DNA of 64,000 bases from Alcanivorax sp. (GTDB lineage: Bacteria > Pseudomonadota > Gammaproteobacteria > Pseudomonadales > Alcanivoracaceae). The stretch's first letter is position 1, and every line of letters begins with the position of its first letter. The stretch lies in assembly GCF_002733835.1 (NCBI RefSeq), contig NZ_NVWY01000003.1, forward strand, positions 1 through 64,000, written 5' to 3'. Below the pieces are notes generated by a model. It did not search any database. It saw nothing but the letters and a program-made list of their open reading frames with translations, and had not been told where the DNA came from. This document shows positions 1 through 64,000 of the stretch, piece after piece. The translations under genes and the position numbers were made by a program.

Positions 1-783
1 TCAGGAGTAAAGGAACGTCGTTTTCTGGTCATCTGGCACCTCGATTAAGGTGGTAACTTTACCACCTATGTTGGTGTCCGGATTCATTAGACCACTACAG
101 ATCGTGGCATCTTCTGGCGGGTTTTCATCAATCACGCTTTCAAAGCTATAACTGGGCTTTACATCGCTATAGTTGAGTGGCTCGATCTTGAGGCCGTTAA
201 AAAGCAGTATCCCCTCGGGAAGAAAATAGAATGATCCCTGCTTGGTGTGTAGTGAGGGAAAGTTTATGTTGCTCCTGATCCAGGGCGGAGGGGGTTTCCC
301 GACGTTGCAACGACTCATATCAATCAGTGAACTGGCCCCCGCATGCCGTTTTTGTTCATGAAAGCCGAAAATTGATTCGGATCTATCTAAAGTCCATAGC
401 TTATGGTTTTCTTCCAAGAATCCAAAAGAACGGATTAGTGATCGGTAATGTTCCGGAAGTGAGCCTGTATCATAGCTAATTTTAATGAACCGACGTTCTT
501 TGTCCCATCTTCTTGTGATGATGTGAATGGGAACCCAGAAGGCAAAGATAATAAGAAAGGCTTCTCCCGCCTTAACCGATAGAGCTAAGACTAAAAGAGC
601 CGCGCCAGACCAGAATGTTAGGCTTTTGAAGTTAAATAGACGTGCTGACTCTTCTATTCGCTCCGAAATTTGCTCAATATTCTTCGGTGGCGGAGGAGTT
701 TCTGCTTGGATGCTATCGGGGTAATTATTTACTTGAACGTGGTTTGGCTCAGAGTCGGGGGAATCAGATGAATACCAGGCCAT
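1..783 (-). CDS. hypothetical membrane protein
   Basis: A complete 260-residue reading frame whose stop codon falls on the first three bases of the window. Residues 1-50 are polar and Pro/Ser-rich (a run of four prolines near residue 30). Two adjacent hydrophobic segments follow at about 57-71 and 74-90, then a soluble region of about 165 residues containing an aromatic, beta-rich stretch (YFLPEGILLFNG near residue 190). The topology suggests a small protein anchored by a membrane hairpin with a cytoplasmic C-terminal domain. I do not recognise the family and assign no function. It is isolated: the next gene is almost 900 bp away on the same strand. Confidence 0.6.
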   Translation of the reverse strand: MAWYSSDSPDSEPNHVQVNNYPDSIQAETPPPPKNIEQISERIEESARLFNFKSLTFWSGAALLVLALSVKAGEAFLIIFAFWVPIHIITRRWDKERRFIKISYDTGSLPEHYRSLIRSFGFLEENHKLWTLDRSESIFGFHEQKRHAGASSLIDMSRCNVGKPPPPWIRSNINFPSLHTKQGSFYFLPEGILLFNGLKIEPLNYSDVKPSYSFESVIDENPPEDATICSGLMNPDTNIGGKVTTLIEVPDDQKTTFLYS

Positions 784-1671
784 GGGGGCTCCGTGCCAGA
801 GGTGGTTCCGCAGTCTAAAAGTCTATTTTTACTCTACTGTCCTGTCGTGGTCTATCAGTTGTGGTCAACTATTCCAGTACAGTAATGAAAGATGAATGAC
901 GATATTTGTGTTAGGTCCCCTACCTAACCAGAATGTGTAGCATTTAGTGTAGTAGTTCAGTCCGAAGACTTTGAAACAGCCTTGGTTTCTGTCTTATAGA
1001 CCTTTGTATTATTGATGTATGTTGAATCAGAAAAACCCACTTTACCTCCGAATATTGGTTCATTAAATAAAAGTGGGCATGATATGAAAATTGCTCTAGG
1101 GAGCGAGACTTTTCCCTTTCTCAATTGAGGACATCCCCAAAACGCACGTCAGTCCTAAATCAGGGGGCGATTGGGGTTTCACGCGACTATCCGGCATGAG
1201 TTCTATCAGTTGGCGCGGCGGCGAATCGTTTTCAGTCATGCTGGCGTTGCTCTCTGGGTGATGCATGGTACAGAGCGACACCACATTTGCCCGCGCCGAT
1301 CAGTGAATGTGCGTCATTGAGCCTGCCACCTCAGAAATAGGTAATGGCATCGCCCTCTCCATCGTCTTTTCTAATGCAAAAGCGGCAGATTTCGTAGGCA
1401 TCCAGTCACGACAGAGTGTGATATACAAAATAGGAGTAGGGGCGTATCACGGCGGTGTGGCTGGGGCCTCAAACCCGGCACGTTGCCGGTCGAGTTTGCC
1501 CTGGTCATCATCTGTTGATGGGGGGGCGGATTTGGTCAGGAGTTCAGATAAAGTTTGATTATTCCTGACCAAAATTTTTCGTCTTATTGTAAATGCAATC
1601 AGTTTACATTTTAATTTTCGCTGAGCGATGGAATCAGTTATTGAAAGCCAACTTTTAAAATTGACTCGCGA
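784..1671. other. long intergenic region, no supported gene
   Basis: About 890 bp without a convincing gene. Short open frames of 62 and 83 codons exist at 1096-1284 (-) and 1307-1558 (+), but neither has a good ribosome binding site or recognisable residues. A distant inverted repeat (CCCACTTT near 1037, AAAGTGGG near 1070) lies in AT-rich DNA. The segment could hold decayed gene remnants; nothing specific can be named. Confidence 0.5.
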
Positions 1672-3999
1672 TTAACCACCGTGCGATATTTTCTGGAACA
1701 TATAGCCGTGGAGCGTATCTGACATCAGTGGCAGGTAGGATACCATCAATAGAGCGGTCAGCATCACGGCAATAGGCAGAAGATACTTCTCGTGGCGACG
1801 GTAAAAGCTGCCTCCGTGAACTTTGGCGGATTCCACTTCCTCGTCGCCGACCACCTGTCTTGTTAATAAGTGGTTAAGTGCCACCGGTGGTGACAAGTAG
1901 CCCAGTTCGAAGGCCGCTAGAGTGATCATCCAGAAGTGCAGGGGCTCAATTCCATTGGCGAACGCCACAGGAGCTATCGTGGCGTTCACCAGTAACACCG
2001 CGCCCATCGGATCCATGGTCATGCCAATGATTACCATAGTGATCACCAATATAGTCATTGCAACCCAGATATTGGCAAAAGTTTCAGGTAAGTTTTCCAT
2101 CATCCCAGAACGTTCTACGATGCCACCAAGGCTTACCGACATGCCCATCAAAATCAACAAGGCACCGATATGTCCGGTGGTTTCATTGGTGGCAAAACGC
2201 AGTGAAGACTCTAGCTTCTCTCCTGTGCCTGGTTCAGGCTGGTGGTGAGGTTTTGCCGAGGGTTTTTTTACTAGATGCTGCAGAATCAGGCTGACACTAA
2301 GTAACATATTGCGCCAGAAAAGCTCCCAGAACAGGCTGTTAAGTTCATTTTTTGAAGTGCCAGTAGGAATGTTGCCGCTATTCAGGGCCTCCTGCATACC
2401 AGCCATATTGTAAGAGGAGTAGAGAATGAGGGGGACTAGCGTCAACGAGAAGACGTGTAGAGATTTTACGCTAAGTTTCTCGTAACACAGAATCGACAGC
2501 ATCATTACAGGCAAAATGATGGGGGCGTAGATTTCGTTTAACTCCGCACCCAGAATATCTCGGAAAAATACTACCACCGTGCCCATGATGATTATATAGG
2601 GAAGCAGTGGGACCAGGCGTTTAAGACTGGTGGGTACTGCTTCAGATAAGGGTGCAATACGGGCGGGTGATGTGCGTACAAACTGGCTGTAAACGAAGAA
2701 CAAGAACAAAGACAAAGAGAAAACCTTCAAGCCTGAGGAAAACATCTCATCTGTCGTCACTGCGTTATTCAATGCGGCAATAATCACTACCAGAAGACAA
2801 GGTCGAAGAACGACGCCGAGAGAGCCAGACATAGCAGTGGCTGCCAGAGCTAACTGCTTGCGGGCTCCGGCGCGAATCAGCTCATGGTAAACGGTGGCGC
2901 CAGCTGCGATTACAAAAATACCTGAAGCGCCGGTGAACGCTGTCGGGATTGCGGTAATTGCTAGCACGACAAAACACATGAGCTCTGGAGACATTTTCCA
3001 GGGTCGCAGTACATCAAATACCAGGTGGGCGAGTTTGGTTTGACGTAACATCATGCCTATCCAGATATACAGCGCGAGGCTCAAAAACAGTGTGGAAAGC
3101 TCCATGAGCATACCTAGGTATACACTTATTCCGTGATAGTAACCTTGTTGGGCGAACTGGATACCTGCGGAAATACACATGATGCTGTACAGCGGAATGG
3201 TCAGCAGCGATTTCCCCCAAGAGCCGCCATCGCTTAGATCTTTCGGCGGACGGAGCAACTGGTAGAACGCTGCCAGGCTGAGAATACTAAATCCTGCAAT
3301 CCAGAACTGATGAAGATAGAAGTGATCAACGTTGACTCCATCTGCCACTGCGGATAATTCTGCACTGCGATAAACCCATGCTGACGCCAATAGCATCAGG
3401 TTTGCACTTAGCTGACCAACAGTTGAGACCAAATGATCCTTGCGCGTTTGAGCAGGCCGAAGTGCGATGTGGTGTCGGGAGAATGTAGCTGTTGCTGCAC
3501 AGATTATGATAAGTAGGCAGAGTAAAAGGCGCTTGTAACCCCCAAGGGTGGTGACCAGATGGGCGACCCCTGTTTCCAGGTTGCGGAAGGCAATCACTCC
3601 AGGAGTGGCGTTCTCTTGAACCATCCTGTAGTCGCTCCATTTATTGCGACAAATGGAGCGGGATGACTCCAGCGATTGACGTATCGCTCCTTCGTTCACC
3701 TCTGATCCCAAAATTCCGGCTAATGGATCGGCCGCCATTCGTGCTTTCTTCTCGGTGATGGCCTTCTGGATCTCCTGTTCAATGTTAGGATCTGAATTAC
3801 AGGTGGGGGCGCCGACAAGTCCCGCTGTTCGCAGCTTGAAGTAACCTTCCCATGTGCTCTCACCAATCTTGAGTAACTGGGAATGAATCACTTCGCCAGA
3901 GGCTAGAAAAATAGTGAGCAATAGCAGGATTATGGTTGGCAAGGAGGAAAGCCATTCTCCCGCAGATCGCTGTGCCATGCTCAAACTGGCAATATTCAT
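1672..3999 (-). CDS. TRAP transporter fused permease (DctQ/DctM-type)
   Basis: This is a 775-residue polytopic inner-membrane protein. The C-terminal half has the signatures of the TRAP large permease DctM: FTGASGIFVIAAG, then a GVVLRP segment about 40 residues later, and near the C-terminus ELGYLSPPVALNHLL. The N-terminal half has one membrane segment (about 20-42), a soluble loop of about 110 residues with several cysteines, then further helices that could be a fused DctQ-like small subunit. TRAP systems import organic acids with a periplasmic DctP binding protein, but no DctP gene lies nearby. The start follows AGGAAG at good spacing. It is divergent from the 4297 operon, so import of a carboxylate intermediate is a plausible but unproven role. 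Confidence 0.75.
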   Translation of the reverse strand: MNIASLSMAQRSAGEWLSSLPTIILLLLTIFLASGEVIHSQLLKIGESTWEGYFKLRTAGLVGAPTCNSDPNIEQEIQKAITEKKARMAADPLAGILGSEVNEGAIRQSLESSRSICRNKWSDYRMVQENATPGVIAFRNLETGVAHLVTTLGGYKRLLLCLLIIICAATATFSRHHIALRPAQTRKDHLVSTVGQLSANLMLLASAWVYRSAELSAVADGVNVDHFYLHQFWIAGFSILSLAAFYQLLRPPKDLSDGGSWGKSLLTIPLYSIMCISAGIQFAQQGYYHGISVYLGMLMELSTLFLSLALYIWIGMMLRQTKLAHLVFDVLRPWKMSPELMCFVVLAITAIPTAFTGASGIFVIAAGATVYHELIRAGARKQLALAATAMSGSLGVVLRPCLLVVIIAALNNAVTTDEMFSSGLKVFSLSLFLFFVYSQFVRTSPARIAPLSEAVPTSLKRLVPLLPYIIIMGTVVVFFRDILGAELNEIYAPIILPVMMLSILCYEKLSVKSLHVFSLTLVPLILYSSYNMAGMQEALNSGNIPTGTSKNELNSLFWELFWRNMLLSVSLILQHLVKKPSAKPHHQPEPGTGEKLESSLRFATNETTGHIGALLILMGMSVSLGGIVERSGMMENLPETFANIWVAMTILVITMVIIGMTMDPMGAVLLVNATIAPVAFANGIEPLHFWMITLAAFELGYLSPPVALNHLLTRQVVGDEEVESAKVHGGSFYRRHEKYLLPIAVMLTALLMVSYLPLMSDTLHGYMFQKISHGG

Positions 4000-4222
4000 C
4001 GGTACTTCCTTGCTCTATAAATTTATCGGTTACAAACGACAGGGTCGAACCGAATGTTTAAGGGAATTCTGAATATTTCGTAAAATGTGGTGATTCTCAC
4101 TTCTTGGCTTTTGATCGGCCCATAGCGCTGATATTTAGCGCATCTTTCATGGTCGAATCACTACTTCGAAAGTTATAAGCATGAAACTTACGTGGTTTTG
4201 CCGCTTTGTAGGTTTGTTCTGG

Positions 4223-4252
4223 TTGACATTTGGTCAGTTGACCAAATAACAT
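4223..4252 (+). promoter_or_regulatory. promoter with 18-bp palindromic operator filling the -35/-10 spacer (site 1)
   Basis: TTGACA (4223-4228) and TAACAT (4247-4252) are separated by exactly 18 bp. Those 18 bp (4229-4246) are a near-perfect palindrome, TTTGGTCA-GT-TGACCAAA. A repressor bound here would cover the promoter spacer. The same palindrome recurs at 17085, 21778 and 26495. It lies about 50 bp upstream of the 4297 start. The whole 4000-4296 gap is the divergent control region for this operon and the TRAP permease. Confidence 0.75.
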
Positions 4253-4296
4253 CGAAGGATGTCAACCTAAAGACAACCTGTTTCATTGGAGGAATT

Positions 4297-5166
4297 ATGA
4301 CTTCTTTGCCAATCCAGCCACGTAAAGTTGCTTTTGATGTCTCATCAGTGCCGCGGCACTGGAATGGCGGTGATCCCGTGCTGACCCGCTTTTTTGACGC
4401 CCTCTCGGTACATTTCCCGGAGGGAGAGCGCTTCTTTATCCAGTCAGTGCGTAACTTCAAGGATCAGGTGACAGATGATCAGCTGATCGAGGACATTCGT
4501 CACTTTATTCGCCAGGAAGGTCAGCACGGCATTGTCCATGATCGTTTCAACGATGTGATGGCCAGCCAGGGCGTGGATGTAGATAAGGTCACTACGAATT
4601 TAAGGACGTTTATTCGCACCACACAAAAGTACTTGCCGAAGAAGTATCAGCTCGCCATGACTGCGGCGTTTGAGCACTTTACGGCAACCTTGGGCGAAAC
4701 AATGGTCAGCGAGAAAAGCGACATGTTCCGCGAGGCCGACCCGGTAATGAGGGCTCTATTTCTTTGGCACGGGGTTGAAGAAGTAGAGCACAAGGCTGTG
4801 GCCTATGATCTTTATCAGGGAGCGGCTGGGGGGGGCTACCTGACTCGTGCCTCGGCGCTGGTGGTTGCGACACTGATGGTTCATTTGGTCGTGGCACCGG
4901 TATTCTGGAATATGCTCAAGCTTGATGGTGTCACGCGCCAGCCCGGTGTGATTCTGAAGGGTTTGAACAAACTTTATGGGCGAAAAGGTATTCTCACAGG
5001 AATGTTGCCTGATTTTCTTGCCTGGTTTCGTCCCGGGTTTCACCCTTGGGACACCGGTATGCCTGAGAAGGTTGCCGCCTGGTTGGCAGAGTATGAGGCT
5101 CATGGTGATCCAATGCAGGCATCGGAGACCATTTATGGTCCGGATCCTGTGAGAGAGGCAGCCTGA
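4297..5166 (+). CDS. PF10118-family protein ('metal-dependent hydrolase'), di-iron-like motifs
   Basis: 289 residues from the ATG at 4297, chosen because GGAGGA lies just upstream; an in-frame ATG at 4192 would lie upstream of the promoter. It matches the PF10118/COG3687 family named predicted metal-dependent hydrolase. The conserved acidic and histidine residues are E44, E74xxH77, E126 and E162xxH165. This order and spacing is that of four-helix-bundle di-iron carboxylate proteins (ferritin-like oxygenases and oxidases) rather than of a known hydrolase. A hydrophobic segment follows at about 190-210. It is the first gene of a seven-gene operon, and its stop overlaps the next start by one base. 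Two paralogs are at 12798 and 25512. Family call is firm; di-iron chemistry is inference. Confidence 0.8.
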   Translation: MTSLPIQPRKVAFDVSSVPRHWNGGDPVLTRFFDALSVHFPEGERFFIQSVRNFKDQVTDDQLIEDIRHFIRQEGQHGIVHDRFNDVMASQGVDVDKVTTNLRTFIRTTQKYLPKKYQLAMTAAFEHFTATLGETMVSEKSDMFREADPVMRALFLWHGVEEVEHKAVAYDLYQGAAGGGYLTRASALVVATLMVHLVVAPVFWNMLKLDGVTRQPGVILKGLNKLYGRKGILTGMLPDFLAWFRPGFHPWDTGMPEKVAAWLAEYEAHGDPMQASETIYGPDPVREAA

Positions 5167-6167
5167 TGCAGACCAACGATCAGGGTAACCCCGGTGCCTT
5201 TGATTTTCGGCACACTCATAGGCCCGGACGCCACTGTGGAAGTTCAGCTATCAGGGATCTTCTGGAGTTTCATGGGCTTAATTTAACTGAAGCTTTCTGC
5301 TTCGGTCTCGGTGCCGGGCTTGGTATTACTTATGTGGAAATACCAGGCACGGACACCCCGTTTATTGTCCATGTCCGTTCAATGGGATTTGAGGAAACGG
5401 TGTTCTCTACACTGGGCGTGCCGTTTCGCTGGGAAACTTGGCAAGATAAATGTGCTGCCGCCGATGCGCTGGATGCCCATCTTGATGCGGGGCGGCCTGC
5501 GCTTCTCTTAACTGATATTTTTTACCTTCCTTATTTCAAGAGCAGTACACATTTCCCCGGTCACGCCATCGTCGCCTGGCAGCGAGCCGAGAAGGGCGAG
5601 ACGATGCTCGTTAGCGATACCGAGCGCCCAGGGCTTTTAGAGGTGCCTCGTGACAAGTTGGTTGAAGCCAGATTCTCCTTGTCGCCACCCTTTATCCATC
5701 ATGGTTCATTGTTCGCACCCGAAAGTGTTTCGGTTCAGGTGTCTGCCGAGAACGTGCGCAGTGCGATTGTGAAGAATGCAGATAATCTCCTGCAAGGAAG
5801 CAGGAATCACGGTATTCAAGCGCTAACAACTTGGATCCAGGAACTTCCTCGCTGGAAGGCAGTGGATAAATGGCAATGGTTGCTCCGTTTCGCCTATCAA
5901 GTGATCGAGAAGCGTGGAACGGGGGGCAGCGGCTTTAGAGCGATGTATTCAGAATTTCTCGATGAAGCGAGTGAAATTGTTCCTGAAATACATGAGGCAG
6001 GCTTGGTCGAGTTGATGCGAACGAGTGCTGCGGCATGGTCCGCTCTGGCTGATTGTCTGCGAAAGGGGTCCGAAAGTGAAACATTCCCTGAAGAGGCAAT
6101 AACGGACGCCATTGAATCTGTGCGTGTTGCAGAGACCCGGTATGCGGATGCCGCTTCAACATTCTGA
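5166..6167 (+). CDS. BtrH N-terminal domain protein (DUF4872-type)
   Basis: 333 residues. The N-terminus matches the BtrH_N domain, a papain-like fold named after the butirosin acyl-transfer enzyme BtrH. The motif HCGSSAIRDLL has candidate catalytic Cys24, followed by the family's FGLGAGLGI stretch, and HFPGHAIVAW supplies the likely catalytic His near residue 128. The C-terminal part is helical and resembles the DUF4872 partner domain. The start overlaps the upstream stop, implying coupled translation. BtrH moves an acyl group from an acyl carrier protein to a small molecule. Here, inside a fatty-acyl operon, an acyltransferase or acyl-thioester hydrolase role is possible, but the substrate is unknown. 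Confidence 0.7.
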   Translation: MQTNDQGNPGAFDFRHTHRPGRHCGSSAIRDLLEFHGLNLTEAFCFGLGAGLGITYVEIPGTDTPFIVHVRSMGFEETVFSTLGVPFRWETWQDKCAAADALDAHLDAGRPALLLTDIFYLPYFKSSTHFPGHAIVAWQRAEKGETMLVSDTERPGLLEVPRDKLVEARFSLSPPFIHHGSLFAPESVSVQVSAENVRSAIVKNADNLLQGSRNHGIQALTTWIQELPRWKAVDKWQWLLRFAYQVIEKRGTGGSGFRAMYSEFLDEASEIVPEIHEAGLVELMRTSAAAWSALADCLRKGSESETFPEEAITDAIESVRVAETRYADAASTF

Positions 6168-6183
6168 TAAAAAGTTGCTAACT

Positions 6184-7122
6184 ATGACAGCTGAGACATC
6201 ACTCCCGAGAGAACTGCTTGCCGCAAAGGCTTTTTTTGGTTCAGGGCATCCGTTGTTCAGGGTTTTTGGTATCGCAATGGATGACATTACCAAAGATGGC
6301 GCGGTAATGAGCATGCCTTGTGTGGAAGAGGTTTGTGATCAACAGGGAAAGCTTCATCGGGGAGCCATCGCTACCTTGCTTGATACGGCATGTGGTTTGG
6401 CGATTTTTGTGCGCCTCGGCGACATGCGCCCAATTGCGACAATTGACTTGCGCGTTGATTTCATCGCTAACCCCGAGGCTGGCGAAGGGGTGGCATGTAA
6501 TGTCACCTGTTTTGCAGTTGAAGAAAATATTGCCTATGTCCGTGGAGAGGCATTTGGGCGTGATGGCGGCAATTTGCTGGCGTCGGTATCAGGCAGTTTT
6601 GCGATAGGAACGGCAGGCCCGTCCTTTGATCAATCTGTGAATCCTAGCAATAAGAGAGCCCCCTCCAAGAAAAAAACAATCGATGATGAAGGAATCATCA
6701 GCTTCGAAACAGAAAGGGTAACCGCTCTCTCTACTGTGGTCGGCGATGTATCACCATACGAAAAATTTCTTGGTATGACGGCTTCGGACGATAACGGCGA
6801 AGCAACCTATAAAATGCCGTTTCGCGAGCAGCACATTGGCAACCCTCTGATCAAGACTTTTCATGGCGGTATTATCGCAAGCTTCGCGGAGCTTGTTGCT
6901 GGCGCGCACTTAACAGCGAATCAGACTGAACAAAATAAGCCAGTATGTTCAAGTATGACTCTGGATTATTTGCGCCCGGCCTTTGCGGGTACGTTGGTGG
7001 CCAAGCCGAACATTATTCGTGAAGGAAAGCGCTTCATTGTGGTTGTTGTGGATGTGTTTCTTGATGGCGCCCAGGTTTCCCGAGGTCGCTTCATTTATAA
7101 GAGAGCCTTCGCTTCCAGCTAA
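6184..7122 (+). CDS. tandem-hotdog acyl-CoA thioesterase (PaaI-like)
   Basis: 312 residues from the ATG at 6184, placed 16 nt after the preceding stop; an in-frame upstream ATG at 6112 would overlap the previous gene by more than 50 bp. Two PaaI-like hotdog repeats are visible. The first has HRGAIATLLDTACGLA (about residues 55-70) and the second has FHGGIIASFAELVAGAHL (about 225-243), each with the usual helix following HxG. A charged linker rich in Lys and Ser joins them. Two hotdogs in one chain mimic the dimer formed by single-domain enzymes. It probably hydrolyses acyl-CoA made by the neighbouring ligase and dehydrogenases, perhaps to release CoA from slowly metabolised chains. Chain-length preference cannot be read. 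Confidence 0.75.
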   Translation: MTAETSLPRELLAAKAFFGSGHPLFRVFGIAMDDITKDGAVMSMPCVEEVCDQQGKLHRGAIATLLDTACGLAIFVRLGDMRPIATIDLRVDFIANPEAGEGVACNVTCFAVEENIAYVRGEAFGRDGGNLLASVSGSFAIGTAGPSFDQSVNPSNKRAPSKKKTIDDEGIISFETERVTALSTVVGDVSPYEKFLGMTASDDNGEATYKMPFREQHIGNPLIKTFHGGIIASFAELVAGAHLTANQTEQNKPVCSSMTLDYLRPAFAGTLVAKPNIIREGKRFIVVVVDVFLDGAQVSRGRFIYKRAFASS

Positions 7123-7180
7123 TCCAATCTATAAACAACCCTCCCCCCTTCCTTTTCTGCCTCAATAGAGGAGTTCTGTT

Positions 7181-8731
7181 ATGTATATTTCACAGACTTT
7201 GCGCCGTGCGGTTCAATTAAACGGCCAAGGTACGGCTACCGTTTTTGCTGGTCGGCGGCAAACCTGGCGAGAGTTTGAAGACCGTATCGCATGCCTTGCT
7301 AACGGGTTGCTAAGTCTGGGCATCAATGCGGGTGACAGGGTTGCCATACTGGCATTAAACAGCGATCGCTACCTGGAGTATTTCTATGCAGTGCCGTGGG
7401 CCGGTGCGGCAGTGAATCCCGTCAATATTCGGCTCGCACCACCTGAAATCGCCTATACCTTGAATGACTCAGGTTCTAAAGTGCTTTTCGTTGATGACAC
7501 CTTTGCAGCATTGCTGCCATCCCTACAGCCACAGCTTGAGTCTATCAAGCATGTTGTCTTCATGGGTGAGGGTGAGTGTCCACAAGGGTGTATTGATTAT
7601 GAATCCCTTGTCGCCAACGCCGGTCGAATCCGTGACGCCAATGCTGGCGGTGACGATCTGGCGGGGCTGTTTTATACCGGTGGTACCACTGGGCGGTCAA
7701 AAGGCGTGATGCTGAGTCATGACAACCTGGTATTCAATGCCCTGAACGTGGTTGCCGAGATGGGCTATGACAGTGACACCATATATATGCATGCCGGGCC
7801 CATGTTCCACTTGGCTGATATGGCCAGCACGTTTGCCGTGACACTGGCTGCGGGGACACATGGCATTGTTCCTCGCTTTGATGTTGATGAAGTGCTGGCT
7901 TTCATTGAGCAGGAGAAAGTCACGAACACCCTGTTGGTGCCGACCATGGTCAATCTTCTAGCCTCATCTGGGCGCATCGCCAATTACGATGTCAGCAGCA
8001 TAAAACGCATGCTGTATGGCGCCTCGCCAATGCCAGAGGCGGTATTGATTAGTGCTATGGAACAAATGCCGACAGTGTCATTTGCTCAGGGCTATGGCCA
8101 GACCGAAGCCTCCCCAATCATTACCTCACTCGGGCCAGAACATCACATTCCCGGCGGAGAAAAATTACGTAGCGCCGGTCGCGCAGCACTGGGTGTGGAG
8201 GTGGTGGTGCTTGATGAAAATGATCAGGTGGTATCTCAAGGTACGGTTGGCGAAATATGTGCGCGGGGACCAAACGTCATGTTGGGTTACTGGGGAATGG
8301 AATCAACAACCGCTGATACCTTGCGCAATGGTTGGCTACATACCGGCGACCTTGGCTACATGGACGAGGATGGATTTGTCTTCATCGTTGATCGAGCCAA
8401 GGACATGGTAATTAGCGGTGGAGAAAATATTTTCTCTGTTGAAGTTGAAGGTGCCATTTATAGCCATCCTGAGGTACAGGAGTGCGCGGTAATTGGTATT
8501 CCCGATGAACGCTGGGGTGAAGCTGTGCATGCAATCGTGGTGCTGCGTGAAGGAGAGCACGCCAGTGAGGCAGAGATTATCGAACATTGCCGTGAAAGAA
8601 TTGCAGGTTACAAAGTGCCTCGTAGCGTTGATTTTAAGGCAGAGTCGTTGCCGGTGAGTGGGGCAGGTAAGGTGCTGAAAAACGAACTGCGAGCCCCCTT
8701 TTGGGAGAGCAACGGTAAACAGGTTAATTGA
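7181..8731 (+). CDS. acyl-CoA synthetase (AMP-dependent ligase)
   Basis: 516 residues with all ANL-superfamily core motifs. The phosphate-binding loop YTGGTTGRSKG is near residue 164, GYGQTE near 303 and TGDLGYMDEDGF near 387, followed by DRAKDMVISGGENI. A C-terminal GAGKVLKNEL near 493 supplies the adenylation lysine. It would activate a carboxylic acid to its CoA thioester with ATP, in the cytoplasm. The start is preceded by GAGGAG. The length and motif style resemble medium/long-chain fatty acyl-CoA ligases (FadD3/FadK-like) rather than long FadD. It sits between a thioesterase and paired acyl-CoA dehydrogenases, so it is the likely entry into beta-oxidation for this operon's substrate. 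Confidence 0.85.
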   Translation: MYISQTLRRAVQLNGQGTATVFAGRRQTWREFEDRIACLANGLLSLGINAGDRVAILALNSDRYLEYFYAVPWAGAAVNPVNIRLAPPEIAYTLNDSGSKVLFVDDTFAALLPSLQPQLESIKHVVFMGEGECPQGCIDYESLVANAGRIRDANAGGDDLAGLFYTGGTTGRSKGVMLSHDNLVFNALNVVAEMGYDSDTIYMHAGPMFHLADMASTFAVTLAAGTHGIVPRFDVDEVLAFIEQEKVTNTLLVPTMVNLLASSGRIANYDVSSIKRMLYGASPMPEAVLISAMEQMPTVSFAQGYGQTEASPIITSLGPEHHIPGGEKLRSAGRAALGVEVVVLDENDQVVSQGTVGEICARGPNVMLGYWGMESTTADTLRNGWLHTGDLGYMDEDGFVFIVDRAKDMVISGGENIFSVEVEGAIYSHPEVQECAVIGIPDERWGEAVHAIVVLREGEHASEAEIIEHCRERIAGYKVPRSVDFKAESLPVSGAGKVLKNELRAPFWESNGKQVN

Positions 8732-8778
8732 GTAATCGATGACCTTGTATTGCGAAATTTATTGGCTTGGAGGCTTCC

Positions 8779-9939
8779 ATGAATCTGGATTTCAGTAATG
8801 ACGAAAAAGAATTTCGTAAGAGTATCCGGCAGTGGATGAAGGAAAATGTGCCTGATGATATTCGGCGCTGTACTGCCCGAGGAGCGATGCCAGACAAGAA
8901 TATGCAGCAACGATGGGAGCGTTTGCTGGGCAGTCAAGGTTGGCTCACGTCTACTTGGCCAGAACAATTTGGTGGCCCAGGGTGGAGTGCAACCCAGCGG
9001 TATATTTTCGATCAGGAACGCGCCTCGGCAGGGGCTCCGCCAACAAGTCCTTTTGGTGTGGCCATGGTTGGGCCGGTGTTATATACCTTTGGTTCTGAAG
9101 CACAGAAGGAACGGTGGTTGCCCGGCATTCAGCGTGGCGAAACGCTATGGTGCCAAGGTTATTCTGAGCCCAATGCGGGCTCAGATCTGGCCTCGTTAAA
9201 AACGCGAGCCACGCGTAATGGCGACCATTATTTGGTTAATGGTCAAAAAATCTGGACGACACAGGCCCATTGGGCAGACATGATGTTTTGCTTGGTGCGA
9301 ACGGATAGCACCGTGAAACAGCAGCAGGGTATTTCATTCCTGCTGATCGATATGAAAACCCCCGGGCTTGAAGTACGGCCGATTTATTCAATTGATGGGC
9401 ATCATCACCTTAACGAAGTCTATTTTACCGACGTGAAAGTGCCTGTGGAAAATTTGGTGGGTCAAGAAGGAATGGGGTGGACCATTGCCAAGTTTCTTCT
9501 TACCCACGAACGCACCACCATTGCCGGTGTGGCGGATATTCACTACGAAATCAATCGCCTTAAAAGTGCTATCGATGCGCTACCAACGGAAACAGATAAG
9601 CAGTTGGCGGTGCGTCGGTTGGCTGGCTTGGAAGTCGATCTTATGGCACTGGAATACACCAACTTTCGCACCGTTGCTGCCACAGATGAAGGCAAGCCGT
9701 TCGGCCCAGAATCGTCAGGACTGAAAATCAAAGGCACGGAACTACAGCAAAGGGTTTCCCAAGCGATGGTGGAAATCGGAGGTTTGATGTCTTTGCCATG
9801 GGATAACGAGGAGCCCATTGGGGAGCAAATTTTTAATCAGGCCAGTCGCCGCTATAACTTCCTGCGTGCGTGCACCATCTATGGTGGATCTAACGAGATC
9901 CAGAAAAACGTGTTGGCGAAGATGTTGCTCGGATTGTGA
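8779..9939 (+). CDS. acyl-CoA dehydrogenase, subunit 1
   Basis: 386 residues from the ATG at 8779, which has GGAGG five bases upstream. It has the acyl-CoA dehydrogenase fold: CQGYSEPNAGSD near residue 124 (FAD/substrate loop), IWTTQAHWADM near 155 and a C-terminal IYGGSNEIQKNVLAK. The position that is Glu in short/medium-chain enzymes (YEGT) is YGGS here, so the catalytic base must lie elsewhere or in the partner subunit. It is followed 8 nt later by a second, divergent dehydrogenase. Adjacent pairs of this kind form alpha2beta2 enzymes in actinobacterial steroid side-chain degradation (FadE28-FadE29 type). A heteromeric enzyme acting on a bulky or branched acyl-CoA is therefore likely by analogy. 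Confidence 0.85.
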   Translation: MNLDFSNDEKEFRKSIRQWMKENVPDDIRRCTARGAMPDKNMQQRWERLLGSQGWLTSTWPEQFGGPGWSATQRYIFDQERASAGAPPTSPFGVAMVGPVLYTFGSEAQKERWLPGIQRGETLWCQGYSEPNAGSDLASLKTRATRNGDHYLVNGQKIWTTQAHWADMMFCLVRTDSTVKQQQGISFLLIDMKTPGLEVRPIYSIDGHHHLNEVYFTDVKVPVENLVGQEGMGWTIAKFLLTHERTTIAGVADIHYEINRLKSAIDALPTETDKQLAVRRLAGLEVDLMALEYTNFRTVAATDEGKPFGPESSGLKIKGTELQQRVSQAMVEIGGLMSLPWDNEEPIGEQIFNQASRRYNFLRACTIYGGSNEIQKNVLAKMLLGL

Positions 9940-9947
9940 GGTGAAAA

Positions 9948-11063
9948 ATGGATTTCAAGTTACCCGAAAATACCACCATGATTGCGGATACCGCGCGCCG
10001 TTATCTTAAAGACAACTATTCATTTGACAGCTACATTGCACAGTTGAATGAGAGTAATCACCTTGAAGCGAATCGCTGGCAGGCCATGAATGATTTGGGT
10101 TGGTTTGGCCTTCCGTTTGCTGAATCTGTTGGAGGGTATGGCGGCTCATTGCTTGACGTGTGCGCCATTGTTCAGGAGTTAGGAGCCGCGCTTTGTCTTG
10201 ACCCTTTTGTCGATTTAATTGTTTCCCCCGGCAAGTTATTGGAGTTCGCCAATACGCCAACATCCTTGGCGTTGCTTGATCGCATTATTTCTGGTGAGGC
10301 ACGTGTGGCTTGCGGTCTTTATGACCGGCATGCCGGTTATCACGTGCTGAACCCTTCCTTGAGGCTAAACGGAGAACGACTTTCCGGGCAGAAGCACGTT
10401 GTGTCTGATGGTGGCGTTGCAGACGCCGTGCTCGTCTCCGCTATGTCTGGTGATGAGTTGGCCATTGTCGCGCTACCTTTCGACGCCTGTGACGTTGAAA
10501 GATATCGACTGCTCGATGGAAGCCGTGCTGCCAGTTTGACGCTTGATGATGTGCTCATCACAGACGAAATGGTTTTGTGTCGTGGTGATGCGGCAAAGCA
10601 AGCGGTTTCTGCCTGGTTCGATTATCTGTGCGCATTGGACTGCGCACGTATGTACGGCGCCTGCCGAGAGGTGTATCAGGCCACTCTGGAATACGCTCGA
10701 ACGCGTAAACAGTTTGGTACAACGATTGGCAGTTTTCAGGTAATCCAGCACTACCTTGTTGATGCGTTTATTGATCTCCAGCAGCTGGAATCCATGCTCT
10801 TGATGGTGTCAGTAAAAGGAGAGAGCGCAAACGTCTGTGAGCGCGGGCGCGCGACAGCGGCGGCAAAGGCTTACTACGCAAACCGGGCCGTTGGTATCAC
10901 TCAGCAAGGTATCCAGATCCATGGTGGCGTTGGTGTTACGGAAGAGCTGAACATTGGCCATTACTTCCGTCTGGTGACACATGCATCATTGAGTCATGGC
11001 GACCGAGAGCACCACATGTCACGGTTTATTCAGGCGGGGGAGAAGCAAAATGAAGTCGTTTGA
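9948..11063 (+). CDS. acyl-CoA dehydrogenase, subunit 2
   Basis: 371 residues, the second of two tandem acyl-CoA dehydrogenases. The N-terminal helical domain is recognisable (GWFGLPFAESVGGYGGSLLD), as is the C-terminal helical domain with ARTRKQFGTTIGSFQVIQH and IQIHGGVGVTEELNIGHYFR. The middle beta domain is shorter and less conserved than in subunit 1, as in the smaller chain of heteromeric acyl-CoA dehydrogenases. It starts 8 nt after subunit 1 with a GAGGTG ribosome site and overlaps the following oxidoreductase gene by 14 bp. Co-translation supports a joint enzyme; independent function cannot be excluded. Confidence 0.8.
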   Translation: MDFKLPENTTMIADTARRYLKDNYSFDSYIAQLNESNHLEANRWQAMNDLGWFGLPFAESVGGYGGSLLDVCAIVQELGAALCLDPFVDLIVSPGKLLEFANTPTSLALLDRIISGEARVACGLYDRHAGYHVLNPSLRLNGERLSGQKHVVSDGGVADAVLVSAMSGDELAIVALPFDACDVERYRLLDGSRAASLTLDDVLITDEMVLCRGDAAKQAVSAWFDYLCALDCARMYGACREVYQATLEYARTRKQFGTTIGSFQVIQHYLVDAFIDLQQLESMLLMVSVKGESANVCERGRATAAAKAYYANRAVGITQQGIQIHGGVGVTEELNIGHYFRLVTHASLSHGDREHHMSRFIQAGEKQNEVV

Positions 11064-12651
11064 TTTTATCGTCGTAGGGGCGGGCTCTTCGGGCTGTGTT
11101 CTTGCCAACCGGTTAAGCGAGTGCGGCAAGTATTCCGTTTGTCTTATTGAGGCCGGCCCCCACGATAATAGCGGTTTTATTAATATTCCGTTTGGACTCA
11201 TCGGTCTAATTAAACAAGGAAAGCGAAACTGGGGCTACGACACCGCGCCACAGAGTCACCTTAATAAAAGGCGCCTCTACTGGCCGCGAGGAAAAACACT
11301 GGGGGGCAGCAGCTCAATCAATGCCATGGTCTACATTCGAGGCCAACAACAAGACTATGATGACTGGGCAGCGCAAGGCGCAACAGGGTGGGCGTGGAAA
11401 GATGTGCAGCCGGTATTCAATGCACATGAAAACAATGAACAATACTCCGCTGACAATTGGCATGGTGTGGGTGGGCCACTGAATGTTACCCGAGTCAGGG
11501 ATGTTAACCCGTTAACCCCGCTGTTTATTAAGTCCGGTGAAGAGCTGGGTTATACCCGAAACGATGATTTTAACGGGCCGGAACAGAAAGGCTTTGGCCG
11601 GTTTCAGGTAACACAAAAAGAAGGGCGCCGATGGAGTGCCGCGCGTGCTTTCCTGGATCCTGCACGTGGCCGCGATAACCTGCACATCATGACGGATGTG
11701 CAGGTAACCAAGGTGTTACTGGATTGCGGCAGGGCGATTGGCGTCGAAATTTGTGATAGTGATGGTGCTCAATCGGTCATTCGTACGAACAAAGAAGTCA
11801 TCCTGTCCGGTGGGGCGATCAATAGCCCTCAGTTGCTGATGTTGTCGGGTATTGGAGAGCGAGAGCACCTATCGAAAATCGGCATCACCTGTTTGCAAGA
11901 CTCGCCGGAAGTTGGGGAGAACCTTCAAGATCACCTTGATATGACCGTCATGATCAAGGACAAAAGCCGTCAATCAATCGGCATGTCACCGTTTTTTATA
12001 CCTCGGCTGATTAGTGCCTTCTACCAGTATTTTCGTCATCGGCGCGGCTTTCTTGCCAGTAACGCGGCGGAAGCAGGGGCTTTTGTCAGCCTGCTCAGCG
12101 AGCCGGATCGTCCGGATGCTCAGCTACACTTTTTACCGGCTTATCTTCGAGATCATGGACGTCAGTTGACGCCTGGGTTTGGTTGTACGATTCATGTGTG
12201 CCAACTCAGGCCTAAGAGTCGAGGACAGATTCGATTGGCCAATAGCGATCCATTTGCTGCGCCTTTGATAGACCCAAACTATCTTTCTCATCCTGACGAT
12301 ATTCTTGTGCTCCGTGAAGGCGTGAAACTAGCCAGAAAAGTGTTTCACAGTCATTCTTTCAGCTCTGCTTTTGGCGGTGATGACGAACCGGCTTCCAGCG
12401 TGGAGAGTGATGACCAGATTGACGCGGATATTCGCCAGCGCGCTGAAACAATCTACCATCCCGTCGGCACTTGCCGAATGGGTAGTGATGAAAAAGCGGT
12501 GGTGGATGTCCGTCTGCGGGTAAACGGTGTGAAGGGGTTGCGTGTCGCCGATGCCTCGATCATGCCACTGTTGATCAGTGGTAATACGAACGCGCCATGT
12601 ATGATGATTGGCGAGCGAGCGGCACAATTCATTCTAGAGGATGCGCAATAA
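11050..12651 (+). CDS. GMC-family flavin alcohol dehydrogenase
   Basis: 533 residues from the ATG at 11050 (GGGGGAG upstream; overlaps the previous gene by 14 bp). It is a glucose-methanol-choline oxidoreductase. The N-terminal FAD motif GAGSSGCVLANRLSE is at about 10-24 and GGSSSINAMVYIRG near 80. The C-terminal active-site His lies in YHPVGTCRMG near 468, followed by the closing GNTNAP box. It is similar to choline dehydrogenase and to AlkJ, which oxidises aliphatic alcohols and passes electrons to the respiratory chain. As the last gene of the operon it could supply aldehyde or ketone to the ligase and beta-oxidation genes. A second GMC enzyme is at 30226. Confidence 0.85.
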   Translation: MKSFDFIVVGAGSSGCVLANRLSECGKYSVCLIEAGPHDNSGFINIPFGLIGLIKQGKRNWGYDTAPQSHLNKRRLYWPRGKTLGGSSSINAMVYIRGQQQDYDDWAAQGATGWAWKDVQPVFNAHENNEQYSADNWHGVGGPLNVTRVRDVNPLTPLFIKSGEELGYTRNDDFNGPEQKGFGRFQVTQKEGRRWSAARAFLDPARGRDNLHIMTDVQVTKVLLDCGRAIGVEICDSDGAQSVIRTNKEVILSGGAINSPQLLMLSGIGEREHLSKIGITCLQDSPEVGENLQDHLDMTVMIKDKSRQSIGMSPFFIPRLISAFYQYFRHRRGFLASNAAEAGAFVSLLSEPDRPDAQLHFLPAYLRDHGRQLTPGFGCTIHVCQLRPKSRGQIRLANSDPFAAPLIDPNYLSHPDDILVLREGVKLARKVFHSHSFSSAFGGDDEPASSVESDDQIDADIRQRAETIYHPVGTCRMGSDEKAVVDVRLRVNGVKGLRVADASIMPLLISGNTNAPCMMIGERAAQFILEDAQ

Positions 12652-12685
12652 AGATCGGCTAGAGAAAAGCTATGATAAAAGGTGT

Positions 12686-12724
12686 AATGCCGGAGTTGCA
12701 TGGAAGCAATTCCGGCATTTTTTT
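12686..12724 (+). terminator. Rho-independent terminator of the 4297-12651 operon
   Basis: A 14-bp stem (AATGCCGG... pairing with ...CCGGCATT, with one G-T pair) closes a six-base loop and is followed by seven T residues. It lies 35 bp after the GMC dehydrogenase stop. Confidence 0.9.
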
Positions 12725-12797
12725 GTGTGTCTTTTAGCAAACGGTGGTGACAGAGTCGTCAACTATTCAGAGGTTCCCTAAACCCCCTTGAGCATTA

Positions 12798-13682
12798 TTA
12801 TGCCGCCGGATTGCTATACAGCTCATGCAGTTGGCCACCTTCAGCGAACAACTTCTCACGCCACAGTTTTTCCAGCCCTTTGGTGTCATGTTGATCAGGG
12901 TGGAAATCCGGCTGAATGAACTCAGGAAGGCGCGAAAGGATTTGCGATACAAACCCGTTACGACCTAGCAAAATATTCAGACCTTTAACATTATCGCTGA
13001 TGTTGCCGAGCTGGCCGTCTTTGACAAGCATCCAGCTCCAGGTGATGCCCAGCATCGGCAGCAAGACGACCATCGAGGCGAGGGCTGCAGCCACGCGCTC
13101 TGTACGGCTGTTACCAATAAGCTCATATACGTCGTAGGCAACAGATTTGTGTTCCAGCTCTTCGAGCGCATGCCACTGCCATATTTTGAGCATTTCAGGG
13201 TCTGCCTGGCGTACAAAATTCTCGTCTTCAAGTAGCTGCTCGGCGAGAAGCGCAGTAAAGTGCTCCATAAACGTGGTGGCGGCTAGCCGAGTGCTCGGCG
13301 GCAACTTCTCTAGTATGGCCAAGCCAATTTTGACAAACCGATCTGGCGACTGCATGTCATAGCCGTACTCGGCGAGAATCTGGTTCAGCCTGTCGTGCTC
13401 TCGTCCGTGAATGGCCTCCTGCCCCATGAAGCCCGATATGGCCGCCCGTAGAGATTCGTCCTTAACCTGACCACGAAAGTGTCTAACGGACTCCATGAAA
13501 TAGCGTTCACCAGGTGGGAAAAAACCGGAGAGCATGGCAAAGAAAGTCGTTGCTGTGGCATTTCCAGCATAAAAATACTTTGGAATGGAATCCGGAAATT
13601 GAAAATTGATATGACGCGGTGGAATGCCCACCAGCGCGCCGCTGAGTTTCTTAATGCTTTTTACCGTATTAGACGAGCGCAT
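12798..13682 (-). CDS. PF10118-family protein, di-iron-like motifs (paralog 2)
   Basis: 294 residues from the ATG at 13682, which has GGAGG five bases upstream; an ATG 15 bp further out lacks such a site. It is a paralog of the 4297 protein. Candidate metal ligands are E59, E89xxH92, E140 and E175xxH178, with the same 30-residue spacing between the first two. A hydrophobic segment near 200-220 may touch the membrane. It is last in a four-gene minus-strand operon (hydrolase, AlmA-type monooxygenase, dehydrogenase, this gene), 41 nt after the dehydrogenase stop. The family has no established reaction that I can name; an oxidative role next to a Baeyer-Villiger-type enzyme is inference. Confidence 0.8.
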   Translation of the reverse strand: MRSSNTVKSIKKLSGALVGIPPRHINFQFPDSIPKYFYAGNATATTFFAMLSGFFPPGERYFMESVRHFRGQVKDESLRAAISGFMGQEAIHGREHDRLNQILAEYGYDMQSPDRFVKIGLAILEKLPPSTRLAATTFMEHFTALLAEQLLEDENFVRQADPEMLKIWQWHALEELEHKSVAYDVYELIGNSRTERVAAALASMVVLLPMLGITWSWMLVKDGQLGNISDNVKGLNILLGRNGFVSQILSRLPEFIQPDFHPDQHDTKGLEKLWREKLFAEGGQLHELYSNPAA

Positions 13683-13723
13683 ATCGCCTCCAATCAATAA
13701 TGTGATAGTTAAAGAGAAAAATG

Positions 13724-14590
13724 TCAGGCCATGCCCTGATGCGTTTTTTTATTTTTGCTGCTTTGCTGTTTTTTAAACATAATTTCAAGCAAGCGTTGGT
13801 AGCCTGTGGGTATCAGTCTCTGTGTGGTGTCCAGCATGACCGCGTCACCGCCTACCAAAACTCTTCGCCGGTTTTTCCGCACGCCTTTCAGGATGGTTCT
13901 AGCGGCAGCTTCGGGTGTGGTCATGGCAATTTTTTCGAACATGCTGGCAATCTCTTCTTTGTCGCCCATGTTCATGCTGCCCATGTCTCCCATGCGACTA
14001 TTACGCGCGATGTTAGTCTTTACTCCACCTGGATGAACGCAAGTCGCGCTGACAAGGCCGCCCGCGATATCCAGCTCTTCACGTAATGATTCTGTAAATC
14101 CGCGAACAGCAAATTTTGCGGCGTTGTAGGCTGACTGGGTTGGAACACCGATAATGCCGAAAACGCTGGAGATATTGACGATATGGCCTTCACCTATTTT
14201 CTGGAGATGGGGAAGAAATGCCTTTGTACCGTATACGACACCCCAGAAATTGATATTCATCAGCCATTCAAAGTTTTCATAGCTCATGTTCTCGACGGTC
14301 TCACCCAGTCCCACACCGGCATTGTTCATGATGAGATTTACTTTTCCGTGTGTTGATACGGTATCTTCCGCGTATTGATAAACCGCATTTTTGTTGCTGA
14401 CATCAACAACATGAGTGCTGATGTTGACGGCGTAGCCTGCCAGTAATTCGACCGTCTTCTCTAGGCTTTCTTCGCTGATATCAGAGATCGCTAAGTGGCA
14501 ACCTTCTTTTGCTAGAGCAATCGCCGTGGCTTGCCCGATGCCCGACCCGGCGCCAGTGATCGCCGCGACTTTTCCTGAAAATGATTTCAT
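13724..14590 (-). CDS. short-chain dehydrogenase/reductase
   Basis: 288 residues of classical SDR type: cofactor loop TGAGSGIG at about 12-19, NNAGVG near 89, and active-site Ser and YNAAK near 140-159. The Asp after the second beta strand (AISDISEES) favours NAD(H) over NADP(H). The start has GAGGCG at normal spacing. It lies directly downstream of the AlmA-type monooxygenase (10-bp gap) and upstream of a PF10118 gene, in the order repeated with other family members at 22050-26456. Oxidation of a secondary alcohol to the ketone used by the monooxygenase would fit, as would reduction or other alcohol chemistry. Some long-chain fatty aldehyde reductases are also of this shape. Confidence 0.8.
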   Translation of the reverse strand: MKSFSGKVAAITGAGSGIGQATAIALAKEGCHLAISDISEESLEKTVELLAGYAVNISTHVVDVSNKNAVYQYAEDTVSTHGKVNLIMNNAGVGLGETVENMSYENFEWLMNINFWGVVYGTKAFLPHLQKIGEGHIVNISSVFGIIGVPTQSAYNAAKFAVRGFTESLREELDIAGGLVSATCVHPGGVKTNIARNSRMGDMGSMNMGDKEEIASMFEKIAMTTPEAAARTILKGVRKNRRRVLVGGDAVMLDTTQRLIPTGYQRLLEIMFKKQQSSKNKKTHQGMA

Positions 14591-14600
14591 CGTTGCGCCT

Positions 14601-16112
14601 CTATATTGATGTGTTGCTCAGAAGTTTTTGGACGAGATTGCGTTTCGTTTTATGTAGGTTTGTCGTTTCGAATTTAAGGTGGCCATCATTCATTTTTCCA
14701 TAACGAAGCGCCGGCAGGTCGTGAAGATAATCGTTGAGGTTTTGCCAAGGATCTTTGTTGCCTTGGCGTGGCAGGCGGTCATCAGCACGTTGAATGTAGC
14801 CAGATCGAAGGTTGAGAAAGTTGACATCAGAGCCACACCCTTCCTCGTCGATAGGGGTCACCTTTTCTGCGCCTGTCTTGCGCATATGCTTGAGAAGCCG
14901 ACAAACAAATTCGGAGGCAATATCTGCCTTGAGGGTCCAGGACGCGTTGGTATAGCCAAAGACCAGTGCCATATTAGGCACTTTTTCAAGCATTAAGCCT
15001 TTGTACATCATGGTGTTTGAGAGATTGACGTGCGTACCATCAACACGTAGCTCTGCGCCGCCCAACATTTGCAAATCCAGACCGGTAGCTGTGACGATAA
15101 TATCGGCAGGTATCCAATCCCCAGATTCCAGTTTTATACCGGTTTTGGTGACATTTTTTATATGATCCGTCACCACGGAAGCCTTGCCTTCACGAAGCAC
15201 CTTGAACAGATCCCCCTTGGGAACTGCGCACATTCGTTCCTCCCATGGGTTGTAGTGAGGTTGAAAATGCTTCATGTCGATATCAGGCCCCAGTTGTTTG
15301 CGAGCAGCGGCCAGCAGTAATCTGCGGATCGCTTTGGGCTTACGAATCGATAGGTTAAATACGGTTCTCTGCAGCAGGATATTGCGTGTGCGCGCCATGC
15401 GGTAAACAAGCATTTCTGGCAGTACTCGGCGCAGGTTTTTCGAGATGAGATCTTGCTCAGGGACGGAGGCAACATAAGTAGGGGAGCGCTGTAACATGGT
15501 GACATGCGCAGCGCGGTCGGTCATCGCGGGCACCAGTGTTACGGCGGTGGCGCCGCTGCCGATCACGACAACTCGCTTACCCGTATAGTCGTATTCATCT
15601 GGCCAGTGTTGCGGGTGAATAACCTCGCCGCCAAAACGATTGATTCCAGGGATTTTCGGTGTGTAGCCGGCGTCATAGTTATAATAACCGGTACAGTTGA
15701 GGACAAACCCAGCGGTGAAAACTTCTTCTTCACCGGTTTCCTCGTTCAACGCGGTAACCGTCCAGCGATTGAATTCGCTGCTCCAGTCCTCGGCAGTGAC
15801 TTTCAGGCCAAAATGAATTTTCTTGTGGACCTGATGATGCTCAGCGGTTTCTTCGATGTAATTGCGAATAGAGGGGCCATCGGCAAGCATCTTGGTGTCT
15901 GTCCAAGGCCGAAAGTTATAGCCGAGTGTGAACATATCGGAGTCCGAACGGATGCCGGGATAGCGAAATAAATCCCAGGTGCCACCAACGCGCTTGCGTC
16001 GCTCAAGGATGCCATAGCGTAGATCTGGGCACTTGCGGCTTAGGTGACAAGCCGCACCGACGCCGGAAAGGCCCGCGCCAATGATCAGCACGTCGAGGTG
16101 TTTATGTTTCAT
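14601..16112 (-). CDS. almA: AlmA-type flavin monooxygenase (long-chain alkane)
   Basis: 503 residues closely resembling AlmA, the flavin-binding monooxygenase needed for growth on very long n-alkanes in Acinetobacter and Alcanivorax. FAD loop GAGLSG is at 12-17 and the conserved GGTWDLFRYPGIRSDSDM at 43-60. The Baeyer-Villiger signature FxGxxxHxxxWP is at 160-171 and the NADPH loop GSGATA at 185-190. It should use NADPH and O2 to insert oxygen into the hydrocarbon or a ketone made from it; whether AlmA attacks the alkane directly is debated. Its start overlaps the upstream hydrolase stop by ATGA. In Alcanivorax dieselolei, almA is controlled by the TetR-type repressor AlmR; a TetR-family gene lies at 26638. 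Confidence 0.85.
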   Translation of the reverse strand: MKHKHLDVLIIGAGLSGVGAACHLSRKCPDLRYGILERRKRVGGTWDLFRYPGIRSDSDMFTLGYNFRPWTDTKMLADGPSIRNYIEETAEHHQVHKKIHFGLKVTAEDWSSEFNRWTVTALNEETGEEEVFTAGFVLNCTGYYNYDAGYTPKIPGINRFGGEVIHPQHWPDEYDYTGKRVVVIGSGATAVTLVPAMTDRAAHVTMLQRSPTYVASVPEQDLISKNLRRVLPEMLVYRMARTRNILLQRTVFNLSIRKPKAIRRLLLAAARKQLGPDIDMKHFQPHYNPWEERMCAVPKGDLFKVLREGKASVVTDHIKNVTKTGIKLESGDWIPADIIVTATGLDLQMLGGAELRVDGTHVNLSNTMMYKGLMLEKVPNMALVFGYTNASWTLKADIASEFVCRLLKHMRKTGAEKVTPIDEEGCGSDVNFLNLRSGYIQRADDRLPRQGNKDPWQNLNDYLHDLPALRYGKMNDGHLKFETTNLHKTKRNLVQKLLSNTSI

Positions 16113-17077
16113 GGTGTAAGTCTCCGATCGGTGGAGCGTATGTGATTTCCTTGCGGGTCAAGGTGCTGAAGAAAGTCCAGCACTGCTCCGGTAAAAATAC
16201 TGTTGCGGTCACCCGCTACCATATGACCTGCTTGATGGATTACTCGGTACTTGGCATGTGGCACGAGGGCTAATAATTCCTGGGCTCCTGCTTCGCTGAG
16301 TACATCACTGTGATGGCCGCGGATGAGTAATATCGGTAATTTGAGTTTGCTTGCTGCAAGATTGAGTCGCGCTCGGCCGAACATGCCTTCATTTGCTTCA
16401 GGGATTACCGCATGATCAAGAAACGCAGGATCCCAGTGCCAATGGAGACGGCCATTAGCGTCCTGGCGGAGGTTTTTTCGCAAGCCCTGTGAGCTTGATG
16501 GTGCTTTTCGTGTTGGGTTATAGGCAGCCACGGCATCCTGAACCTGATCCAGAGAGTCGAAACCGTCAGGGTGGCGGCGCATGAACTCAATCACCCGGCG
16601 AACGCCTTTGGTCTCAAGCCGTGGGGCCACATCCACCAGTACCAGACCTCGACAGGGCAAGGGGGGCTCCTCCCCAAGGGTAAGCATGGCCGTCAGTCCG
16701 CCCATTGACGCTCCCACGATATAAGGTGATGTGGGAAGTGATTGGATGATGGCGCGGAGGTCTGATACCAGCGCGGTGCCGCTGTAATCCCCTTCAGGGC
16801 ACCACTGGCTTTGACCATGACCGCGGGCATCAATGCAGGTAGCGCAGTACCCTGATCTGGCCAGAGCTGTTGCCGTGTGCGCCCAGGCATGACGGGTCTG
16901 TCCGCCGCCATGCAGCAAAAGCACCTGCGGTGACTTCGGGTCCCCGAACTGGGTTGCACTAAGAACCAACCCGCCGTTTCCCGGGAACTGTATATCCCTG
17001 CCAGATTCCGGTGAGTGCTTTGAATCGCTGTAGGCAAGGCTTGCGAGGCTGTCGTGAGGATGCATCATTATAGGCAT
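16109..17077 (-). CDS. alpha/beta hydrolase
   Basis: Up to 322 residues. LLLHGGGQTRHAW near 50-62 forms the oxyanion region, GASMGG near 119-124 is the nucleophile elbow, the acid is likely Asp in RGHHSDVLS and the His is in QAGHMVAGD. It is an esterase or lactonase-type enzyme. It is first in the operon and its stop overlaps the AlmA start, so an ester product of a Baeyer-Villiger step could be cleaved at once (inference). The start is uncertain: ATG codons occur at 17077, 17068 and 17065, none with a ribosome site. A -10-like TAAATA lies only one base upstream of the first ATG, so the mRNA may be nearly leaderless. Confidence 0.75.
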   Translation of the reverse strand: MPIMMHPHDSLASLAYSDSKHSPESGRDIQFPGNGGLVLSATQFGDPKSPQVLLLHGGGQTRHAWAHTATALARSGYCATCIDARGHGQSQWCPEGDYSGTALVSDLRAIIQSLPTSPYIVGASMGGLTAMLTLGEEPPLPCRGLVLVDVAPRLETKGVRRVIEFMRRHPDGFDSLDQVQDAVAAYNPTRKAPSSSQGLRKNLRQDANGRLHWHWDPAFLDHAVIPEANEGMFGRARLNLAASKLKLPILLIRGHHSDVLSEAGAQELLALVPHAKYRVIHQAGHMVAGDRNSIFTGAVLDFLQHLDPQGNHIRSTDRRLTP

Positions 17078-17084
17078 TTATTTA

Positions 17085-17102
17085 TTTGGCCAAACAACCA
17101 AA
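17085..17102 (-). promoter_or_regulatory. palindromic operator (site 2) before hydrolase-almA operon
   Basis: Read on the minus strand the 18 bp are TTTGGTTGTTTGGCCAAA, matching sites 1, 3 and 4, followed by TAAATA as a possible -10. It directly abuts the start of the hydrolase gene. The surrounding 17108-17184 stretch holds no gene. Confidence 0.7.
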
Positions 17103-17184
17103 TATTAGCGTTTCTTCTACACAAAGAAAAGTCCTATTTGACGATATTGATGATCATTCAGCGGTGTGGCATACGGTGAGGACA

Positions 17185-17208
17185 GAAAAAAGCCCCCATA
17201 AAGGGGGC
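17185..17208 (-). terminator. Rho-independent terminator of the FadL-lipoprotein operon
   Basis: On the minus strand GCCCCC, a five-base loop and GGGGGC are followed by a run of T. It lies 30 bp past the stop of the large lipoprotein gene. Confidence 0.9.
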
Positions 17209-17238
17209 ATGAAAGTGCGTTAGCACAAGGGGAATATA

Positions 17239-20200
17239 TTAAAAATCTTTTACCGGCAAAAAGGTAAAGGTCAGATCTACGCCGAGGGGGGGGACTTCCA
17301 GCTCAACACCCGCCAAGCCGATTCCCAAGAGATCAATGTTGGCCGGTATGATGAGAGGGTCGGGGTTACGGACTTTGAGAATCAGACGACCATCATCGAC
17401 AAAGCGCAGGGGGCCTTCGAGGGTGACTCCGGTAATTACTTTGCTGCGGATGTCATGCCCGAGTTCTATAATTAGCCGTGGTTCTAACTCTGGTGCATCC
17501 ACCATGAGATCAAACGTAGTACTGAACCAGGGGCCATCCGGGGTTTCGGTGATATAGCCCGTAATGGGTTGATTGTTTTCGTATCCCAATCGAAGTACCA
17601 GAGGACCGGTGTCCAGCGGTATTGTGATTAATCCCAGTGCGCGAGCTTCCAGAAAGACACTGGTCGTTGAGAGAACGGTAGGGAAGACTTTGGCAATGAC
17701 GGCGCCGGTGACTTCATTTGATGTCATTGGGTCGCTGTCGATGAGGCGTCGGTTGATGGTGACATCCGGCTCATACTGGCTTACCCCGGCTTGCAAGGCG
17801 CCTGACCCGACAAAGGCAAATTTCTTTTCCGGGCAATCGTCGCCTATACCACAGCCAATGTTGGCATGGGTTATTACTCCCGATTTGTTTTTTAGCCTAA
17901 GCTGTAGGTAGTTGGCATCGGCAATGGCACCGCCGTTACCATCGGGTACCGCACCTTGCTCATTGTCATCGAGACTGAGGTTCGCGTTGACATCCGCTAC
18001 AGGTAGTGACCGTAATGATACGCGGGTAATCCTGTCCTCTTCTCCTGTTACCACAAAGTGATTGGTCAGGTCCGGACCTCCTTGTCTAAGGCCAGGCGCT
18101 GTGGAGCTGGACTGAGAAATTTGCCGTGTTTGCAGAGGGGCTCCATCATTTGAACATATGGCGTTGACTCCACAGTTCGGCGCTCCTTCCTCGGAGTGCA
18201 GGGTATAACGGTAAAGGTCACCAACCCGCCAGGGACTGTTCGGTAAAAATTCGATTCGCTGTGAAAGTACTTTATGGCGACCATTGACGGGTTGCCATAC
18301 GTTATTAACGGTATCGAAGTGTTCAACAACAAAAGTCTGATCATTAACCGTGTCGCCGTCGATACTGCGGCTAAAGATGACTCGAATACTAAAATCCTTG
18401 AACATATTCGGTACAGGATAGAGCGGGTCGCTATTTTTACCTCCTACACATCGGCCATTGCGCCAAGTCTCTCTTTCGCCGGTAAGATCGACATCGGTTA
18501 ACGCACAGGGGTAACCGGGAAAAACAGCAGCGACAAGTGGTGCACGTAGCTCATTGGTGCTGCCATTGGGAAGCACGAAGTCCGGTAGGCGGATGTTGAG
18601 TGTCTGGTCCTGGTTGAGCGGGTTTCCCTGCGTATCTCGGAGCAGGCTGGTGAGGGTGAGCTCGACGTCTTTTCCGTGTTGAAGGATATCTCCTCCGATG
18701 ATGATCGTGGCTCCATCGTGACGTATTGGGTACGTCTTTACTACATCATCAACAGAAACCTGTACGGCACCGTCAAGGAACACCGAAGCTGGGTCTAATG
18801 GTTTGTTGAAGTTCAGGATAACGGGGTCACCAGGCCTTGCATTGGGTTGGAACGTTTCTCCCGGTGCCCAAGACTGAAGCTGCAAGGGTCGAGTGTCTTG
18901 GCTTGGGGCAGGCGCTTGGCGCTGGTTTTGATAGGCCTCCATGCGGAATGAGAGCAGACCGGATGCCTTCTCCAGGCCCAGTACATCAGGTTCAACCACA
19001 CTGACCGCATCCAGTACTAGTACACCATCCTTTACAACGGCTAAACCCGCTACCTGCACATTAAGCAGGTTCTGGCTGAGAGCCGCATTGGGCTCTTGAC
19101 CTGCTGCAGTCATTGCTGCGTCCATATTAAGCAGGGCATAGCGGGGAACCGATGGGGAATCACTGAATGGATTAGGGATCAGATACCCATTAGCGTCGCT
19201 GAGTATCGTGATGGTGACTTCACCGGTTTCCAGCCCGGACGGTATTTCGCCCAGTATATTGACGTCCACGGGGGTGCCTCGGAGTACGGAACCAGCGGGT
19301 ACTCGCAGTGGAACGGCATTAGGAAAGTTGGGAGCAAAAGCCAGATCTGCAGCTAGATCCCCGCTCAACCCGGTAAATGATTCATCTCCCAGCACAAAGG
19401 ATTGTACTGGCACCTGATTGATCGGGTTGCCGGTTAAAGTTGACACTAGTCCAGGTTGCTCAGCTCCAAGACTGCCAACTTTTAGAACGGATGTAGCACG
19501 GGGAAGAGTGGCTTCCGGAACAAAAGTCCGATTGTACTCCGGCAACTGTTCACCGGTAGTCTGGGCCCGCAGCCCAGCAATCGTTAGTGTGTGTTCCACA
19601 GGTTTCAGATCCTGGTCAGGATCCAGTGTCAGGTAACGACCCTGCAAAAATAGCGATGCGGGAACCAACTTGCCGAGGTTGTCACGAAGTTGAACCGATC
19701 CGGTTTCGCCATATGCTGTGCTGGTCGGATCAACCGTTTGGTTAAACGACATCCTGAAGGTGCTCATGTCGTTGGGATGGCTGGCATCATCAATCGGCTC
19801 TAGCAATGACGGTTGGTCTAGAGGAGTGGCTGAAAGCAGGGTGAAAGAGCCGCTTCCCATGGTTTGCGATGCGCCGGCTTGACTGCCTGCAGTCCGAAAC
19901 CGAACGCGGGCCACGGAGTTATCATCAATGGCTCCAAGGCCATCATCGTTGACAACCAGATGGTACGCTTCCGCCGGAGCCAGCCGCGATTGAGGATACA
20001 GGGCCAGGCCTCTGCCATTGTCTACCACCTGATAGTCAACCATGACGGTATTCCCATCAGTATCACTGACCAGCTGTAGGCGTGAGTCAATGTCATCAAT
20101 AACCTCTTGCTCAAGTGCAGAGGAAAATCGCAGGATTACTGGCGCGGTAGCTGGAACCTCGGTCTGGCCAGGATAAGGGTAAGAAAAAATTAATGTCTCT

Positions 20201-20319
20201 GGTGTGCTCCAGGGATTGCTTACATCGCCCTGATCGCCACCGCACCCGGTCAGAAGGGCTGCTATGGCGACCGCCAGACTAATCAGAAACTGGTGGATTG
20301 TGATGGGGTTATTATTCAT
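17239..20319 (-). CDS. large Ig-like-domain lipoprotein (AupB-like candidate)
   Basis: 1026 residues. The N-terminus is a lipoprotein signal ending in LLTGC (Cys near residue 26). Several bacterial Ig-like (Big_5-type) repeats follow: segments such as FSYPYPGQTEVPATAPVILRFS and a later one beginning PGDPVILNFNKPLDPASV have the pattern of these beta-sandwich domains. The residues after Cys are Gly-Gly-Asp, so there is no Asp at +2 to keep it in the inner membrane under the E. coli rule. It is co-transcribed with the FadL-type porin (34-bp gap, AGGAGA ribosome site). The pair resembles AupA-AupB, the alkane-uptake FadL protein and lipoprotein of Marinobacter, but I cannot confirm homology from memory. 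A cell-surface or periplasmic hydrocarbon-handling role is inferred. Confidence 0.7.
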   Translation of the reverse strand: MNNNPITIHQFLISLAVAIAALLTGCGGDQGDVSNPWSTPETLIFSYPYPGQTEVPATAPVILRFSSALEQEVIDDIDSRLQLVSDTDGNTVMVDYQVVDNGRGLALYPQSRLAPAEAYHLVVNDDGLGAIDDNSVARVRFRTAGSQAGASQTMGSGSFTLLSATPLDQPSLLEPIDDASHPNDMSTFRMSFNQTVDPTSTAYGETGSVQLRDNLGKLVPASLFLQGRYLTLDPDQDLKPVEHTLTIAGLRAQTTGEQLPEYNRTFVPEATLPRATSVLKVGSLGAEQPGLVSTLTGNPINQVPVQSFVLGDESFTGLSGDLAADLAFAPNFPNAVPLRVPAGSVLRGTPVDVNILGEIPSGLETGEVTITILSDANGYLIPNPFSDSPSVPRYALLNMDAAMTAAGQEPNAALSQNLLNVQVAGLAVVKDGVLVLDAVSVVEPDVLGLEKASGLLSFRMEAYQNQRQAPAPSQDTRPLQLQSWAPGETFQPNARPGDPVILNFNKPLDPASVFLDGAVQVSVDDVVKTYPIRHDGATIIIGGDILQHGKDVELTLTSLLRDTQGNPLNQDQTLNIRLPDFVLPNGSTNELRAPLVAAVFPGYPCALTDVDLTGERETWRNGRCVGGKNSDPLYPVPNMFKDFSIRVIFSRSIDGDTVNDQTFVVEHFDTVNNVWQPVNGRHKVLSQRIEFLPNSPWRVGDLYRYTLHSEEGAPNCGVNAICSNDGAPLQTRQISQSSSTAPGLRQGGPDLTNHFVVTGEEDRITRVSLRSLPVADVNANLSLDDNEQGAVPDGNGGAIADANYLQLRLKNKSGVITHANIGCGIGDDCPEKKFAFVGSGALQAGVSQYEPDVTINRRLIDSDPMTSNEVTGAVIAKVFPTVLSTTSVFLEARALGLITIPLDTGPLVLRLGYENNQPITGYITETPDGPWFSTTFDLMVDAPELEPRLIIELGHDIRSKVITGVTLEGPLRFVDDGRLILKVRNPDPLIIPANIDLLGIGLAGVELEVPPLGVDLTFTFLPVKDF

Positions 20320-20353
20320 TGCTCTTCTCCTGGTATTAATCGCATGCCTGTTG

Positions 20354-21715
20354 TTAAAACTTTAGCGACAGGGAGGAAGAAAATACGTTTATTTCACCAT
20401 CAGCCCTTACCGTTTCATAAGGGGCTGGATCGGTGGAAGAGTTGATGGAGGTCAATTCGAAATCAGCTTCATCCAGCATTTGATACTGGTAAGCGAAGGA
20501 GAGTTCTAATGGCATATCTATTATTGGCGCGCTGGACAGACGGTAGCTGGCACCCAGACCGAAAACCTTTTTATCGGTGTCAAGATAGTTAACGTCCTGG
20601 GATCGGCTGGATTTTAAAGGTGAGTCCTCCAGGGCTGCGCCGGCAAAGAGTTTCATGGACTCCGACCACTGATAGCTAACGCCAATTCGGGGAATGGTGA
20701 TGTCGTCAAACGCTAGATTAGCCTGATCGCGAATAGTATCGTCGGCAAACTCGCTTTCAAGCGCAGACCAATTGTGCTGCTCAATGCCTGCCGTCAATTC
20801 GAATTTGCCAACGGGAAGCAAAATGGCTGCGCCGAGAACTTCAGGTTGATAGGTATCAATTGTACTAAGCGCTAGGCTCAGGCCTGGTTCAGGGATAACT
20901 CCCGGCACAACCACATTGGCATCCACGGATACCTCATAGCTACTTTCCCCCCGCCAGAAAAGAGCCAGCTCCATCTTATCCATTCCAAAAGGCATGCACT
21001 CGCTTGTACCGCAAAACATTTCTCCAGAGCGGATATTGATACCTAGTGCCGGTGATAGGGATGGAGAGGCTTCCAGGGAAAGTTTTTCAGAGTCTGTGTT
21101 GCCGCCAAGGTCTGAAACTGCTTCCAGGTTGGCTTTGGCCTGGAGGGTAAGACGTGCTGATGCGCCGACGTCAACGCCCCTCAGGACGTTGCTGATAGCG
21201 CCACCAAAGGCGAGATAAAGTGGCTGAGATTCATAGCGTAGAAACTGCCCTTTCTGGCTGGTATTGGCCTGATAGGGCAATAGGTTGGATGTGTATTGGT
21301 CTACACCCACGTTCAGGCCAAAGTAAATGGGCTTGTCGATGCTGGAAATGCCGGCGACGCGGCTTTTGAAGCCGATTAATAATAGTTCGGAACTGGTGTC
21401 AGAGAGGATATCATTCTCTCGCTCCAAAGGGTCTGTTCCTCCCAGTGATTTAGCACGTAATTCCTGGTCGCCATACTGCACAATGACTCCCAGTTCGCCC
21501 TCCGGGGAGCGGGCCATGGCGGCCGGGTTGTAGTACACCGACCAGCTGTTGGATGCAAAAGGACTGAATGCCAAGGCAGTGCCGGCATTCATCGGGCCTA
21601 GCCCATAAGTGCTCGCTCCGTCGCCAGCACCGCCAATGGCCAAGCCGGGTGAGAGCAATGCTGTAGTGCACGTGAAGAAAAGGAGAGGTAACCGTTTTGT
21701 TTTTTTTGCAGACAT
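20354..21715 (-). CDS. FadL/OmpP1-family outer membrane transporter (AupA-like candidate)
   Basis: 453 residues with a signal peptide (cleavage about residue 27). The FadL-family N-terminal region includes GAGDGASTYGLGPMNAGTAL and the YNPAAMAR motif, followed by alternating beta strands and a C-terminal Phe (LSLKF) typical of outer membrane barrels. FadL proteins pass long-chain fatty acids or hydrophobic hydrocarbons through the outer membrane by lateral diffusion. The start has AGGAGCC upstream and palindromic operator site 3 lies about 60 bp before it, linking it to the almA-type operons. It is a likely hydrocarbon or long-chain lipid importer for this regulon; its exact substrate is unknown. 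Confidence 0.8.
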   Translation of the reverse strand: MSAKKTKRLPLLFFTCTTALLSPGLAIGGAGDGASTYGLGPMNAGTALAFSPFASNSWSVYYNPAAMARSPEGELGVIVQYGDQELRAKSLGGTDPLERENDILSDTSSELLLIGFKSRVAGISSIDKPIYFGLNVGVDQYTSNLLPYQANTSQKGQFLRYESQPLYLAFGGAISNVLRGVDVGASARLTLQAKANLEAVSDLGGNTDSEKLSLEASPSLSPALGINIRSGEMFCGTSECMPFGMDKMELALFWRGESSYEVSVDANVVVPGVIPEPGLSLALSTIDTYQPEVLGAAILLPVGKFELTAGIEQHNWSALESEFADDTIRDQANLAFDDITIPRIGVSYQWSESMKLFAGAALEDSPLKSSRSQDVNYLDTDKKVFGLGASYRLSSAPIIDMPLELSFAYQYQMLDEADFELTSINSSTDPAPYETVRADGEINVFSSSLSLKF

Positions 21716-21777
21716 TTCAGGCTCCTAAAGGGGGCTGTTCTGGTTATAGATGGTGAGTTGTTCTGATTTTCTGTTTG

Positions 21778-21795
21778 TTTGGTTAAACAACCAAT
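21778..21795 (-). promoter_or_regulatory. palindromic operator (site 3) before FadL-lipoprotein operon
   Basis: Minus-strand reading ATTGGTTGTTTAACCAAA, matching sites 1, 2 and 4 at 18 bp length. The 21716-22049 gap holds this site and the FadL leader; no gene is seen in it. Confidence 0.7.
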
Positions 21796-22049
21796 ATTGG
21801 TCTCAGGCTTAGCTGTCTGTGTCCATGACTGTAATGACGTTGTGCTCTGGCGCTCCGGTAATGTCACACATTAATGCGTGACGCCCAGCCGTCGTCTATG
21901 ACGAGATGCCGTGTTCTGTTGCTGACCAGGCATGGGTTATCGAGTGGTATAACGCCTCCTGGGCAGCGCTAAAGCGCACGGTCAACTGGATCTGGAGAGC
22001 TCTGCTGGCGTGACATGTACAAGCAGGCTCCACACTTTCTCTGGCACAG

Positions 22050-23693
22050 TCACTGAGAATTGTTATCTGTTTGTTTTGCCGGAATGCCCTTCTCTGGCAG
22101 CTGGGGATGTGGCTCACAGGCTTGTCTCCCGCCGTCGTGTCTGCTGGGAGTGTGCCCGGCCAGTACACTGAATCGGTAGTGATCCATCGGTAAATGCTTG
22201 GCTCGCCACAGCATTTCCAGAGAGGTAGAGGGCCGCAGCATTGGCGCGTCACCATGATGGTCGAAGTAATAACTGTTCGACAGCGCGCAGTTGTGGTTAA
22301 GGAACACGGTGTTTTGCTGGCGTTTCTGGATATTGCGGAAATACGCGTCATGGACGGACTGACGTATTTCCACTTGGCTGGCTCCACGTCGGTTGGCTTC
22401 GCGAATACAGCGAGAGAGGTGGATGGCATTCCCTTCGACCATCTTGAAGTAAGAGGTGCCGATAAGGGCATAGGGACCGAGCATGATGTAAAAGTTCGGG
22501 TAGCCCGGAATGGTCAACCCTTCATAGGCCTGGTAACGGTAGTCATGCCAGAAATCGCCCAAATTGATGTTGTTGCTGCCGATGACGTCGAACGAGGGAA
22601 TATTTCCTTTCTCGAAGGTTTTGTAACCGGTGGCGAGGATCAAGGTATCGATACGCCGTGAGCGGCCGTCCTGGGTGGTGATGCCGCGGGACGTAATACG
22701 CTTGATCGGGGTCGTGACAAGCTCAACGTTGTTTCGGGCAAAGGTTCGGAAATAGTCGTTGGAAAACGTTGGCCTTTTGCACCCGAAGCCGTATTTCGGT
22801 GTCAGTGCTTGCCACAGGTCCTGGCGGTTGGGCAGCTGTTCGCGCAGGTTGTTTATGCCCGCCTTTTCACACATGCGAACCAGCCAAGGGGCCTGCCGGT
22901 AATATATTGCGGAAAGCACCATCAGGGTTTCGCTGACGGTGTCGGTAGCGCCGCGAAGGCTGCGTTGCAAGCCCGGTACGGTTCGGAACAATACCTTGAG
23001 CCAGCCAGGCAGAGTCTGATCCGGCTTCTTCAGCACCCAGATGGGGGTGCGCTGGTAGACGTCAAGTTGACGAGCCTGGCGGGCAATTTTCGGAATCAGT
23101 TGCACTGCAGTGGCGCCAGTGCCTATTACCGCTACTCGCTTGTCACTAAGATCAAGGTCATCTGGCCAGCGTGCAGTGTGAATGACATTGCCCTGGAACG
23201 TATCAAGCCCTTCAATATCTGGCATCTTGGGTGATATCAAACCGCCACAGGCGGAGACAATATGGCGTGCACTAAGTCGCCTGCCATCCGTAAGATCGAT
23301 CAACCAGACATGGCTGTCGAGATCAAAACGGGCGCTAGCGACTTCGACACCAAAGCGAATCAGTGGGTAGATGCCATACTTGCTTGTTACCTGTCTTGTA
23401 TACTGGTAAAGCTCGTTTCCCGGCGCAAAAACGCGAGACCAATTTGCGTTTTGTTCGAAGGAAAATGAATAGGTAAACGAGGTAATGTCGACAGCGATTC
23501 CCGGATAACGGTTGTCGCGCCAGGTTCCTCCCACATCCTTGCTTCGCTCAAGGATCAAGATATCTTTGATGCCATCGGCACGCAGCTGGATTGCCGCACC
23601 AATTCCAGAAATTCCCGCGCCGATGATAATGACTTCATGATCAGGAGTAACGCTGGGACGAGGGTTATGGATTGCAACAGCAGCCATATTCAT
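22050..23693 (-). CDS. Baeyer-Villiger-type flavin monooxygenase
   Basis: 547 residues. The FAD loop GAGISG is at 25-30, GGTWRDNRYPGIAVD at 55-69, the Baeyer-Villiger signature FxGxxxHxxxWP at 166-177 and the NADPH loop GTGATAV near 190. It belongs to the cyclohexanone/hydroxyacetophenone-type branch and is clearly different from the AlmA-like enzyme at 14601. It should use NADPH and O2 to convert a ketone to an ester or lactone. It is last in a four-gene operon, its start overlapping the upstream esterase stop by ATGA, as in the almA operon where the hydrolase and monooxygenase genes are also coupled. The substrate is unknown. Confidence 0.85.
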   Translation of the reverse strand: MNMAAVAIHNPRPSVTPDHEVIIIGAGISGIGAAIQLRADGIKDILILERSKDVGGTWRDNRYPGIAVDITSFTYSFSFEQNANWSRVFAPGNELYQYTRQVTSKYGIYPLIRFGVEVASARFDLDSHVWLIDLTDGRRLSARHIVSACGGLISPKMPDIEGLDTFQGNVIHTARWPDDLDLSDKRVAVIGTGATAVQLIPKIARQARQLDVYQRTPIWVLKKPDQTLPGWLKVLFRTVPGLQRSLRGATDTVSETLMVLSAIYYRQAPWLVRMCEKAGINNLREQLPNRQDLWQALTPKYGFGCKRPTFSNDYFRTFARNNVELVTTPIKRITSRGITTQDGRSRRIDTLILATGYKTFEKGNIPSFDVIGSNNINLGDFWHDYRYQAYEGLTIPGYPNFYIMLGPYALIGTSYFKMVEGNAIHLSRCIREANRRGASQVEIRQSVHDAYFRNIQKRQQNTVFLNHNCALSNSYYFDHHGDAPMLRPSTSLEMLWRAKHLPMDHYRFSVLAGHTPSRHDGGRQACEPHPQLPEKGIPAKQTDNNSQ

Positions 23694-24649
23694 GATGCAA
23701 CCTCAACTATGGCGCTATCGCTAGCATTGACCGTTTGGGATGGGGCTTTGCCGACGTTATTGCTGGTCAGATACTTTCCCAGAATTCGGACGATGGTAGG
23801 GAAGTCCTGCTTTGCCTCTGGTAGCAAAAAGGTGAATACGGGCCACACGTGCGGCATATCATCGCGCTCCAGAACCTGCACGGGCACCCCCGCATCTCGC
23901 GCGCATTGTGCTGCTGCATGGGTATCGTCGCGCAGACACTCTTCGCTACTGACAGTGAAAAGTAGAGGGGGCAAGCCGGTGAAATCCGCGGTGATTGGTG
24001 AGGCATACGGGTGAGCGGGGTCCGCGCCGGCCAGATAGATATCCGTTGCCACCTCAATCATGCCATGGGAAAGCATGGTATCGCTGTCGCTATTCGCCTG
24101 TCTGGACATCAGGGTGCCTCGCGCATCCGATGCCGGCGAAATGGCGAGGGCGCAAGCCGGCATTTTCAGCAGCTGATCACGGGCACGCAGCAATGTGACT
24201 AACGTCAGGTTGCCTCCCGCAGAGTCTCCCGCAATGACCACAGGGCGAGGGTCTGCGATCAGTTCACGATACACATTAAAGGCGTCATCCGTTGCTGCCG
24301 GGAAGGGGTGCTCAGGGGCTAGTCGGTAATCCGGAAGAAAGACCCGCGCATTCAGGGCGTGAGCCAAACGGCCACAAAAGTGGTGATAGGTATCAAGCCG
24401 CCCGCCGATGAAGGCGCCACCATGCAGGTAGAGTATGGTGATTTGTGGGTCTGCGGTGCCTAGCCAGTGGCCAGCTATTCCTGCAACCTTGCCTCGCTTG
24501 AGTCGCACTCCGCGTGGCAGCAGAGAGGGGGCCAAAGGCGCGTTCATCACCCTGCGAAGATGTCTTACCAGTTTGTCCGGGTCGCGTATATCACGCTTCA
24601 TGCCGGCGCGAAAAAGTAGCTTCAAAATTGTTGTAGGAATGGAGGCCAT
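23690..24649 (-). CDS. HSL-family alpha/beta hydrolase (esterase)
   Basis: 319 residues with hallmarks of the hormone-sensitive lipase family: HGGAFIGG near 75 (oxyanion), DYRLAPEHPFPA, and the nucleophile elbow GDSAGG near 141-146. Asp in SEECLRDD and His in MPHVWPVF complete the triad. Family members cleave esters of short to medium acyl chains in the cytoplasm. Translational overlap with the Baeyer-Villiger monooxygenase suggests that it hydrolyses that enzyme's ester product. It lies 38 bp after the SDR gene in the same operon. It is unrelated in sequence family to the hydrolase at 16109, although it takes the same position relative to a monooxygenase. Confidence 0.85.
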   Translation of the reverse strand: MASIPTTILKLLFRAGMKRDIRDPDKLVRHLRRVMNAPLAPSLLPRGVRLKRGKVAGIAGHWLGTADPQITILYLHGGAFIGGRLDTYHHFCGRLAHALNARVFLPDYRLAPEHPFPAATDDAFNVYRELIADPRPVVIAGDSAGGNLTLVTLLRARDQLLKMPACALAISPASDARGTLMSRQANSDSDTMLSHGMIEVATDIYLAGADPAHPYASPITADFTGLPPLLFTVSSEECLRDDTHAAAQCARDAGVPVQVLERDDMPHVWPVFTFLLPEAKQDFPTIVRILGKYLTSNNVGKAPSQTVNASDSAIVEVAS

Positions 24650-24687
24650 ATTGAATTCCTTGCGTGTTTCGTTTCCACTAATGCGGT

Positions 24688-25515
24688 TTAATCAGCCAGC
24701 ATTCTGTAAGCTTCGCCAATCGCGCGGGCGTATAGTCGTGGCGTCAGGCGTTTCAACCGCCAGGCAAGCCGGCCGTCAATTTGTGGCAGCATGTAAAGCT
24801 CACCTCGATCAAGGGCACTGAGGGTCTGTCGGGCCACCTGGTCGGCGTTGGTGAGGGCATAGCGGGTCATCGCTGAACGGGCAAAGTCACGGCGACGTTC
24901 AGGCAGGCGCCCATTCTCGACGATATTGGTCGGGACCACGGTTGGGCACAGGGCCGTGATTTTTACGCCGGTACCGGTCAGTTCAGAAGACAGCGTTTCG
25001 GACAGGGCCAGCACCCCCGCCTTGGTGACGTTGTAGGCGGCCATTTCCGGGGCGGACCCGAATGCGGCAGCAGAGGCCACATTGATGATGCCTCCATAGC
25101 CCAGATCGCGAAGCTGAGGGGCAAAATAATGGCAGCCGTGAATAACCCCCCATAGATTGACGTTCATGCACCAGTGCCAATCTTCAAGTGACACCTCGCC
25201 GATTGGGCCACCGAGGCCGACGCCGGCGTTGTTGATTACCAGGGTTACCGGCCTGCCGAGCAAAGGCTCGGCATTTTCCGCCAGGTATGCCATCTGTTTT
25301 TCATCGCCGACATCACACCCCAGGGCTACCGCGTGAGTACCGAGTGCTCGCAGGCTGATCGCCACCTGTTCGGCGCGCTCTTCATTGATATCGACACACA
25401 GTACCGAACCGCCTCGACGGGCAACTTCGTAAGCAAAGCTACGACCGATGCCGCTACCCGCCCCGGTGATGACAGCTGCCGCCTGAGTTGACGGGTGCAA
25501 GGGTTTCTTTTTCAT
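24688..25515 (-). CDS. short-chain dehydrogenase/reductase
   Basis: 275 residues from the ATG at 25515, which overlaps the upstream stop by ATGA; an ATG 12 bp further upstream is possible. It is a classical SDR with TGAGSGIG near 19, Asp in LCVDINEE (NAD preference), NNAGVG near 95 and YNVTK near 160. The C-terminal region (LKRLTPRLYARAIGEAYRML) is hydrophobic and basic. As the second gene of the PF10118 - SDR - esterase - monooxygenase operon it could oxidise an alcohol to the ketone that the monooxygenase uses. The same pairing appears with the SDR at 13724. Confidence 0.8.
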   Translation of the reverse strand: MKKKPLHPSTQAAAVITGAGSGIGRSFAYEVARRGGSVLCVDINEERAEQVAISLRALGTHAVALGCDVGDEKQMAYLAENAEPLLGRPVTLVINNAGVGLGGPIGEVSLEDWHWCMNVNLWGVIHGCHYFAPQLRDLGYGGIINVASAAAFGSAPEMAAYNVTKAGVLALSETLSSELTGTGVKITALCPTVVPTNIVENGRLPERRRDFARSAMTRYALTNADQVARQTLSALDRGELYMLPQIDGRLAWRLKRLTPRLYARAIGEAYRMLAD

Positions 25516-26456
25516 GCCTGCCCCCATGCGGGTTCAGGTTGTGGCGTTTCGAATGTACCGTGTACATTGTTGGCTCGGTGGTCTCTGAGCGCTTGATAGG
25601 CCTTATGAGGGTCGCCAGTTCTTTCGTAGGCGCGTTTCCAGATCCGGATTACATCACGGTTATCGTCATCCCACGGGTGGAAAGTGGGGGAGAAATAGGG
25701 GGGCACGCCAGCGAGTACCTTGGAAAGAATGCCGGGACGCCAGAACAGGACTTTGGTCATTTTGGCGGCGGACCACAAATTCAGAATTTGACGATCCTTG
25801 TAGAGCAGATAGGTCTGGTTGCCGATCATAATGGGGAAGCCCAGGGCAATGGCCAGTAGCATGCCACTGATACGCAGTCGGTAACTGCGGTAGCCACCAC
25901 CACTGGCATCGACGAAGACGTCATAACTGACGCTCTTGTGCTCGGTTTCTTCGACAAAGTGCCAGTAGAGCATGGCACGCAAATCCGGGTGGGTTTCGTC
26001 AAACAGCTCCGGGTGCTCAAGCAGTACCGAGGAAATAATGGCCGTGAAATGTTCAAACGCCGCTGCGATGGAGCTCTGCATATCGTCACTGAGGCGGTGT
26101 TGGAGTTGCTTACGGATCAGCTTGAACACGCCTTCAACCTTGTCGATGGGAACCCCGTGTTGCACGCCGATGGCGTTCATTTCATCGTGCTCACGAGCAT
26201 GAATGCGCTCCTGGCGAATGAATTCTTTAGCTGCGTTCAGCACTTCTGGATCGTCAAGCTTGCCAAGCTGCCGTCTTGCAGAATTCATCACCCAGCGTTC
26301 ACCGTCGGGGACGGCGGCGAGAATGGCATTCATCCAGTGAGTGGACCACGGGTCGTTGCGAAACCAGTGGCGAGCCACGTTTTCGATGTTCATGGGAAAG
26401 TGAATGTCACGGGTTACAACCTCGTCGTAACCAATCTTGCGGTTTGCCAGAGCCAT
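25512..26456 (-). CDS. PF10118-family protein, di-iron-like motifs (paralog 3)
   Basis: 314 residues from the ATG at 26456 (GGGAG upstream); a longer frame to 26507 would start inside the promoter. It is a paralog of the 4297 and 12798 proteins, with candidate ligands E53, E83xxH86, E135 and E170xxH173. The spacing 30 / 52 / 35 is almost identical to the other two. A hydrophobic stretch (LLAIALGFPIMIG) is near 200. It is first in its operon and preceded by operator site 4. The family is annotated as a predicted metal-dependent hydrolase without an established reaction; the residue pattern suggests a di-iron four-helix bundle instead. Confidence 0.8.
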   Translation of the reverse strand: MALANRKIGYDEVVTRDIHFPMNIENVARHWFRNDPWSTHWMNAILAAVPDGERWVMNSARRQLGKLDDPEVLNAAKEFIRQERIHAREHDEMNAIGVQHGVPIDKVEGVFKLIRKQLQHRLSDDMQSSIAAAFEHFTAIISSVLLEHPELFDETHPDLRAMLYWHFVEETEHKSVSYDVFVDASGGGYRSYRLRISGMLLAIALGFPIMIGNQTYLLYKDRQILNLWSAAKMTKVLFWRPGILSKVLAGVPPYFSPTFHPWDDDNRDVIRIWKRAYERTGDPHKAYQALRDHRANNVHGTFETPQPEPAWGQA

Positions 26457-26494
26457 TGGATCGCTCCCAAGTAAAGTGCATTCATTGGACTTTA

Positions 26495-26512
26495 TTTGTA
26501 TGACCAACCAAA
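26495..26512 (-). promoter_or_regulatory. palindromic operator (site 4) between PF10118 operon and TetR gene
   Basis: Minus-strand reading TTTGGTTGGTCATACAAA: the left half is perfect for the consensus, the right half degenerate. A TTGAAT overlapping its first base and TAAAGT after it would form a promoter with a 17-bp spacer, as in site 1. It lies about 125 bp from the divergent TetR-family gene. Confidence 0.6.
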
Positions 26513-26637
26513 TTCAAGATTATAAGGTAGACAGCGTGTTTTTATCTGTATAGATCGAATAGTGCCATCGGCCAGGAAGGCTGGGCCGACTTTAAAAGGA
26601 ATGCTAGAATCAAAGGCTTACAGCATGGGAGTGCCTT

Positions 26638-27243
26638 GTGGGAAGAAAGAAAAATCAGGTAACGCCGGTGGCGGAGGCGGATCGAGTGTTTGTGCTCGGT
26701 GCTGCAGCTCGTCTATTTCGTCAAAAGGGGTTCGATAAAACCACCGTTAAAGAAATCGCCGAGGCTTGTGGCATGCTGCCTGGCAGCTTGCATTACCGTT
26801 ACCCCTCCAAGGAAAGCATTCTGGTCGACTTGATGCGCCTTGCGCTTGAGCAAGCGTCTACGGCCTTGTCTGAGGCCATTCGGGGGGAAAGTGAGCCGCT
26901 TGAGCAGTTGCGTCAGGGGATCAATGCTCACCTTGAGTTGCTGGTTGGTGGGTCGGATATGGTCTATGTCCTCCTTTTTGAATGGCGCTCCTTGCATGGT
27001 GAGTCCCGCCAGGAAATGATTGATCTACGAGACAAATACGAGCTTCTTTGGTCTGCCATGTTGCAATCTTTGTCCTCTCAGGGCCTGATTCGTGCTGATG
27101 TGGATCGTGATCTTTTGCGTCTTATCGGGCTGGGCGCGTTGAACTGGGTAGCAACGTGGTTCAATGAGGGGGGGCGATATACGGTGAAGGATGTCGGAGA
27201 TTTTGTGTGGACGGTAATTAAGGATGGTGTGCTCAAGCGGTAG
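26638..27243 (+). CDS. TetR-family regulator (AlmR-like candidate)
   Basis: 201 residues from a GTG start (GGGAG upstream; no in-frame ATG). The N-terminal TetR helix-turn-helix covers about 14-62 (AARLFRQKGFDKTTVKEIAEACGMLPGSLHYRYPSKESIL). The C-terminal ligand domain is helical, with TetR_C-like features, and its ligand is unknown. It is the only TetR-type gene in the catabolic region and lies divergent from the PF10118 operon whose promoter holds operator site 4. TetR-type repressors bind 15-20 bp palindromes as dimers, so it is the obvious candidate to bind sites 1-4. In Alcanivorax dieselolei the TetR-like AlmR represses almA; equivalence is an inference. Confidence 0.8.
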   Translation: MGRKKNQVTPVAEADRVFVLGAAARLFRQKGFDKTTVKEIAEACGMLPGSLHYRYPSKESILVDLMRLALEQASTALSEAIRGESEPLEQLRQGINAHLELLVGGSDMVYVLLFEWRSLHGESRQEMIDLRDKYELLWSAMLQSLSSQGLIRADVDRDLLRLIGLGALNWVATWFNEGGRYTVKDVGDFVWTVIKDGVLKR

Positions 27244-27312
27244 ACGTTGCTATTCAGTGAGAACTGATGGCCGTACTCGCTGCTGATTGTGAGTGCAGTC
27301 TGTTTATAAACA

Positions 27313-28356
27313 CTAACCTGCATGCTGCCTGTATTGATCGGGTGTCTGACCAAACCAGCGTTTAAATGCCCGTCTGAAGCTCGCCGTGTCGTGATAATTC
27401 AACAGTGTGGCGGTGGCTTCGACGGACAGCTGGCTATTGCACAAATAGCTTACTGCTTGCTTCGATAGTACCTCCTCGCGAATCTTCCTGAAACTGCTGT
27501 TCTCATTTTTGAGTTTCCGTGCCAGGGTGCGCTTGCTTATAAAGAGAGAGGCAGCCGCCTCTTCTTCACTAAGTGTTCCGGGTGGCCGGGACAGCATCAT
27601 TTTCTGTAACCGAGTCCGATAGTCCGGTTCAGGACTCTGAAGACGCGCAAGCATGGATTCGCACTGCTGAAAGGCTAGATGATAGCTTTCATGATTGGCC
27701 GATGCGTTCGGTTTTCGACACAACCCCATTGCCAATTTTAGCTTGAAGTGATCGGAGTTAAAGTAAACCTTGCCTGGTAAATACTCACGGTACATGCCCT
27801 GGTAGACGGGAGCTGGATGAGGGAAGTGGACTTCAGATTCATATAGAGGGCGGCCTACGATGAACTCGCCGATTTCGAAAAAAGCCTTGATCACAGTATC
27901 TTCCAGGCAGCGCTCCACATCATTTTCCATCGGTACTTGGAAGTTTACAACGCATTCCAGGTAGTCCTCAGCCCGCTGCAAGTCCACTTGAATAAAGCTC
28001 GCCCGGGTAGGCAGGAAAGTGTGAACGGCTTGCAGCGCGGTATAAAGGTCGGGGCTGCTGTTAGCAACAAATCCCATCACCCCATGGGTTGCGGGGGTGA
28101 GACGCCTGCCCAGCCGTAACCCGAACTCTGGTTTGCCGGATAAATCTAAAGCATTACGCAAGATCTGAATCTGCTGGGTTGCAGTGAGCAAGCTTTCATC
28201 TTTGAGTAATTGTTCGACATCTACACCCGTGTTGCGCAAGAGGCTAGGGAGTTCTCGTACACTCAAGCCAAGTTCTCGGGCGATAAGGCGTGAGTAGTTC
28301 GACGGGATATCCGCATCCACGTTTTTCAAACCCTGTTTGAGCGTCGTTATTGCCAT
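27313..28356 (-). CDS. AraC-family transcription regulator of the CYP153 cluster
   Basis: 347 residues. The N-terminal domain resembles the arabinose-binding-like domain of OruR/ArgR-type AraC regulators. The C-terminus has two helix-turn-helix motifs (EEEAAASLFISKRTLARKLKNE and VEATATLLNYHDTASFRRAFKRWFG). The start has GAGGAA. It is divergent from the ferredoxin-CYP153 genes, the arrangement also known in Alcanivorax borkumensis, where an AraC-type gene precedes the P450 cluster. It probably activates the cluster in response to alkanes or their oxidation products, perhaps through direct repeats at 28389-28417. Confidence 0.85.
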   Translation of the reverse strand: MAITTLKQGLKNVDADIPSNYSRLIARELGLSVRELPSLLRNTGVDVEQLLKDESLLTATQQIQILRNALDLSGKPEFGLRLGRRLTPATHGVMGFVANSSPDLYTALQAVHTFLPTRASFIQVDLQRAEDYLECVVNFQVPMENDVERCLEDTVIKAFFEIGEFIVGRPLYESEVHFPHPAPVYQGMYREYLPGKVYFNSDHFKLKLAMGLCRKPNASANHESYHLAFQQCESMLARLQSPEPDYRTRLQKMMLSRPPGTLSEEEAAASLFISKRTLARKLKNENSSFRKIREEVLSKQAVSYLCNSQLSVEATATLLNYHDTASFRRAFKRWFGQTPDQYRQHAG

Positions 28357-28388
28357 CAGCGATTCCTCGGAATGCGGTAACTGTCTTT

Positions 28389-28417
28389 AAATGTCCCCGG
28401 TCTGTCAAGAAATGTCC
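28389..28417 (+). promoter_or_regulatory. direct repeats, candidate AraC-type operator
   Basis: AAATGTCC occurs at 28389 and 28410, exactly 21 bp apart (two helical turns), in the divergent gap between the AraC-type gene and the ferredoxin gene. Two same-facing half-sites 21 bp apart are typical for AraC-family dimers. A -10-like TATAAA lies near 28457 upstream of the ferredoxin start. Confidence 0.5.
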
Positions 28418-28478
28418 TCGTCGGTGTTCCGACACATAGCCAATCTTCAAGGTAGATATAAATGCTAGGAGACACGCT

Positions 28479-28799
28479 GTGGGAAAAATTATCTTTATTG
28501 AACATGACGACACCGAGCATGTTACGGAGTTCGGGGTGGGTTCTACGCTAATGCAAATCGCCGTTGATAACGCCGTTCCAGGTATTGACGGTGACTGCGG
28601 CGGCGAATGCGCCTGTGGTACCTGTCACATGATTGTTCCCGATGAGTGGTTCGGCAAGACCGGAAGGGTTGGTGACGCAGAAGAACAGATGTTGTCCATG
28701 ACCCCGGAGCGGGCGAGAACCTCGCGCCTGGGGTGTCAGGTAGAAATTACTGAGGCGATGGACGGTATGACCGTGCATTTGCCTGAATTCCAGATGTAA
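28479..28799 (+). CDS. [2Fe-2S] ferredoxin of the CYP153 system
   Basis: 106 residues from a GTG start with AGGAG upstream. It is an adrenodoxin/putidaredoxin-type ferredoxin: cluster ligands C40, C46 and C49 in the C-x5-C-x2-C loop, and C86 near the C-terminus; C44 is an extra cysteine within the loop. It carries single electrons from the ferredoxin reductase (31984) to the cytochrome P450 encoded 14 bp downstream. The gene order ferredoxin, P450, alcohol dehydrogenase, reductase matches known CYP153 operons. Confidence 0.9.
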   Translation: MGKIIFIEHDDTEHVTEFGVGSTLMQIAVDNAVPGIDGDCGGECACGTCHMIVPDEWFGKTGRVGDAEEQMLSMTPERARTSRLGCQVEITEAMDGMTVHLPEFQM

Positions 28800-28813
28800 A
28801 CAGGGAGAATGCT

Positions 28814-30226
28814 ATGTCAACAAAAACAAGATCAAGCAATGCGTTTCAGACAAAAGTATTCAACGCCTCGTCCAAAGTGGTGCCGATGCATTTTCAGATT
28901 AAAACGATGAAAATGCTGATGAAGGCGAAGAGAAAGACAGTGGGTTCTCGATCCACACAAATGGAATTCGTCGAAACCTCCTTGCCTGATGTCAACACCT
29001 TGGCACTCGAAGATATCGACACCAGCAACCCTTTTTTGTATCGACAAGATCAGTGGCGGGCCTATTTTAAGCGGCTGCGAGATGAAGCTCCGGTACACTA
29101 CCAGAAGAAGAGTCCATTCGGGCCTTTCTGGTCGATAACTCGCTATGAAGATATTTTGTTCGTGGACAAGAGTCACGAACTGTTCTCCTCTGAACCGCAA
29201 ATTATTCTGGGTGATCCACCGGACGGACTATCGGTGGAAATGTTTATCGCCATGGATCCGCCCAAGCATGATGTGCAACGTCGGGCGGTGCAGGGTGTGG
29301 TAGCGCCAAAAAACCTTAAGGAAATGGAAGGTTTAATCCGGTCCCGAGCAGCCGAAGTGCTAGACAGCCTGCCGCTGGATAAACCCTTCAACTGGGTGCC
29401 TGCAGTATCCAAAGAGCTGACTGGCCGCATGCTGGCTACACTGCTGGATTTCCCTTATGAAGACCGCCATAAACTCGTTGAATGGTCTGATCGCTTGTCC
29501 GGTGCGGCATCTGCCACGGGTGGCGAATTTACCGACCCAGATGTCATGTTTGACGATGCGGCAGACATGGCGAGGGCGTTCTCAAGGCTGTGGCGAGACA
29601 AGGAGGCACGTCGTGCAGCCGGCGAAGAACCCGGTTTTGACTTGATCAATATGTTGCAGAGCAACGACGACACAAAAGACCTGATCAATCGGCCGATGGA
29701 GTTTATCGGGAATCTGGCTCTGCTCATCGTTGGCGGCAATGACACCACAAGGAATTCCATGAGCGGTGGTGTCTTGGCCTTGAATCAATTCCCCGAGGAG
29801 TTCACCAAGCTGAAGGCTAATCCGGACCTGATTCCGAACATGGTTTCGGAAATCATTCGTTGGCAAACTCCACTGGCCAACATGCGCAGGGTCGCGACAC
29901 AGGACGTAGAACTTCGTGGCCAGACCATCAAGAAAGGGGACCGGGTGTTAATGTGGTATGCCTCAGGTAATCGAGACGAACGCAAGTTTGACAACCCCGA
30001 TCAACTCATTATTGATCGCAAGGACGCACGGAACCATATTTCTTTTGGCTACGGTATTCATCGTTGTATGGGTAACCGCCTGGCCGAACTGCAATTGCGC
30101 ATTTTGTGGGAAGAACTGCTCAAGCGCTTCGAAAATATCGAAGTGGTTGGCGAGCCGGAGCGTGTACAGTCCAACTTCGTGCGCGGTTATTCGAAGTTGA
30201 TGGTCAAACTGACGGCAAAAAATTAA
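28814..30226 (+). CDS. CYP153A: cytochrome P450 CYP153A-type alkane hydroxylase
   Basis: 470 residues, the usual CYP153A length. The haem-binding loop HISFGYGIHRCMGNRLAE has the axial Cys at about 418, the I-helix oxygen-activation motif is GGNDTTRN, and the ExxR is EIIR in the K helix. A basic N-terminal extension of about 45 residues precedes the catalytic domain, as in soluble CYP153 enzymes. It hydroxylates the terminal carbon of medium-chain alkanes (about C5-C12 in characterised members) using the upstream ferredoxin. Its stop overlaps the start of the alcohol dehydrogenase gene, which would take the 1-alkanol. Confidence 0.92.
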   Translation: MSTKTRSSNAFQTKVFNASSKVVPMHFQIKTMKMLMKAKRKTVGSRSTQMEFVETSLPDVNTLALEDIDTSNPFLYRQDQWRAYFKRLRDEAPVHYQKKSPFGPFWSITRYEDILFVDKSHELFSSEPQIILGDPPDGLSVEMFIAMDPPKHDVQRRAVQGVVAPKNLKEMEGLIRSRAAEVLDSLPLDKPFNWVPAVSKELTGRMLATLLDFPYEDRHKLVEWSDRLSGAASATGGEFTDPDVMFDDAADMARAFSRLWRDKEARRAAGEEPGFDLINMLQSNDDTKDLINRPMEFIGNLALLIVGGNDTTRNSMSGGVLALNQFPEEFTKLKANPDLIPNMVSEIIRWQTPLANMRRVATQDVELRGQTIKKGDRVLMWYASGNRDERKFDNPDQLIIDRKDARNHISFGYGIHRCMGNRLAELQLRILWEELLKRFENIEVVGEPERVQSNFVRGYSKLMVKLTAKN

Positions 30227-31881
30227 TGAAAAGTTTGACCGGGCTGGCGACTGAAGAATTCGACTATATCGTTGTGGGCGCTGGCTCGGCAGGGTGCGCG
30301 GTAGCCAATCGTTTGTCCGAGAGTGGCCTCTATTCGGTGTTGCTACTCGAAGCCGGGCCGGAGAGTCGCCGCAACCCTTTCGTCAACACGCCGCTGGGAT
30401 TTTTGCAGTTGATGTTCAGTCGCCGTTTCAACTGGCAGTTCTATACCGAGCCACAGCGTCACATGTACGGTCGTTCGTTGTTCCAGCCGCGGGGCAAGAT
30501 GCTTGGCGGTTCGAGCGGGATTAACGCCCAGGTCTATATCCGTGGTCACGCCAGGGATTACGACGAGTGGGCACGGCAGGGGTGTCACGGTTGGTCATAC
30601 GCCGAGGTGCTGCCGTATTTTCGTAAGTCAGAACATTACGAGCCTGAGACGGTGCCGGGTACGGCAGTATTCCATGGTAAGGATGGCCCTCTCAATGTGG
30701 CGGAGCGACGTTATACCAACCCGTTGAGTGCGGCGTTTGTCGAGGCGGGAGTACAGGCGGGGCATCGACGCAATCGGGATTTCAACGGCCCCGAACAGGA
30801 GGGGGTGGGCTATTACTATACTTACCAGAAGGACGGCTCGCGTTTTAGTAATGCGCGTGCTTATCTTGATCCAGCGACGGGGCGTTCGAACCTGAACGTT
30901 CGTAGTGATGCACATGTTACTCGGGTGTTGTTTGATGGCACTCGCGCTATTGGTGTCGAGTATCGCAGCGCAAAGGGTCTGGTGCGAGCTCGTGCAGGGC
31001 GTGAGGTTATCCTCTGCGGTGGTGCGTTTAACTCGCCGCAACTGCTTATGTTGTCAGGCATCGGTCCCCGCGAGGAACTTGCTCGACATGGCATTGAGCT
31101 ACGTCATGCACTGGCGGGTGTGGGTCGCAATCTTCAGGACCATATCGATGTTTTTGTCCGGGTCAGGGCTCGCAGCCGTCAGAGTATCTCGATGCATCCG
31201 AGCTACTGGCTGAAGGGCGCGTGGGCCTTACTGCAATACCTGAGCGGTCGTCGAGGTGTGCTGTCGAGCAACGGGGCTGAAGCTGGTGGGTTCATCTGCT
31301 CCCGGCCAGAGCTGGCGATACCTGATCTGCAACTACACTTCGGGCCAATGCTGTACGCCGATCACGGGCGAGACATGAAAACCGCAATGAGCGGTTATGG
31401 CTACATAGTGATGCTCTATGGGCTCAGGCCTTTGTCCCGTGGCCGTATTGGTTTAAACAGTGCCGATCCGCTGGCGGCCCCGTTGATTGATCCCAACTAT
31501 ATGGCTGAGCCTGCCGATGTCGAGCAGCTCGTTCGTGGGGTAAAGCTTGTTCGTAAGATCTTGTCGCAGCGTGCATTTTATGTGCACCAGGACGTAGAGA
31601 TTTCACCAAGCCAGTCCATACAGGAGGACGTAGATCTCGCCGAGTGGGTGCGTCGCAGCGGCGAATCGGCATATCACCCGGTCGGCACCTGCAAGATGGG
31701 GAGAGATCCGATGGCTGTGGTGGATTCCCGACTTCGCGTGCACGGTTTGCAATCGTTGCGGGTGGTTGATGCTTCCATCATGCCAACGCTGGTTGGTGGG
31801 AATACTAATCAGCCGGTGACCATGATCGGTGAGAAAGGGGCTGCGATGATTCTTGAGGACGCCGCGATGGCAGGCGGTTAG
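30226..31881 (+). CDS. GMC alcohol dehydrogenase (AlkJ-like)
   Basis: 551 residues from the ATG at 30226, which overlaps the P450 stop (TAATG) and has no ribosome site of its own, so translation is probably coupled. FAD loop GAGSAGCAVANRLSE is near 18-32 and GGSSGINAQVYIRG near 92. The active-site His is in YHPVGTCKMG near 484 and the Asn box is GGNTNQP near 524. It is similar to AlkJ, the membrane-associated FAD alcohol dehydrogenase that converts 1-alkanols to aldehydes and reduces ubiquinone. The P450 operon of Alcanivorax borkumensis has the same neighbour (named alkJ2). The GMC enzyme at 11050 is clearly related but distinct. Confidence 0.88.
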   Translation: MKSLTGLATEEFDYIVVGAGSAGCAVANRLSESGLYSVLLLEAGPESRRNPFVNTPLGFLQLMFSRRFNWQFYTEPQRHMYGRSLFQPRGKMLGGSSGINAQVYIRGHARDYDEWARQGCHGWSYAEVLPYFRKSEHYEPETVPGTAVFHGKDGPLNVAERRYTNPLSAAFVEAGVQAGHRRNRDFNGPEQEGVGYYYTYQKDGSRFSNARAYLDPATGRSNLNVRSDAHVTRVLFDGTRAIGVEYRSAKGLVRARAGREVILCGGAFNSPQLLMLSGIGPREELARHGIELRHALAGVGRNLQDHIDVFVRVRARSRQSISMHPSYWLKGAWALLQYLSGRRGVLSSNGAEAGGFICSRPELAIPDLQLHFGPMLYADHGRDMKTAMSGYGYIVMLYGLRPLSRGRIGLNSADPLAAPLIDPNYMAEPADVEQLVRGVKLVRKILSQRAFYVHQDVEISPSQSIQEDVDLAEWVRRSGESAYHPVGTCKMGRDPMAVVDSRLRVHGLQSLRVVDASIMPTLVGGNTNQPVTMIGEKGAAMILEDAAMAGG

Positions 31882-31983
31882 GCATCATGTGCCTAGCTCG
31901 CTGGATATTACAGTTTCTTGTTCTTCACTAAGTTTTTGGCTTATGGATAACTCGGTTCCAAGGCGCATAGAAAGAGACAAGTT

Positions 31984-33216
31984 ATGACCAAAAAAAAGAA
32001 AGAGACCACCGTCATCATTGGTGGTGGACACGCAGCGGGAACACTTCTGACCGCCTTGCTGCAAAAAAAATACCCAAATGAAGTGATTTTGGTTAGCGAA
32101 GAACCACACCCTCCCTACCAGCGGCCGCCCTTGTCAAAGAATTACCTTGCGGGGGAGGTTGATCAGGCATCGTTATACCTTAAACCGCCTTCGGTTTACG
32201 AGAATGCGGGACAGCAATTACGGCTCGGCGTGCGCGTAGAACAGATTAACAGAGACGACAAAAACCTCATTTTGTCAGATCAAAGCACCTTACAGTACGA
32301 CCGACTGGTCTTGGCCACTGGCTCACATGTCCGCCGCCTTAACGCGCCGGGCTCAGATTTGAAAGGCATTCATTATTTGCATGATATCGCGGACACGGAT
32401 GCCCTGCGTAGTGAGCTAGCACCCGGCAAACGCCTAGTCATCGTGGGGGGCGGTTATATCGGACTTGAAGTGGCAGCCAGTGCGACCAAGCAAGGTGTTA
32501 ATGTTACCGTCCTGGAAGCTGCTGAGCGTCTGATGCAGCGTGTTACGGGGCCAGAGATGTCCGAATTTTTCTACGCCAAACATGCGAGGGCCGGCGTTGA
32601 TGTACGCTTGGAGACGGCTGTAACCGGTTTTGAATCAGATGGTCAGGGGCACGTCTCTGGCGTGACCTTGTCCGGTGGGGGCAAGGTGCCAGCGGATATC
32701 GTGCTTGTCTCAATTGGTGTAATACCGGAAACGGTCTTGGCTGAGCATGCTGGCCTGCTCTGTGATGACGGCATTGTCGTCGATGAATTTACTCGCACCG
32801 ATGATCCTGACATCTTGGCAATCGGCGATTGTACCCGCCACCGGAATCTATTCTTCGACAAGAGGCAGCGCCTTGAATCTGTGGCTAACGCTGTGGATCA
32901 AGCGCGTACGGCGGCGGCGACTCTTATGGGCGAGGAGAAGCCCTACGATAGCGCCCCCTGGTTCTGGTCGAACCAGTATGACGTTCGCCTGCAGATGGTA
33001 GGGTTGTCGCAAAATCATGACCAGCGCGTACTACGTGGCAACATCACTGACAAGGAATTTGCAGTTTTCTATCTATGCGAGGGGTGTGTCATTGCTGTTG
33101 ATGCAGTCAATCTGCCTATTGCTTTCATGGTGGGTAAGAAGCTGGTGCAGCAACGCAAAAGCATCAGCGCTAAAGCATTGCGTGATCTGAATTTTGAACT
33201 GAAGTCTTTAATCTGA
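31984..33216 (+). CDS. NAD(P)H-dependent ferredoxin reductase
   Basis: 410 residues. It has two Rossmann dinucleotide motifs: GGGHAAG near 10 for FAD and GGGYIGLEVAA near 156 for NAD(P)H. The family motif YQRPPLSK near 40 and the FAD-closing GDCTRH near 280 are also present. It belongs to the putidaredoxin/rubredoxin reductase group and should reduce the ferredoxin encoded at 28479. It starts 102 bp after the alcohol dehydrogenase, so it may be in the same transcript or have its own promoter. No terminator is visible between them. Confidence 0.88.
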   Translation: MTKKKKETTVIIGGGHAAGTLLTALLQKKYPNEVILVSEEPHPPYQRPPLSKNYLAGEVDQASLYLKPPSVYENAGQQLRLGVRVEQINRDDKNLILSDQSTLQYDRLVLATGSHVRRLNAPGSDLKGIHYLHDIADTDALRSELAPGKRLVIVGGGYIGLEVAASATKQGVNVTVLEAAERLMQRVTGPEMSEFFYAKHARAGVDVRLETAVTGFESDGQGHVSGVTLSGGGKVPADIVLVSIGVIPETVLAEHAGLLCDDGIVVDEFTRTDDPDILAIGDCTRHRNLFFDKRQRLESVANAVDQARTAAATLMGEEKPYDSAPWFWSNQYDVRLQMVGLSQNHDQRVLRGNITDKEFAVFYLCEGCVIAVDAVNLPIAFMVGKKLVQQRKSISAKALRDLNFELKSLI

Positions 33217-33401
33217 AGTACGGAACTAATTGTTATCTGTAACCGGTCTTAATGACGAGGTGTGTCAATGAAGGTCGTACTTTCGTCCAAGAGTGTCCAT
33301 GTCCATCCAGCTGAAACCACGGTTTTTGTATAGCTTATGGTGTAGCTAGCCTTATATCCCTTATCCAAAGCAGTAAAAACAGCCGCAAACACACCTGTGC
33401 A

Positions 33402-34619
33402 TCATGGGTGTGTCATAGTTTCTATGAGGCTAGCTACTCTCTGGTGAGCCACTTTTCGCTCCTCAAAATAATCATACCGATCATAAATACCCTCAACTCC
33501 CTTCAGCTTGTGATTCAAACACCGTTCCGCCACATGACTCGGCACGCCTTCCGCAGCCGCAAGGCTGCGGAAGGTGCGTCGCAGGTCGTGGATGGTGAAG
33601 TGTTCCAGGTCGCCCATTTTGTTGGGTGGCTGCACCTTCCGGCCTGGCTCTCGGCCAAATAGCTTGGAAATGGCGCGGTTCAGGGTGTCAGGGCCCATGT
33701 GTGGGCGTTTGCTGGCGCGCCTGGCAGGGAACACATAGGGGGAGCCGCAGGCATGGCCTTGCTGTACCTTTAGCCACTCAATGGCTTGGGTTGGCAGAGG
33801 GATGGTGATCGCTGCGCCAGTCTTGCTGCGCTCTTTGGAGAGATCCCAGATTCCGGCTTCCAGATCGAATTCTTCCCAGCGGGCCTCGCATAGCTCGCTT
33901 TTTCTCACGCCTAGCACCAGGAACAAGCAGCAGGCCCGATAGTTGTCTCGACCAAAGCTGCTGATGTGTTCACGGAAGACCCCAAAGGCATGTTCGATTT
34001 CTTCCTGCGTCAGGGTGCGCTCCCGGCTGGCTTCGACGCCGCCGGCGTCGCTGACGGTGAATGGGCTGGCCGGGTTGTTCTGGCACAGGTCCAGTTTGAT
34101 GCCATGACGAAACAACTGCTTCATGTACATCAGGGTGTCATTGGCGATGGTGGGGCGGTTGCTGCGCTGGACGCGCTGCAGGACGGCCCGGATATCCCTT
34201 GGGGTGACGTCGGCAATCGGGTAGAGGCCGATCACCGGGTGAATTTCTTTCTGGTAGATGCGCTTGGGGATGTTGGGGTGTTTCAGGCGCCGGGACAGAT
34301 CGGTCTCATGCCAGTCCTGGAAAAGGTCTTTGACGGTGCGGATGTCGGGCTGGACAACTTTGGCTCTTTCCTGGATTGGATCGGTGCCCGTGCGGATGCC
34401 TTGCTTGGTTAGCACAGCGGCTTCCCGGGCGTCACCCAGGGACATCTGTGGGTATTGGCCCAAGGTGATTTCGTGGCGCTTGCCCTGGGCGCTGTAGCGC
34501 AGCATCCAGTAGGGCATGCCGGACTTGCGTACACAGAAATAGAGGCCGCCGCCATCGGTGTGTTTCTTGGGGGCCTGCTTTGCCAGGGACTTGATCTGAG
34601 TGGCGGTGAGTTTGCTCAT
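33402..34619 (-). CDS. P4-type tyrosine integrase (DUF4102 family)
   Basis: 405 residues from the ATG at 34619, where the typical start of the family (MSKLTATQIKSL) occurs; an upstream in-frame ATG at 34742 would run through the repeat region. The N-terminal arm-binding domain (DUF4102) covers about 1-85 and the core domain follows. The catalytic set is Arg in GVRKSE near 238, Lys in KERSKTG, H-x-x-R in HDLRR near 347, His in NHKL and Tyr in YDRYDY near 380, so the enzyme looks intact. Its gene starts about 300 bp from the 3' end of yicC, a site used by mobilisable genomic islands in Vibrio and relatives. It probably integrated the DNA to its left, although the left boundary is not visible. 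Confidence 0.88.
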   Translation of the reverse strand: MSKLTATQIKSLAKQAPKKHTDGGGLYFCVRKSGMPYWMLRYSAQGKRHEITLGQYPQMSLGDAREAAVLTKQGIRTGTDPIQERAKVVQPDIRTVKDLFQDWHETDLSRRLKHPNIPKRIYQKEIHPVIGLYPIADVTPRDIRAVLQRVQRSNRPTIANDTLMYMKQLFRHGIKLDLCQNNPASPFTVSDAGGVEASRERTLTQEEIEHAFGVFREHISSFGRDNYRACCLFLVLGVRKSELCEARWEEFDLEAGIWDLSKERSKTGAAITIPLPTQAIEWLKVQQGHACGSPYVFPARRASKRPHMGPDTLNRAISKLFGREPGRKVQPPNKMGDLEHFTIHDLRRTFRSLAAAEGVPSHVAERCLNHKLKGVEGIYDRYDYFEERKVAHQRVASLIETMTHP

Positions 34620-34656
34620 TTTGACCTTGTGGCGTTTGAGCCTATAAAAACAGGCT

Positions 34657-34811
34657 GCCCACCACTTTTTGTTTGTTGATTGAAGAGAAAAATTCTCTGT
34701 CATCAATGGTTTGCAGGCAGCCCCTTGAGAGCTGCCCACCATTTCAGGTCAATATAGGTGCGGGGGAGGAAAAAGTCACGTTTTTGCCCACCATTTTGCC
34801 CACCACTTTTG
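34657..34811. repeat. four direct repeats, candidate integrase arm-type sites
   Basis: GCCCACCAYTT occurs four times on the plus strand at 34657, 34734, 34786 and 34798, between the integrase start and yicC; the last two are adjacent with 12-bp spacing. P4-type integrases bind short direct repeats flanking the crossover core, so these are likely arm sites that may also control the integrase promoter. Confidence 0.65.
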
Positions 34812-34834
34812 TCTGGATAGGGGTGGATGGCAGT

Positions 34835-34940
34835 GGATTTCCATGGACTGAGATTCGCATTTAATTCTTTAAAAACAATGAATTAAATACGATTATGGAC
34901 TTCCCTGGATTTTACTCGATATTCTGGATCTGCTCCCGCA
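34835..34940. other. probable island attachment region at the 3' end of yicC
   Basis: The boundary between the integrase control region and yicC. Two similar 16-bp blocks (TGGATTTCCATGGACT at 34835 and TGGACTTCCCTGGATT at 34896) lie just outside the yicC stop. The C-terminal codons of yicC are intact, as expected when an island restores the gene end on integration. No second copy of the yicC end was found in the window, so the core site is not defined. Confidence 0.4.
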
Positions 34941-35775
34941 TTTGCTCAATCAGCACCTTCAATTCCACCGCTGCCGCTGTGGTTTCGCTGTCGACGGATT
35001 TGCTGCCCAAGGTGTTGGCTTCGCGGTTGAGTTCCTGCATGAGGAAGTCCAGGCGCCGGCCGATGTGGCCGCCCTTTTTGAGGATACGGCGCACTTCGGT
35101 GACGTGGGTAAGCAGGCGGTCCAGTTCTTCGTCCACGTCCATTTTTTGCGCCAGCAGGACCAGTTCCTGTTCCAGGCGATCCGGGTCCGGGGAGTCGATC
35201 ACGTCCTGGATGCGGCTGCGCAGGCGTTCGCGTTGGGCTTCCTTGATGCGTGGCACGGCGGTTTTGACGATTTCCACTTGGGTAATAATGCCGTCCAGGC
35301 GTTCTTCGATCAGTTTGCCCAGTTGTTCCCCTTCACGGCTGCGAGTGTCGATCAGGGCCTGCAGGGCCTCATCCAGCAGGGTGAGGGATTCGCGTTGCAG
35401 CAGGTCCACATCCAGTTCCCGGGTGCTGAGCACGCCGGGGTGGCGGAGGATTTCCATGGGGTTGACCTGGCCGGGGTGCTGCACCAGGTCGCCTACCCGG
35501 CGGGAGATCTCGGACAGCTGTTTGACCAGGGGCTCGTTCAGTTCCAGGTCGGCGTCGCTGGCGTCCTGCTGGTAGCGCAGGGTGACTTCCACCTTGCCCC
35601 GGGCGAGGGCCTTGCGGCAGCGTTCGCGCACGGTGTTTTCCAGTGAGCGCAGGGCGTCGGGCAGACGTGGGCTGATTTCCAGGTAACGGTGGTTCACGGC
35701 CTTGATTTCCCAGACCAGGCCGTAGCCTTCAAGCGGGCGGTCGGCGCGGGCAAAAGCGGTCATGCTGCAAATCAT
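34912..35775 (-). CDS. yicC: YicC family endoribonuclease-like protein
   Basis: 287 residues, the normal length, starting MICSMTAFARADRP and ending with the highly conserved ELKVLIEQMREQIQNIE. The YicC N-terminal domain and the C-terminal DUF1732 part are both present. YicC proteins are implicated in RNA degradation (endoribonuclease activity, effects on small RNA turnover). The gene is divergent from rph, its usual partner in gammaproteobacteria, but here a repeat-rich spacer of about 330 bp (35776-36104) separates them. Its 3' end adjoins the integrase module. Confidence 0.95.
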   Translation of the reverse strand: MICSMTAFARADRPLEGYGLVWEIKAVNHRYLEISPRLPDALRSLENTVRERCRKALARGKVEVTLRYQQDASDADLELNEPLVKQLSEISRRVGDLVQHPGQVNPMEILRHPGVLSTRELDVDLLQRESLTLLDEALQALIDTRSREGEQLGKLIEERLDGIITQVEIVKTAVPRIKEAQRERLRSRIQDVIDSPDPDRLEQELVLLAQKMDVDEELDRLLTHVTEVRRILKKGGHIGRRLDFLMQELNREANTLGSKSVDSETTAAAVELKVLIEQMREQIQNIE

Positions 35776-35820
35776 GGTGAACCTCTGTGTTGGCCATGGA
35801 ATGTCCCGGTGTTCGTGCCC

Positions 35821-35845
35821 TGTAGGAGCTTGCTTGCAAGCGAAA
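35821..35845. repeat. REP-like palindromic element
   Basis: TGTAGGAG followed by the perfect palindrome GCTTGCAAGC resembles Pseudomonas-type REP sequences. The TGTAGGAG head recurs in inverted orientation at 47532-47609. Confidence 0.6.
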
Positions 35846-35856
35846 AGGCAATGCCG

Positions 35857-35945
35857 GAAGCGAGTATCGAGTCACGAGTTGCGAACCCCCGGCTTTCCCA
35901 ATATCAAGTCTTGCCTTTCGAAACTCGCTTCTCGTCACTCGGGAC
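35857..35945. repeat. inverted heptad-array element 1 (non-coding)
   Basis: Four tandem 7-mers of form GNNNCGA (35857-35884), a 33-bp spacer, then four tandem 7-mers of form TCGNNNC (35918-35945), which is the inverse complement. The three internal bases differ in nearly every copy. It lies in the yicC-rph gap. Confidence 0.8.
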
Positions 35946-36104
35946 TGTCTTTTCGCCTGCAGGCAGGCGCCTGCGGCATGAAACACCGCGGGCGGTGCCG
36001 GGCTCCCTAGTCTAGTCGAGACGGGGTTGGGTGCAAGGCAGGCATTGGCGCCGGTGTTTGCTACAATGGTCGCCCTTTTGATTCCAAGACTACCAGGAGA
36101 TTCC

Positions 36105-36821
36105 ATGCGCCCATCCGGCCGAGCCCCCGACCAACTGCGTGAACTGAGCTTTACCCGCAACTACACCGTTCATGCCGAGGGCAGCGTATTGGTGGCGTTC
36201 GGGAACACCAAGGTGCTGTGTACCGCGTCCGTGGAAGAGGGTGTGCCGCGCTTCCTGAAGGGCAAAGGTCAGGGCTGGCTGACCGCGGAATACAGCATGC
36301 TGCCGCGTTCCACCCACACCCGTTCCGGCCGTGAGGCGACACGAGGCAAGCAGGGCGGACGCACGCTGGAAATCCAGCGTTTGATCGGCCGTTCCCTGCG
36401 TGCGGCGGTGGACCTGAGCAAACTGGGCGAGCGCACCATTTATCTGGATTGTGATGTGCTTCAGGCAGACGGTGGTACCCGTACCGCCTCCATTTCGGGA
36501 GCCTGTGTGGCGCTGGTGGATGCTTTTACCCACCTGCTGGAAACCAAGAAGATCAAGAGTGACCCGCTGACTGGCCTGGTGGGCGCGGTGTCCGTGGGCA
36601 TGTTCGAGGATGCTCCGGTGCTGGATCTGGATTACGCCGAAGACTCCAATGCGGGCACCGACATGAATGTGGTGATGACCCAGCAGGGCGGCTTTATCGA
36701 GATTCAGGGTTCCGCAGAGGGCGCGCCATTTACCCGTGAGCAGTCTGACAGTCTGTTGGGGCTGGCGGAAAAGGGCATTGGCGAGATCATCAAGGCCCAG
36801 CAGGTGGCGCTGGGCTGGTAA
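36105..36821 (+). CDS. rph: ribonuclease PH
   Basis: 238 residues from the ATG at 36105 with AGGAGA upstream. It has the RNase PH signature sequence [13 protein letters not shown] at the start, [32 protein letters not shown], and the phosphate-binding [10 protein letters not shown] region. It trims the 3' ends of tRNA precursors by phosphorolysis, as a hexameric cytoplasmic ring. It is followed by pyrE, as in many gammaproteobacteria. Confidence 0.96.
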
Positions 36822-36909
36822 CACGCCAAGAGAGAAAGGCGGGCCGTGTCGCTGTGGTGGCGCGGTTTCGCGCTGTTGCGAACAGACTGGCTAGTACACA
36901 GGCTTGAGT

Positions 36910-37572
36910 ATGAAGAACTACAAGAAGCATTTTCTGCGCTTTGCCGAAGAGCGTGAGGCGTTGAAGTTCGGGGAATTTACCCTGAAGTCCGGGCGCAAAA
37001 GCCCGTATTTCTTCAATGCTGGCACTTTTAACACCGGCGAGGCCCTGGCTCGGCTGGGTCGCTATTATGCGGATGCGATCATGGCATCCGGGCTGGAATT
37101 CGATATGTTGTTCGGGCCGGCCTATAAAGGCATCCCGCTGGTAGCGGCGGTGTCCGTGGCGCTGGCCGAGCACCATGGCCGGGATTACCCCTGGGCGTTC
37201 AACCGCAAGGAAGCCAAGGACCATGGCGAGGGCGGCTGGCTGGTCGGTGCGCCATTGCAGGGCCGGGTGCTGGTGATAGATGATGTGATTACAGCGGGAA
37301 CGGCGATTCGCGAAGTGGCGACGCTGTTCGAAAAGACTGACGCGACCATGGCGGGGGTAATGGTGGCGCTGGATCGGCAGGAATGCGCTAAAGAGCCTGC
37401 CGAAGCGGGCAAGGGCCTGTCGGCGATTCAGGAAGTGGAACAAGCATTGGGGGTGCCAGTGGGATGTATCGTCACCATGAGTGATATTATCGACTGGCTG
37501 GAACAGCAACCGGACAGCCAGACAATGGTGGCGCCTATGCGTGAGTACCGGGAGCGTTATGGAGTGCAATAA
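36910..37572 (+). CDS. pyrE: orotate phosphoribosyltransferase
   Basis: 220 residues from the ATG at 36910. [13 protein letters not shown] near 25 and the PRPP-binding loop [16 protein letters not shown] near 120 are diagnostic. It joins orotate to PRPP in pyrimidine synthesis. Its stop lies 2 nt before the ATG of the next gene. The crc gene that lies between rph and pyrE in Pseudomonas is not here. Confidence 0.95.
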
Positions 37573-37574
37573 TA

Positions 37575-38201
37575 ATGAAAATCGTCGTCTTGTTGATGGC
37601 GCTGATCCTGACTTCGTCAGTGTGGGCGCGCTCGGGGCAGCGCGCCAATGAGCGCATGCCGGATGGCGCCTACTTCCGGCATCAAACGTCTGACGGTGTG
37701 GTGCACCTGAACCGAACCCTGACCATGGATGCGATCCGTAACGGTTATCAGCTGCTGGATCAGCACGGCCGTGTGCTGGAACAGGTTGAAGGGGTTCCGC
37801 TGGGGGATGCAGAAGCCAAGGCCCTGCGTATGCAGCGGGCTCGCCAGGCCCGCGAGGACCGGGACATGCTGCGCTTGTATGCCGGCCCGGAAGATGCGGT
37901 ACGGGCGCGCGATCGCAAGGTCGAGGCGCTGGAGTTGAGCATCAGCTATGAAGAGAACAATCTTGCCCAGTTGCAGATGAAGCTGGATGACGAAATCGCC
38001 ACGGCAGCGCGTAATGAAAGGGCGGGCCGGGATGTGCCAGAGGCGGTGAAGGAAGCGATTGATCGCCTGCAGAGGCAAATCAAAACGGCGGAAAACAAGT
38101 TGCAGGAATTCGACAAGGAAATCGACCAGGCGAACCAGCAATACGCCCCGATTATCGAGCGGCTTGAGGCGATTGAGAAGCAACAAAACGAAGGCGGCTG
38201 A
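37575..38201 (+). CDS. secreted coiled-coil protein (DUF4124-like)
   Basis: 208 residues. A signal peptide (MKIVVLLMALILTSSVWA) is followed by a short beta-rich region resembling DUF4124 (YFRHQTSDGVVHLNRTL). A long charged helical region then runs from about residue 75 to the end, with heptad-like leucines (coiled coil). It is probably periplasmic and begins 2 nt after pyrE. Its function is unknown; homologs of this layout occur near pyrE in related bacteria, but I cannot name one. Confidence 0.7.
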   Translation: MKIVVLLMALILTSSVWARSGQRANERMPDGAYFRHQTSDGVVHLNRTLTMDAIRNGYQLLDQHGRVLEQVEGVPLGDAEAKALRMQRARQAREDRDMLRLYAGPEDAVRARDRKVEALELSISYEENNLAQLQMKLDDEIATAARNERAGRDVPEAVKEAIDRLQRQIKTAENKLQEFDKEIDQANQQYAPIIERLEAIEKQQNEGG

Positions 38202-38210
38202 GGCCGCCTT
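38191..38210. terminator. hairpin between convergent genes
   Basis: AAGGCGGC and GCCGCCTT pair around a four-base loop that overlaps the stop codon of the 37575 gene; slmA converges from the other side. No T run follows, so termination efficiency is uncertain. Confidence 0.5.
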
Positions 38211-38222
38211 CGTGGTGAGCGC

Positions 38223-38807
38223 TTAGCGAAACAGGGTGGGCTGCAGCAGCGCCCATTGTGCTGGCCAGTCCTGGCTTGGCTTAATCCTGAAACCGGAACG
38301 TACAAATTGCGCAATACGCCCTTCGGCCACGGCCAGCAGCAGGTTGGCGGTGATGGTCGGGGTCGCCTGGGTGCGCAACCCTTCCTTGAATTCTGCATCC
38401 CGTAGCACTTGCTTTAACTGGCTTTCCACCCGGTCGTAGAACTGCTGAATGCGCTGATGCAGGCGTGCGTTTTCACCGGTGAGAGCGTCGCCGGTGAGCA
38501 GCCGGGTAATCCCCGGGTTGCGCTCGGTGAACGCCAACAGCAGGGTGAGAATCTGCTCTACCTGATCACTGGCCTTGCCGTCTTCCATAATGCGGTTGAT
38601 GCGCGAAAAAATGGCTTCTTCAATAAAGCTGATCAGCCCTTCGAACATCTTCGCCTTGCTGGGAAAATGCCGGTACAGCGCCGCCTCGGACACCCCCACT
38701 TCTTTTGCGAGCCCGGCGGTGGTAATGCGCCCACCGGGTGCGGCTTCCAGCATGTGAGCGAGCGACTGCAGAATCTGCTCTTTGCGCGACGGTTTTTTAT
38801 CGGTCAT
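38223..38807 (-). CDS. slmA: nucleoid occlusion factor SlmA
   Basis: 194 residues, a TetR-fold DNA-binding protein. The N-terminus [17 protein letters not shown], the helix-turn-helix with [33 protein letters not shown] and the following FSRINRI segment are characteristic of SlmA (Ttk). It blocks FtsZ ring assembly over the chromosome by binding specific DNA sites. It lies among pyrE, argB, dut and coaBC as in related gammaproteobacteria. Confidence 0.93.
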
Positions 38808-38969
38808 GAAGTATCGTTCCCAGTTCTAAGCAACAAGCTTCTGGCTGCAACGCGAGTGCCAGAGGTATATCACAGGCAAGCACCGCGCCCAACGTTCCCG
38901 GGCGTGTTACTGCGGTTTTGTTTTTCACTGTTGTAGCGTTTCGCGGCAATCCCCCTCGCCGCAGGTTTA

Positions 38970-39122
38970 GTTGAAAGTGAAAAGTTTAAAGTTGAAACGC
39001 GGTTTGAGTCTGTGGATTTTGCAGGGGCATGCCCGCGATTGCCGGTAAGGGCGCGGGCTGCTGCCGTTAAAAACCAAAAACACGTTTGGCCGCGCTTTCA
39101 ACTTTGAACTTTCATCTTTCAG

Positions 39123-39123
<1 letters not shown>
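38970..39123. repeat. inverted heptad-array element 2 (non-coding)
   Basis: Four tandem 7-mers close to GTTNAAA (38970-38997), a 98-bp spacer, and four inverted 7-mers close to TTTNAAC (39096-39123) that end on the argB stop codon. The spacer shares the block TTTGCAGRGGC and a TGCCCGCG block with element 3. It fills most of the 38808-39122 gap, which has no gene. Confidence 0.8.
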
Positions 39124-40216
<1,093 letters not shown>

Positions 40217-40238
40217 TCCCCAACCGCATGATTCTACC

Positions 40239-42638
40239 TCAAAACGGAAGCTCAAGGCTCTCGTCCACCGCCTTGAGGTGTTTGCGGAACTGGCCTTTGA
40301 CCCGTTCCAGTGCCTCTTCGTCGCGGCCTTCGAAGCGTGCCACCAGTGAGGGTGTGGTGTTCGAGGCGCGCACCAGCCCCCAGCCATCAGGGAAGTCCAC
40401 GCGGAGTCCGTCGATGGTGGTGGGGCGGCCACCGGCGAACTGCTCGGCGCGGGCCATAAGGCCATCGATCAGCGCAAACTTGTTGTCATCGCTGGCATCA
40501 ATATAGAGCGCCGGGGTGGTGATGCCGGTCTTAAACTGGTCGAACACCTGGCCGGCGGTGTCGTCCTGCAGGGAGAGAATTTCCAGTAGCCGGGCGCCGG
40601 CATAGGCGCCGTCGTCACAGCCGAACCAGCGGTCGGCGAAGAAGATATGTCCGCTGATTTCACCGGCCAGGGCGGCGCCGCTTTCCTTCATTTTGGCCTT
40701 GATCAGCGAGTGCCCGGTTTTGTACATCAAGGGCCGGCCGCCGTTCTTGCGGATAACGGCGGGCAGGGCGCGGCTGCATTTCACGTCGAACAGGATGTCG
40801 GCGCCGGGGCTGCGGCCGAGCAGGTCCTTGGCGAACAGCATGAGCAGGCGGTCCGGCCAGATGATTTCGCCGCTGTTGGTGACCACGGCCACGCGGTCGC
40901 CGTCGCCGTCGAACGCCAGGCCCAGGTCCAGCTCTTCCTGCTGGACGATACGGATCAGGTCGGCCAGGTTGTCCGGGTTGCCGGTGTCCGGGGCGTGGTT
41001 GGGGAAGTTACCGTCGATCTCGGTGTACAGCGGCGTCACGTCGCAGCCCAGTTGGGTGAACAGCCGCGGGGCCAGTTCGCCGGTGACGCCGTTGCCGCAG
41101 TCGATGGCAATTTTCAGGGGCCGGGCCAGCACGATGTCGTTGGCGATATCGTTCAGGTAGCGGTCGCTGATATCACGCTCTTCTTCGTGGCCGCTGCCTT
41201 CGCTGAAGGCCTTGTTCTGGATGCGTTGCTTGAAGGCCTGAATGCGATCGCCGTGCAGGGTTTCGCCGTTCATGACGATTTTCAGGCCGTTATGTTGCGA
41301 CGGGTTGTGGCTGCCGGTGAGCATGATGCCGGTTTGGGTTTCCAGCACTTCGGTGGCGTAGTAGAGCACCGGGGTGGGCACCAGCCCTAAGTTGACCACG
41401 TCGCGGCCGGATTCCAGCAGGCCCTTGATCAGTGAGCGGCTTAACTCCGGGCTGGACAGGCGGCCATCGCGGGCCACCAGCACGGTTTGTTGGCCCAGTT
41501 CGCCGGCTTCGGTGCCAATGGCGCGGCCCAGCAGGTAAACGCCCTGGGCGGTGAGGGTGTCGCCGGCCACGCCGCGGATATCGTAGGCGCGGAAAATACT
41601 GTCCGGCAGGGACTCGCCGCCGTTGTCGTCATCCATCAACAGGATGCTGTCGTCGTCGCTTTCTTCCACTATCAGGGCATCGGGTTTGGCGGTGGCCTGG
41701 GGGCGTGCGGGGCCGGCGCGCTCGCGCAGTTTTTTGGCCAGGCGGGCGGAGGCCTCGTTGACGCTGGTGAAGAGCGGGAAATGGAAATGGTCGCGGGCGG
41801 TGACGCCGGGTTGGCGCGTCAGCTCATCGCTGTAGCGAATCAGTTCGGCGGCATCCTGGCGCAGGGCCCGGGTCAGCAGCCGGTTCACCAGCAGGGTGCA
41901 AAGCAGGATGACGACTACACCCAGGGCGATGCCCAGGGTAGCGACGATCAGGCTGTTGTCGTCGGGGGCGCGCAGGGTCAGGGTAACCTGAACCGGACCC
42001 TGGCTGACCTGGGCGGTGCCGCCGTTGGCCTGTTGTTTGTTATCGAACAGGGGGCTGCCGCCGTAGGTTATGCTGAGTGCGCTGCCTTCCGGCATGGCGG
42101 CGCGCAGGGCGGCGGCCAGGGGAGCCAGGGACTGGGTGAGCAGCAGGGTGCCGGTCTGGTTTTTGGTGGCGCGGGCCATGACCAGCTGAGGTGTTTTGCC
42201 GGCAATGATCACCGGGCCGGGTTCTTGCCCCAGGCGGACGTTCTTGAGCAGTTCCTGGGCGGTGTAGCTGAACTGGGCGGTGTCTGCGCCGCGACGGGGA
42301 ACAAGCTGCACGGTGGCATCGGGAAGCCACTGGTTCTGGTGTACGTTAAAGCTGGACAGGTTGTCGTCGGAGAGCGCCTTGTTCACATCGCTGCGGTCGC
42401 TGAGGATCTCCAGCTGCTGGCGGGAGGCCTGGATGGTGTTGTTCGCCTGGCTGGCCAGTGATTGGGCCAGCAGCCGGGCCTGGGCGTTCTGTTGCCCGGG
42501 CTGCAGCTGGCTGGCCTGGTAGGCGTAGAGGCAGCCGGTGGCGGCGACCACGGCCACGATGCCGGCGGCAACCAGAGGCAGTAGCTGCTTCATGGCGCTG
42601 GTGGACTTGCCTTGCTTGTTGTCGTTCTTGTTCCCCAT
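40239..42638 (-). CDS. algC: phosphomannomutase/phosphoglucomutase with membrane N-terminus
   Basis: 799 residues. The C-terminal 450 residues are the alpha-D-phosphohexomutase: catalytic phosphoserine in TGSHNPSQHNG, the metal site DGDGDRVAV, and the sugar-binding GEISGHIFF region. The N-terminal part adds a transmembrane helix at about 16-34, a periplasmic domain, a second helix near 225-245, and a cytoplasmic linker. The long form matches the extended AlgC of Pseudomonas genomes. It makes mannose-1-P and glucose-1-P for exopolysaccharide and LPS. GGAGGGG precedes the start. Confidence 0.92.
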   Translation of the reverse strand: MGNKNDNKQGKSTSAMKQLLPLVAAGIVAVVAATGCLYAYQASQLQPGQQNAQARLLAQSLASQANNTIQASRQQLEILSDRSDVNKALSDDNLSSFNVHQNQWLPDATVQLVPRRGADTAQFSYTAQELLKNVRLGQEPGPVIIAGKTPQLVMARATKNQTGTLLLTQSLAPLAAALRAAMPEGSALSITYGGSPLFDNKQQANGGTAQVSQGPVQVTLTLRAPDDNSLIVATLGIALGVVVILLCTLLVNRLLTRALRQDAAELIRYSDELTRQPGVTARDHFHFPLFTSVNEASARLAKKLRERAGPARPQATAKPDALIVEESDDDSILLMDDDNGGESLPDSIFRAYDIRGVAGDTLTAQGVYLLGRAIGTEAGELGQQTVLVARDGRLSSPELSRSLIKGLLESGRDVVNLGLVPTPVLYYATEVLETQTGIMLTGSHNPSQHNGLKIVMNGETLHGDRIQAFKQRIQNKAFSEGSGHEEERDISDRYLNDIANDIVLARPLKIAIDCGNGVTGELAPRLFTQLGCDVTPLYTEIDGNFPNHAPDTGNPDNLADLIRIVQQEELDLGLAFDGDGDRVAVVTNSGEIIWPDRLLMLFAKDLLGRSPGADILFDVKCSRALPAVIRKNGGRPLMYKTGHSLIKAKMKESGAALAGEISGHIFFADRWFGCDDGAYAGARLLEILSLQDDTAGQVFDQFKTGITTPALYIDASDDNKFALIDGLMARAEQFAGGRPTTIDGLRVDFPDGWGLVRASNTTPSLVARFEGRDEEALERVKGQFRKHLKAVDESLELPF

Positions 42639-42757
42639 ATCCCCTCCGCTTGCCCGGCGCTGCCACGGTATTATTGTGGTTGGGTCGTGGTGCGCGCTGT
42701 GGTGCGTGCTTGTGCTGCTGTGGTTGTTGTTTGTCTGGTGTTTTTCTGTGTCGGGCC

Positions 42758-43210
42758 TCAGTGCCGCCCGCTGTGACCGAAACCGCCTTCGCCCCGTTCG
42801 CTGGCGCTGAAGCTTTCCACCTGCTCCAGCTCTACCTGCATGACCGGCACGATCACCAGTTGGGCGATGCGCTCACCGGGCTCCAGGGTGAAGGGCTGTT
42901 GCCCCCGGTTCCAGCAGGACACCATCAGCTCACCCTGGTAGTCGGAGTCGATCAGCCCCACCAGATTGCCCAGCACGATGCCGTGCTTATGGCCCAGACC
43001 GGAGCGCGGCAGGATCATGCCGGCGTAACCCGGATCGTCAATGAAAATGGACATGCCGGTGGGCAGCAGCTCGGTATCCCCGGGTTGCAGTGTCATCGGT
43101 TCCTTGACCATGGCGCGCAGGTCCAGCCCGGCGGAGCCGTCGGTGGCGTAATGAGGCAGAGGAATGCTGTCGCCAAGGCGGGCGTCGAGTACCCGGTATT
43201 GCAGTTTCAT
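42758..43210 (-). CDS. dut: dUTP diphosphatase
   Basis: 150 residues with all five dUTPase motifs: [46 protein letters not shown] and the C-terminal [10 protein letters not shown] homotrimer hydrolyses dUTP to dUMP, keeping uracil out of DNA. It sits between coaBC and algC in the usual order. Confidence 0.96.
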
Positions 43211-43230
43211 TGATCAGTTCCTGATTAAAC

Positions 43231-43356
43231 GCCGGACGCCAAAAGCCTGAGGCCAGACAAGCATCAAAACAGGCGTTTCAACGTGGATCCGGTGTTTGGC
43301 GTCTGGCGTCCGGCAGACTTTACTGTTTGTCAGGCGTCCCGCATCGGGCGTCTGGC
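43231..43356. repeat. inverted heptad-array element 4 (three arrays)
   Basis: Four 7-mers of form GCCNNAN (43231-43258), a 28-bp spacer, then four inverted 7-mers of form NTNNGGC (43287-43314, first one degenerate) and a further four (43329-43356) that end just before the coaBC stop. The order of the variable base in the first array nearly equals that of the right array of element 6. Confidence 0.75.
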
Positions 43357-43360
43357 GCTA

Positions 43361-44560
43361 TCAATCCTTATACCTTATCGCGATCAATTCGATCAGCTGC
43401 TTGGCGATCTGGGCCTTGGAGGCCAGTGGCAGCACCTTGTGGCCGCTGGGCCAGATCACCGTGAGGGCGTTGTTGTCGCTGTTGAAACCCACGTTGGTGC
43501 CGGACACGTCGTTGGTGGCGATCATGTCCAGCTTCTTGTTCACCAGTTTGCCCTGGGCGTAGGCCATCACGTCCTGGGTTTCCGCCGCAAAGCCGACGGT
43601 AAAGGGGCGCTTGGCGTGCTCGGCCACGGACGCCACGATGTCCGGGTTTTTTACCAGCGTCAGGTGAATTTCCTCAGTGGATTTCTTGATCTTGTGGTCG
43701 GCGGTCACGGTGGGCCGGTAATCCGCCACGGCGGCGGTGGCGATAAACACATCGCAGCCCTTTTCCACCACGTCCATGCAAGTTTCGTACATGTCCACGG
43801 CGCGTACCACATCCACGCGCTCTACCCGTGATGGGGTGGGCAGATACACCGGCCCGGCAATCAGGGTGACCCTGGCCCCGGCTTCGGCGGCCGCTTCGGC
43901 CAGCGCAAAGCCCATTTTCCCGGAGCTTTTGTTGGTGATGTAACGCACCGGGTCGATGGATTCGCGGGTGGGGCCAGCGGTAATCACCACATGCTTGCCG
44001 GTGAGCAGCTGGTAGTCGAACACTTCCGCGGCCTGCTGAATGATCTCCAGTGGCTCGAGCATGCGCCCGGCGCCGACTTCGCCACAGGCCTGGCTGCCGC
44101 TGCCCGGGCCGAAAATGGTGATGCCTTTTTCCTGCAGGATCAGCTGGTTCTTCTGGGTGCTGAGGTCGGCCCACATCTGCTGGTTCATGGCCGGGGCAAT
44201 GGCGATGGGGGCGCCGGTGGCCAGGCACAGGGTGGTGAGCAGATCGTTGCCGTGGCCGTGGGCCAGGCGGGCCATGAAGTTGGCGGACGCGGGGGCTATC
44301 AGCACCAGGTCTGCCCAGCGGGCCAGCTCGATATGGCCCATGGCCGCTTCGGCGGTGGGGTCCAGCAGGGTGGTGTGGACCGGGTGGCCGGACAGGGCCT
44401 GCATGGTCAGCGGGGTGATGAATTCACAGGCGCCCTGGGTCATGACCACCCGTACTTGTGCGCCCACATCCTGCAGTCGGCGTACCAGATCAGCGGCTTT
44501 ATAGGCGGCAATGCCGCCGGTGACGCCCAGCAGGACCCGTTTGTTCATCAGACGTTGCAT
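43361..44560 (-). CDS. coaBC: phosphopantothenoylcysteine decarboxylase/synthetase
   Basis: 399 residues, a bifunctional protein. The N-terminal flavoprotein CoaC domain has GVTGGIAAYKAADLVRRL, active-site His in HIELARWADL, and PAMNQQMW. The C-terminal CoaB domain has ITAGPTRESIDPVRYITNKSSGKMG. It converts 4'-phosphopantothenate and cysteine to 4'-phosphopantetheine for coenzyme A. It is divergent from radC, but here a heptad-flanked extra gene lies in between. Confidence 0.95.
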   Translation of the reverse strand: MQRLMNKRVLLGVTGGIAAYKAADLVRRLQDVGAQVRVVMTQGACEFITPLTMQALSGHPVHTTLLDPTAEAAMGHIELARWADLVLIAPASANFMARLAHGHGNDLLTTLCLATGAPIAIAPAMNQQMWADLSTQKNQLILQEKGITIFGPGSGSQACGEVGAGRMLEPLEIIQQAAEVFDYQLLTGKHVVITAGPTRESIDPVRYITNKSSGKMGFALAEAAAEAGARVTLIAGPVYLPTPSRVERVDVVRAVDMYETCMDVVEKGCDVFIATAAVADYRPTVTADHKIKKSTEEIHLTLVKNPDIVASVAEHAKRPFTVGFAAETQDVMAYAQGKLVNKKLDMIATNDVSGTNVGFNSDNNALTVIWPSGHKVLPLASKAQIAKQLIELIAIRYKD

Positions 44561-44687
44561 GCAAAAACCCTTGTTTGGATGACGGCAGTCATGGCGAATC
44601 TCCCCTGCCGCTGCAGCGCCAAGGCTGCTATCAAGTCAGGCTGCATAGAGTAGCACTGTATAGGAGACGCGGCACGCAGGACGGTTG

Positions 44688-45119
44688 GCAGGACGCCACA
44701 TGCCGGATGCCTGACGCAAAAGAGGGAGCAAGATTGTGAGGACGTACGAGAAAATACGGGTTTGGCAGTCCGCCATGGATCTCGTGGTATTGATCTATAA
44801 GGCCACGCAGGATTTTCCACGGAGCGAGCAATTTGGACTCGTTAGTCAAATGCGCAGGGCGTCGGTCAGCGTTCCCTCCAATATAGCGGAGGGTTATGGG
44901 CGGGGTTCGCAGGCTGACCGGCTTCGGTTCTTTTATATCGCCAGAGGCTCGTTATTGGAGCTCGAGACCCAGATTGCCATAGCCGCAAGGCTGGCATATG
45001 CCGGTGCCAACGTGCTTATTGGACAAACGGAGAAGGTGTTCGCCCAGTTGTCAGCGTTGATCACCCGTATGCAGGATGAGGCGTTTTTAGCGTCAGGCAT
45101 CCGGCCTCAGGCGTGGGGC
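44688..45119 (+). mobile_element. heptad-flanked element 5 carrying an S23-family gene
   Basis: The left end is four 7-mers close to GCCNGAY (44688-44715); the right end is four inverted 7-mers close to NTNNGGC (45092-45119). The 432-bp unit holds one gene, starting 20 bp after the left array; the right array encodes the last residues of that gene. The same end structure without a gene occurs at 35857, 38970, 40056, 43231, 45807 and 60423. The structure resembles a transposon with terminal inverted repeats built from 7-bp units. Mobility is inferred, not shown. Confidence 0.55.
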
Positions 45120-45125
45120 GTATAA
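44736..45125 (+). CDS. four-helix bundle protein (23S rRNA IVP / S23 family)
   Basis: 129 residues from a GTG start with GGGAG 7 nt upstream. The family core is clear: [21 protein letters not shown], then [17 protein letters not shown] near 47-63 and [16 protein letters not shown]. Relatives are found in 23S rRNA intervening sequences and, as Avd, beside reverse transcriptases of diversity-generating retroelements; they are basic four-helix bundles that bind nucleic acid. No reverse transcriptase or rRNA is nearby. Heptad arrays enclose the gene, and its stop is 2 nt before the radC ATG. The last 11 codons coincide with the right array. A role in spreading the heptad arrays is a hypothesis. 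Confidence 0.85.
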
Positions 45126-45127
45126 CC

Positions 45128-45802
45128 ATGGCCATAACAGACTGGCCGACGGATGAGCGGCCGCGGGAGAAGTTGTTGGCGCGGGGTGCCGGGGCGCTCA
45201 GTGATGCAGAGCTGTTGGCGATTTTTCTGCGTACTGGCCAGCAGGGCATGACGGCGGTGGATCTGGCGCGACGGCAGCTGGCGGGCAGCGGCGGTTTGCG
45301 TGCCATGCTGGACCTGAGCCCGGAACGCATGGCGCATTTGCCGGGCATGGGGACCGCCCGGCGGGCGCTGTTGCTGGCGGCGCTGGAGTTGGGGCGGCGC
45401 TATCTGGCAGAACCCCTGGAACGGGGGCAGCCGCTGGATAACCCGGACAAGGCGGGGCAGTTACTCACGGCGCAACTGCGCGGATTGCCGTTCGAGGTGT
45501 TCGCCTGCCTGTTTCTGGATAACAAGCACCGGCTGATCGCCTTCGAAAAACTGTTTCAGGGCACCATTGACGCAGCGGCGGTCTACCCCCGGGAGGTGGT
45601 GCGCCGGGCCATGGAGCATAACGCCGCAGCGGTCATTCTGGCCCACAACCACCCGTCGGGCGTGGCCGAGCCCAGCCAGTCGGATCATGCTATTACGCGC
45701 CGGTTGGTGGAGGCGCTGGGGCTGGTTGAGGTCCGGGTACTCGATCATCTGGTGATTGGGGATGGTGGCTGGGTATCCCTGGCCTCCCGCGGAGCATTGT
45801 GA
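45128..45802 (+). CDS. radC: RadC family JAB-domain protein
   Basis: 224 residues from the ATG at 45128. The N-terminal helix-hairpin-helix part ([25 protein letters not shown]) and the C-terminal metalloprotease-like motif AHNHPSG...[11 protein letters not shown] (JAMM) are present. Despite the name, its role in DNA repair is not established. The genuine upstream spacer has been replaced by the heptad-flanked S23 gene, which may now be co-transcribed with radC. Confidence 0.92.
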
Positions 45803-45806
45803 AAAC

Positions 45807-45933
45807 CCCTGACGCTTGATGCCGGATGTCAGATGTAAAAAGAGCATGGTGAGTCTTTCTGGCATTTGGCGCTAGCTGGCGGCTAAAAGACGGCGCTTGG
45901 TTGGTGTCTGGCTTCAGGCGTTTGGCGTCCGGC
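45807..45933. repeat. inverted heptad-array element 6 (non-coding)
   Basis: Four 7-mers close to GYYNGAY (45807-45834) begin 4 bp after the radC stop. A 71-bp spacer follows, then four inverted 7-mers close to NTNNGGC (45906-45933). The rpmB promoter must lie downstream or within it. Confidence 0.8.
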
Positions 45934-46041
45934 TATCTTTTAATTCAAGATTTCGCTTGAAACTTGAGCGGTGGATTGGTATAAAACGCGCCTTTTCCGG
46001 GGCTCTACCGTCCCCCGCAAGAAGATTTACGGAGCAAGACA

Positions 46042-46278
46042 ATGTCCAAAGTTTGCCAGGTGACCGGTAAGCGCCCTGTAACGGGCAATCGCGTTTCCCA
46101 CTCGAACGTCAAGACCAAGCGTCGTTTCGAGCCGAACCTGCACCACCACCGTTTCTGGGTTGAGTCCGAGAAGCGTTTTGTGCGTCTGCGGGTCAGCTCT
46201 AAAGGTATGCGCATCATCGACAAGAAAGGTATCGACTCTGTACTGTCCGATATCCGTTCTCGCGGCGATCGCGTTTAA
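46042..46278 (+). CDS. rpmB: 50S ribosomal protein bL28
   Basis: 78 residues beginning [22 protein letters not shown], the diagnostic L28 start; [28 protein letters not shown] follows. GGAG precedes the ATG. It is a component of the large ribosomal subunit and forms an operon with rpmG. Confidence 0.98.
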
Positions 46279-46300
46279 GGCTAACAGAAGGAGTTAACCC

Positions 46301-46468
46301 ATGGCCGGTCCTATTCGTGAAAAAATCCGCCTGGTGTCCTCTGCTGGCACTGGTCATTTTTACACCACCACCAAGAACAAACGTCTCCATCCTGAAAAGA
46401 TGGAAACCAAGAAGTATGATCCGGTCGTGCGTAAGCATGTGGCCTACAAGGAAGCGAAGATCAAGTAA
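46301..46468 (+). CDS. rpmG: 50S ribosomal protein bL33
   Basis: 55 residues ([20 protein letters not shown]...) read directly from the sequence, with AGGAG before the ATG at 46301. It lacks the CxxC zinc pairs, as does E. coli L33. It follows rpmB by 22 bp and ends the operon at a strong terminator. Confidence 0.97.
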
Positions 46469-46507
46469 TGATCTTCTAGCTTGCCTGCCTGGCAGCGGAC
46501 ATAAAAG

Positions 46508-46532
46508 AACCCGGGATTTCCCGGGTTTTTTT
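46508..46532 (+). terminator. Rho-independent terminator of rpmB-rpmG
   Basis: AACCCGGGA and TCCCGGGTT pair around a 2-base loop and continue into seven T residues. The rest of the 46469-46823 gap is the AT-rich control region of the pilin gene; two CGTCAC words near 46637 and 46721 are the only other pattern noted. Confidence 0.9.
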
Positions 46533-46823
46533 ATGCCTGGCGAAAAGTGCCGCCCCATGTATATGGCGTTGCATATCAAATCTGCGCGGAAAAAAGCCGT
46601 CTGTCGTCTTTCCGGCCCCGAATAGAGGTTTGACCTACGTCACAAAACGGCGCCGGTGCTAGCGTTACAGGAACGGGATGTTTCGCAACAAAAGGCTACA
46701 CGCTCAGAGTTGTGAGGTCCGTCACGTTTGCATAGCATTGAACAAAATTTAATTCATATATGTGCATAAACGTTCACGTTTTATTCACATAACAATCTAC
46801 GCAGTAGATGCATGGAGAGCACT

Positions 46824-47057
46824 ATGGATATGTTGAGAACCCTTTTTGTTCGTCTTTTTACACAATTGCCTGGCCGGGCGCGGAATCAGCGTGGGGCGAG
46901 TGCGCTGGAATATATTGTATTGGTGGCGCTTATTGTCGTTATCGTTGTTGCAGGTATTTCTTTTGTGGATCAGGGCACGATAGATGCTATTTTTCAGCCA
47001 ATTGAGGATGCTTTCACCGGCGCGGGCGGTGGTGGCAGTGGTGGCAGTGGTACTTAA
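46824..47057 (+). CDS. flp: Flp-type IVb pilin
   Basis: 77 residues from the ATG at 46824 (GGAGAG four bases upstream; an ATG at 46812 is possible). The leader ends in NQRG, followed by ASALEY, the Flp processing site with the invariant Glu-Tyr. A hydrophobic helix of about 20 residues and a Gly/Ser-rich tail come next. It is the major subunit of the Tad pilus used for surface adhesion and biofilm. It is first in the Tad locus, with a long leader region that suggests separate, strong expression. Confidence 0.9.
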   Translation: MDMLRTLFVRLFTQLPGRARNQRGASALEYIVLVALIVVIVVAGISFVDQGTIDAIFQPIEDAFTGAGGGGSGGSGT

Positions 47058-47071
47058 AAAGGCGCTAGGCC

Positions 47072-47527
47072 ATGGTTGCCAAAAAAACCGAAAGGGGAGC
47101 GGTGGCTTTGGAGTTTTTGCTGCTGTTCCCTCTAATCTTTAGCCTGATCTACGCCGCCGGCGTCTACGGCGTCCTGTTCTCTTGGCAAGTGCGGATGCAG
47201 GTCGCCGTGGACCGCTCAACGGCAGCGGTAATGGCGCTGGATCGTAGCGCAACCGCTGACCCGCAAGTGGCTGCGGAAGCGTTGGCGGATGCAGCAATGG
47301 CCACGATGGATCTGGCGTTTCTGGGCACAGTCCCGACAAGCGCAGTCTGTTCGTTTGAGGCAGGCACGCCGGAGAGCATTGTTTGCACCTTGGGCGTGCC
47401 GATGGAAGGGGACTGTCCTGATGGCATGGCCACCGCCGGGGGGGATGCGCCCAGGCAATTGGGTTTCTTTAATGGGTTCCCGCCCCTGCCGGACTGTTTG
47501 ATGGCCGAAGCCCGGGTGACGTTCTAG
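47072..47527 (+). CDS. TadE-like pseudopilin
   Basis: 151 residues. The N-terminus ERGAVALEFLLLFPLIFSLIYAAGVYG is the TadE/TadG-type pseudopilin segment, with Gly followed by a hydrophobic helix carrying Glu at +5. The rest is a small exported domain with four cysteines, probably two disulphides. It lies 14 bp after the pilin gene. It is likely processed by a prepilin peptidase and needed for pilus assembly. Confidence 0.8.
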   Translation: MVAKKTERGAVALEFLLLFPLIFSLIYAAGVYGVLFSWQVRMQVAVDRSTAAVMALDRSATADPQVAAEALADAAMATMDLAFLGTVPTSAVCSFEAGTPESIVCTLGVPMEGDCPDGMATAGGDAPRQLGFFNGFPPLPDCLMAEARVTF

Positions 47528-47531
47528 TTTT

Positions 47532-47609
47532 GCTGTAGGAGCTCTCTGTGCCCTGCGGGTATTTGCAAGCGAATCTCGCACCGTTCGGCTGCAAGCAACC
47601 TCCTACAGC
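47532..47609. repeat. REP-pair (REPIN-like) element
   Basis: GCTGTAGGAG (47532-47541) and CTCCTACAGC (47600-47609) are perfect inverse copies enclosing GCAAGCGAA and GCTGCAAGC blocks. It sits inside the Tad locus, between the TadE-like gene and cpaB. The 47528-47728 gap has no gene. Confidence 0.7.
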
Positions 47610-47728
47610 CATTGAGAGGGCATTGCGTTTTCGTGAGAGATTCACGGAACCTGGCCATGTAAAAAGAACAAAACCTGCAGAGAGAAATACGCTGCGGGCT
47701 GCAACAACACCAAACCAAGGAGAGGTCC

Positions 47729-48625
47729 ATGGGGGCTCGTTGGCTCTACATGCTGCCGGCGCTAATTCTTAGCGTCGTGGCGGTCATTCTGGCGTTGATT
47801 GGTCTGGCCCGGGATCCGGCACCCCCGGAAGGGGGCGCATCGGGTATGGTGATGCAAGTCACCGAAGAACAGATCGAAGAGGCGCTCAAGCATTCCTACT
47901 GGGTGGCCACCCGTGAATTGAATATCGGTGACACCATCACCGAAGACGACTTTCGTAAAGTCGGGGTGTCAGTCCCGCTGGCAGCTGCGGTGGATGCCGA
48001 CACCGTGATCACGGACAAGTTGTTGCGACGCAATGTGCGCGAAGGCGAAATTCTTGCCAAATCCCATCTTGAAGCCAGCAACCGCCTTGCCCAGGCCGTG
48101 CCTGCCGGGTTTCGTGCCTTTGCCGTGGCGATTGATAACACCTCCGCCGTGGGCGGGCTGCTTGAGCCGGGTGACCTGGTGGATGTGCTGGCCCATTTCC
48201 GTAAAGGCCAGGACGAAGCGCCCACCGCCCTGATTCTGCTCAATGGTATCGAAGTGCTGGCGGTAAAAGGGCGTTTGCAGGATGCCCCCACCGAGGAAGG
48301 CGAGCAGCGTAGCCGTAACCGTAACAGCACCGCCGTGCTGGCCATTCCCCGTGAAGATTTGCCCCGTTTGCTACTGGCCGACAGCAATGGCGAGCTGCGC
48401 TTGGCTATGGCCGGCGAAGCCCGTGATCATGATGAAGCCGAGGGTGACGAGGAAGGCAGTGACAAGGTGGCGAAAAAAGAGCAAGACAAGGATGCCATCA
48501 GCCTCACTACCAAGCTCGACACTCTGTTCCCGCAGAAGCGTCAGCCGGTTCGGCGTGCCGCACCCAAAGGCGACAAAGTGGAAGTTTATGAAGGATCAAC
48601 ATCAAGGAGCACCTATGTACACTGA
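47729..48625 (+). CDS. cpaB: Flp pilus assembly protein CpaB/RcpC
   Basis: 298 residues. One N-terminal membrane helix (7-27) is followed by a SAF domain at about 55-120 (ATRELNIGDTITEDDFRKVGV) and a RcpC/CpaB domain (FRAFAVAIDNTSAVGGLLEPGDLVDVLA). The C-terminal 60 residues are highly charged. AGGAGAGG precedes the start. CpaB is a periplasmic partner of the secretin, with predicted carbohydrate-binding SAF folds. The last 11 bp overlap the secretin gene. Confidence 0.9.
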   Translation: MGARWLYMLPALILSVVAVILALIGLARDPAPPEGGASGMVMQVTEEQIEEALKHSYWVATRELNIGDTITEDDFRKVGVSVPLAAAVDADTVITDKLLRRNVREGEILAKSHLEASNRLAQAVPAGFRAFAVAIDNTSAVGGLLEPGDLVDVLAHFRKGQDEAPTALILLNGIEVLAVKGRLQDAPTEEGEQRSRNRNSTAVLAIPREDLPRLLLADSNGELRLAMAGEARDHDEAEGDEEGSDKVAKKEQDKDAISLTTKLDTLFPQKRQPVRRAAPKGDKVEVYEGSTSRSTYVH

Positions 48626-49841
48626 AGGAACGGAGTTGGTGTCGGCGGGTTTGGCAAAGCGAGCCAGGCACAAAGGCCGAGAGGCGTCAGGTTGGCAGCA
48701 GTTGATCCCCGGTTCCCTGGTGTTGTGGCTGGCGGTGGCGTTGTTGTCGCTGCTGACGGTTCCAATGCTGGCTGGTGCCGAAGAGTCCATGGAAAAAGTG
48801 CTGCGTATGGCGCCGGGAGACCAGCGCGTGCTGACGTTCCCTGGGCGGGTCACCAAGGTGGCAACGTCTGATCCAGACGTTGCAGCAGTGGCTGTCAGCG
48901 CGTCCAGCGAACTGCTGCTCACAGCCAAGACAGAGGGTGCGTCGGTGTTGTCGGTCTGGCTGAGTGGCATGGATCAGCCCATGCGCAGCACCGTAGTGAT
49001 CGCGGCGACGGCGGGGAACGCGTTGCCGTTTGGGACCCAGGTACAGACCGATATTCGCATTCTCGAAGTCAGCCGCAGTGAGCTGAATGCATTCGGTTTT
49101 GAATACTCGAACATCTTTGATGGTGGCAACACGGAGGCGGGTATCGTGTCTCCCGGTGGTGCGTCAGGCGTTGATGGATTCAATCTGTTCCGCTTTGGTA
49201 AAAATTCCACCACCATTATCAGTGCGCTGGAAAGTGGGGGCTTTGCCTACACGCTCGCGGAGCCTTCCCTGACCGCATTGAGTGGCCAGACTGCGTCTTT
49301 TCTTTCCGGGGGTGAATTCCCGGTGCCTACCCGTAGCAACAACGACAGTATCCAGATTGAGTTCAAGAACTTTGGGGTCGGTCTGGCCCTCACCCCCACG
49401 GTAATCGACGAGAACCAGATCATTCTCAAGGTGGCGCCGGAAGTGAGCGAGCTGGATTTTTCTTCCGGTGTGCAAACCGGGGGCGTGTCGGTCCCGGGCC
49501 TGCGCGTTCGCCGCTCGGAAACCACCGTCTCCATGGCGCCTGGTGAAACTTTCATTATTAGCGGCCTGGTTAGCCGTAATACGGTGAATAACAGTGACCG
49601 CATACCGGGGCTGGGCAACTTGCCGGTTCTCGGCGCGTTCTTCCGTTCCGGGCGAATTGAACGAGAAGACAAAGAGCTGGTGATGGTGGTGACGCCCCAT
49701 CTTGTGTCTCCCAAGTCTTCTACCATGCCACCGGGGACGCTGCCGGGCGCGGGATACCACGATAGCAGCACGGGGTGGCTGGACATGATGACCGAAACCC
49801 GCCGAGGTTCGCAGTCTGTCCGCCATGGGCTGAGCTGGTAG
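48615..49841 (+). CDS. cpaC: Tad secretin CpaC/RcpA
   Basis: 408 residues from the ATG at 48615 with AAGGAG upstream. The signal sequence is unusual: about 35 polar residues precede the hydrophobic core, which ends at LAGAEE. A pilus/BON-like N domain (RVLTFPGRVTKVATSDPDVAAV) and the secretin domain with the conserved IPGLGNLPVLGAFF near 335 follow. It forms the outer membrane channel for the Flp pilus. It overlaps cpaB, so they are translated together. Confidence 0.9.
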   Translation: MYTEGTELVSAGLAKRARHKGREASGWQQLIPGSLVLWLAVALLSLLTVPMLAGAEESMEKVLRMAPGDQRVLTFPGRVTKVATSDPDVAAVAVSASSELLLTAKTEGASVLSVWLSGMDQPMRSTVVIAATAGNALPFGTQVQTDIRILEVSRSELNAFGFEYSNIFDGGNTEAGIVSPGGASGVDGFNLFRFGKNSTTIISALESGGFAYTLAEPSLTALSGQTASFLSGGEFPVPTRSNNDSIQIEFKNFGVGLALTPTVIDENQIILKVAPEVSELDFSSGVQTGGVSVPGLRVRRSETTVSMAPGETFIISGLVSRNTVNNSDRIPGLGNLPVLGAFFRSGRIEREDKELVMVVTPHLVSPKSSTMPPGTLPGAGYHDSSTGWLDMMTETRRGSQSVRHGLSW

Positions 49842-49850
49842 GGGGCGGTC

Positions 49851-51008
49851 ATGATTGAAGAAAGTTTGCTGGCGGTAGTGGAAGAGTCGGGCACCGAGAC
49901 GTGGCTGGATCAAGCGTTACAGGATGTGGGGCGTCTGGAAAAGGTGAGCCGTGCGGACCTGGGGCGGGTGCTGCGTTTGCTGGAAGCTACCAGCGCCGGG
50001 GTGGCACTGGTGGAAGTGTCCGAGACTGATGCGGATCAGGCAATGGCGGTCATCACTGCGTTAAGCAATGCCCGGCCTTGGGTTACCGTGGTCGCTCTGT
50101 GTCGCCTGGTGGACCAGGACACCCTGCTGCAATGCATGCGTGCAGGCGCGCGTGATTGCGTGGTGGTCGGTAGTGATGCGGCGGAATTGCGTGACCGTCT
50201 TCGCCGCCATCAATTGGTTCGCCCTGCTCATTGGGAAGAGGAACTGCATTCCCAGCGGCGCAATCTTGTGCTGGTGGCGGGGGTGGATCGCCGCGTTGAT
50301 ACGGCATTTCTTACCCAGAACCTGGCGGCGGCGCTGTCAGAATCGAATGCGGCCAGCCGAATTCTGGCGATTGATGTGGCCAGCCGAAATGATCAGATTT
50401 TTCATCTGGATGGACACAATAGTTTTGATCTTGGCCAGCTTCTTTCCAGCCCGGATACGCTGGACCAGACATTGATTGATAATGCTCTGGAGGAGTTTCG
50501 TCCCGGTTTGCGCTTGTTGGCAGGCGGAGAAGGGGGGGATTTCCTCGGAGACCGAGGTGCGGATTTGTTTATTGCGCTTTCCCGGTTGATGAACATGTTC
50601 GACTTGATTGTGTTGAATGTGGGCAGCGAACAACACTCTGCCTGGGTGAAATCCATCGGGGTACATGTGAAGGATTTGCTGGTAGCGGCGAACCCGGAAG
50701 TCGTGCAATTGCGTTCTGTGCGAGAACATGTTGGCGATTGGCGTCCGCACCTGCCTTCAGGAAGCCATGTACACCTGGTTCTGGATGGCCACGAATCCGC
50801 GCTCCCTCCCAGCGTTGATGAAATCGCTGAAAGCACAGGGTTGGATGTGGCAGCAGCGTTGCCCATGGATTGGAAGAGTCGTCTGGAAGCGATCAACCTG
50901 GGGATGCCGATGCAGGAAAGTGCGGCAAAAAGCCCGTACAGCAAAAAAATTCGTGCATTGGCGGCGGCGTTGCTGGGTGTAGAACAGAAACAGAAAAAGC
51001 GGGCATGA
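49851..51008 (+). CDS. tadZ: Tad pilus localisation ATPase-like protein TadZ/CpaE
   Basis: 385 residues. The N-terminal 120 residues resemble an atypical receiver domain and the remainder a ParA/MinD-like fold (TadZ/CpaE). The P-loop position reads VAGVDRRVDTAF, without the usual Gly-rich Lys motif, so ATP hydrolysis is doubtful; degenerate Walker A motifs are known in TadZ. Later segments LAIDVASRNDQI and LIVLNVGS fit the ParA core strands. It should mark the pole or site of pilus assembly. A palindromic repeat follows before cpaF. Confidence 0.85.
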   Translation: MIEESLLAVVEESGTETWLDQALQDVGRLEKVSRADLGRVLRLLEATSAGVALVEVSETDADQAMAVITALSNARPWVTVVALCRLVDQDTLLQCMRAGARDCVVVGSDAAELRDRLRRHQLVRPAHWEEELHSQRRNLVLVAGVDRRVDTAFLTQNLAAALSESNAASRILAIDVASRNDQIFHLDGHNSFDLGQLLSSPDTLDQTLIDNALEEFRPGLRLLAGGEGGDFLGDRGADLFIALSRLMNMFDLIVLNVGSEQHSAWVKSIGVHVKDLLVAANPEVVQLRSVREHVGDWRPHLPSGSHVHLVLDGHESALPPSVDEIAESTGLDVAAALPMDWKSRLEAINLGMPMQESAAKSPYSKKIRALAAALLGVEQKQKKRA

Positions 51009-51032
51009 AAAACCGTTGAGCGCGAAAAATAG

Positions 51033-51118
51033 CGTAGGGCGGAAATTGGCGCTAGCCAATTTCCGCCGTGGCAGGGAAAAGGGCGGTAGCGATTTTCTAC
51101 GGAAATGCCCGCCCTACG
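51033..51118. repeat. nested palindromic intergenic element
   Basis: CGTAGGGCG at 51033 and CGCCCTACG at 51110 bracket an inner 13-bp perfect stem (GGCGGAAATTGGC / GCCAATTTCCGCC) with a 4-base loop. It looks like a REP-type or MITE-like repeat lodged in the Tad operon between tadZ and cpaF. Confidence 0.7.
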
Positions 51119-51139
51119 GGAAACCAGAAAGGACGCATT

Positions 51140-52312
51140 GTGGCCGGACGTATCGACGAAGAATATCAGCAGCTCAAGGCGCATACCCATCAGCGAGTAG
51201 TCGACAAGCTGGATGAAGATGGTATCGAGGTGGCGAAAAGTAATCGCAACCGTATCAATGATGCCATTACCCGTGCGGTGCATCAGCATATCGCCGAGCG
51301 GCGTATTCCCCTGTCTACGCAGGATTTGAGTCAGTTGGCCCGTGATATGATTGACGAGGTAACCGGTTTCGGGCCGCTGGAACCCCTGCTTCGTGATAGC
51401 CGCATCAATGATGTGTTGGTGAATGGTCCGGAAAACGTGTTCGTGGAAATCTCGGGTGTGTTGCAGAGGGCCCAGGCGCGTTTTGTCGATGATGCCCATG
51501 TGGTGAGGGTGATTCGCCGTATTCTGGCCCCGCTTGGCCGTCGCCTTGATGAGGCCAGCCCCATGGTGGATGCCCGCTTGCCGGACGGTTCCCGGGTCAA
51601 TGCCATTATTCCGCCGTTGGCACTGGATGGCCCTTCTATTTCTATTCGGAAATTCAACCGTCATCACCTGAGCGCGGAAGAGCTGATCCGCAGCGGCTCA
51701 ATGACCGAAGAATGTCTGCAGGTAATGATCAATGCGGTGCAGAGCCGCCGAAACATTCTGGTCAGCGGTGGCACAGGCACCGGTAAAACCACCATGCTGA
51801 ACCTGATCAGCCAGTATATTCCCGGTAACGAGCGGATTCTCACCATTGAGGATTCTGCGGAACTGGTCTTGAACCACCAACATGTGGTTAGGCTGGAAAC
51901 GCGGCCTGCCAATACCGAAGGGAAAGGGCGTATCTCCGCCAGAGAACTGGTGGTGAATGCGCTGCGTATGCGGCCTGACCGAATCATCCTGGGTGAGGTA
52001 CGGTCCAGCGAAATTATCGAATTATTGCAAGCCATGAACACCGGCCACGAAGGCTCAATGAGCACCATCCACGCCAACGGCACCCGGGATGCCCTGGTGC
52101 GTATTGAAACGCTGTTGGCGGTGAGTGGCTATGAAGCCAGTGAGCAGGCGATTGGCCGATTGATTGGCTCGGCACTGGACATGATTATTCAACTGGTTCG
52201 CTTGCCGGATGGCCGCCGGCAAGTGAGCGAAGTGGTTGCGCTGACGCCTACAGAGAATGAGGCGTATCACCTGGAATATCTGTACAGAAGCAAAGAGGGG
52301 GTGAGTGCGTAA
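51140..52312 (+). CDS. cpaF: Tad pilus assembly ATPase CpaF/TadA
   Basis: 390 residues from the GTG at 51140 (AGGA upstream); an earlier in-frame GTG lies inside the palindromic repeat. It is a secretion ATPase of the GspE/VirB11 superfamily: Walker A GGTGTGKTT near 235, Asp box ILTIEDSAEL, Walker B RIILGE and His box GHEGSMSTIHAN. A hexamer powers pilus extension and probably retraction. Its stop overlaps the TadB start. Confidence 0.94.
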   Translation: MAGRIDEEYQQLKAHTHQRVVDKLDEDGIEVAKSNRNRINDAITRAVHQHIAERRIPLSTQDLSQLARDMIDEVTGFGPLEPLLRDSRINDVLVNGPENVFVEISGVLQRAQARFVDDAHVVRVIRRILAPLGRRLDEASPMVDARLPDGSRVNAIIPPLALDGPSISIRKFNRHHLSAEELIRSGSMTEECLQVMINAVQSRRNILVSGGTGTGKTTMLNLISQYIPGNERILTIEDSAELVLNHQHVVRLETRPANTEGKGRISARELVVNALRMRPDRIILGEVRSSEIIELLQAMNTGHEGSMSTIHANGTRDALVRIETLLAVSGYEASEQAIGRLIGSALDMIIQLVRLPDGRRQVSEVVALTPTENEAYHLEYLYRSKEGVSA

Positions 52313-53235
52313 TGGACGCAGATACCCTGTTAACCGCAGCGCGAAACCTGGCCATTCTGGCCGTGTTGCTGCTGATTGGTCAGTGGTGGTTGTTGCGTGT
52401 GCGTGCTCGGCAAGCAGAAAAGCAACATGTGAATGCCCGGCTGAATCGTAAAGCGGTTGAGGTTTCGCCGGTGGAGCGGGATGTCAAATTGGTTGGTGGG
52501 CGCTTTGAGCGGTTGCAACTGAAAGCGGGTTTGGAGCTGGGCCAGTCTACTCTGCTGTTACTGGCGATTGGTGTGGTGGCGGCGGCCTTGCTGGTGCTGG
52601 TGCTGGTTGGCGTTTTGTTTGCCCTTTTGGTGCCGGCGGTGGCGGTGTTGCTGGCCGTGCTTTACTGGAATCTACGTTATCAGCGCCGCCGCCGTACGGT
52701 ATTTGAAAGCCTCCCAGGGGCCATCGATGATGTTATCCGGGGCGTGGACGCAGGACGATCATTGGAGCAAGCGTTGGTGGACTCTTTCAATGATGCTGCC
52801 CCAGTGTTCGAGCCGCTTGCCTTCCGCTTGCGCAGCGCGGTAGAGGCTGGGCGGGATTATACCTGGCTAATGGATGATTTCGCCAAGCTGTACAAGGTTC
52901 CGCCGCTGGTGTTCGTGGCTGTCGCGTTACGGACATCCGGCAGGTTTGGTAGCTCCATTCGCCCTGTTCTCAAGAAGGTTTCTCAGTCATTACGTTCCCA
53001 GCAGGAAATGCGCAGGGAGTTCATGGCGGCCACAGCGGAAACCCGTTTTACGGCGGTGGCTTTTGCCATCCTGCCTATGGGAATTGGTGCCGGATTGATT
53101 GCCATGAACGAGAGCTTCCGTGATGTTTTGCTGGGAACAGAGACTGGGCACAAGATGTTGGCGGTCTCTATTGGTCTGATCGTGGTGGGAACAATGATTA
53201 TTTTCCGCATGGTGCAGGGGGTGGGCCGTGGCTAG
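52312..53235 (+). CDS. tadB: Tad inner membrane platform protein TadB
   Basis: 307 residues with membrane helices near 10-28, 83-120 and two at the C-terminus (about 240-300). A T2SSF-type cytoplasmic domain contains FESLPGAIDDVIRGVDAGRSLEQALVD. It forms the inner membrane platform with TadC. It starts on the last base of cpaF and overlaps tadC. Confidence 0.88.
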   Translation: MDADTLLTAARNLAILAVLLLIGQWWLLRVRARQAEKQHVNARLNRKAVEVSPVERDVKLVGGRFERLQLKAGLELGQSTLLLLAIGVVAAALLVLVLVGVLFALLVPAVAVLLAVLYWNLRYQRRRRTVFESLPGAIDDVIRGVDAGRSLEQALVDSFNDAAPVFEPLAFRLRSAVEAGRDYTWLMDDFAKLYKVPPLVFVAVALRTSGRFGSSIRPVLKKVSQSLRSQQEMRREFMAATAETRFTAVAFAILPMGIGAGLIAMNESFRDVLLGTETGHKMLAVSIGLIVVGTMIIFRMVQGVGRG

Positions 53236-54094
53236 TTACCTGCTCGCCTTGTTGTTTGCTGTTGTCGCATGCTGGTTAGCGTTGGTGCAGGCAGGACGCT
53301 GGGAGCAGCGTCGCCGGGTATTGGAGCGTTTGAATCAGCGCGGCGCCAGCGCGGAACCCGAGGCTCGAAATGTGGTGATGGAGGGGATTTCATCACGACT
53401 TACTGCATCCCCCTTTATGCGCGATGACTATAAGGAAGTGTTTAAGGCGCTGAGAATAACGGGGCGGGAACCGGAAAAAATCCAAGGTATTTATCTGCTG
53501 GCATGCTGGCTACTCCCGGTCATGTTGCTATTGCTGGGGGCATTGTTGGCTGGCTTTCTGGGTGCGATGGCGTTGGGTGTCATCGGCTTTATCGGCTCCA
53601 GGCGCTATATCCGTAGTTTGGCAGGGAAAGCCTGTTATCAGCAAAATCTGGAAGCCATCGAGTTGGCACAGATGCTGGCCATGCTGCTGGAGGCGGGTCT
53701 AACCATTGAGCGGGGCTTCCGCGTTGCCGCGCTACAGGCAAGGCCGTTGATTCCAGGGCTGGCTTTTCGTCTGGACCGTTTCAATCGCCTGATGGAAAGT
53801 GGCGCGGATCGCAGCGCGGCGCTGGATGATATTGGCGAAGGGAAAGATATTCCTGTCCTTCATAGCCTGACCCGTTTGCTGAAACAGAGCGGGGCGTTGG
53901 GCGGTGCGATCACCGAAAGTATCGAGCAATTGATTAATGAGGCTTTGGATGTGGAAAGAAGCCGGGTGAAAGAGCAGGTGAACAGGGTTGGTGCAAAAAT
54001 GACAGTGATCATGATGGTATTCATGATGCCAGCGCTATTTATCATCATTGGTGGTCCAGCGGGGATCAATATTGTGCAGGCGTTAACTCGCTAG
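53228..54094 (+). CDS. tadC: Tad inner membrane platform protein TadC
   Basis: 288 residues from a GTG that overlaps the tadB stop by 8 bp. It has an N-terminal helix, a central pair of helices near 95-130 and the T2SSF domain ELAQMLAMLLEAGLTIERGFRVAA. The C-terminal helix MTVIMMVFMMPALFIIIGGPA follows. It is the partner of TadB. Confidence 0.88.
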   Translation: MASYLLALLFAVVACWLALVQAGRWEQRRRVLERLNQRGASAEPEARNVVMEGISSRLTASPFMRDDYKEVFKALRITGREPEKIQGIYLLACWLLPVMLLLLGALLAGFLGAMALGVIGFIGSRRYIRSLAGKACYQQNLEAIELAQMLAMLLEAGLTIERGFRVAALQARPLIPGLAFRLDRFNRLMESGADRSAALDDIGEGKDIPVLHSLTRLLKQSGALGGAITESIEQLINEALDVERSRVKEQVNRVGAKMTVIMMVFMMPALFIIIGGPAGINIVQALTR

Positions 54095-54120
54095 TTCGGG
54101 ATTGGAAGCAGGAGCAAGAC

Positions 54121-54798
54121 ATGGAATGGAAAAAATCAGGGATCATGGTGAGTATGGCGCTGATGTTGGGCGCTTGTGCACACCGGACGCCGGCGCCGGT
54201 GACTGCGGATGTTGCCTCGTTCAATCCCAAGGTGCGTTGTTCAGCGGATGTGGATCCTGAGCATCGGGTCGTGCTGGAAATGGTGGATACTCTGATGGCC
54301 AGGGGCAAAAACCATGCGGCACTGGCTCACCTCCAGGAGAGTGTGCAGAGCAACCAGGAATACTGGCAGCGTTATGGGCAGTTACTGGCAAAAAACGGAG
54401 ATTTACAACGTGCCTCTCTGGTTTTTACCGCCATGCGTGACAAATGTGAAAGCGGCGAAGCGTTTCACGGTTTGGGCATGATCGCGTTGAAACAAAACAA
54501 CCTGGATAAGGCGCTGGGTGATTTTGAAACGGCGGTAAACCTGTCTCCCGCCTCCGCAGCGGTGCGTAATGACTATGGATACGCGTTGTTGTTGGCTGGC
54601 CAGTATGACAACGCACAATATCATCTGCGTACGGCCTTGGAATTGCAAAATGGTAACGGCCAATCACGGCAGAACCTGGCTGTCGCCTATTTGTTGGGCC
54701 ATAACCAGGCTGGCCTGGAGCTGTTGCAGGAAACCTACCATTTCACGGATGACGAGCTGGCCTACGCCAAAAAACTGGCCGGGCAGATGGAGAAATAA
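54121..54798 (+). CDS. tadD: TadD-like TPR lipoprotein
   Basis: 225 residues. The lipoprotein signal ends at LGAC (Cys near 19). TPR repeats run through about 60-200, for example EAFHGLGMIALKQNNLDKALGDFETAV and AVRNDYGYALLLAGQYDNAQYHLRTAL. TadD proteins act like pilotins for the Tad secretin. It lies 26 bp after tadC. Confidence 0.85.
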   Translation: MEWKKSGIMVSMALMLGACAHRTPAPVTADVASFNPKVRCSADVDPEHRVVLEMVDTLMARGKNHAALAHLQESVQSNQEYWQRYGQLLAKNGDLQRASLVFTAMRDKCESGEAFHGLGMIALKQNNLDKALGDFETAVNLSPASAAVRNDYGYALLLAGQYDNAQYHLRTALELQNGNGQSRQNLAVAYLLGHNQAGLELLQETYHFTDDELAYAKKLAGQMEK

Positions 54799-54800
54799 CC

Positions 54801-55082
54801 ATGAAAAAGTGGATGATTGCAGGTGCCGCCTTGATGCTGAGCGGCCTGGTAGTTGCAGATAGCAGTTATGAATTCGGTCTTTCGGAAACGGTTTCCAATC
54901 CGCAGCGCGCAACGGTGACGGACTGGTTACTGGAGCAGCAACGAAAAACACCGGTGGCCGAAAGCAGTGAGCTCCCGGCCCAACTGTATGTAGATAGCCA
55001 GCGGCGTATTGGTGATACCTTCAAATCCAGTATTCCGGAAAGTTTGCAGGAACGGGCAAACTCACTGAAACAGAACAACTAA
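54801..55082 (+). CDS. small secreted Tad-locus protein (DUF3613-like)
   Basis: 93 residues: a signal peptide to about residue 20 and a short polar domain with LYVDSQRRIGDTFKSSIPESLQ near 63-84. It starts 2 nt after tadD. It resembles the DUF3613 proteins found in Tad loci of Pseudomonas and Burkholderia; the family assignment is from memory and only moderate. Its function is unknown. Confidence 0.6.
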   Translation: MKKWMIAGAALMLSGLVVADSSYEFGLSETVSNPQRATVTDWLLEQQRKTPVAESSELPAQLYVDSQRRIGDTFKSSIPESLQERANSLKQNN

Positions 55083-55098
55083 CGCTATTTGATGCGGC

Positions 55099-55198
55099 CA
55101 TGCTCAAAGGAGCATGACCGCCATCATTCTCAAGCGAGGGGCATCATAGCCGCCTGCTATAACAGAATAGACGTTCCTTTTCTCCAGAGAAAAGGAAC
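55099..55198. repeat. two hairpins before the TadG-like gene
   Basis: CATGCTC / GAGCATG around AAAG (55099-55116) and GTTCCTTTTCTC / GAGAAAAGGAAC around CA (55173-55198) are both perfect. Neither has a T run. They may stabilise or process the tad mRNA ahead of the 55284 gene. Confidence 0.5.
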
Positions 55199-55283
55199 AG
55201 GGAGAGGGTAATCAACTGCCCGGTTGCGATCTTGATCTGGCCATGACTCCCTCCCTCCATTATCAAACAGTGGAGAGGCCACC

Positions 55284-56957
55284 ATGATTTCCTCAACTAT
55301 AAAACAAAAGCAGCACGGCACTGCCCTGACTTGGGTGGTGTCGCTGTTTTTTATTTTTATGATGGCGGCTTTGGTGGTGGATGGTGCCAGGCTGTATCAC
55401 GAGAAGCGCCAATTGCAGACCATGGCCAATTCTCTGGCTACCAGAATGGTGGACGAGGGGCAGGCTTGTTTTGGAAGCGAGCTGGCTGTGTTTGATCCAG
55501 GGACTGCGCAGAGTGACCTGGATAGCTTTTTCCCTGATAGTGAAGTGACGGTTGCGGCCGCGCAGCGTGTGCTTGTGGAATCAACGATGGGAGAATATGT
55601 GGTTTCCTCCGTCAATGGTGATGCAAGGCGTAGCAATGGTGTGGCGATAACCTTGAGCCGCCCAGTGGGCGGCCTCCTTGCGTTTGTAGTAGAAGATGAC
55701 ATGGTGGCGCATGCTGTGGCACGCAAGGAGGTTGTCGCCTCATTATCCATGGAAAGCTTTGCTGCCGATTTGGATACTACCCAGTCGGCTCTTCTTAACG
55801 CTGTTTTTTCGGAAATACTCGGGGCTCCTGTTTCGTTGTCTGCGCTTCAGTTTAATGAGCTTGGCAATACGCTGATCGATATAGAGGAGTTGCTATCTGA
55901 GTTGGCGGGGGATACACCTCTTCAGGAATTCTTGGGAGATGAAGAGGCAGCGAATGTTGTTGTGAATGCGCTCGGGGTGGTCGGTGGACTTGATGGAGCG
56001 AGCAGTGGTTTGCAGCAAATATCATCAACTTTGGTGGGCACAAATGTGGACCTGACTGACATTTTTTCCGGGATTGAGCAATCCAGCATTCCTCCGGGGT
56101 CCAAGGTGCCTTTGCTTGGTGTGGTGAATGCCCTGGTGATGAATGTCGGGGCAGCGTTGCCAACCAGTATCGATATTGATTTGCTGGATGAGACGACGAT
56201 CGTGGGCCCGCTTCTTTCCGGGTTAGGGGTTGAAGTTTTGACACTGACTTTAGAAATCGACCAAGCGCCGGCATCCCTGACCTCAGCTGCCCGTCGTATA
56301 GAAGACGAGGATACCGGGGACTGGGGCTGGCCCCGATTGCGGTCGCGAGATATAGGGGCGCAGGTGCACATTGAGGTGGATGCGGGTATTCCCGTGTTGT
56401 TGACCCTGGAGGGCGACATTGATCTGGAGCTGAATGTCGCGAGCGGTGAGGCGGAATTGACAGCAGCACGCTGTGCCCAAGGGGGTAATGAAAATGAGGT
56501 GGATATACATGTCCGTGGTCGACCGAGTTTGTTGGCGCTAACAGGAAATCTGGATTTGGATGTCAACCTGCTGGGCGTGGGGCTATCCGTATTGGAAGCG
56601 GAGGTAGGTGAGAGTGACCCAGGAGAGGGGAGCTGGAATCAGCGGAGCTTCTTTGATGTGGAACTCTTCGACCCGCAACCACAGCCGGCTGTGTCGTTGG
56701 GTGGCAGTGATGATGCGGTGAACAATGCCTTGGACGATTTGCTGGACGATACCCAGATAGAACTGTTGGGTATCGATCTTGGCGGGGTGCTATCACCGCT
56801 GACGGGATTGCTTAGAGGGATCCTTCAGCCAATTGTAACCGGCGTACTTGAACCTTTGCTTGACGCTCTTGGGTTATCGCTTGGCGAGAGTCGCCTGCAG
56901 CTTTTATCTGTGACTCAGAGCATCCATTTAATTGAAGGTATTGAGCCGCCAGACTAA
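55284..56957 (+). CDS. TadG-like pilus assembly protein
   Basis: 557 residues. The N-terminus has the TadG-type segment: HGTALTWVVSLFFIFMMAALVVDGARLYHEKRQLQTMANSLATR, a helix followed by the conserved Asp/Gly and an amphipathic stretch. The large exported region is acidic, Leu/Gly/Asp-rich and contains repeated motifs such as LLGIDLGGVLSPLTGLLRGIL near the end. It probably acts as a minor pilin-like or adhesin component. It lies about 200 bp after the previous gene and could have its own promoter. Confidence 0.75.
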   Translation: MISSTIKQKQHGTALTWVVSLFFIFMMAALVVDGARLYHEKRQLQTMANSLATRMVDEGQACFGSELAVFDPGTAQSDLDSFFPDSEVTVAAAQRVLVESTMGEYVVSSVNGDARRSNGVAITLSRPVGGLLAFVVEDDMVAHAVARKEVVASLSMESFAADLDTTQSALLNAVFSEILGAPVSLSALQFNELGNTLIDIEELLSELAGDTPLQEFLGDEEAANVVVNALGVVGGLDGASSGLQQISSTLVGTNVDLTDIFSGIEQSSIPPGSKVPLLGVVNALVMNVGAALPTSIDIDLLDETTIVGPLLSGLGVEVLTLTLEIDQAPASLTSAARRIEDEDTGDWGWPRLRSRDIGAQVHIEVDAGIPVLLTLEGDIDLELNVASGEAELTAARCAQGGNENEVDIHVRGRPSLLALTGNLDLDVNLLGVGLSVLEAEVGESDPGEGSWNQRSFFDVELFDPQPQPAVSLGGSDDAVNNALDDLLDDTQIELLGIDLGGVLSPLTGLLRGILQPIVTGVLEPLLDALGLSLGESRLQLLSVTQSIHLIEGIEPPD

Positions 56958-57097
56958 CGCCACAGGCGATCGGGTTGCCATGAACGTTTCGTGCGCTGGG
57001 TGGCGACGGGCGCTCTGTTGATTCTGATCGGCTCTGCTCATCTTGGCGAGATGAAAAATGTAGTGGCATAGTGAATTTGGCCACCTGATTTTGAGTG

Positions 57098-58291
57098 TCA
57101 GTGTTGCGTGGTAGCAGGCCGATAACGGGTCAGCTGATCGGCGAAATCCTGCAGGGCGGCAATGCCGGACTCGCGGGCATCGTGGTACCACTGCTCCAAC
57201 GCTTCCACCATTTCTGTCGAATTACGGCTGGTCTGGGACCAGATGTCCTGCAGACGCAGGCGGAACTGGTAGATGGCGTGCAGGGTTTCGTTGCTTTCCG
57301 TCAGCTTCTGCAGGCGCTTTTCTTGGCCCGGTTTGATCAGAGTGGTGTCGCGATGGAACAGGGCTCGGGCGCGGGCATAAAGGTCGCGTGTGGCGTCACA
57401 GGCGCGAGCCTGTTCCTGCTTGAAGACCGGGGTGATCACGGTTTTGCGGTAATGACGCATAACCTGAAAACGGTGTTGCATGACGCCGCGCAGGGCATCA
57501 AGGTCAATTCCGTGGGCACTTTTCTCCAAGGCCGGTTTCGGCGCGACTTTTTTCACCTTGGCCAGTCCCAGTATTTCGAACAGGCGAATCCAGGCCCAGC
57601 CGGCATCAAATTCAAAGCGGCGTACGGACAGCTTGGCGGAATTTGGATAGGTGTGGTGATTGTTGTGCAGCTCTTCGCCGCCAATCAGGATGCCCCAGGG
57701 CGAAATGTTCCGTGACGCATCGGCGCACTCGAAGTTCCGGTAGCCCCAGTAGTGGCCCAGGCCGTTGATGACGCCAGCGGCGAACAGCGGAATCCAGATC
57801 ATCTGTACGGCCCACACGGTAATGCCGGCGGCGCCAAACAGCAGCAGGTCGATGACTGCCATCAGGGCAATGCCGCCCATGGGGAAACGGGAATAGACGT
57901 TGCGTTCCACCCAGTCGTTCGGGCAGCCAGCACCATACTTCTTCAGGGTCTCTTCGTTTTCCGCTTCTTCGCGGTACAGTTCGGCCCCTTCGCTCAGTAC
58001 TTTACGAATGCCTTTCACCACCGGGCTGTGCGGGTCCTCTTCGGTCTCGCACTTGGCGTGGTGTTTGCGGTGGATGGCGGTCCACTCCAGGGTGTTCTGG
58101 GCGGTGGTGAGCCACAGCCAGAAACGGAAGAAATGCTTGAGCACCGGGTGCATGTCCAGCGCCCGGTGCGCGGAATAGCGGTGCAGGTAGACGGTGACGC
58201 TGACAATGGTCACGTGGGTCATGGCCAGGGTGATCAGCACCAGGGCACCGAGACTCGGAGCCAGCAGGCCCTCACTCAGATAATTCAGCAT
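57098..58291 (-). CDS. fatty acid (acyl-CoA) desaturase
   Basis: 397 residues, an integral membrane di-iron desaturase. The three His boxes are HRYSAH near 38, HRKHH near 74 and HNNHH near 210, with four membrane helices around them. The C-terminal 130 residues are helical and charged. It would introduce a cis double bond (delta-9 type by family) into a saturated acyl chain, needing O2 and an electron donor. The gene is convergent with the Tad locus. Confidence 0.88.
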   Translation of the reverse strand: MLNYLSEGLLAPSLGALVLITLAMTHVTIVSVTVYLHRYSAHRALDMHPVLKHFFRFWLWLTTAQNTLEWTAIHRKHHAKCETEEDPHSPVVKGIRKVLSEGAELYREEAENEETLKKYGAGCPNDWVERNVYSRFPMGGIALMAVIDLLLFGAAGITVWAVQMIWIPLFAAGVINGLGHYWGYRNFECADASRNISPWGILIGGEELHNNHHTYPNSAKLSVRRFEFDAGWAWIRLFEILGLAKVKKVAPKPALEKSAHGIDLDALRGVMQHRFQVMRHYRKTVITPVFKQEQARACDATRDLYARARALFHRDTTLIKPGQEKRLQKLTESNETLHAIYQFRLRLQDIWSQTSRNSTEMVEALEQWYHDARESGIAALQDFADQLTRYRPATTQH

Positions 58292-58436
58292 AGATGTCGC
58301 ACAGTAAAAAGACGGAGCCGCTATTGTGCCCTACCCGGGATGACGGGCATAAGACACTAAATGGGTCAAATTCGGACTTTACGGCCAATCAGGGTCCCAA
58401 AGGTGCCTGTTGACTGACGGATGGCTGCTGCGGCCG

Positions 58437-60413
58437 TTATGCGTTGCGCTGTAACAACAGGTGGCCCTGGGGATCGACGGTGGCATGCCAGTCTGCGGCC
58501 AGCCAGGTGGTGCCCACGGCTTCGTAGATCAGGGCGGGCCCGGTGATGCGTTGGCCGGCGCCCAGTGATTCACGGTTATACACGGCCGCCGCTGTGTGCA
58601 TGCCTGGTAGCGTAATGTGGCGTTCTGCTGACGCGCTCCGGGTATGGCGGTCCGGCTGGGTTGGCGGGTTGCTTTGGGCCTGGCTCTGGACGCGCAGGTT
58701 GACCTGCTCAACGGGGAGCCCCAGCTGGTGACCAAAGCGTTGCTGGTGGGCGGTATGGAAGCGGCTTTCCCGGTCGGCCAGCGTGGGGCCCCAGTCAATC
58801 TGCAGGACGGAAGATTGCCCCCGGTAGCACATGTCCACGAATACCCGGTGGCGAATCCGGTCTGCGCTGACGCCTTCGGCCATCAGTTCTGTCTGGCCCT
58901 GTTGTTGCAGCTGCGCAATACGCTCGTCCAACAGGGATTCGTCCACCTGTGCTGGCAGAGCCTGCAGCATTTCCCGTTTGCGCGGGGCGTAGACCAGCCC
59001 CTCGGCGGACAGGACACCTGCCCGTTGCGGCACGATGGCCTGGGTCATGCCCAGGTTGTCGGCCAGCGCGCAGACATGCAGGCCGCCGGCGCCACCGAAG
59101 CTCATCAGTGCGAAGTCTGCGGGGTCGAAGCCTTTCTGGATGGAGATCACCCGCAGCGCCTGGGTCATGTGTTCGTTGGCCAGGGCCAGTACCCCGTCGG
59201 CGGCTTGCTGGCGCGTCAGGCCCAGGGCTTGGGCGAGCCTGTCCATGGCCTGTTCCGCGGCGGGCACATCCAGCGCCAGTGAGCCACCGAGTGCAAAGTC
59301 CGGCTGTAGCCGGCCCAGCACCACATTGGCATCGGTGACGGTGACCTGTTGCCCGCCTTTGCCGTAGCAGGCGGGGCCGGGGTCGGCACCAGCGGATTGC
59401 GGGCCCACATGCAGCAGGCCCGCGTCATCCACATAGGCCAGCGAGCCGCCGCCAGCGCCGATGGTGTGCATGTCCACCATGGGAACGGCCACCGGATAGG
59501 GGCCAATGTGGCCCTGCTGGGTGAGGCGGATATCGCCATCAAGCAAGGCCACATCGGTGGAGGTGCCGCCCATGTCGAAGGTCATCAGCTGCGGTTGCTG
59601 CAGCTGCTGCCCCAGTCGCTGGGCAGCGGCCAGCCCGCCGGCAGGGCCGGACAGCAGCAGGTTGACGGCCAGATCGGCCGCCTGCTGAGAGGCAATGGTG
59701 CCACCGTGGGATTGCATGATAGCCAGTGGCGCGGGGGCCGTGGCCTGTTGCAGGCGTTGCAAGTAGTCGGCGACGCGGGGGGCCAGCCAGGCATTCAGCC
59801 AGGTGGCCATGCCCCGTTCGTATTCGCCCCGGGTGGGCAGTATCTGGTGTGATGGGCTCACCGCAAAGCCGGCATCACGCAAGGCGTCATTGAGCCGTTG
59901 TTCGTGCTCCGGGTTCAGGTAGCTGAACAGCAGGCACAGGGCGATGGATTCCGGGTCCAGCTCGCGGACGGCGCTCAACAGGGTGGCAATGTGACCGTCG
60001 GTGAGCGGGGTCACGGGGTGGCCGGCGGCATCCAGCCGTGCCGGGCAGCCGAGCGCGGGCAGCAGGCTGACCGCAGAGGCGTTGCTGGGGGGCGTCAGAT
60101 TGTAGAGTTCTGGCCGGTTCTGGCGGCCAATGCGGAGAATGTCCTCCAGCCCTTCATTGGTAATCAGCAGTGTGCGGGCGCCCTTGCCTTCCAGGGCCGC
60201 GTTGGTGGCCACGGTGGTGCCGTGAACAATGGCTAACTGCCCGCTGGCCATGGCATCACTCAGGCCAAGCTCCGTGATGCCCTGCAGGATGGCGCGTTCC
60301 GGGGATGAGGGGGTAGACAGTACTTTGTGGATGCGCGGTTCACCGTCGCCCAGCAGAACAAAATCAGTAAAAGTGCCGCCGGTATCGACGCCGAGCCAGT
60401 AAGTGAGAGGCAT
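58437..60413 (-). CDS. hydantoinase/oxoprolinase A-type protein
   Basis: 658 residues. The N-terminal HyuA segment GVDTGGTFTDFVLL, the central DMGGTSTDVALLDG (both actin-like ATPase phosphate motifs) and the GAGGGSLAYVDDAG segment are typical of the ATP-dependent HydA/oxoprolinase family. No HyuB partner is adjacent. It probably opens a lactam or hydantoin ring using ATP; the substrate is unknown. The start at 60413 has no clear ribosome site and lies 10 bp from a heptad array. Confidence 0.8.
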   Translation of the reverse strand: MPLTYWLGVDTGGTFTDFVLLGDGEPRIHKVLSTPSSPERAILQGITELGLSDAMASGQLAIVHGTTVATNAALEGKGARTLLITNEGLEDILRIGRQNRPELYNLTPPSNASAVSLLPALGCPARLDAAGHPVTPLTDGHIATLLSAVRELDPESIALCLLFSYLNPEHEQRLNDALRDAGFAVSPSHQILPTRGEYERGMATWLNAWLAPRVADYLQRLQQATAPAPLAIMQSHGGTIASQQAADLAVNLLLSGPAGGLAAAQRLGQQLQQPQLMTFDMGGTSTDVALLDGDIRLTQQGHIGPYPVAVPMVDMHTIGAGGGSLAYVDDAGLLHVGPQSAGADPGPACYGKGGQQVTVTDANVVLGRLQPDFALGGSLALDVPAAEQAMDRLAQALGLTRQQAADGVLALANEHMTQALRVISIQKGFDPADFALMSFGGAGGLHVCALADNLGMTQAIVPQRAGVLSAEGLVYAPRKREMLQALPAQVDESLLDERIAQLQQQGQTELMAEGVSADRIRHRVFVDMCYRGQSSVLQIDWGPTLADRESRFHTAHQQRFGHQLGLPVEQVNLRVQSQAQSNPPTQPDRHTRSASAERHITLPGMHTAAAVYNRESLGAGQRITGPALIYEAVGTTWLAADWHATVDPQGHLLLQRNA

Positions 60414-60422
60414 GAGAGTAAA

Positions 60423-60457
60423 TTAATAATGAATAGTTAATAATGAATAATTGAAAA
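60423..60457. repeat. heptad-array element 7, left part (AT-rich)
   Basis: Five tandem 7-mers close to TTAATAA/TGAATAR run from 60423. Inverted copies CTATTAA and TTATTAA begin at 60520 and are split by the insertion sequence at 60531, continuing after 61285. It lies between the hydantoinase and argH genes. Confidence 0.65.
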
Positions 60458-60530
60458 ACGAGTTGCGGAAGCAGTGTAGCCTAAGACATGCATGCTTTTG
60501 GATGTTGTGTTGGTTTTCGCTATTAATTAT

Positions 60531-61277
60531 GGGTCTTAGGAAGCAAATCGCATGCTAATATGCATTTGCGCCTATGAATACAGGTAAAAACCGCTACTAC
60601 AAATTTTCCAAGATCAGTGAGGCCCGATTTCGGCGTCTCCTGAGAGCGTTTGCGATGGATCTGACGGCTTCAGATGCTGCCAGGCTGACCGGTATAAGTC
60701 TCCGTTCTGTGAACGCCATTTACCTCAAAATACGAAGGCGGGTCGCTGCATATTGCGAGGAGCAGTCGCCGTATTCTGGTGAGGTCGAACTCGATGAATC
60801 CTATTTCGGCCCGAGACGAATCAGAGGGAAGAGAGGCAGAGGTGCAGGCGGCAAGACAATCGTTTTTGGCGTGTTCAAACGCAACGGGCACGTCTACACC
60901 GAGATCGTTCCAGACGCCAAGAAAAAGACGCTATTACAAGTGGTTAGAGGCAGAGTGACGCTGGATAGCGTTGTCCATACAGATGGCTGGCGTGCTTATG
61001 ATGGACTAGTGGATCTCGGCTATGAGAAGCATTACCGGGTCCAGCATGCAGATAACGAATTCGTTGGACAAGGCAGCAACCACATCAATGGCATTGAGTC
61101 CTTCTGGGCCTACGCGAAACTGCGACTGAGCCGCTTTAAGGGCTTGCCAAAACACACGTTTTATCTACATTTGAAAGAGACAGAATTCAGGTTCAACAAC
61201 CGCCGAGAGGATATCTACAAGCGGCTGCTGAAACTGCTCAGGGAGCGTCCAATTGAGTGATTTGCTTCCTAAGACCC
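60531..61277 (+). mobile_element. IS1595-family insertion sequence (IS1016-like size)
   Basis: A 747-bp unit with perfect 19-bp terminal inverted repeats (GGGTCTTAGGAAGCAAATC) flanked by an 8-bp target duplication TTAATTAT at 60523-60530 and 61278-61285. It contains one intact transposase gene. The 8-bp duplication and the ISXO2-type transposase fit the IS1595 family. Its clean ends suggest a recent insertion into heptad element 7. Confidence 0.92.
60574..61260 (+). CDS. IS1595-family transposase (ISXO2-like)
   Basis: 228 residues. The N-terminal helix-turn-helix is about 15-50. The DDE-type catalytic domain has Asp in ELDESYFGPRR near 73, Asp in HTDGWRAYDG near 134 and Glu in NGIESFWAYAKLRL near 175. 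It is intact, with no frameshift. Its stop is 17 bp inside the right end of the IS. Confidence 0.92.
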   Translation: MNTGKNRYYKFSKISEARFRRLLRAFAMDLTASDAARLTGISLRSVNAIYLKIRRRVAAYCEEQSPYSGEVELDESYFGPRRIRGKRGRGAGGKTIVFGVFKRNGHVYTEIVPDAKKKTLLQVVRGRVTLDSVVHTDGWRAYDGLVDLGYEKHYRVQHADNEFVGQGSNHINGIESFWAYAKLRLSRFKGLPKHTFYLHLKETEFRFNNRREDIYKRLLKLLRERPIE

Positions 61278-61378
61278 TTAATTATTAAGATGTTATACCT
61301 GAACCAACCGCCACTCCCAAGGAATAGTCTCCCCCTGCTATACTTGCGCCCCCGCAAACCAAGCGTTGAGCAAGAACG

Positions 61379-62779
61379 ATGACTGACAAGCAGCAGAACA
61401 AACTCTGGGGCGGCCGCTTCAGCGAGTCCACCGACCAGTTCGTGCAGGAATTCACTGCCAGTGTGAACTTCGACCGCCGCATGTACCGTCAGGACATCTA
61501 TGGCTCCCAGGCCCATGCCACCATGCTGGCCGAAGTGGGCGTGCTCACCGATGAGGAGCGCGATGCCATTATCCAGGGGTTGCGTGAAATTCAGCTGGAA
61601 ATCGAAAACGGCGAGTTCGAGTGGTCCGTGGCCCTGGAAGATGTGCACATGAACATCGAAGCGCGGCTCACCGACAAGATCGGCATCACCGGCAAAAAGC
61701 TGCACACTGGTCGCAGCCGTAACGACCAGGTGGCCACCGACATCCGCCTGTGGCTGCGCGACGAACTGCTGATTCTGGAAGAGCAGTATCTGTACCTGAT
61801 GACCGGCCTGCTGAACCTGGCCGAGCGCGAAGCGGCCACCATCATGCCCGGCTTTACTCACCTGCAGACCGCCCAGCCAGTGACCTTTGGCCACCACCTT
61901 CTGGCCTGGTTCGAAATGCTCAAACGTGATCGCGAGCGCCTGCTGGATTGCCGCAAGCGGGTCAACCGCATGCCCCTGGGCGCCGCCGCCCTGGCCGGCA
62001 CCACCTACCCGATCAACCGGGAGCGCACCTGCGAGCTGCTCGGGTTCGACGGCGTCTGCGAAAACTCGCTGGACGCGGTGAGCGACCGGGACTTCGCCAT
62101 CGAATTCTGCGCCCTGGCCGCCCTGACCATGACCCACCTGTCGCGGATCAGCGAAGAACTGGTGCTGTGGACCAGCGCCCAGTTCAACTTCATCAACCTG
62201 CCCGACCGCTTCTGCACCGGCAGCTCCATCATGCCGCAGAAGAAGAACCCGGATGTGCCGGAACTGGTGCGCGGCAAGACTGGCCGCGTGAATGGCCACC
62301 TGATTAGCCTGCTGACCCTGATGAAAAGCCAGCCGCTGGCCTACAACAAGGATAACCAGGAAGACAAGGAACCGTTGTACGACGCCGTGGATACCCTCAA
62401 GGGCAGCCTGCGCGCCTTTGGTGACATGATCCCGGCCCTGGAACCCAACCGGGAAGTGATGCGCGAAGCCGCCCGTCGTGGTTTCGCCACCGCCACCGAC
62501 CTGGCCGATTACCTGGTGCGCAAGGGCATCGCCTTCCGCGACTCCCACGAGATCGTCGGCAAGGCCGTGGCCTACGGCGTAGAAAAGAAAAAGGATCTGG
62601 GCGACATGTCCCTGTCCGAGCTCAAGCAATTCAGCGACCAGATCGACGAGGATGTCTTCGAGGTGCTGACCCTGGAAGGCTCCGTCAGCGCCCGTAACCA
62701 CATCGGCGGCACCGCCCCCGACCAGGTCCGCGCCGCCGTGGCCCGCGCCCGGGAAGCGCTGGACAACACCAGCCACTAA
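61379..62779 (+). CDS. argH: argininosuccinate lyase
   Basis: 466 residues with the fumarase/aspartase signature [12 protein letters not shown] near 283 and the conserved [12 protein letters not shown] near 111. It cleaves argininosuccinate to arginine and fumarate, as a cytoplasmic tetramer. It is followed by a bidirectional terminator shared with rnk. Confidence 0.97.
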
Positions 62780-62820
62780 CGCGCCGCAACGAGCGCTTTC
62801 TTCGGAAGGCGCCGTACGAT

Positions 62821-62859
62821 AAAAAAACGCCACCGACTCTCTGGAGCCGGTGGCGTTTT
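62821..62859. terminator. bidirectional terminator between argH and rnk
   Basis: AACGCCACCG and CGGTGGCGTT form a 10-bp stem, with an A run before and T residues after, so it can stop transcripts from both convergent genes. Confidence 0.9.
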
Positions 62860-62915
62860 CGTTCCGGGCAACGGCGTAGCCGTTAGCACACCCGCACAGC
62901 AGTCCCTGCCCCGTG

Positions 62916-63311
62916 CTACGCCAGATCTTCACCGTTGGCTTCTGGCTGATACTCGATGGCGAGAATCTCCAGTTTCAGGGTCTTGCCGTTGGGCGCCGGC
63001 CAGTCAATGCTTTGCCCCACCGATAACCCCAGTAGCGCTGCCCCCACCGGCGCCAACACGGACACTTTCTCCGGCCCGCTATCCTGCGGATACACCAGCG
63101 TCAGGCTCATTTCCCGCCCACGCCCCTGTTCCCGGCAGCGAATCCGCGAATTCATGGTCACCACATCCGCCGGCATTGCCTCGGGGGCCACCACCGTGGC
63201 ACGCAACAGCTCCTCTTCCAGGCCTTCGGCCACCTCGCCATGGGCGGTCGCTAATAATGCCTCCAAGCGCGCAACATCCAAACGTGAAACGGTAATGGCC
63301 GGTAACGCCAT
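62916..63311 (-). CDS. rnk: nucleoside diphosphate kinase regulator Rnk
   Basis: 131 residues with the GreA/GreB-type C-terminal domain (VTMNSRIRCREQGRGREMSLTLVYPQD... VLAPVGAALLGLSVGQ) and a short N-terminal helical part. Rnk binds RNA polymerase in its secondary channel and affects nucleoside diphosphate kinase level. It neighbours argH and lysA in Pseudomonas-type order. Confidence 0.92.
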   Translation of the reverse strand: MALPAITVSRLDVARLEALLATAHGEVAEGLEEELLRATVVAPEAMPADVVTMNSRIRCREQGRGREMSLTLVYPQDSGPEKVSVLAPVGAALLGLSVGQSIDWPAPNGKTLKLEILAIEYQPEANGEDLA

Positions 63312-63574
63312 GGCTTTCTCCTTACAGGGTTAAATGCCCCACGCATACACGTCTACCCGCGTGCCGGGGTATCCAGGCTCAGGCAGGGCAAGTACGAGTG
63401 AAGGGGCGAAAAGATCAGCAGAAATGTGTCCACGCGGGGCAGACTATTCACTGATAGTAAACCGGACCGCTTTTTTCTCAAGCGGCGTTATCGGACACCC
63501 AAACCGCAGGAGGGCGCAGGCTGCCATTGCAGTACCGAACCGTTATACTCCCCCTCCAGCAAACGGAGTATCCC

Positions 63575-63760
63575 ATGCGCCCATTCAGCCTGTTACTGTT
63601 CCTGCTACTGGCCGCCTGCGGCCAGAAAGGTCCGCTGTATTTTGACCAGGAACGCAGCGCCGCCGCTCCGACAGGCAACGCCCAGGCGGCGCAAGCCGAC
63701 GCCACAGACAGTGACGACACCCAAGACGAAGACGACGCCAACGCGTCCGCACAGGAATAA
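63575..63760 (+). CDS. lptM: LPS translocon chaperone lipoprotein LptM
   Basis: 61 residues from the ATG at 63575 (GGAG upstream). The lipoprotein signal ends at LAAC and is followed at once by GQKGPLY, the LptM/YifL signature. The tail is acidic and repetitive. LptM helps LptD-LptE form correct disulphides in the outer membrane. It lies 2 bp before lysA (lppL-lysA order). Confidence 0.9.
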   Translation: MRPFSLLLFLLLAACGQKGPLYFDQERSAAAPTGNAQAAQADATDSDDTQDEDDANASAQE

Positions 63761-63762
63761 TC

Positions 63763-64000
63763 ATGGATCCCTTTCAGTACCGTGACGGCCAGCTATTCGC
63801 CGAAGATCTTCCCGTAGAACAGCTGGCGGATCGCTTCGGCACGCCGCTCTACCTGTATTCCCGTGCGGCTCTGGAGCGTCACTATCTGGCCTTCGATGAA
63901 GCCTTCGGCGACCACCCTCATCAGGTGTGCTACGCGGTGAAAGCCAACTCCAACCTGGCGGTGTTGAATGTGCTGGCCCGGTGTGGAGCGGGGTTCGATA
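63763..64000 (+). CDS. lysA: diaminopimelate decarboxylase (5' part)
   Basis: The first 79 residues, cut by the window end. MDPFQYRDGQLFAEDLPVEQLADRFGTPLYLYSRAAL is a typical LysA N-terminus and CYAVKANSN contains the pyridoxal-phosphate lysine. The enzyme makes lysine from meso-diaminopimelate. Confidence 0.95.
   Translation, partial: MDPFQYRDGQLFAEDLPVEQLADRFGTPLYLYSRAALERHYLAFDEAFGDHPHQVCYAVKANSNLAVLNVLARCGAGFD

Follow-up and report, generated by a model that had tools for sequence, protein, structure and literature searches.

S23-family genes between inverted arrays of 7- or 8-nt repeats, with scattered gene-free copies, behave like a kind of mobile element not yet described

A gene of the S23 family that lies between inverted arrays of short repeats, together with scattered copies that lack the gene, behaves like a kind of mobile element that has not yet been described. 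The architecture itself, an S23 gene between inverted arrays, is virtually certain to be real. We think it probable on balance that S23 genes enclosed by element-specific 7- or 8-nt arrays are widespread small mobile elements, alongside which gene-free elements spread. No description of this element class was found in open PMC papers, and the proposal of the preliminary description of this DNA that the form of the element is undescribed is upheld within that scope.

The window, namely the whole 64,000-nt stretch of DNA analyzed here, belongs to a 3.6-Mb draft genome that is 93.5% complete (G000). Its S23, or four-helix-bundle, gene occupies positions 44736–45125 of the + strand and encodes 129 amino acid residues from a GTG start. 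In profile searches, the ORF matched PF05635 (S23 / 23S_rRNA_IVP family) with 118.2 bits (cut-off, 33.8; E = 2.4e-34) and TIGR02436 with 114.6 bits (cut-off, 24), so that it belongs to the S23 family by a score above the curated cut-off, and PF05635 was the only family found in a Pfam search of the protein. Among named organisms, Alcanivorax sp. DG881 has the closest relative of this locus, with 98% protein identity (L063). AlphaFold predicted a four-helix bundle (pLDDT 93), and a structure search with the predicted protein returned 2gsc as the closest solved structure and also matched 2rld. The predicted fold resembled, more weakly, that of Avd of diversity-generating retroelements (4dwl; TM 0.70, rmsd 2.2, E 0.03, with 12% sequence identity to 4dwl_D in the fold alignment), and a diversity-generating retroelement ribonucleoprotein, 8ube, was likewise matched more weakly than 2gsc and 2rld. 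Residues invariant across 24 diverse S23 members include W10, Q38, N49, E52, and E75 in the numbering of the window protein. S23 shows few non-synonymous changes between species, the ratios of synonymous to non-synonymous codon differences in four pairs being 11:1, 25:2, 21:6, and 8:2. S23 protein structures have been solved since 2006, and Avd is a pentamer; to our knowledge, S23 proteins have no known function despite the solved structures.

The preliminary description had placed this gene between inverted 7-bp arrays, and the family match and the repeats flanking the gene agree with this. The left arm (44665–44717, + strand) is clear from 44695 and, by eye, degenerate from approximately 44665, and the right arm of inverted repeats (45090–45121, − strand) overlaps the end of the ORF. 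A 29-nt inverted pair (44693–44721 and 45086–45114; 86% complementary) brackets the gene, and period-7 segments were called by script at 44695–44717 and 45090–45121. With a strict script, three inverted period-7 pairs were found in the whole window, and no inverted pairs were found at periods 5, 6, and 8–13 or in 20 order-2 shuffles. A lenient script gave the S23 pair and five other inverted period-7 sites, with no pairs at periods 5, 6, 8–11, and 13 and none in 10 shuffles. Among these five sites, to which no strand was assigned, the gene-free elements at 38969–39124 and 40054–40217 have GTTGAAA-type arms with interiors of 97 and 105 bp, respectively. The diverged gene-free elements at 43229–43357, in the dut-coaBC spacer, and at 45805–45933, after radC, have heptamers like those of the window S23 element, and the former has two possible right arms (43291–43314 and 43329–43357). 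A diverged inverted pair with GAGTNNC-like arms and a 39-bp interior (35861–35946) was found with the lenient script alone. Together with a single array at 60421–60451 (AT-rich, period 7/14, AATTAATAATGAATA-like), for which no inverted partner was found, the five inverted sites come close to the six gene-free sites of the preliminary description.

The genome holding the window contains four S23 matches, and all four lie between inverted 7-bp arrays (4/4). The heptamers at the four loci are GTCGGAC-like, ATGCCNG-like, GCTACGA, and GTTGACA, and the GCTACGA array comprises 13 perfect copies; that the heptamer varies between loci is a correction to the preliminary description. The copy at the metK-ahcY site of this genome (L001, G000:C53:12493-12801) has clear arms and is probably a pseudogene, because it carries an in-frame TAG.

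S23 was present in 16 of the 17 genomes of the genus, G001 being the sole congener without it, and the strongest period was 7 or 14 in 57 of 64 flanks of 32 loci, a count that includes one misplaced flank window (upstream of L015). In a wide set of 80 loci from many bacterial phyla and one archaeal bin, the strongest period was 7 or 14 in approximately 99 and 8 or 16 in approximately 32 of 154 flanks, and 7 or 14 was the strongest in approximately 15 of 142 far flanks used as a control. When one rule was applied to 151 loci from many phyla and plasmids, a set that holds a few near-duplicates (e.g., L008 and L063), arrays were called in 134, with period 7 in 114 and period 8 in 20, so that inverted arrays of period 7 (or 8) are present beside other S23 genes as well, and this check, set by the preliminary description, did not refute its reading. 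The same script called 15 of 129 far-flank control pairs. No clear array was found in 17 loci, including the window's own (L002), whose arms are among the more degenerate ones and fell below the threshold. Arrays were present at 8 of the 8 plasmid loci first examined and were called at 35 of 42 viral-contig loci; in phages, tblastn gave no S23 match. Period-8 arrays occurred in Bacteroidota, Planctomycetota, Thermodesulfobacteriota, and others (L066, L086, L104, L118, L155, etc.). In the loci read, the S23 ORF was the sole gene between the arms, and no autonomous transposase-coding copy of the MITE/DDE kind was present. Two matches to the Acido-Lenti-1 RNA (RF01687) were located 0.6–1.2 kb downstream of S23 in a KSB1 bin (L069, 3486–3531 and 4059–4104).

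The left and right arms of an element resemble each other and change in concert, even where orthologous loci differ in heptamer. Among 100 loci with both arms above threshold (200 arms), the inverted match between arms beat the direct match in 92, and in 89 the element's own right arm ranked in the top 10% of the right arms of all loci. Four units per arm were the most common (81 of 200 arms), followed by five (43 of 200). Within the genus, similarity between proteins was correlated with similarity between heptamers (27 loci, among them orthologues; r = 0.60; 0 of 2000 permutations), and the correlation was 0.41 for pairs with less than 80% identity and 0.21 in the wide set. On a tree of 128 S23 proteins retained after a length and stop filter, the repeat period was clustered, with 12–13 changes versus 19 when shuffled (0 of 500), and the period can switch between near relatives.

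Within the genus, S23 genes were mostly found at a handful of orthologous sites (transporter-cysC, metK-ahcY, coaBC-radC, and glyA-nrdR), which were defined by flanking genes and named by eye from translations. The transporter-cysC site holds S23 in 12 species with four heptamer types, each species having one type on both arms, and the right arms of L003 and L016 are degenerate. At the metK-ahcY site, one S23 type was found in four species, and G008 has a different S23 with different arms. Full S23 matches within approximately 1.5 kb of radC were found in 5 of 17 species (G000, G008, G007, G012, and G014) and partial matches near radC in two (G003 and G016). Comparison of the coaBC-radC spacers in eight of the 17 genomes revealed the gene in G000, remnants in G001 (by eye) and G016, another gene in G009, and no S23 in G013, G011, G005, and G002, with possible traces of an arm in G005. 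The orthologous spacers thus vary, some being without a clear array, as would be expected under the preliminary description. S23 is positionally stable in the genus, and therefore the gene itself hardly moves in Alcanivorax. In two species, two S23 genes lie approximately 4 kb apart (G003:C5:47971/51823 and G010:C20:840508/844600), and one gene of each pair is the transporter-cysC site copy.

Plasmids of cyanobacteria gave true occupied and empty sites, the comparison that the preliminary description had called for. Site A is occupied in Trichormus variabilis ATCC 29413 and Scytonema NIES-4073 and empty in Aulosira, N. carneum, and Fremyella (three of six such records compared), where the sequence is approximately 97% identical and 428–431 bp shorter; GTAAT is present at both junctions as a 5-bp repeat. 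The empty sites had no arrays, and the occupied ones had both arms and the gene. Since occupied and empty sites were obtained at approximately 97% identity, S23 elements insert, and these sequences indicate that they are very probably mobile in cyanobacterial plasmids. A decayed site A copy was observed in Nostoc C052_E.

Site D is occupied in two Nostoc plasmids and empty in five. A single codon out of 122 distinguishes the two S23 genes, despite a surrounding 3-kb stretch that is 92.7% identical, which suggests recent spread of the site D element. In the gap after site D of the homologous operon, pNsp_c carries another S23 element with GGGAAAA-like arms, and in the gap before it, pNsp_a and pC052_B carry gene-free elements that are similar in their arms and positions and very different in their interiors. 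The junctions varied across the few sites, with approximately 8 bp lost at site H and ambiguous junctions at sites C, D, and G; no constant target duplication was found in these few plasmid sites, some of whose empty relatives are just 89–92% identical. At sites A, C, D, and G, the upstream gene has its stop codon at the insertion site or no more than a few bases from it, a placement that may reflect selection, and seven of eight plasmid S23 genes share the direction of the preceding gene. A hairpin-loop target preference is not claimed; no hairpin was seen by eye at plasmid sites A, D, and H. In G005, the loop of a REP palindrome holds a gene-free element, and site 2 of G016 is a bare hairpin.

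Dispersed gene-free copies are present in S23-bearing genomes of the genus, and they follow the plan of an arm, approximately 97 bp, and an inverted arm. A survey of 47 genus sequences (468 kb), 30 of which were chosen for holding an array, yielded 30 inverted array pairs versus one direct pair. The gap was 94–105 bp in fifteen pairs, and gaps of 372–462 bp included S23 copies. The 94–105-bp interiors were mostly GC-rich, and many of them fold strongly as single sequences; RNAalifold, applied to 15 gene-free interiors, returned a single 5-bp helix with weak support and showed no common fold. By eye, the interiors are unlike deletion products of the S23 gene, which is a correction to the preliminary description. 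A further correction is that, in this genus, the S23 genes occupy a few stable sites and it is the gene-free elements that are dispersed, as in REPIN-RAYT systems.

The AGYTNNR x3 pattern had 279 matches in the window genome, 8 in the S23-less G001, and 11 in G002, figures that include overlaps in long arrays and are not element counts; at period 8, the pattern had 0 matches in all 17 genus genomes. The contrast between G000 and G001 is confounded, because Y1 transposases, like S23, are missing from G001. G004 had 700 matches, many of them overlapping, and a single S23 of another subfamily with AGTTAAC arms, so arrays can outlive or lack their cognate gene. Across 398 genomes of the phylum, at least four matches to AGTNNNN-type arrays were found in 30 of 62 S23-bearing versus 14 of 336 S23-less genomes (Fisher p ~1e-17, uncorrected for kinship). 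Seven S23-less genomes had at least 10 matches; for four of them (G411, G198, G368, and G321) the sample includes congeners with S23, and for the other three (G058, G223, and G380) it includes no such congener. The same pattern read backwards had at least four matches in 25 of 62 S23-bearing versus 31 of 336 S23-less genomes (hand count) and is not a neutral control, because it, too, is more frequent in genomes with S23, as variable heptamers would lead one to expect. The backwards AGYTNNR pattern likewise matches other heptamer types, most in G005, G007, G013, and G014. GGGANTN arrays were found in 9 of 398 phylum genomes, 6 of which have S23, and this pattern read backwards also matches nine genomes; in G170, a GGGANTN-type array lies approximately 200 bp from an S23 match. 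By eye, the gene-free arms resemble the cysC-site S23 arms in G012 and G010, do so partially in G007, and are unlike them in G005 and G014, and G004 has no S23 at that site. The pairing of gene-free arms with a cognate S23 within a genome is suggestive. Overall, we lean slightly toward S23 being needed for the spread of gene-free elements.

Heptamer arrays of Xanthomonas, cyanobacteria (whose STRRs were reportedly described by Mazel in 1990), and Beggiatoaceae and the origin of rRNA intervening sequences have so far been treated as unrelated problems. One class of gene plus repeats would connect S23 function, heptamer arrays, and ribosomal intervening sequences, and, if true, would give one origin for the intervening sequences, the cyanobacterial and Xanthomonas heptamer arrays, and the TAACTGA repeats. 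According to one report, the Coxiella 23S intervening sequence contains an S23 ORF and a 28-bp terminal inverted stem, has tandem GACAGAT heptamers before the ORF, is excised by RNase III, and was called a selfish element, and Xanthomonas S23 is a pentamer (PMC4990558). The window ORF similarly lies inside terminal inverted repeats, but the S23 elements described here are intergenic or lie between operon genes. No Rfam match reached the gathering score in the window, where one match by E-value was at chance level, and hence no rRNA was found there; none was found in 40 other S23 loci.

Another study describes Xanthomonas GGGAATC arrays as 7-nt units, four being the commonest number, with 70 and 75 inverted pairs in two genomes, and Nostoc GGGGAYT heptamers with few inverted pairs in the strain and none of the repeats on its plasmids; the study in general found no association with mobile elements (PMC4692102). 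A text search of it for S23 and for four helix gave no match. In Luteimonas (L085), the S23 arms have the unit GGGAATC, as in the Xanthomonas arrays. The Coxiella and Xanthomonas heptamers fit the plan of the S23 element, and 23S rRNA intervening sequences would most likely be the same kind of element inside a ribosomal RNA gene. For Beggiatoaceae, the source paper reports TAACTGA arrays as direct repeats with one inverted case, reads them as translational signals, and considers a mobile repeat-binding protein among the explanations (PMC4679880); its text gave no match for intervening or four helix bundle. These intergenic heptamer arrays are like the S23 arms, one of which (L083) has one exact unit (TCAGTTA) among near variants, and differ from them in being reported as direct repeats.

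REPIN-RAYT systems offer the closest parallel in plan: as described in PMC8049555, RAYT is a stably inherited gene with inverted short repeats and dispersed gene-free paired repeats, and more repeats occur with the gene. S23 genes likewise lie between inverted repeats of which gene-free copies are dispersed elsewhere, and vertical inheritance at fixed sites was found for S23 in this genus alone. Unlike RAYTs, S23 elements have no Y1/HUH domain and have an Avd-like fold, their arms are arrays of locus-specific 7- or 8-nt units instead of REP palindromes, and they occur on plasmids as occupied and empty insertions. In the genus, 60 Y1 transposase matches were found in the same 16 genomes as S23, a coincidence that would suit a system in which the arrays belong to another mobile element, such as Y1 (RAYT-type) transposases, with S23 as a passenger. 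However, among the 20 of 60 Y1 regions examined, no flank pair was called at period 7 and one was called at period 8. These flank windows were measured from the Y1 domain instead of from the end of the ORF; in the whole regions, which were also scanned, L316 alone had a period-7 segment with a score of at least 9, in an array approximately 0.9 kb away. REP-like GTAGGAGC/GCTCCTAC octamers were found near Y1 genes in 12 of the 20 regions (L300–L319), a count without a chance control. Because the 20 Y1 flank pairs examined are without period-7 arrays and 12 of 20 regions have the REP octamer, the genus seems to contain two coexisting pairings of gene and repeat, Y1 with REPs and S23 with heptamer arrays. 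Since arrays also accompany S23 genes across many phyla, a passenger role for S23 is hardly credible.

A role for S23 as a regulator of the host, with the arrays serving as its operators or as mRNA-processing sites and nothing being mobile, would accord with the few non-synonymous changes and the stable sites in the genus. It is very unlikely in light of the empty plasmid sites, the different S23 elements in two neighboring gaps of an operon whose homologues are carried by different plasmids, and the near-identical S23 genes at site D. A somewhat better case can be made for S23 generating or homogenizing repeats in place by slippage or template switching, the arrays being a product and not carried ends: orthologous loci keep their place while both arms switch heptamer together, arms can grow to tens of perfect units, and element remnants in G010 and G016 resemble palindrome collapses. 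Nevertheless, empty sites have no arrays where occupied ones have both arms and the gene, and gene-free copies bear both arms away from any S23 gene, and we regard this explanation as unlikely. An RNA route, in which cleavage of the transcript at the arm stem, of the kind performed by RNase III on intervening sequences, would be followed by transfer of the RNA by S23, in the manner of Avd, to a trans-acting reverse transcriptase, draws on the Avd fold, the RNase III excision of the Coxiella sequence with its S23 ORF (PMC4990558), and the shared direction of seven of eight plasmid S23 genes with the preceding gene. Against it, and unlike a diversity-generating retroelement, 11 of the 16 S23-bearing genus genomes had no RVT_1 match, including the window genome, for which the absence is uncertain because the assembly is 93.5% complete; we consider this route distinctly improbable.

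We give nearly even chances to the reading that S23 elements form a recombinase-less mobile class, in which a ring of S23 reads the 7- or 8-nt repeat with one subunit per repeat, and with which private repeats, gene-arm coevolution, and separate gene-free families would go. The mechanism of a ring on an array is put forward tentatively, as a possibility rather short of even. S23, whose published relative is a pentamer, would bind the arms as single-stranded RNA or DNA with approximately one subunit per repeat, and the paired arms would form a stem of approximately 28 bp. Arm-bound S23 might then help the element and its gene-free relatives to be copied elsewhere by host replication or repair enzymes; host enzymes are invoked because no recombinase is encoded and the junctions are not constant. 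Should an Avd-like protein help to mobilize DNA in an element that encodes no recombinase, this would be a new mode of mobility and, if true, would be relevant to the question of how Avd was recruited by retroelements.

S23 genes were also observed in CRISPR-Cas contexts on three cyanobacterial plasmids (loci L193 and L240 and match H76). The plasmid of Anabaena sp. 90 carries S23 between cas6 and cas4 of a type I-D operon, and a plasmid of Picosynechococcus PCC 7003 carries it at type III-B Cmr2-Cmr3, where it is absent in PCC 7002. On a Pseudanabaena galeata plasmid, S23 was found under a cas6-cas4 match (H76), as seen from the listing alone.
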